Origin: a virus | Direction: 5' to 3' (one strand) | Length of the DNA stretch: 20,816 nt | Virus record (IMG/VR): IMGVR_UViG_3300008113_000466 | Location: 1-20,816 of that record | In this document: one piece after another, positions 1 through 20,816 of the stretch | How positions within the stretch are numbered: position 1 is the stretch's first letter | Layout of the letters: the number at the start of each line of letters is the position of its first letter | Program-made: the position numbers and the translations under genes | The notes under the pieces: generated by a model | What the model saw: only the letters and a program-made list of their open reading frames with translations | Databases searched by the model: none | What the model was told of the DNA's origin: nothing

Positions 1-1
1 C

Positions 2-820
2 GACGGCGTTATCTCGCGCACCACTTCTGGGGATGGTGGCGGTGGCGGTGGCGGTGGCGGTGGCGGTGGCGGCGGTGGCGGTGGTACAAACCCAGCAAAC
101 CCGGGCCCATACACCCCAACACCTGTTGACGAGCTAAACCCTGCGCCCCCAGTGCCGGTTACACAGCCGATCTCCCAAGCGACAAGGGGCGGTTCGCGTA
201 AGGCGTACGAGTATCTGTCTAATCAAGGCGATTACCCGGTCAACCCGTACCTGCCTGAAGGCACAGACATTGCAACGGATTACTGGAAGTCCGTGGGTAT
301 TCAGAACCCCTACAAGGGTCCGAAGATTGCTGACGAGCTGAAAAACCCCAACGCTACGCCCAAGACTGCGCCTCCAACAGGCCAGAAGTGGGTGTGGAAT
401 TCCACAGATCGGAAGTGGGTTACAGAAGCCATCGTTACGCCGACCACAACAAGACCGGAAGACCCCGCAAAGGACGGTGGCCTCATGCGCATGGCCCAAG
501 GCGGTGTTGCAGGCTACGCCCTTGGCGGGCTGGGCTCGCTTGGCGGTTACTCGGATGGCGGGCGCTTGCTGCGCGGCCCCGGTGATGGCGTGAGCGATTC
601 GATCCCTGCGACAATTGGCGGCAAGCGCCCTGCCCGTCTGGCTGATGGTGAGTTCGTGGTGCCAGCCCGCATCGTGTCTGAGCTGGGTAACGGCTCGACT
701 GAAGCCGGTGCCCGCAAGCTGTACGCCATGATGGACCGTGTGCAAAAAGCACGGGGCAAGACTACAGGCAAAGGGCGCGTTGCCAAGAACAGCCGCGCTG
801 ACAAATACCTTCCCGCATAA
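2..820 (+). CDS. Phage virion-associated protein with poly-glycine linker, 5' end missing
   Basis: The reading frame is open from base 2 to the TAA at 818-820, so the start lies before the window; a GTG at 152 is in frame but is not a convincing start, because the frame is open and protein-like upstream. The visible 272 residues begin with a short polar stretch, then 17 consecutive glycines (35-85), then a Pro/Asn/Thr-rich region. The C-terminal third contains Gly-rich turns (MRMAQGGVAGYALGG near base 484), a well-formed segment around LADGEFVVPARIVSELGNG (about 640-700) and a Lys/Arg-rich tail. I recognise this C-terminal pattern from environmental phage proteins of unknown function next to structural genes, but no enzymatic motif is visible. 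The glycine tract looks like a flexible linker joining an unseen N-terminal domain. The next gene starts 11 bases after the stop, so the two are probably co-transcribed. Function as a tail or capsid accessory protein is inference. Confidence 0.8.
   Translation, partial: DGVISRTTSGDGGGGGGGGGGGGGGGGGTNPANPGPYTPTPVDELNPAPPVPVTQPISQATRGGSRKAYEYLSNQGDYPVNPYLPEGTDIATDYWKSVGIQNPYKGPKIADELKNPNATPKTAPPTGQKWVWNSTDRKWVTEAIVTPTTTRPEDPAKDGGLMRMAQGGVAGYALGGLGSLGGYSDGGRLLRGPGDGVSDSIPATIGGKRPARLADGEFVVPARIVSELGNGSTEAGARKLYAMMDRVQKARGKTTGKGRVAKNSRADKYLPA
35..85 (+). repeat. In-frame GGT/GGC microsatellite (17 glycine codons)
   Basis: Six perfect copies of the hexamer GGTGGC (35-70) are followed by five more glycine codons in slightly different order (71-85). 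All units are multiples of three, so slippage would lengthen or shorten the glycine linker without breaking the frame. Confidence 0.95.
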
Positions 821-831
821 GGAACAAGATC

Positions 832-1848
832 ATGGCAGTCCAAACCACCGAAACGCAGTACGGCTTTTCCCCCATTCTTGCGCCCTATGCAGAGACCCTG
901 CTGGGCCAAGCCGCAGGTCTGACAGACCTTGAATCCAACCCGTACCTGCAGTACCAAGGCGAGCGTTACGCACAGTTCAGCCCCCTGCAGCAGCAGTCCT
1001 ACGCCAACATCGGCTCGATGGCTCCGGCCGGGCAGATCAACGAAGCCACAGGTATTGCCCAACTGGCCGCGCAAAAGGGGTTGAACGCGCAGTACGGCCC
1101 TTCGCAGTACCAGTCGCAGAGCTTCACGCAGCCCGGCGCGGCCGACAAGTACATGTCGCCGTACATGCAGCAGGTGGTGGACGCCAACAAGCGCGAAGCG
1201 CAGCGCCAAGCCGACATTGCTTCTACCCAGCGCGGCGCCAAAGCCGCAGGTGCCGGTGCGTTCGGTGGTGCACGTCAAGCTATTGAGAACGCTGAAGCCC
1301 AGCGTAACCTGTCCATGCAGATGGGTGACATCCAGAACAAGGGCATGCAGGACGCCTATGGCCAAGCCATGAACCAGTTCAACGCCGAGCAGCAAGCTGC
1401 CCAACAAGCAGCCCAGTTGCGCGAGCAGTCCTCCCAGTATGGTGCCGGTCTTAACATGCAGGGCGCTCAGGTGGGGCTGGGGGCAGCGGGTCAACTCGGC
1501 ACGCTTGGTGGTCAGTATGCTGGCCAGATGATGGACATCAACAAGCTGCAGAACACGTATGGCGGTCAGCAGCAGGCGCAGGCACAGAACATCCTCGGCG
1601 CACAGTATCAGGACTTCCTGAATGCGCAGCAGCGCCCATACCAGCAGCTCGGCTTCATGTCCGACATGATCCGTGGCTTGCCTTTGACACAGCAGTCGCA
1701 GACCATGTTCACACCGCCGCCCTCGACCGTTTCACAAGCAGCGGGTCTGGGTACTGCCGCGTTGGGTTTGAGCAAACTGGGCGCGTTCGCTGGTGGTGGT
1801 CGCGTGGGCTCCGGTCTGGCCGATCTGGCAATTGCCAACATGGCATAA
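832..1848 (+). CDS. Gln/Ala-rich phage structural-type protein, 338 aa
   Basis: The ATG at 832 is preceded by AAGGA (821-825 region), which overlaps the end of the previous gene's TAA, so the start is well supported. The N-terminal 60 residues have a conserved look (FSPILAPYAETLLGQAAG, then SNPYLQYQGERYAQFSPLQQQ). The middle, about residues 60-230, is Gln/Ala-rich and probably long helix. The C-terminal part has a Gly/Ala helix followed by FAGGGRVGSGL, related in style to Gly-Gly motifs in both neighbours. No enzyme motif, signal peptide or clear membrane segment is visible. Proteins of this type recur in environmental phages beside virion genes and remain uncharacterised. A tail or internal virion role is inferred from position only. 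The gene lies 9 bases before the next start. Confidence 0.82.
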   Translation: MAVQTTETQYGFSPILAPYAETLLGQAAGLTDLESNPYLQYQGERYAQFSPLQQQSYANIGSMAPAGQINEATGIAQLAAQKGLNAQYGPSQYQSQSFTQPGAADKYMSPYMQQVVDANKREAQRQADIASTQRGAKAAGAGAFGGARQAIENAEAQRNLSMQMGDIQNKGMQDAYGQAMNQFNAEQQAAQQAAQLREQSSQYGAGLNMQGAQVGLGAAGQLGTLGGQYAGQMMDINKLQNTYGGQQQAQAQNILGAQYQDFLNAQQRPYQQLGFMSDMIRGLPLTQQSQTMFTPPPSTVSQAAGLGTAALGLSKLGAFAGGGRVGSGLADLAIANMA

Positions 1849-1857
1849 GGAATCATC

Positions 1858-3501
1858 ATGGCAGGAATTGACGTCAACAAGATCACATCCACTCTGGCAC
1901 GCCTGCCGGATCAGGCACTGCAGCAATATGCGCAGATGCACAAGAACGATCCGTACATCATGTCGTTGGCTGTGTCGGAGTCCAACCGCCGCAAAGAGAT
2001 GCGTGCAGCCGCACAGGCACCACAGGGCATGCAGGAGCAGCCCAAGGTAGCTGACGCTGCGCTGGCGCAGATGGCCCCACCCCAAGAGCAGGGCATTGCG
2101 GCCCTGCCTGCACCCAACATGCAGATGATGGCCGACGGCGGCATTGCTGGCTACGAAGGCTACGATGAAGGTGAGTCTACCTATGGCCAAGAACCAGTCA
2201 TGCGCATGGCTGAAGGTGGTGTTGCGCGGTACAACGGTTCGCAGTCCCAATTCGTGCAGGACTTGGCGGGAATCCCCGCAGCCTACGATAAGTGGTGGCA
2301 GCGCAACCGCGCCGAAGACGCCGCCAAGGCCGCGAAAGAACGGGAAATGGCACAACGTCGGCAAGAAATGATGGACGCCCGCCAGAAAACCAGCTTTGCA
2401 AACTATCTGTTTGGCTCGCCCGAGCGCGAAGCCGAAGGTCAGGCGGAGTTGGCAGCGTTGTCAACCCCCACCGCAGAGCCAAAACGGGATGAATACACCA
2501 GCGGCATGGATCGCCGCATAGCCGCAGGCAGCATGCCAAAAGTCCCTTCCATCAGCGGAGACGCGGAAAAACCTAAAGCCAAAGCTTCTGATAAAGGCAC
2601 AGGCAAAGGCAAGGCCAACGTCGTTCCGCCACCCAAGCAAGAAGCGGTCGCGGATAAAGCCGTCACCCCCGAAGGTGGACTTGCCAGCTTGTTCAAAGCC
2701 AGCACCGCCGCAGAACTCGGTGCGGAAGCCGAAGCCCTGTCCAAAAAGGACATCGATCGCATGGACAAGGAATACAGCCCGTTCTTGGCCGAGCTGAAAG
2801 CCGAAAAGGAAGCCTTGGGCAAGCGCAAAGACTCCAACGTGGGCGAAGCCTTGTTCCGCGCCGGTGTTGGCATGATGGGCGGCAAATCAAGCAATCCGTT
2901 TGAGAACATCGCCGCTGGGGCTATTGCAGGTTTTGAAACTTTCACCGCTGCACAGAAGGCAGATGAAGCTGCACGCCGTGCGCTGCGTCAGTCTGAAATG
3001 TCCATCATGCAGGCCCAACGCGCTGAGCGTTCTGGTTACCACAGAGATGCTGTCGCGCTGACCAACCAATCTCGCCAAGAGCGGCAGTTTGCGGTTACCG
3101 CTGGGCTGGAAGCAGACAAGCTCAAACAAACCAAGGCGTACCAAACAGAATCTTTGGCAGTCGAGCGCATCAAGGCGGATGCTTTGCGGCAAAGAGCAGC
3201 CAATGCAGATGGTGGCATGAGCAAGGCGGACAAGTTACGGTTGGAACAGCTCAAAGCATACGCGGCCAATTTGAAGAGTGATCCGATGTATCAGGCCGCT
3301 GCAAAGCAGGCAATGATGCCGGGCAAAATTGGTGCAGATGCCAAAGCAGCCGTAAAGCAATACGAAGCAAAGCTGGCCCAAGTCAACGCAGCGATTGCAC
3401 AAGCCGCAGGCTTGGATACAATGCTGGCAGCGTCCCCTACCAGTGCCGGTAGCGGAATTGACATGTCCCTATGGGGCAAACCACAAGTCGTAAAGCCATA
3501 G
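1858..3501 (+). CDS. Ala/Lys-rich phage protein of unknown function, 547 aa
   Basis: The ATG at 1858 follows ATAAGGA, the same stop-plus-Shine-Dalgarno arrangement seen before the preceding gene. Residues 1-80 are a compact helical start with several Met/Gln-rich turns. Two short Gly-Gly motifs follow: MMADGGIAGYEGYDEG (about 90-105) and MRMAEGGVARYNG (about 115-127), the second closely matching one in the first gene. Residues 140-260 are charged and low in complexity. Residues 280-340 and 370-520 look like long alpha helices or coiled coils, with a Gly/Met-rich segment around 335-350. No catalytic motif is visible. Neighbours are virion-type genes, so a structural, scaffolding or DNA-delivery role is plausible but inferred. 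The stop is only 4 bases before the giant gene. Confidence 0.82.
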   Translation: MAGIDVNKITSTLARLPDQALQQYAQMHKNDPYIMSLAVSESNRRKEMRAAAQAPQGMQEQPKVADAALAQMAPPQEQGIAALPAPNMQMMADGGIAGYEGYDEGESTYGQEPVMRMAEGGVARYNGSQSQFVQDLAGIPAAYDKWWQRNRAEDAAKAAKEREMAQRRQEMMDARQKTSFANYLFGSPEREAEGQAELAALSTPTAEPKRDEYTSGMDRRIAAGSMPKVPSISGDAEKPKAKASDKGTGKGKANVVPPPKQEAVADKAVTPEGGLASLFKASTAAELGAEAEALSKKDIDRMDKEYSPFLAELKAEKEALGKRKDSNVGEALFRAGVGMMGGKSSNPFENIAAGAIAGFETFTAAQKADEAARRALRQSEMSIMQAQRAERSGYHRDAVALTNQSRQERQFAVTAGLEADKLKQTKAYQTESLAVERIKADALRQRAANADGGMSKADKLRLEQLKAYAANLKSDPMYQAAAKQAMMPGKIGADAKAAVKQYEAKLAQVNAAIAQAAGLDTMLAASPTSAGSGIDMSLWGKPQVVKP

Positions 3502-3505
3502 CATC

Positions 3506-6500
3506 ATGACAACCTACCGCATCACAGCCCCCAACGGTCGCACATACCAGATTGAGGGTCCTCCGGGGGCAAGTGATGCGCAGGTAGCTCAGGCGGTCCT
3601 CGCCCAAAACCCAGAGGCCGCGCAGCCTCCGGCGGAAACCACCGTCGGTGGCAACGTCAAAGAATTCTTCAAGGGCATCGTGCCCGGGGCCATCGGCCTT
3701 GCCGAAAGCGCCGCTGTAGGCGCATCCGCCCTCCTGCCTGAAGACGCAGAAAAAGCCACCCGGCAGTTCGTCAAAGAGACTGCTGCCTCGGCACGCAAAC
3801 CATTTGAAGCTGGTGCTGGCTACGAAGAATCGATCGGCCGTAAGTTTGGCGAAGCCGTAGGCTCCACCGTTCCGTTCCTTGCATCCGCACCTTTGGGTAT
3901 TGCTGGCCGCATCGGGGCCACTGCATTGGGTGTTGGCGCTGGGGCTGGTGAAGCCCGTGGCCGTGCCGAAGAAGGTGCAGCGACCGCCGGTGAACGGGGC
4001 CTTGCCACTGCACTGGGCGCAGGTGTGGGTGTGACGGAGATGTTCGCTCCCTTGCGAATCTTGGGCCGACTGGCCGACCCCATCAAGCAAGGTGCCGCTG
4101 CCCAGATCAAGCGTGCGCTGGTCGCCGGTGGTGAAGAAGGTGCGCAGGAAGCTGCAACGCAGATCGCACAGAACTTGATTGCCAAGGGCATCTACAAGCC
4201 AGAGCAGGCCATCATCGAGCAGGTCGGTGAATCTGCAGCCTACGGTGGCGCTACTGGTGCACTGGTGCAAGGCTTGCTGGACATGGCGCTTGGTCGCCGC
4301 GCCAAAGGCACTCCGGGTGCCCCGGGCGAAATCCCAGACCTCGAACAGAAAGCACAGGCGGAGCGTGAGCGCCGCGCCACACTGGAGCTTGAACAAGGGC
4401 TCGGTGCAGAAGCCAAGGCCGCACAGGCCCAAGGGTACGTTGGCCAGCAAGGGCAGTTGTTCCGTGGCCTGCCCACCCCCACACAGCCGCAGCGAGACCT
4501 CGCAGGTCAGATTCTGGAGCCCGCGCCCGATGAGGCCGCGCCGCGCCCCTCCGACTTGTATGAAGGCTTCCCCCTGACCACAGAGGTCGCACAGGAAGCC
4601 GGGTTCGCCCGCACGCCAGAGGAGCTGGAAGCTGCAGGTCAGCAGCAGCTTGGCCTTGATGAGGTGCAGGACACAGAGTTCTTCCGGCAAGAGCTGGCCA
4701 CGCTGGACAAGGAATACACCGCGCTGCAGGCGAAGAAGGACAAGACCTCTGCTGATAACCAGCGCATGCGGGAAATCCGCACACGCCGCACCCAGTTGAA
4801 CGAGATGGTCCGGGAGCGCACTGCCAACCGTGGCCCGCAGCTCAAGCAAGGGCAGGATCAGGGCACGCTGTTCACTCCGGCCGAGCTGCGTAAAGGTGAG
4901 CGTAGCTTCACCCCGATCACAGTGCCCCCGCAGTCTCCTGCCCGTGCGCAGGACGTATCGACCCAAGAGCAGGCCGACCTCATGATAGAGGCCACGTTCG
5001 AGTATGCCGATCTGGTCAAGATGCGTGAGCAGCTCAAGGCTTCAGAGCAGACCCCAGAGATTAAGCAGCGCATCAGGTATCTGGACGGCCAGATCAGAGA
5101 CTACACCCTTGCAGGTGTGGACCAAGCGTACCAACAGCGCCTTGAGCGCGAAGCAACCGAAGGTGCGGCGGCTGAGCAGCAAGCACGTGAAGCTGCGTTG
5201 GCTGAGCAGTCTGCGTTTGCGAAGCAGCCAGAAGGGCAACCAGTTCCCGAGCCTACAGTTCGGGCAAAGCCCACGCCAGCCACCGTGCCGACGCTGATGT
5301 CGCCTGACGTGCTTGGCGTGTTGGGCATCGGCCACTCGGCCATCTTGCGCAAGCCTACCCACCCTATCCACGGGCTGGACATTACAAAACCAGAAGACGC
5401 CGCTGAAGTCAAGAAGATGCTCACGGTGTACAAGGAAGGAAAGAGTGCCCCGATCGTTGAAAAAGTGGACGCGTACCTTGCCCGTCCCGAGTTCCAAGGA
5501 GTCCCCGATGTATCAACCCCGGCAACCGCGCAACCTGCGCCTGCGGTCAGCGATAAGCCCCGAGGACGTAAGCGAAGCGTGGCGTTACCTGTACAACCTG
5601 CCACAACCGAGCTTGCTGAACCCGGAGCCGGAACTGCCCCAGCCACCGAAGCACCTGCAGCACCTGTCGGACGCGGATTGGTTCCTACTGGACCAGATGC
5701 TGGCACGGGAGATGTTGGAGTCAGCGCGGAGCAGCCTGCAGTAAAAGCCGAATACGAAGCTGCGGAAGACGCAGCGGATAAAGCTCGCGCCACAGTGGTG
5801 GAGCTGCGGAACCAATCTGACGCCGCTGGGTACGACCAGCCAGAAGGTCTGGCCGCAGACTTGGCGGAAGCTGAACGCGCAAGCGAAGAAGCCGCACGTG
5901 ATGCGAAGGCGAAGTTTGATGCGCTGCAGAAATCAGAGTCAAAAACAGAGCCGAAAACAGAGCCAAAACCCAAGGCCAAGCGCGGTGAGCTGACGCTTGC
6001 CAAGGCACGCGATACCGCAGGTGATCTGGACCTCGACCCAGAGACAACCAAGGCCAAGGTCAAGGCGTTTGCAATGCGCCTGTTCAAGGCTGGCCTGATT
6101 GATGAGATCAGCCTCAACGCAACTTTGAACATCGGCAAAGACCGGGACATGGGCCCCGAGGACATGATCGATGAGATCGAGGCCGCGCTTGACTTCTATG
6201 AACAAGAGCAGGGTAGAAGCACCACAACCCCCGAGCAACCCAAGCTCACCAAAGAGCCGATCACCATCGACGTTGAAGCGCGGGAGATTCCTGACAACCA
6301 ACGTGCTTTGCTGGAAGGCCCTGTCAGCCGCCTGCAAGAAGATCAGACTGCAGAGTTGGAAGAGTTCTACGGCGCACAAAAAGATTCGCCAGAGTTCTGG
6401 GCACGCCTGAACAAGGACGTTGCCACGTTTGCGGAGAAGGGTGCCAAGGCAATCGCCAAAGCAATCCGGGAAATCATCCGCCAAGTGCACGCCGGGGTGC

Positions 6501-9500
6501 TGGCTGTCAGCATGATCTTCAACCCAAGCGGCATGACACTGCCCGAAGGTTTTGTGGTCACCAACAAGGCGACCATCACCACCGAAGAGCAAGTGCTCGC
6601 CCCCCTGCCTGCCAATGTGAAGGGCATGTCCGAAGGCGCGAAGCTGGCATACCAGACCATGATCCCCGCCTTGAAGGGCAAGCTGGGCGACAAGCTCATC
6701 ACGATTGCAGACAAGCCGAGTGGTCGCGTCTTCATCTTCAAGCCCGATGGCACTCTGGTCCTGCAGAAGAAATCACTGTTTGGTCTGGCCAAGGGTGATC
6801 TGTACAAGGGCAACAACGACCTGCCCAGCAACCGCATCACGCCCGCTGGCATGTTTGACATCAAGGTCATCGACGCCAAGAAGGGCGCGGACGAGAAGCG
6901 CACTGCAGGTGAATACGATACCGGCACTGTGCTGGCCATCAATGATCCCGATGCGTGGGTCACCATCATGCACTCCGTCTGGCTCAAGGAAAAAGACGCT
7001 GGTGCCCGTGCTGCTGCCCTGAAGACAGACACCGCTGCAGATTCGCGGTTCTCGTTCGGTTGCATCAACATCGACAAGGCCGCATACAAAAACTTGATGG
7101 ACAACTACGCCGCCCAAATGGACGGCTCCAAGTTGTTTGTGGTGCCCGACAACCAAGCGGATACCAAAGACTTTTTGACTGGCAAGAAGCAGGGCGCAGA
7201 CGTTCTGGTGCGTGAATCCGTAGAGCCGGTGACCCGCAAAGTGACCCGTGATGTGGACACCACTTCTGCGCAGAAAGACACCCGCGTAGCAGCAGGCCGC
7301 GAACAGAAAGGTTTGCCACAGGAACGATTCTCCGTACCCGCCACGGCCACAGGGCAGACCCTCGACGCCATGCAAGCGGAGATTGCCAACATGCCCGGCA
7401 TGATGGGTGCTGCACTGCGCCGCATGCTCAAGTCCGGCAAGATCAAGCTCGAAGCTGCTGCCCCCGGGGGCCGCAAGATCGGCGGTCTGTATGACGGCAA
7501 GTCGGTCACCCTGTACGCCAACGGCATCCCCAGCGGCAAGGTCATGTCTGTGGCCCTGCACGAGGTCGGTGCCCACTTGGGCCTGAAGAACATGGTCGGC
7601 GCGAAGCAGTACGACGCCATCATCGCCCGCCTGCAGAAAATGATTGAGAAGGCTGACGGTTCCACCGAAGCCAAGATGGCACAAGCCGCGTACAAGCGCA
7701 TCCCGATTCGGGATATGAAGCGCGGCCCTGAAGTGTTTGGCGATGAGCTGCTGGCTTACTTCGTTGAAGAGATGGCCCTGTCTGAGGCTGCGGGCACCTT
7801 GCCCAAAGTCGGCATGTTGCGCAACCTGTACAACCAGATCAAGACGGGCTTCTTGACAGCAATCAACCGCGTCTTCGGCACCTCGCTGGGCATCAACGAC
7901 CTGACTGCCGAGCAGGTTCAACTGCTGGCCAAGGCTGCGTTCACGATGGAGTCCTTCACCGCTGCAAAGGGTGAGGCCACTGCCGAAAGCGAACGTAACT
8001 CCATCCCCGGCACAGCAGACCTCGACCCAGCATCCCGCGCCGCTATCAAGGCGCTGCAGGACAAACTGCCTGTGGGCGAACGCGGCCCCGAGGGTGTGGT
8101 GGGTCAGGCCGTGCAGGGCATGAAGCGTGCTCGTGAGAACTCCGGCATCATCACCACATTCCGCCAAGCCGTTGCAGACAAGTTTGCATCGGTGGAATCC
8201 AAAGTGTCGCAGATGTTCTCCAAGGGCGTGCGCGATTCCTTCGGCAACCTGAACCCTATGGTGCTGGTGCGCCAAGCGGAAGACAACGCCAAGATCATCA
8301 TGGACTTCTTCCGTGCTGGTGGCATCCGCATGACCAAGGAAGGTCTGGTCGAGACGTTCGATCAGGACAAGTCGATGGTGTCGGCGCTCAACAAAGTCAA
8401 GGACTTTGCCGCTGCAAACGGCATGACCTACGAGGAAGCCAAGTCCGAAATCTCCACCGTGCTGGAAGGCCACCGTGTGCATGGCATCCGCCAGTACAAC
8501 AACGATCTGGAGCAGTCGGCCATCATCCTTGCTGGCAAGGGCAAGACCAAAGAGGCTGCAGAAGAACGCGCCCGCAAGATCACCCTGCACATGACCAATG
8601 CAGAGATCGATCAGATGGAAGCGATCTACCAGAAGTCCAAGGGCATACAGGGCATTCAAGCTGACCTCAACGCCACCCGCACACAGGCCATCGACCTGAT
8701 GATTGCCACTGGCCGGATCACCAAAGAGCAGGGCCAATTCTGGAAGGACAACGAAGCCTACGTGCCGTTCGACCGTGTGTTTGAAGAAACCCCGGTGGCA
8801 CCGAAGTTCACCCGTGGCAAGGGCTTGGCAGTGCTGCGCAACTACCCCGGCATGGAAGGCTCACTGGGTCGCCCAGTGCGCAACGTGCTCGATGCCTACG
8901 CCAACCGCTTGAGCTGGATGGTGGAAGACACCATGCGCAACAACGCCAGCGTGAAGCTGTTGGAAGCGATGGAGCTTGGCGGCTTTGCACGTGAGATTCC
9001 CAAGGTGGAAGCTGCGCAAAACAAGAACCTTGTGGTGCCCCGCCTGTATCGCAACGGCGAGCCCGTGTTCTTCGAGGTGCAAAACGAATACGACATGCTG
9101 GCCTTCCAGCAAGCACCAGAGATCATGAACGGCCTGACCAAGGCCCTCGGTGCCACAGCCCGTATCCTGCGCGTGTCGGTCACTGCCATGCCCCCGTTTG
9201 CCATCAAGCAGGTGGTGGATGACGCGCAGCGTGCAGCGTTCTACTCCGGTGTGCAGCGTCCGCTGGTTGTTGCCATGAAGACTCTGTACAACTTCCCCAA
9301 GGTGTTCTTTGGTGAGCTGACAGGTCGCAAATCCGTGGCGGTCAAACGCATGGAAGAGCTGGGCATCATCGGTGACTACGACTTCAACATCTACGAGCCT
9401 GTGGCCGACATCGAAAAAGAAATCGGTGCCGCAAAACGCAGCGTGGCCGGTAAGACGTTCCACCGCCTTGAGCAACTCACAAAAGCCTCGGACCTTGCGG

Positions 9501-10675
9501 CTCGTTTGGCTGTGTACGAAGAGACCATGCGGGAAACCAACGGTGATGAGCTGCTGGCCCAGACCCGTGCACGCGAGTTGATCAACTTCACCCGCAGGGG
9601 CTCCAGCGCCACGATGCGTACGGCCGCACGAGTGATCCCCTTCTTCAACGCCTACGCGCAGGGTATGGACGTGCTGTACCGCTCGGCATCAGGCATCGAC
9701 GGGTCTTCCTCTGGTGAGCGCAGCGCAGCACGCAGGATGTTCATGAGCCGTGTGGCCATGATGACTGCATTCGGGTTTGCCTACGCGCTGGCCATGAGCG
9801 ACGACGAGGGCTACAAGGACGCCACAGACGAAGTGCGCGACAACAACTGGCTCCTGCCCGGCGGATACAAAATCCCCGTGCCAAAGGAATTGGCGTTCAT
9901 CTTCAAGTCCATCCCCGAGCGTGTCGTCCAGTACATGCAACGCCTCGGCACCGAGGAAGAGCAGGACATCACCAAGGCGCTGGGCAGTGTGGTCAAGGCC
10001 GGGTTCTCGGCCTACGGATCGCCCACGGCAGTGCCATCGTTTGTCCGCCCTGTGCTGGAGAACATGACCAACTATTCCTTCTTCCTGCAACGGGAGCTGG
10101 AGTCTGCATCCATGCAGCGGCTTGAAGCTGGCCAACGGTCCACGTCCTCCACATCGGAGCTGGCCAAGTCGCTTGGTGAAGCAACAAACATGTCGCCCAT
10201 CAAGATCGACAACTTCTTGCGCGGCACGTTCGGCCTTGCGGGTTCCACCACCCTGCTGGCAACAGACGCTTTGCTCAACCCGAGCCGCCCTGACCGTCCG
10301 CTGTACCAGATGCCGTTTGCCAGCATCTTCCTGTACGACACCGTTGGTGGGCGCAAGAAGGCTGAGTTCTATGACCTGCGGGAAAGGGTTGGCCAAGCCG
10401 ACGCAACCTTCAAGGACCTGCTCACCAAGGACCCAGCCAAGGCAGAGAAGTATCTGGAGAAGAACCAAGCCTTGATTGCTGCCGCCCCGCTGATCAACGA
10501 CACCTTGCGCGACTTGAGCCAGATGCGTGCCCTGCGCACGATGGTTGAACAGGGTACAGATGAGATGTTGGGCATGACCAGCGCGGAGCGCCGGGAGCTG
10601 ATTGACGAAATTCGGGAATCCGAAAACGAGATGCTCAGTTACACCCGGGAACTTGAAAAGTCGCTACGGGAATAA
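3506..10675 (+). CDS. Giant polyvalent virion protein (L,D-transpeptidase-like, metallopeptidase-like, LPD38-like regions), 2389 aa
   Basis: Probably a multi-domain protein packed in the capsid and delivered with the DNA. Residues 1-40 are a small beta-rich head (YRITAPNGRTYQIEGPPGAS) common at the start of such phage proteins. Gly/Ala-rich hydrophobic stretches lie near 55-77, 118-150, 165-188 and 240-262 and may be membrane-active. Coiled, charged sequence and Ala/Pro/Thr linkers run to about 1040. Residues 1048-1225 resemble a YkuD L,D-transpeptidase (NRITPAGMFDI, His1156, then SFGCIN with Cys1186). Residues 1320-1430 carry His1352-Glu1353-x3-His1357 and a downstream DELLAYFVEE, metallopeptidase-like. 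The helical C-terminal third includes NFTRRGSSATMRTAARVIPF (about 2027) and a nearby PGGYKIPVPKELAF, resembling LPD38 of polyvalent proteins. There is no clear Shine-Dalgarno before ATG 3506, so translational coupling is likely. The domain names are pattern recognition, not search results. Confidence 0.88.
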   Translation: MTTYRITAPNGRTYQIEGPPGASDAQVAQAVLAQNPEAAQPPAETTVGGNVKEFFKGIVPGAIGLAESAAVGASALLPEDAEKATRQFVKETAASARKPFEAGAGYEESIGRKFGEAVGSTVPFLASAPLGIAGRIGATALGVGAGAGEARGRAEEGAATAGERGLATALGAGVGVTEMFAPLRILGRLADPIKQGAAAQIKRALVAGGEEGAQEAATQIAQNLIAKGIYKPEQAIIEQVGESAAYGGATGALVQGLLDMALGRRAKGTPGAPGEIPDLEQKAQAERERRATLELEQGLGAEAKAAQAQGYVGQQGQLFRGLPTPTQPQRDLAGQILEPAPDEAAPRPSDLYEGFPLTTEVAQEAGFARTPEELEAAGQQQLGLDEVQDTEFFRQELATLDKEYTALQAKKDKTSADNQRMREIRTRRTQLNEMVRERTANRGPQLKQGQDQGTLFTPAELRKGERSFTPITVPPQSPARAQDVSTQEQADLMIEATFEYADLVKMREQLKASEQTPEIKQRIRYLDGQIRDYTLAGVDQAYQQRLEREATEGAAAEQQAREAALAEQSAFAKQPEGQPVPEPTVRAKPTPATVPTLMSPDVLGVLGIGHSAILRKPTHPIHGLDITKPEDAAEVKKMLTVYKEGKSAPIVEKVDAYLARPEFQGVPDVSTPATAQPAPAVSDKPRGRKRSVALPVQPATTELAEPGAGTAPATEAPAAPVGRGLVPTGPDAGTGDVGVSAEQPAVKAEYEAAEDAADKARATVVELRNQSDAAGYDQPEGLAADLAEAERASEEAARDAKAKFDALQKSESKTEPKTEPKPKAKRGELTLAKARDTAGDLDLDPETTKAKVKAFAMRLFKAGLIDEISLNATLNIGKDRDMGPEDMIDEIEAALDFYEQEQGRSTTTPEQPKLTKEPITIDVEAREIPDNQRALLEGPVSRLQEDQTAELEEFYGAQKDSPEFWARLNKDVATFAEKGAKAIAKAIREIIRQVHAGVLAVSMIFNPSGMTLPEGFVVTNKATITTEEQVLAPLPANVKGMSEGAKLAYQTMIPALKGKLGDKLITIADKPSGRVFIFKPDGTLVLQKKSLFGLAKGDLYKGNNDLPSNRITPAGMFDIKVIDAKKGADEKRTAGEYDTGTVLAINDPDAWVTIMHSVWLKEKDAGARAAALKTDTAADSRFSFGCINIDKAAYKNLMDNYAAQMDGSKLFVVPDNQADTKDFLTGKKQGADVLVRESVEPVTRKVTRDVDTTSAQKDTRVAAGREQKGLPQERFSVPATATGQTLDAMQAEIANMPGMMGAALRRMLKSGKIKLEAAAPGGRKIGGLYDGKSVTLYANGIPSGKVMSVALHEVGAHLGLKNMVGAKQYDAIIARLQKMIEKADGSTEAKMAQAAYKRIPIRDMKRGPEVFGDELLAYFVEEMALSEAAGTLPKVGMLRNLYNQIKTGFLTAINRVFGTSLGINDLTAEQVQLLAKAAFTMESFTAAKGEATAESERNSIPGTADLDPASRAAIKALQDKLPVGERGPEGVVGQAVQGMKRARENSGIITTFRQAVADKFASVESKVSQMFSKGVRDSFGNLNPMVLVRQAEDNAKIIMDFFRAGGIRMTKEGLVETFDQDKSMVSALNKVKDFAAANGMTYEEAKSEISTVLEGHRVHGIRQYNNDLEQSAIILAGKGKTKEAAEERARKITLHMTNAEIDQMEAIYQKSKGIQGIQADLNATRTQAIDLMIATGRITKEQGQFWKDNEAYVPFDRVFEETPVAPKFTRGKGLAVLRNYPGMEGSLGRPVRNVLDAYANRLSWMVEDTMRNNASVKLLEAMELGGFAREIPKVEAAQNKNLVVPRLYRNGEPVFFEVQNEYDMLAFQQAPEIMNGLTKALGATARILRVSVTAMPPFAIKQVVDDAQRAAFYSGVQRPLVVAMKTLYNFPKVFFGELTGRKSVAVKRMEELGIIGDYDFNIYEPVADIEKEIGAAKRSVAGKTFHRLEQLTKASDLAARLAVYEETMRETNGDELLAQTRARELINFTRRGSSATMRTAARVIPFFNAYAQGMDVLYRSASGIDGSSSGERSAARRMFMSRVAMMTAFGFAYALAMSDDEGYKDATDEVRDNNWLLPGGYKIPVPKELAFIFKSIPERVVQYMQRLGTEEEQDITKALGSVVKAGFSAYGSPTAVPSFVRPVLENMTNYSFFLQRELESASMQRLEAGQRSTSSTSELAKSLGEATNMSPIKIDNFLRGTFGLAGSTTLLATDALLNPSRPDRPLYQMPFASIFLYDTVGGRKKAEFYDLRERVGQADATFKDLLTKDPAKAEKYLEKNQALIAAAPLINDTLRDLSQMRALRTMVEQGTDEMLGMTSAERRELIDEIRESENEMLSYTRELEKSLRE
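5496..5501 (+). promoter_or_regulatory. Internal Shine-Dalgarno for nested gene
   Basis: AAGGAG sits 6 bases before the ATG at 5508, inside the giant gene but serving the second reading frame. It is a better match to the anti-Shine-Dalgarno than the signal in front of the giant gene itself. Confidence 0.6.
5508..5744 (+). CDS. Nested (overprinted) gene inside the giant polyvalent gene, 78 aa
   Basis: This frame is shifted +1 relative to the giant protein. ATG 5508 has AAGGAG at ideal spacing, and the frame runs 78 codons to TAA. The product looks like a real protein: a basic N-terminus (MYQPRQPRNLRLRS), SPEDVSEAWRYLYNLPQPSLL, a Pro/Glu linker, then a Leu/Trp-rich helix with DADWFLLDQMLAREML. 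Codon choice is like the surrounding genes (many CTG, GAG, GAC, CAG). Over the same bases the giant protein reads only Ala/Pro/Thr-rich low-complexity linker, about residues 668-746, so the nested frame appears the more constrained one. The frame stays open upstream to 5313, but that part reads as random basic sequence, so I start at 5508. No membrane segment or known domain is recognised; function unknown. Confidence 0.6.
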   Translation: MYQPRQPRNLRLRSAISPEDVSEAWRYLYNLPQPSLLNPEPELPQPPKHLQHLSDADWFLLDQMLAREMLESARSSLQ

Positions 10676-10680
10676 AAGAA

Positions 10681-10703
10681 CCCCCCGGTGTTGAGCCGGG
10701 GGG
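10681..10703 (-). terminator. Convergent intrinsic terminator hairpin
   Basis: CCCCCCGG (10681-10688), a 7-base loop and CCGGGGGG (10696-10703) form a perfect 8-bp GC stem. Read on the minus strand it is followed by TTCTTTTATT (10680-10671), a U-rich tail that overlaps the giant gene's stop codon; on the plus strand the tail is weak. It should end the replication-block transcripts and may partly stop the virion-block ones. Confidence 0.8.
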
Positions 10704-10752
10704 TAATCCCTTTGGAGTTCCATGAGCAACTGCAAGTTGCCAGAAAATGGTA

Positions 10753-10962
10753 TCACGCCACGCGCCAAACGCGAACCCCCCAGAAAGAATTTTCTATGCG
10801 GTCCCTTGCACGGACTTGCATGCCCCGGGCGGCGGCGTGATGCTCGACCTGCTTGCGCACGGACTTGGTGTCAATGCACGGGATAAAGAATGAGGAGCCC
10901 ACGATGAACTTCCCCCATTCAATATCGATCTGAACCCCTTCCGTTTCAATCGGCTTGCTCAT
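10753..10962 (-). CDS. Small conserved-looking phage protein of unknown function, 69 aa
   Basis: This is the last gene of the minus-strand block. The ATG at 10962 lies inside the end of the primase-helicase gene (17-base overlap), with only a weak GGCGGCAAG in front, so translation is probably coupled. The protein begins MSKPIETEGVQIDIEWGKF, has an FFIPC strand, a central basic helix (VRKQVEHHAAARGMQVRARD) and ends VRVWRVA. That arrangement suggests a small alpha/beta fold, perhaps nucleic-acid binding, but no family is recognised and there is no membrane segment. Its position after the primase-helicase suggests a minor replication role, by association only. The terminator follows 50 bases downstream. 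Confidence 0.7.
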   Translation of the reverse strand: MSKPIETEGVQIDIEWGKFIVGSSFFIPCIDTKSVRKQVEHHAAARGMQVRARDRIENSFWGVRVWRVA

Positions 10963-13789
10963 CGCTTGCCGCCAGCACCGCTTCGCTGTCGAACACGTTG
11001 TGCATGGTGTCGTCGATCATCAGCACGTTGACCGGTGGGGATGCAACCATTGTGCCTTTGCCGATGCGTTTCTTCGTGGCAGTGATGTTCACGCCTGAAT
11101 TGCGCAGGTTGTTCACGGTGTCGTGGTAGCTGACCTGATTCTTGGCGCACCATTCCTTGAACTTCTTTTGCACGATGTACAGATATTTTGTATCCGGCTC
11201 GTAACGAATCAACAGTTCCCCACGCGGTTCACGCATCGGGGGTGTCGGCAATCCGTTATCTGCTGCACCGTCACGGATGATCAGGATGTTGTTGATGTTG
11301 CCCGCAATGAACGAGCCCAGTGCGCCAGCGCCATCGGTAACCGTGCCATTCTTGACTTCACCCTTGCCGGTCTTCAGGAACACCACGAGCCAGTTGAAGA
11401 TGCGTTTCACGTCGATATCGAGCAAGCCCAGTTGGTTGGCAATCAGGCCCCCGGTGATGGCCAGCGCCCCGATGTTGGACCAGAAGCGTTCACGTTGGCC
11501 AAGCCCTGCAGCGGCATCCAAACGCAGTTGAACGTCACGCAGGATATCCAGCACATCGGGCAGGTTCTCGACCACATACTTGATGAACACCTCTCCGGCG
11601 TGGCCGTAGTTGTCGGTCAATCGGCCGAACAGGGCGTCAGTGTATTCCTTGGAGTGGCTGTTGGTTGGGTGAATCCGCAGCTCGATGATCCGCATCATCT
11701 CGCCTTCGGGGAAGTCCTTCAAGGCATACAGCTTGTCGTACAGGCTGCTGTTGGAAGACGTGATGGCCACCAAGCGCCAGAAGGTGTGGTTCAGACGCTC
11801 AGCGTTTGACTGTGCCTCCATACGGTTCTTGCCACGGCCCTGTGTGATGGCGTACGCCAATTGGCTAATGATCTCCTCCTTCATGTTGGTGATCTCGTCA
11901 ATCGTGGCGGGCAAGTTATTCAGCACACCGAAGCGGTGAATCTTGGCGTTGTACGTGTCGTCGTTTTGCAGCAGCAGGTCAAAGGGCTTGCCCCATATGC
12001 TGTTGATCACCATCTGCACGGTGGACTTACCTGTGCCGGAGCCGGGGCTCATCAAGTTGACGATACCGCCGCGCACCTGTGTGTACGGCATCAACACGCT
12101 ACCGAACCCGAGGAACAGTGCAAAGGCTTGCGCCTCCATGCCGGGGTTGTTGTAGAAGTTGGCAATCGTGCGCCACTCGTTGATGTCGCCCTTCTTCGTG
12201 AGCAGGCCGCATGTCTGCATGATGGCCTTTGACGGTGGGCTGTACCGCACACCATCGGCAGTGATCTCACGATCACCAATCACAAAAGTTTTTTCTTCGG
12301 TCCAGCCAAACTGGCTACGGACTGTTTCTGCTTGTCCCATATGCTGTAATTCCTTCAACCATCGCTGGATGTAAAACATGAGGGGGTCGATGGTCTTGCC
12401 AAGGGCCATGATCCCTTGTGCTGCAATCGTGTCCCGGAAGCGGTCTTTCGATGTGGCGTCTGTCAGGGGGATGGAGAACTCCCGCACACCGTCTTTGGGC
12501 AGGTGCAAGCGCAACCACAACACTTCGCCTTGCTCTTGGTCATACATCCGCTTGACCACGTAAAAATCGTTTTCATAGATCAGCTTGTCGTCCGACACGC
12601 CGTCATCGTTGGGGGTGCCCTTGAGATACACGCCGCCGTGCTTGCCACGGAAAAACGGGAAGGGGTATGTGGGGATGATGTAGGTGCGGGTGTCGTGTGA
12701 GTTCGCATCTTCCGCCTGCACCACGTTGTCTTCCTCGGTGGCCATAGCAATCTCTTTGCCAAGCACGATCGGGGAACCAAACTTGCCTTTGTGGGGGCAC
12801 TGGCCACACACGCCGGGGTTCAATGACTCGAAGGTGTCGCAGGTGTATGGGCCCTTGGTCAGGCTTGCCTTGTAGACCGTATCTGACGGGTCGTACTGCG
12901 GGTGGTTGTGCGACATCTCGTGGATGGCGGTGGCCTCGTCTTCGCACAGGTGGGCAATGGACAGACCGGCTCTCCACAGCGGCTCCTCGATGCCAGCTTG
13001 ATCCGCCATGATGTGGTTGAGCTGTGCGCAACCGTTCGCGCCCAAGGCAATGATCTTGCCAAACTTGTAGATGTTGTTCTGCCCCATGAGGGCTTTGCTG
13101 GTGCCATCCATGCCAGCATTCTTGATGTGGTCTGGCACTTCAAAGGGCAGCGCGTCTACCGTCTGGCTGGGTTCTGGTGCACCGAGGCATTTGGCAAACT
13201 CGAACAGGTCGATCTTGCCTTCACCACAGATGTACTCCACGGGCAGCGGGGCATCGGGGTTCTTGAAGTTGGTGGTCTCTGGCACGCGCAGGATACGCGC
13301 AGCATCGGTTGTGCAAGCGGGGTCAGCGTACAGGCTGCGTTCGATACAGACGGCTTTGAGGCGGTTGGCCACAGGGAGCCACATGTCTTTCGGAATGCTC
13401 TCGGGCAGTACCCAGTATGCGTGCACACCGTTGCCGGAGTTGATGCAGATGGGTTGTGGCAAATTCAGGTCAGAGCAAAACTGCCCCAGTGCTGACATCG
13501 CCAGTTCACGAGTTCGGTATTCTTTGGTGGGGCCGCAATCCAGATCGAGCCAGAAGGCTTTGGCCCTCAGAGCGTTTGCCGCCAGCCTGCGCTGGGGCTG
13601 CATGTTGGGATCGAAGCTGAACACTGCGAAGTAGGCATCGGCTTGGGCTTGGTGTAGCCCATCGACTTCCTGCACCAGCATTGGCAGACTGTCTGCGAAA
13701 CGTGTACGAATTTTCCCCTGCTTAATGCCGACTGCACAATAGGTTCCTGTCTCTGCAAGAACCGTGCTTAGGAATTCGGTCAGTGTCAT
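10946..13789 (-). CDS. Primase-helicase: AEP-type primase fused to AAA+/SF3-like helicase, 947 aa
   Basis: Predicted to make primers and unwind DNA at the phage fork. The N-terminal 200 residues carry archaeo-eukaryotic primase signatures: FWLDLDCG with Asp82 and Asp84, SGNGVHAYWVL with Ser118 and His123, and TDAARILRVPETTNFK with Asp162 and Arg165. Residues 250-345 contain a cysteine/histidine group (Cys253, Cys317, Cys328, Cys331, His333), a likely zinc-binding connector. The C-terminal motor has Walker A GSGTGKST (583-590), Walker B ATIDEITN (Asp631, Glu632), a sensor-like AITSSN near 675-680 and an arginine-bearing MMRIIELRIHP about 20 residues further on. The motor resembles DUF927-type helicases. 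The start at 13789 lies 12 bases after the previous stop and has no strong Shine-Dalgarno, so coupling is likely. All key residues of both modules appear intact. Confidence 0.88.
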   Translation of the reverse strand: MTLTEFLSTVLAETGTYCAVGIKQGKIRTRFADSLPMLVQEVDGLHQAQADAYFAVFSFDPNMQPQRRLAANALRAKAFWLDLDCGPTKEYRTRELAMSALGQFCSDLNLPQPICINSGNGVHAYWVLPESIPKDMWLPVANRLKAVCIERSLYADPACTTDAARILRVPETTNFKNPDAPLPVEYICGEGKIDLFEFAKCLGAPEPSQTVDALPFEVPDHIKNAGMDGTSKALMGQNNIYKFGKIIALGANGCAQLNHIMADQAGIEEPLWRAGLSIAHLCEDEATAIHEMSHNHPQYDPSDTVYKASLTKGPYTCDTFESLNPGVCGQCPHKGKFGSPIVLGKEIAMATEEDNVVQAEDANSHDTRTYIIPTYPFPFFRGKHGGVYLKGTPNDDGVSDDKLIYENDFYVVKRMYDQEQGEVLWLRLHLPKDGVREFSIPLTDATSKDRFRDTIAAQGIMALGKTIDPLMFYIQRWLKELQHMGQAETVRSQFGWTEEKTFVIGDREITADGVRYSPPSKAIMQTCGLLTKKGDINEWRTIANFYNNPGMEAQAFALFLGFGSVLMPYTQVRGGIVNLMSPGSGTGKSTVQMVINSIWGKPFDLLLQNDDTYNAKIHRFGVLNNLPATIDEITNMKEEIISQLAYAITQGRGKNRMEAQSNAERLNHTFWRLVAITSSNSSLYDKLYALKDFPEGEMMRIIELRIHPTNSHSKEYTDALFGRLTDNYGHAGEVFIKYVVENLPDVLDILRDVQLRLDAAAGLGQRERFWSNIGALAITGGLIANQLGLLDIDVKRIFNWLVVFLKTGKGEVKNGTVTDGAGALGSFIAGNINNILIIRDGAADNGLPTPPMREPRGELLIRYEPDTKYLYIVQKKFKEWCAKNQVSYHDTVNNLRNSGVNITATKKRIGKGTMVASPPVNVLMIDDTMHNVFDSEAVLAASDEQAD

Positions 13790-13801
13790 GGCAGGAATGG
13801 G

Positions 13802-14026
13802 TTATTGGTTGTCGATGAAGCGGGTCAGCTTGGCGGCGATTTCTGGTTTCGGGTTGAAGTCACCCATGAACCATGCGTACACGGTCACGGTGCTAACCCC
13901 GGCAACTTTGGCAACCTCTTTGACGGAGATGCCTTTTTTGATACATGCTCGGCCAATTTTGACGCCGACCTTTTTTCCGTCAGCGGCCTTGTTTTTTTCA
14001 ACAAGGGCAAGTGTGTATCCGATCAT
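13802..14026 (-). CDS. Small helix-turn-helix DNA-binding protein, 74 aa
   Basis: The sequence ISVKEVAKVAGVSTVTVYAW (about residues 33-52) is a classic helix-turn-helix, of the type found in Cro/C1- or LacI-like heads. It is followed by a short helix (PEIAAKLTRFIDN) and preceded by a Lys-rich N-terminus. No sensor or catalytic domain is present, so this is probably a small phage transcription regulator. The ATG at 14026 has only a weak GAAAG upstream and overlaps (ATGA) the stop of a possible 14-codon leader frame, so translation may be coupled. It sits between the ssDNA-binding candidate and the primase-helicase. Its operator is not identifiable from the sequence. Confidence 0.75.
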   Translation of the reverse strand: MIGYTLALVEKNKAADGKKVGVKIGRACIKKGISVKEVAKVAGVSTVTVYAWFMGDFNPKPEIAAKLTRFIDNQ

Positions 14027-14067
14027 TTTGTTCTTTCGTTAGGTGGGGGTACTCGCTGCGTCTGCAT
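14023..14067 (-). CDS. Possible 14-codon leader peptide ahead of the HTH gene
   Basis: ATG at 14067 is preceded by GGGAG at about 8 bases. It encodes MQTQRVPPPNERTK and ends in TGA, which overlaps the ATG of the HTH gene as ATGA. The Shine-Dalgarno is clearly better than that of the HTH gene itself, so ribosomes may load here and pass on. The three-proline run could slow translation. An alternative frame, 14137-14039, starts in the TAATG at the previous stop and gives 32 residues of low-complexity sequence. Either may be chance. Confidence 0.3.
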   Translation of the reverse strand: MQTQRVPPPNERTK

Positions 14068-14136
14068 CTCTGTTTCTCCCGTTAGTCTTGCGATCTCCGA
14101 GGTGTCCGTGCAGCATCCGCTTTCCCCCCGAAACCA

Positions 14137-15030
14137 TTACTCGGCGTCGTCAGCCCACTCGTCGAGGACGGAGGACACGTCTTTCACTTCGGCCTTCTTG
14201 GAAGACGTGCGCTTGACGGGCTCATCCACTGCATCGGCGGGTTCCGCTTTGGCCTTCGCTGCGGGTGCTGGGGCTTCTGCGAACGGGCTACCTGTCGGCT
14301 TGGTTTCGCCATCCATCTGCGTGACAGTCATGGTGACCGCGTTCAGTGCATCAGGTGTATCGCCTTGCGACTTGGCAGTGGCCATCTCTTCAACGCTCAA
14401 CGGACGCATTGCACGGAAGGTCAGCTTGGGTGTGGCGCTGGCTGTGTCGAAACGCATCTCTGTCACCACGGCTGTCACGGGGATACCGTGACCACCCAAG
14501 AACTTGGCGTATTGCTGCAAGGGCATCTTGCCGTTGTCACCTGTGCCGAAGATCGACTGTGCTGGCAGGGTCAACTGATACACATCGCCTTCAAGGTTGT
14601 TCTCCAGCACCACTGCGAGGCGGTGGCTGAATCGGCAAGCGCGGCTGTCACCTTGGCCAGAACCTTTGATGTTCTGTGGGCAGTTGGCGCAGTTGGGGGA
14701 CTGCTTGTTCTTGGAGTCTGCAGCAGGTGTGACGCCATCGTTGGAGTAGCAAGCAGGGGCGGCGTTCTGGCCTTCCACATACGTGCCAGCGTAGTAGCTG
14801 CGGCTGGTCTTCTCAGCGGAGCGAACCAACACCACGTTCATGGCGCGGTCGTCATTCTGTGCAACCTCTTTGCCGCCAACGATCATGCGGAACACACCAC
14901 CACGAATGGAGATACGCTTGCCTGTGCCGCCACCCATCAGGGCTTTGGTTGTTGCATCGAGTTCGAGGCCACGCAGGTGTGCGGGGAGTGCGTTGCCACC
15001 TTGGGCGAACAGGGTCATTTCATTGCTCAT
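14137..15030 (-). CDS. Probable single-stranded DNA-binding protein with zinc-type cysteines, 297 aa
   Basis: GGAG lies 8 bases before ATG 15030, and the start overlaps the previous stop as ATGA. Residues 35-70 and 120-210 alternate beta strands, as in an OB-like core. Four cysteines (94, 114, 117 and 132, around PNCANCPQN and ACRFSHR) form a plausible zinc site. Residues 235-275 are a disordered Ala/Pro/Lys linker and the last 14 residues are acidic (SSVLDEWADDAE). A basic/beta core with an acidic disordered tail is typical of phage ssDNA-binding proteins such as T7 gp2.5 and T4 gp32, the latter also binding zinc. The position among replication genes supports this. I did not recognise a specific family, so the call rests on architecture; an accessory replication factor is the main alternative. 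Confidence 0.6.
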   Translation of the reverse strand: MSNEMTLFAQGGNALPAHLRGLELDATTKALMGGGTGKRISIRGGVFRMIVGGKEVAQNDDRAMNVVLVRSAEKTSRSYYAGTYVEGQNAAPACYSNDGVTPAADSKNKQSPNCANCPQNIKGSGQGDSRACRFSHRLAVVLENNLEGDVYQLTLPAQSIFGTGDNGKMPLQQYAKFLGGHGIPVTAVVTEMRFDTASATPKLTFRAMRPLSVEEMATAKSQGDTPDALNAVTMTVTQMDGETKPTGSPFAEAPAPAAKAKAEPADAVDEPVKRTSSKKAEVKDVSSVLDEWADDAE

Positions 15031-15242
15031 TTAGATTTCTCCTTGGTTAAAAAATTCTCGACGATTGCTGCGTCCATGTTGAAAAACTTGGCAAGCTCGC
15101 TACCAAAAAACCGGTAGCTCTTACCGACTCGAATGAAAGGAATACGCTTGGTCACGTCTTCCTCACGAATCATTGTGTGAATGGTTGACGGGGCGACCTG
15201 CAATAGCTTCGCCACCTGAGCCAACGTCAGGGCATTTTCCAT
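15027..15242 (-). CDS. Excisionase-like (MerR-type winged HTH) DNA-binding protein, 71 aa
   Basis: The sequence LTLAQVAKLLQVAPSTIHTM followed by RIPFIRVGKSYRFFGSELAKF matches the HTH_17/AlpA-excisionase pattern: helix-turn-helix followed by a wing with the R-V-G-x-x-Y-R-F signature. The protein is complete at 71 residues, the usual size for the family. CGGAGA lies 9 bases before the ATG, and the start follows the previous TAA with no gap. No integrase is visible in the window, so a regulatory or DNA-architectural role is at least as likely as excision. It is co-transcribed with the 129-residue gene upstream and the ssDNA-binding candidate downstream. Confidence 0.8.
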   Translation of the reverse strand: MENALTLAQVAKLLQVAPSTIHTMIREEDVTKRIPFIRVGKSYRFFGSELAKFFNMDAAIVENFLTKEKSK

Positions 15243-15632
15243 TTAGCTTCTCCGTACCGTTACAGTGTACTTGTTGTCCACGTTCAACCCAGTGGGCATG
15301 AGGTCCGGGTTTTCACGTAGAAAGTTCTTCATGTTGAGCTGCGATATGCGGCGCTCCACGAGATCAAGCGCATCGTTGTCCCGGATGAACTTGTGCATCG
15401 CTGCCCAGTCTCCAGTCCAGTACCTCGTCTGCACTGATTTGATTGCGGTGCCGTGTGCAGTCTTGATACTGTCAGCACCGGTTGCTTTGCAGACCTCCAG
15501 CAGGCTGGACTCAATGAGGTCCATCTGCTCTTTGATCTTGCCGTCTTGTTCCTCGAACGCAGCTTTGAGCTGTGCTCGCTTGTCACGCATCTTTATGTAG
15601 ACGTTGACCAGCTTGTCTGCCGTTATGCTCAT
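15243..15632 (-). CDS. Phage protein of unknown function with N-terminal coiled coil, 129 aa
   Basis: The ATG at 15632 has AAAGGA at good spacing and lies just downstream of a sigma70-like promoter, making this the first gene of that transcript. Residues 1-60 are a charged helix or coiled coil (MRDKRAQLKAAFEEQDGKIK). The rest looks globular, with TAHGTAIKSVQTRYWTGDW, then LDLVERRISQLNMKNFL and a C-terminal strand NKYTVTVRR. The arrangement loosely recalls Gam-like or host-nuclease-inhibitor proteins, but I cannot see a diagnostic motif. Being first in a replication transcript is compatible with an early accessory function. The family is not recognised; function unassigned. Confidence 0.8.
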   Translation of the reverse strand: MSITADKLVNVYIKMRDKRAQLKAAFEEQDGKIKEQMDLIESSLLEVCKATGADSIKTAHGTAIKSVQTRYWTGDWAAMHKFIRDNDALDLVERRISQLNMKNFLRENPDLMPTGLNVDNKYTVTVRRS

Positions 15633-15657
15633 GGGAATCCTTTCGTTGTTTTGGGTA

Positions 15658-15686
15658 ATGATACACAGTAATCTTTATCTTGTAAA
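15658..15686 (-). promoter_or_regulatory. Sigma70-type promoter upstream of the 129-aa gene
   Basis: On the minus strand TTTACA (15686-15681) and TATCAT (15663-15658) are separated by exactly 17 bases; each matches the consensus at 5 of 6 positions. The surrounding 60-base gap is AT-rich compared with the flanking genes. The expected start near 15651 gives a leader of about 18 bases, just enough to hold the AAAGGA ribosome site. It would drive the genes from 15632 down to 10753. Confidence 0.7.
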
Positions 15687-15692
15687 GGTGGG

Positions 15693-17261
15693 TCAAGATT
15701 TATTTTCAACTCCTTCCGAAAAAGTTTCGCGGTACAGTTCCATCAGGTTGAACTGCGCTTCTTCCTTAGACTCCAGTGCCCGGTACAGCTTGGACTCCAC
15801 TGGACTTCCTTGGAGCTTGACGACCAGACACTTGTTCTTCTGTCCGGCGCGGTGCACACGGGCGTTGGCCTGTGCGTAGGTTTCGTACGATGTGATGGGT
15901 GCCCACCACACCACGGTGTTGGCAGCGTGCAGAGTGACGCCGTGCGATGCAGCTTGCGGCTGGATCACCAGCACACGTGGGTCGTCAGTCTCTTGAAAGC
16001 GTTTGAAGATATCGGTGCGCCGCCCTGCAGACACGCCGCCGTGGATGACCTCCACGGTGATGCCATCCTTGCGCAGCTCCTCGTACAGAATCTCGATCGT
16101 GTGGCGGAACGGCACGAACACCAGCACCTTGTGGCTGGACTCCTCGATCACTTCCTTGAGCACGCTCATGCGGTTGGCAGAGTCAAACGACACCACCTCA
16201 CCAGTATCGGAATAGACTGCTCCACACGCAATCTGCAGCAGCTTGTTGAGCTTGGCCGCAGCGTTGACGGCGGTGACTTCTTCTCCTGCTGCCTGCATGG
16301 CCATGACCTTGCGGAGCTTCTCGTAGTACTTGATCTGCTGCGTGGACAGGGGCACCTCACGCTCGGTGTACAGCAGGTCTGGCAAGTCAAGGCATTGGTC
16401 CTTGGTGAACCGGATCGCTGGCTGCAGGAGCGAGCTGACAATCTGCTCGGCCTCCCTCTTCGGGGCCCACTTGAACTGCGTGATCTTGGTCATGACCTGA
16501 TCGCGGTACAGCGTGAAGCTGCGGGGCGCAGCGGATGGGTTGAGCAGCTTGGCCAGACCGTACGCATCCAGAGGGGACTGTGACGCTGGTGTGCCTGTCA
16601 TCATCCACAACCATGTGCTCGGCTTGATGATCTTGTTGAGCGACTTCCACCGTGCAGTGGATGCGGTCTTGTAGGCGTTGCACTCATCGATGATGATCAG
16701 GTCAAACTCGGCCGCAGCGATCTGGTCTTCCACAATGCTGATGCCATCGAAGTTGATGATCACGAACTCAGCATCCGACTCGATGATCCTGATCCGCTTC
16801 TCCTTGCTGCCGTAGGCCACGCCCACCCTGCGGTGCATCGCCGCTTTGAAGATGTCGGCCTGCCATGCGGACTGCATGATCGACAAGGGGCAGATGACCA
16901 GCACACGCTTGATCTGCTTGAGGTTCATCAAGTAATCTGCCGCCCATGTGGCTGACATCGTTTTGCCGGTGCCGGGCTCGTTGAAGCAGAACGCCCTGCG
17001 GTGCAGCGTGAAGAAAGCTGCGGTTTGTTTCTGGTGTGCGAACGGGTCGTAGATACCGGGCCATCCGTACTTGGCAATGATGGGGGACGGTACGTTCTTG
17101 ATCTTGAGGTTCTTCAGAACCTGCGCTTCTTCCAACCCCCAGTGAACCATCACTGTACTGACGGGGCCGTCCTCGACCAGCGCACTCTTGGGGATAACGC
17201 TCAAGACCTTGTGCGGGTTCTTGAGCCGCAGTTTTAGGGCCTTGCCTTGAATGATTTCCAT
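15693..17261 (-). CDS. SNF2-type (SF2) DNA helicase/translocase, 522 aa
   Basis: ATP-dependent DNA remodelling enzyme of superfamily 2. Visible motifs, numbered from the ATG at 17261: Q-like YDPFAHQKQT (71-80), Walker A EPGTGKT (95-101), CPLSIM (124-129), motif II DECN (192-195) where DEAH or DExH is usual, motif III TGTP (222-225), motif V around QAASHGVTLHAAN (436-448) and motif VI QANARVHRAGQ (464-474). Motif VI is the SNF2 signature. The length matches compact phage SNF2 helicases with both RecA lobes and no extra domain. I chose 17261 because GGAG lies 5 bases upstream; the frame extends to a TTG at 17348, but that part reads as translated hairpins and lacks a ribosome site. It lies between the HNH genes and the internal promoter, and likely acts in replication, recombination or fork repair. 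Confidence 0.9.
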   Translation of the reverse strand: MEIIQGKALKLRLKNPHKVLSVIPKSALVEDGPVSTVMVHWGLEEAQVLKNLKIKNVPSPIIAKYGWPGIYDPFAHQKQTAAFFTLHRRAFCFNEPGTGKTMSATWAADYLMNLKQIKRVLVICPLSIMQSAWQADIFKAAMHRRVGVAYGSKEKRIRIIESDAEFVIINFDGISIVEDQIAAAEFDLIIIDECNAYKTASTARWKSLNKIIKPSTWLWMMTGTPASQSPLDAYGLAKLLNPSAAPRSFTLYRDQVMTKITQFKWAPKREAEQIVSSLLQPAIRFTKDQCLDLPDLLYTEREVPLSTQQIKYYEKLRKVMAMQAAGEEVTAVNAAAKLNKLLQIACGAVYSDTGEVVSFDSANRMSVLKEVIEESSHKVLVFVPFRHTIEILYEELRKDGITVEVIHGGVSAGRRTDIFKRFQETDDPRVLVIQPQAASHGVTLHAANTVVWWAPITSYETYAQANARVHRAGQKNKCLVVKLQGSPVESKLYRALESKEEAQFNLMELYRETFSEGVENKS

Positions 17262-17450
17262 GTGTTCTCCAATGCAGAATATCCCGAAAGTGGAATCCAC
17301 GTTCGGGTCTGGGGTCGGCACCTTGCGGGTGCCAGTCGGTTGAATCAACCCCTCGAAAGGGCGGGGCCTTCAACTGATATGGTTTTAGGGTTCAAATCTC
17401 TAAACACCCCCGCAGCACCACTCATACCTTACGCGCTGCGTATTCCAAGA
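17262..17450. other. Structured 189-base intergenic region with serial hairpins
   Basis: No gene is supported here. On the plus strand there are four neighbouring perfect stems: GGCACC/GGTGCC with a 5-base loop (17317-17333), GGTTG/CAACC (17338-17350), CCCT/AGGG around CGAA (17350-17361) and TTTAGGG/CTCTAAA (17384-17404). The last encloses TTCAAAT, which fits a tRNA T-loop. TTGCGGG (17323-17329) can also pair with CCCGCAG (17409-17415), just ahead of CACCA. A further hairpin, CCAAG/CTTGG (17445-17458), covers the stop of the HNH gene. It does not fold as a canonical tRNA. It could be a messenger leader for the helicase, an RNA processing site or a tRNA relic. I see no convincing promoter. Confidence 0.5.
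17267..17270 (-). promoter_or_regulatory. Shine-Dalgarno fixing the helicase start
   Basis: GGAG, followed by AACAC and then ATG at 17261, selects this start over the upstream in-frame TTG at 17348. Confidence 0.75.
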
Positions 17451-17729
17451 CTACTTGGGTTTATTCTTTTTCACGGTGTGGTCGCTGTTGCGACTGAACG
17501 ACCGGTTTGCTGAAGCTGTCTTGAGCTGCAGGTTGCTTTTACTGGTGCTGCCACCTTTAGATAAAGGGCGCTTGTGGTCAATATCCTTGCCCTTGCGGTC
17601 GATACCTTCTCGGTCATACAGGTCGCGGGCGTTCTCTCTTTTACGTCTTGCATCTGCTTCACTCTCCCCTCGTGCCAGTTGTTGCTGGTACTCTTTTTCA
17701 TACGGGCGTTTTTTGTTTACGTACGGCAT
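17451..17729 (-). CDS. Small HNH endonuclease-like protein, 92 aa
   Basis: The C-terminal half carries an HNH core: DIDHKRPLSKGGS with Asp51 and His52, SNLQL with Asn66 and SANRS with Asn75 in the third catalytic/metal position. The CxxC zinc pairs of larger HNH enzymes are absent. The first 45 residues are a highly charged helix. The ATG at 17729 has only a weak ribosome site and lies 32 bases inside the previous endonuclease gene, so coupling is likely. Both genes begin MPY and continue with basic residues. It may nick or cut DNA in packaging, homing or host-DNA breakdown; which of these cannot be read from the sequence. Confidence 0.75.
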   Translation of the reverse strand: MPYVNKKRPYEKEYQQQLARGESEADARRKRENARDLYDREGIDRKGKDIDHKRPLSKGGSTSKSNLQLKTASANRSFSRNSDHTVKKNKPK

Positions 17730-18204
17730 GGTGTGCTACCTTTTTACACCAGTCAACGAACTCGTTGAGTGGCAAGTCAATCCGAAATTTGTTTACTGCC
17801 GCGCACACTAGGTGCACGTTGTCTTTAGTGTATGGCCCTTTCGGGTCTATGCGGTCGATACTGGCGTTGGTCTTGCAGACCACGCCCTTCTCCAACCTAC
17901 ACGTCAGTTCAACCCCAGTAAGGGCGCAACAATAACTTTGGGCTTTCAGTATATCTACGCAGTCATGTTTTGTCAGCAGGTCGCGCCGAAATGCTCGGGT
18001 ACATAGACGCCCAAAATAGCGTTCCCAATTCCCACTGATCAAAGCATATTGACGCTCCGTAGATTCTGGCCCTTCAATTTGATACGCTTTTCGTTTGCAT
18101 GCTGTGCAACAATATTTTTGGGTGCCGCTCTTGGGTTCAAAAGGAGTGGTGCATGTTGCGCAGGACTTTAACTTACCGGGGCCCCACTTGCGGGTGTACG
18201 GCAT
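17698..18204 (-). CDS. HNH-type (homing-like) endonuclease with N-terminal zinc ribbon, 168 aa
   Basis: I start at ATG 18204, which has GGAAGGA 6 bases upstream; an in-frame GTG at 18219 would overlap that signal. The N-terminus has Cys15-x2-Cys18 and YCCTAC (Cys32, Cys33, Cys36), a probable zinc ribbon. Residues 92-140 form the nuclease core: YCCALTGVEL, then NASIDRIDP with Asp117 and Asp120, YTKDNV with Asn129 and VNKFR with Asn138, the order seen in phage HNH homing-type enzymes. The canonical first His is replaced by the Asp-Arg-Asp group, as in many such phage enzymes. Bases here look more AT-rich than in the flanking polymerase and helicase genes, consistent with a separately acquired endonuclease. 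Next to the smaller HNH gene, it may be a mobile pair. Confidence 0.75.
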   Translation of the reverse strand: MPYTRKWGPGKLKSCATCTTPFEPKSGTQKYCCTACKRKAYQIEGPESTERQYALISGNWERYFGRLCTRAFRRDLLTKHDCVDILKAQSYCCALTGVELTCRLEKGVVCKTNASIDRIDPKGPYTKDNVHLVCAAVNKFRIDLPLNEFVDWCKKVAHHAVRKQKTPV

Positions 18205-18205
18205 A

Positions 18206-18880
18206 TCACTTCCTTCCACAATGGGTGCATTCCGTCACCCAGCAATATTGTTTGCACAGGCCGTTGGGTTTTGCGTTCCACACGCCTGAACTGTACGCGC
18301 CTTCCAGCATGGTGACCGTTGGCATCCAGTTGCCCCAGTACCGGTGTTGTTGCTGCGCTTCATAGACTGTAGGGACAAATTTGCCCTCGGTCAAGAACAA
18401 CAACCCACCCTTGACCACGGTGATCTTGGGGAAGATTTTGAACACAGCAAGCGCCATCAATTCGAGCTGGCCAAGGTCTGCATACCTCGACTTGCCGAGC
18501 TTGTAGTCGATGACCCGGGCCTCGCCCTTTTCCTCGTTGATGATCAGCAAGTCAGCCACACCACGGAACCAGCACTCTTTGTCAAAGAAGTCGCATGGCT
18601 CCAAGGATTCGGTCAGCGCCACCTTGAACTCGCAGTGCTTGTCACCGGGGATTTTGATCAGGCTATCAAGCGCGGGCTTGATGAAGTCAAACTTGGCGGG
18701 GATGGGTTTGCCATCACGCACGTAGAACTCAGCAACGGAGTGCACCTCCTTGCCATACAGGGCAGCTTCGCCTTCGGGCTCCTTCACGTCCTTGGCCACC
18801 TTGGCGTGGTAAAACTTCTTGGGGCAGGTCGTGAAGGTCTTCAGGCTACTGAAGCTCCATGCTGGAATTTTATTTGTCAT
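18206..18880 (-). CDS. Cas4/RecB-like PD-(D/E)XK nuclease with probable Fe-S cysteines, 224 aa
   Basis: Predicted exonuclease for recombination or DNA processing. Nuclease residues, numbered from ATG 18880, are in family order: His47 (GKEVH), Glu84, Asp110 (FRGVADLLI), Asp125 and Lys127 (VIDYKLGK), and Gln138 (GQLELMAL). Cys19 (TTCPKKF) near the N-terminus and Cys209, Cys213, Cys218 and Cys221 at the C-terminus mirror the split cysteine arrangement of Cas4/AddB nucleases that hold a 4Fe-4S cluster, though with one extra cysteine. The length fits single-domain phage PDDEXK_1 exonucleases. The start lacks a clear Shine-Dalgarno and lies 11 bases inside the preceding HTH gene; an in-frame TTG at 18886 is less likely. 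No CRISPR array or other cas gene is present, so a phage recombination role is favoured. Confidence 0.85.
   Translation of the reverse strand: MTNKIPAWSFSSLKTFTTCPKKFYHAKVAKDVKEPEGEAALYGKEVHSVAEFYVRDGKPIPAKFDFIKPALDSLIKIPGDKHCEFKVALTESLEPCDFFDKECWFRGVADLLIINEEKGEARVIDYKLGKSRYADLGQLELMALAVFKIFPKITVVKGGLLFLTEGKFVPTVYEAQQQHRYWGNWMPTVTMLEGAYSSGVWNAKPNGLCKQYCWVTECTHCGRK
18210..18217 (-). promoter_or_regulatory. Shine-Dalgarno deciding the zinc-ribbon HNH start
   Basis: GGAAGGAA lies at optimal distance from the ATG at 18204 and within the last codons of the nuclease gene. It argues against the GTG at 18219 being the start. Confidence 0.65.
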
Positions 18881-19202
18881 ATGCAACGGCTTGCAAAAAG
18901 CCGCGTAGTGGTTGGAGGTAGGCCATAGTCACCGCTGAATTACCGGTGGGGTCCAACTTGACCATAGCCTTATCGAACTGTTTTTGTTGTTGTATTCGAG
19001 CGCCATACGCTTGAAGGTGATAGGCATCTTTTTGGCGTTTCACAAGAGTATGGATGCGGCTAACACTACACCCACGGACACGAGCAATTTCCTCAATTGG
19101 CACGCCACCGTGGAAGTATTTGTAAATTGCCTCGTCTCTAAGCCCGGTGAAAGACACTCCATCTACTTGATAGTGGTAAACGTCTTCTTCAGCAATCTCC
19201 AT
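18870..19202 (-). CDS. Small protein with predicted helix-turn-helix, 110 aa
   Basis: The ATG at 19202 has GGGAG 7 bases upstream, and the start lies 14 bases inside the end of the polymerase gene. The segment GGVPIEEIARVRGCSVSRIH, about residues 32-51, reads as a helix-turn-helix of the resolvase/sigma-like type. It is followed by a basic helix (TLVKRQKDAYHLQAYGARIQ) and a C-terminal half with no obvious motif. It is likely DNA-binding, but whether it acts on transcription or in replication cannot be told. Base composition appears more AT-rich than in the polymerase gene. It overlaps the nuclease gene downstream by 11 bases, so the three are probably translated from one message. Confidence 0.7.
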   Translation of the reverse strand: MEIAEEDVYHYQVDGVSFTGLRDEAIYKYFHGGVPIEEIARVRGCSVSRIHTLVKRQKDAYHLQAYGARIQQQKQFDKAMVKLDPTGNSAVTMAYLQPLRGFLQAVAYDK

Positions 19203-20816
19203 AGCTCACTCCCATGCCGCTTTCGCAGTTAACAGGCAACCCTTCGGCCCACGCAGGAACCCAACGCATGCAGGTTTCCACATAAGCACGTGCTTCATCG
19301 GCTTCTTCTCGCTTTGCAATGATACCGATGGCATCATGCACGGTAAGGACAACCTTGTACCGTTTGGCGATTTTCAGCATTTGTTCACCGATGATACACC
19401 TTGCCACAGCCTGTGTGAAGTTCTCAACGACCTTGCCGCCATAAATTTTGTTGGGCCCGGTGCGAGTGTCGTACACGAACTGTCGCTTGCCCTCTGCATC
19501 AGCCACCTCACGGATGCCGTTGTAGAAGATGTGCAGGCCGTTGGGCAACAGGATGCCCTTGTCGTTCACCGTGAGCAGGTCGTTGCGGCACAGCTTGGTC
19601 GTCTGGCCCCGTGTCATGCACCTCAAGGCTTCCTGCGACTCCCGCCAAAGCTGCGGGATTTTTGGGTAGCGCGAACGATAGACCGAAATAATCCGTGCAC
19701 ACTCGTCGGTGGACAGGTCAGTGCCAAATGTCTTGAGCTGAGCTTGGAACTTCGGACCCCCCATGCCATACCCTGCGCCGAGGATCGTAGTCTTACCCAC
19801 GAATCTTTCCTCTTTTGTAATCTCTTCTTCAGCCTTGCCGTATATAGCTGCTGCCATGATTTTGTAAACATCTTCGCCTTTCGCAAATGCCTCGACCAGA
19901 TCATCCTGCCCAGCCTCCCATGCCAGCGTCCGCGCTTCGATCTGCGAAGAGTCCGCATCGATGAACACGTAGCCTTCGGGGGCGAGGATCGCCTTCTTGA
20001 GCTTGCCTGCGTTGGGTCCACGGCTTGGCAGGTTCTGCAGGTTCACAGAGTCCGCACCGCCCCAGCGCCCTGTGTGGGCCGCATAGTATTTCAACGGCAC
20101 GGGGAACACCCCGTTACGCCGCCCGATGTCGATGAAACGCTGCGTGCGTGATTCTTCCAGCGTGGATTTAGTACCCAGACGCGCAGCGCACAGCGACTGC
20201 ACACGGACATCCTCGTGCTGCAGCAGGGCCTTGAACTGCTCGTCGCTCTTGGCAAAGGCGTACGTCTCTTTGCCCGTGGTCATGCTGATCTTCATCGGGA
20301 TTTTTGGCACAACACGCTTGCCGTCTTCGTCCACCAACGCTTCAAGGATGGCCGCGAACTTGGGGTTGCTCATCAGCTCCTTGCGGATGCCAGCACGGGT
20401 CTCTTCATCCCCGAGGATTTGCTTGAGGGCCAAGTCCTTGCGGCCGATGGCGCTCAGCGCGTTGACCAAGTGCCCTTGCTTTTGCGCAGCGGTGTCTTCG
20501 AGGTGCAGCTCCAGCGCCCGGTTATCCAGCGTGAGGACGGGCTCCACGTACATCTTCAGCGTCAGGTCGATCAGCTTGAGCTCGATAGGCGGAAAGCCTG
20601 CGGCCATCATCTTGTGAAAAATGGTGTGCGTCAGCTCCACGTCGTTTTTGCAGTACTCGCCGTATTGCACAAGCTGGGAGGGGGAGAACTGGTGGGTTCT
20701 TTTGCCCTTGGCATCCAGCACCTCGGTTCCTTTGACGCCCGCACCGTACCGCTCGGCCATCGCCTTGAGGGAACCCCCAGCTTCAACGCCGTGCAGGGCG
20801 CGGCCCATCGACAGGG
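19189..20816 (-). CDS. Family A DNA polymerase, 5' end beyond window
   Basis: Replicative phage polymerase. The frame is open to the window edge; a Met codon at 20808 is in frame but internal. Counting from that Met, an exonuclease motif III-like YGEYCKNDVELT lies near 48-59, so a 3'-5' proofreading domain is expected outside the window. The polymerase domain has YYAAHTGRWGG and SVNLQNLPSRG (about 240-265), motif A DADSSQIEAR (about 282-291), motif B K-TTILGAGYGMG (about 336-350) and motif C LTVHDAIG (about 486-493). Motif C has Ala where VHDE is usual; the catalytic Asp is kept. It is likely the main fork polymerase, working with the primase-helicase and ssDNA-binding candidate encoded further along the same strand. 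The stop overlaps the next gene by 14 bases. Confidence 0.92.
   Translation of the reverse strand, partial: LSMGRALHGVEAGGSLKAMAERYGAGVKGTEVLDAKGKRTHQFSPSQLVQYGEYCKNDVELTHTIFHKMMAAGFPPIELKLIDLTLKMYVEPVLTLDNRALELHLEDTAAQKQGHLVNALSAIGRKDLALKQILGDEETRAGIRKELMSNPKFAAILEALVDEDGKRVVPKIPMKISMTTGKETYAFAKSDEQFKALLQHEDVRVQSLCAARLGTKSTLEESRTQRFIDIGRRNGVFPVPLKYYAAHTGRWGGADSVNLQNLPSRGPNAGKLKKAILAPEGYVFIDADSSQIEARTLAWEAGQDDLVEAFAKGEDVYKIMAAAIYGKAEEEITKEERFVGKTTILGAGYGMGGPKFQAQLKTFGTDLSTDECARIISVYRSRYPKIPQLWRESQEALRCMTRGQTTKLCRNDLLTVNDKGILLPNGLHIFYNGIREVADAEGKRQFVYDTRTGPNKIYGGKVVENFTQAVARCIIGEQMLKIAKRYKVVLTVHDAIGIIAKREEADEARAYVETCMRWVPAWAEGLPVNCESGMGVSYGDC

Follow-up and report, generated by a model that had tools for sequence, protein, structure and literature searches.

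A very probable overprinted gene in the linker of a giant polyvalent gene of environmental tailed phages

The window analysed here, a stretch of 20,816 nucleotides, is included in a virus record of 34,660 bases (IMG/VR record IMGVR_UViG_3300008113_000466). On its plus strand, positions 3506-10675 form a giant polyvalent gene whose main frame encodes 2389 amino acids. Its length and a match to the Pfam family LPD38 at residues 2100-2271 (E 4.6e-28) place the product among the large polyvalent proteins. Neighbouring genes match phage families for DNA ejection, primase/helicase, helicase and DNA polymerase. For the gene at 832-1848 the match is to a PHROG for a DNA ejection protein (E 3.1e-16), and this is the only context for a link between the giant protein and the virion or ejection. 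An earlier note had assigned the giant protein to the virion and had expected gene callers to miss the nested frame described below; both are suppositions, the first with gene context alone behind it. Within the giant protein, HEVGAHLGL at residues 1352-1360 (window positions 7559-7585) looks like a zinc-metallopeptidase motif (HExxxH). Residues 1181-1189 (RFSFGCINI, 7046-7072) lie in what we take to be a stretch resembling L,D-transpeptidase (YkuD-type) active sites; no L,D-transpeptidase domain was reported around them by Pfam.

Nested in the +1 frame of this gene, on the same strand, is a second open reading frame at 5508-5744. It runs from an ATG at 5508 to a TAA at 5742-5744 and encodes a 78-residue product, MYQPRQPRNLRLRSAISPEDVSEAWRYLYNLPQPSLLNPEPELPQPPKHLQHLSDADWFLLDQMLAREMLESARSSLQ. 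A Shine-Dalgarno sequence, AAGGAG, lies at 5496-5501 and is separated from the ATG by a 6-nt spacer (TCCCCG); its bases are written by the main-frame residues F-Q-G-V. Over the nested frame, the main frame (5507-5743) reads DVSTPATAQPAPAVSDKPRGRKRS...GVSAEQPAVK, a low-complexity linker of Ala, Pro, Thr, Gly and Val. The coordinates, frame and ribosome site proposed in the earlier note were all confirmed, as did its description of the main frame as an Ala/Pro/Thr linker. The nested frame also remains free of stops upstream, from 5298 to 5507. This extension is probably outside the gene, since substitutions before the start codon follow the main-frame pattern.

Open length by itself says little. 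When the main frame is reshuffled synonymously, 44.9% of reshuffles keep the 78 nested codons open, and the +1 frame of the giant gene contains further stop-free stretches of 135, 132 and 115 codons. The length of the nested frame is thus within chance, and comparison of homologues had to decide.

Homologues were collected from IMG/VR by two routes. A scan with the 78-residue protein recovered relatives down to 49% identity, and a scan with the giant protein recovered 40 loci without any use of the nested sequence. Profile searches followed; the first 19 homologues were too diverse in a single alignment for a scan of the collection, and three subgroup alignments were used instead. The subgroup scans gave 171 matching frames in 188 sequences, of which 117 are distinct, many of them less than 30% identical. 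Thinning of near-copies left about 60 members. Each of the 117 homologues is enclosed by a long main-frame ORF, on its strand and in its +1 frame, mostly some 450-780 codons into the giant gene, and no stand-alone copy, which the earlier note had proposed looking for, was found among them in the IMG/VR scans. In each of ten records of 60-74 kb, the nested profile matched exactly once. All homologues come from uncultured contigs: no relatives of the nested protein were found in the cultured phages, plasmids and GTDB genomes searched, and the giant genes of eight cultured relatives carry no nested gene in the stretches fetched. No description of the nested gene was found in the open-access literature searched. 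Immediately before the nested gene, the main-frame sequence is unrecognizably different between subfamilies (for example L059, L014, L031 and L174), while the nested gene stays.

Evidence for a second protein comes from the way substitutions are distributed over codon positions in 34 disjoint pairs of giant genes. Outside the nested ORF, main codon positions 1, 2 and 3 differ at 0.141, 0.096 and 0.336; inside it, the values are 0.208, 0.089 and 0.053. The most variable is now main position 1 (third in the nested frame), and the least variable is main position 3 (second in the nested frame). This phase flip was seen in 33 of the 34 pairs, with one tie (Fisher odds ratio 9.4, p about 4e-129, treating sites as independent), and in 51/70 windows of 40 codons inside the nested ORF vs 6/1426 outside. 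Its onset falls at about the predicted start codon in both the short (about 57 codons) and the long (72-78 codons) subfamilies, and its end coincides with the nested stop. The pattern recurs in L005, a close relative of the window (0.114, 0.129 and 0.071 inside; 0.068, 0.038 and 0.257 outside), from few changes. One subfamily shows a second apparent flip about 90-140 codons further downstream, which was taken as an alignment effect, as the other frames carry stops there.

When the overlap is allowed for by classing each site according to its effect in the two frames, dN/dS is 0.148 (95% CI 0.109-0.189) in the nested frame and 1.18 (CI 0.96-1.45) in the main frame over the same bases. Outside the nested ORF, the main frame has a dN/dS of 0.166 and the +1 frame 0.72. 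Nested synonymous change amounts to 0.351 per site and nested non-synonymous change to 0.057-0.067, and over the same bases the nested frames are more alike than the main frames in 1722 of 1770 pairs. The comparisons put forward in the earlier note therefore came out in its favour: the nested frame is open and conserved in homologues, main-frame synonymous change is strongly depleted over the nested stretch, and dN/dS is about 0.15 in the nested frame and near neutral in the main one.

The main frame nevertheless stays open across the nested region in 61/61 thinned members vs 34 expected from synonymous reshuffles of the nested codons; the probability attached to this difference is only indicative, as related sequences are not independent. 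Across the family Ala, Pro, Gly, Val and Thr make up most of its residues here, Phe is almost absent, and there is no Trp, Tyr, His or Cys. The substitution pattern shows that this stretch is unconstrained except for openness, a linker free to drift, which fits the earlier proposal of a nested gene tolerated by, or even shaping, a disordered region. Because the nested frame is constrained and the main frame near neutral, the giant's "linker" is mainly the carrier of another gene.

Start signals point the same way at the level of the family. In 67/115 homologues (58%), AAGGAG, AGGAGG or GGAGGA stands ahead of an in-frame start close to the predicted N-terminus, vs 29/5077 displaced control positions with the strict ribosome-site core (0.57%), an enrichment of about 100-fold. 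The start assigned is ATG for 75 members and GTG for 40; assignment rested partly on the ribosome site, and the comparison with displaced controls is the fair measure. Start and ribosome site together exceed chance, although this is a sequence signal only. Purifying selection on the nested frame is thus strong and accompanied by start signals of its own, and 5508-5744 is very likely a genuine overprinted protein-coding gene, with expression inferred in the absence of expression data.

Family products are 57-78 residues long and acidic (median net charge -4), with 20% Leu and 11% Pro. Five residues are invariant in 59 aligned members (A24, P47, L50, L53 and W58). AlphaFold2 predicts two helices in the window protein, at residues 18-29 (5559-5594) and 55-77 (5670-5738), with a mean pLDDT of 72, and two in a 57-residue member, at 7-18 and 34-53, with a pLDDT of 83. 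The second helix bears the conserved motif L..L...[DE]W..[LV]..LL and is followed in the window by a C-terminal Gln. Every one of the 116 complete members ends in His or Gln, encoded by CAN. The A of this codon coincides with a third position of the main frame that is free to vary and has A at a frequency of 0.23, so the C-terminal residue is demanded by the nested protein. No membrane segment was found in the family (the greatest 19-residue hydropathy is 1.07, under 1.6), and the window protein contains no Cys. The product is predicted to be a soluble two-helix protein.

Neither a known family nor a fold indicating function was found. The window protein matches no profile in Pfam, PHROG, NCBIfam or PADLOC, and searches with both AlphaFold2 models returned no fold better than E 5. 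A few of the 59 members gave isolated weak profile matches (best E about 0.002). None of the candidates was taken as real: PHROG 5825 matched related members weakly and over the N-terminal half only (best E 0.0016), PADLOC PDC-M16B reached E 0.002-0.004 (best 0.0023), and the DUF433 structure 2ga1 gave E 0.0059 over 20 residues and 0.16 with a second profile.

The nested gene is not universal among related giants. The 40 loci found without the nested sequence comprise 23 that carry the gene, 10 without it and 7 that do not cover the place, so that 10/33 covering loci are without it and the gene is dispensable in some phages. In a quick tree built from the C-terminal portion of the giant, non-carriers form two groups inside the carriers, and two losses are the simplest reading. 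Some branches of this tree are long, and most of its carriers were found through the nested gene. Both non-carrier groups keep the flanking domains and have a different sequence in place of the linker, which looks like loss of the gene and its linker together. No nested copy was found elsewhere in the non-carrier records, some of which are fragments. Loss of the frame with the linker kept had been named in advance as the outcome that would refute the gene; this was met only weakly, as two lineages appear to have lost the gene and their linker differs too. At the linker position, non-carrier giants hold different inserts and PKKVE-type repeats, as if this were a site for exchangeable cargo (L011 7500-8060; L020 8150-9110; L021 8150-8960; L023 480-1250; L026 4500-5560; L027 8150-8670; L044 7900-8430).

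Taken together, the proposed mechanism is one of two proteins read from the same bases. The nested product would start independently, in the +1 frame, from the Shine-Dalgarno sequence inside the mRNA of the giant gene, as inferred from sequence; the giant polypeptide would be translated straight through, as inferred from its frame staying open, and the shared bases would serve it only as a flexible, nearly unconstrained linker. The tree suggests that the ancestor of this environmental tailed-phage clade already had the gene, which was later lost in two lineages. Where retained, it would have stayed put while the main-frame sequence upstream was replaced or diverged beyond recognition.

Other explanations account for parts of these observations. 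A chance open frame, produced by base composition and main-frame conservation, has in its favour that the open frame alone is common, surviving in 45% of synonymous reshuffles. However, main-frame conservation predicts that position 3 should be the most variable, whereas inside the nested ORF it is the least (0.053) and position 1 the most (0.208); the flip and dN/dS refute this explanation, the higher identity of the nested frame in nearly all pairs also speaks against it, and it is all but excluded. A conserved RNA or DNA signal in place of a second protein is likewise all but excluded. It would explain the strong conservation of main-frame synonymous sites, but not the three-base periodicity in the nested frame, where synonymous sites are free and non-synonymous sites are not, nor the amino-acid identity and C-terminal residues kept over long divergence (Rfam was not covered). 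A programmed +1 frameshift, in which translation would pass from the giant's N-terminal part into the nested frame and yield a shorter giant with a nested tail, draws support from the frame being open upstream to 5298 in the window. Frameshift products do occur in phage genes. Against it, constraint sets in at about the start codon whether the subfamily is short or long, the stop-free stretch in one homologue (L018) begins just 4 codons before the ATG, and start codons with strong ribosome sites are conserved; no systematic search was made for a shared slippery site. Frameshifting is therefore very unlikely.

A different question is what the protein does, and here the evidence is thin. The product could be a small soluble partner of the giant, such as an assembly or secretion chaperone or an ejection accessory, made where the giant is translated. 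This is no more than a possibility, held with low confidence, and its sole basis is that all 117 copies are embedded in the giant gene and none stands alone. A bolder version makes it a dedicated cis-acting partner, a co-translational chaperone or assembly factor, found only nested because synthesis from the same mRNA beside the nascent giant is part of its function, with the linker kept mainly as a carrier. This version is unlikely, and dispensability in some phages weakens an obligate-chaperone role. The same gene could instead encode a product that acts in trans, in host takeover or counter-defence, with its nested place a historical accident. Such a role is supported by a small, acidic, soluble product without a membrane segment and by loss of the gene in two lineages that still have a related giant gene. 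On the other hand, stand-alone copies would sometimes be expected and were seen in 0/117 cases, and no defence family matched convincingly (PADLOC at best E 0.0023). The balance tilts slightly against a trans-acting, host-directed protein, which is about as likely as a soluble partner of the giant.

Whatever its role, the nested frame represents a phage protein family of more than 100 distinct environmental sequences that apparently exists only as a gene hidden in another frame and has no entry in the libraries searched. The overlap is unusually clean, with one frame constrained and the other near neutral over the same bases. This highlights the disordered linkers of phage mega-genes as places to look for overlooked genes, which a scan of substitution phase can find.

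Among known systems, the closest architecture is that of lambda Rz1, which is embedded wholly in the +1 frame of Rz, with the essential parts of each frame lying over the other's replaceable linker (PMC5295617). In both cases a larger phage gene contains a small one in its +1 frame. However, Rz1 belongs to the lysis complex and is a Pro-rich lipoprotein, and an Rz1-type outer-membrane spanin is ruled out here by the lack of a membrane segment and of a Cys for lipidation in the window protein. Unlike Rz1, the nested gene lies in a giant polyvalent gene, and no stand-alone copies were found. Overprinting, in which a new protein arises from the alternative frame of an existing gene, has been reviewed for small viruses (PMC8227390); genes B, E and K of phiX174 are familiar cases. 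In contrast, the carriers here are tailed phages, with record lengths of about 60-74 kb. Overlaps in such phages are usually very short. The median +1 overlap across virus genomes is 14 nt (PMC8903798), whereas the overlap described here spans about 170-237 nt. The host gene itself belongs with the large polyvalent proteins of phages, through LPD38 and a distant C-terminal similarity to annotated DarB-like/PLxRFG giants, and differs from the giants of the eight cultured phages in containing a nested gene, absent from their fetched stretches. The nested gene thus adds a new protein family to a kind of arrangement that is already known.
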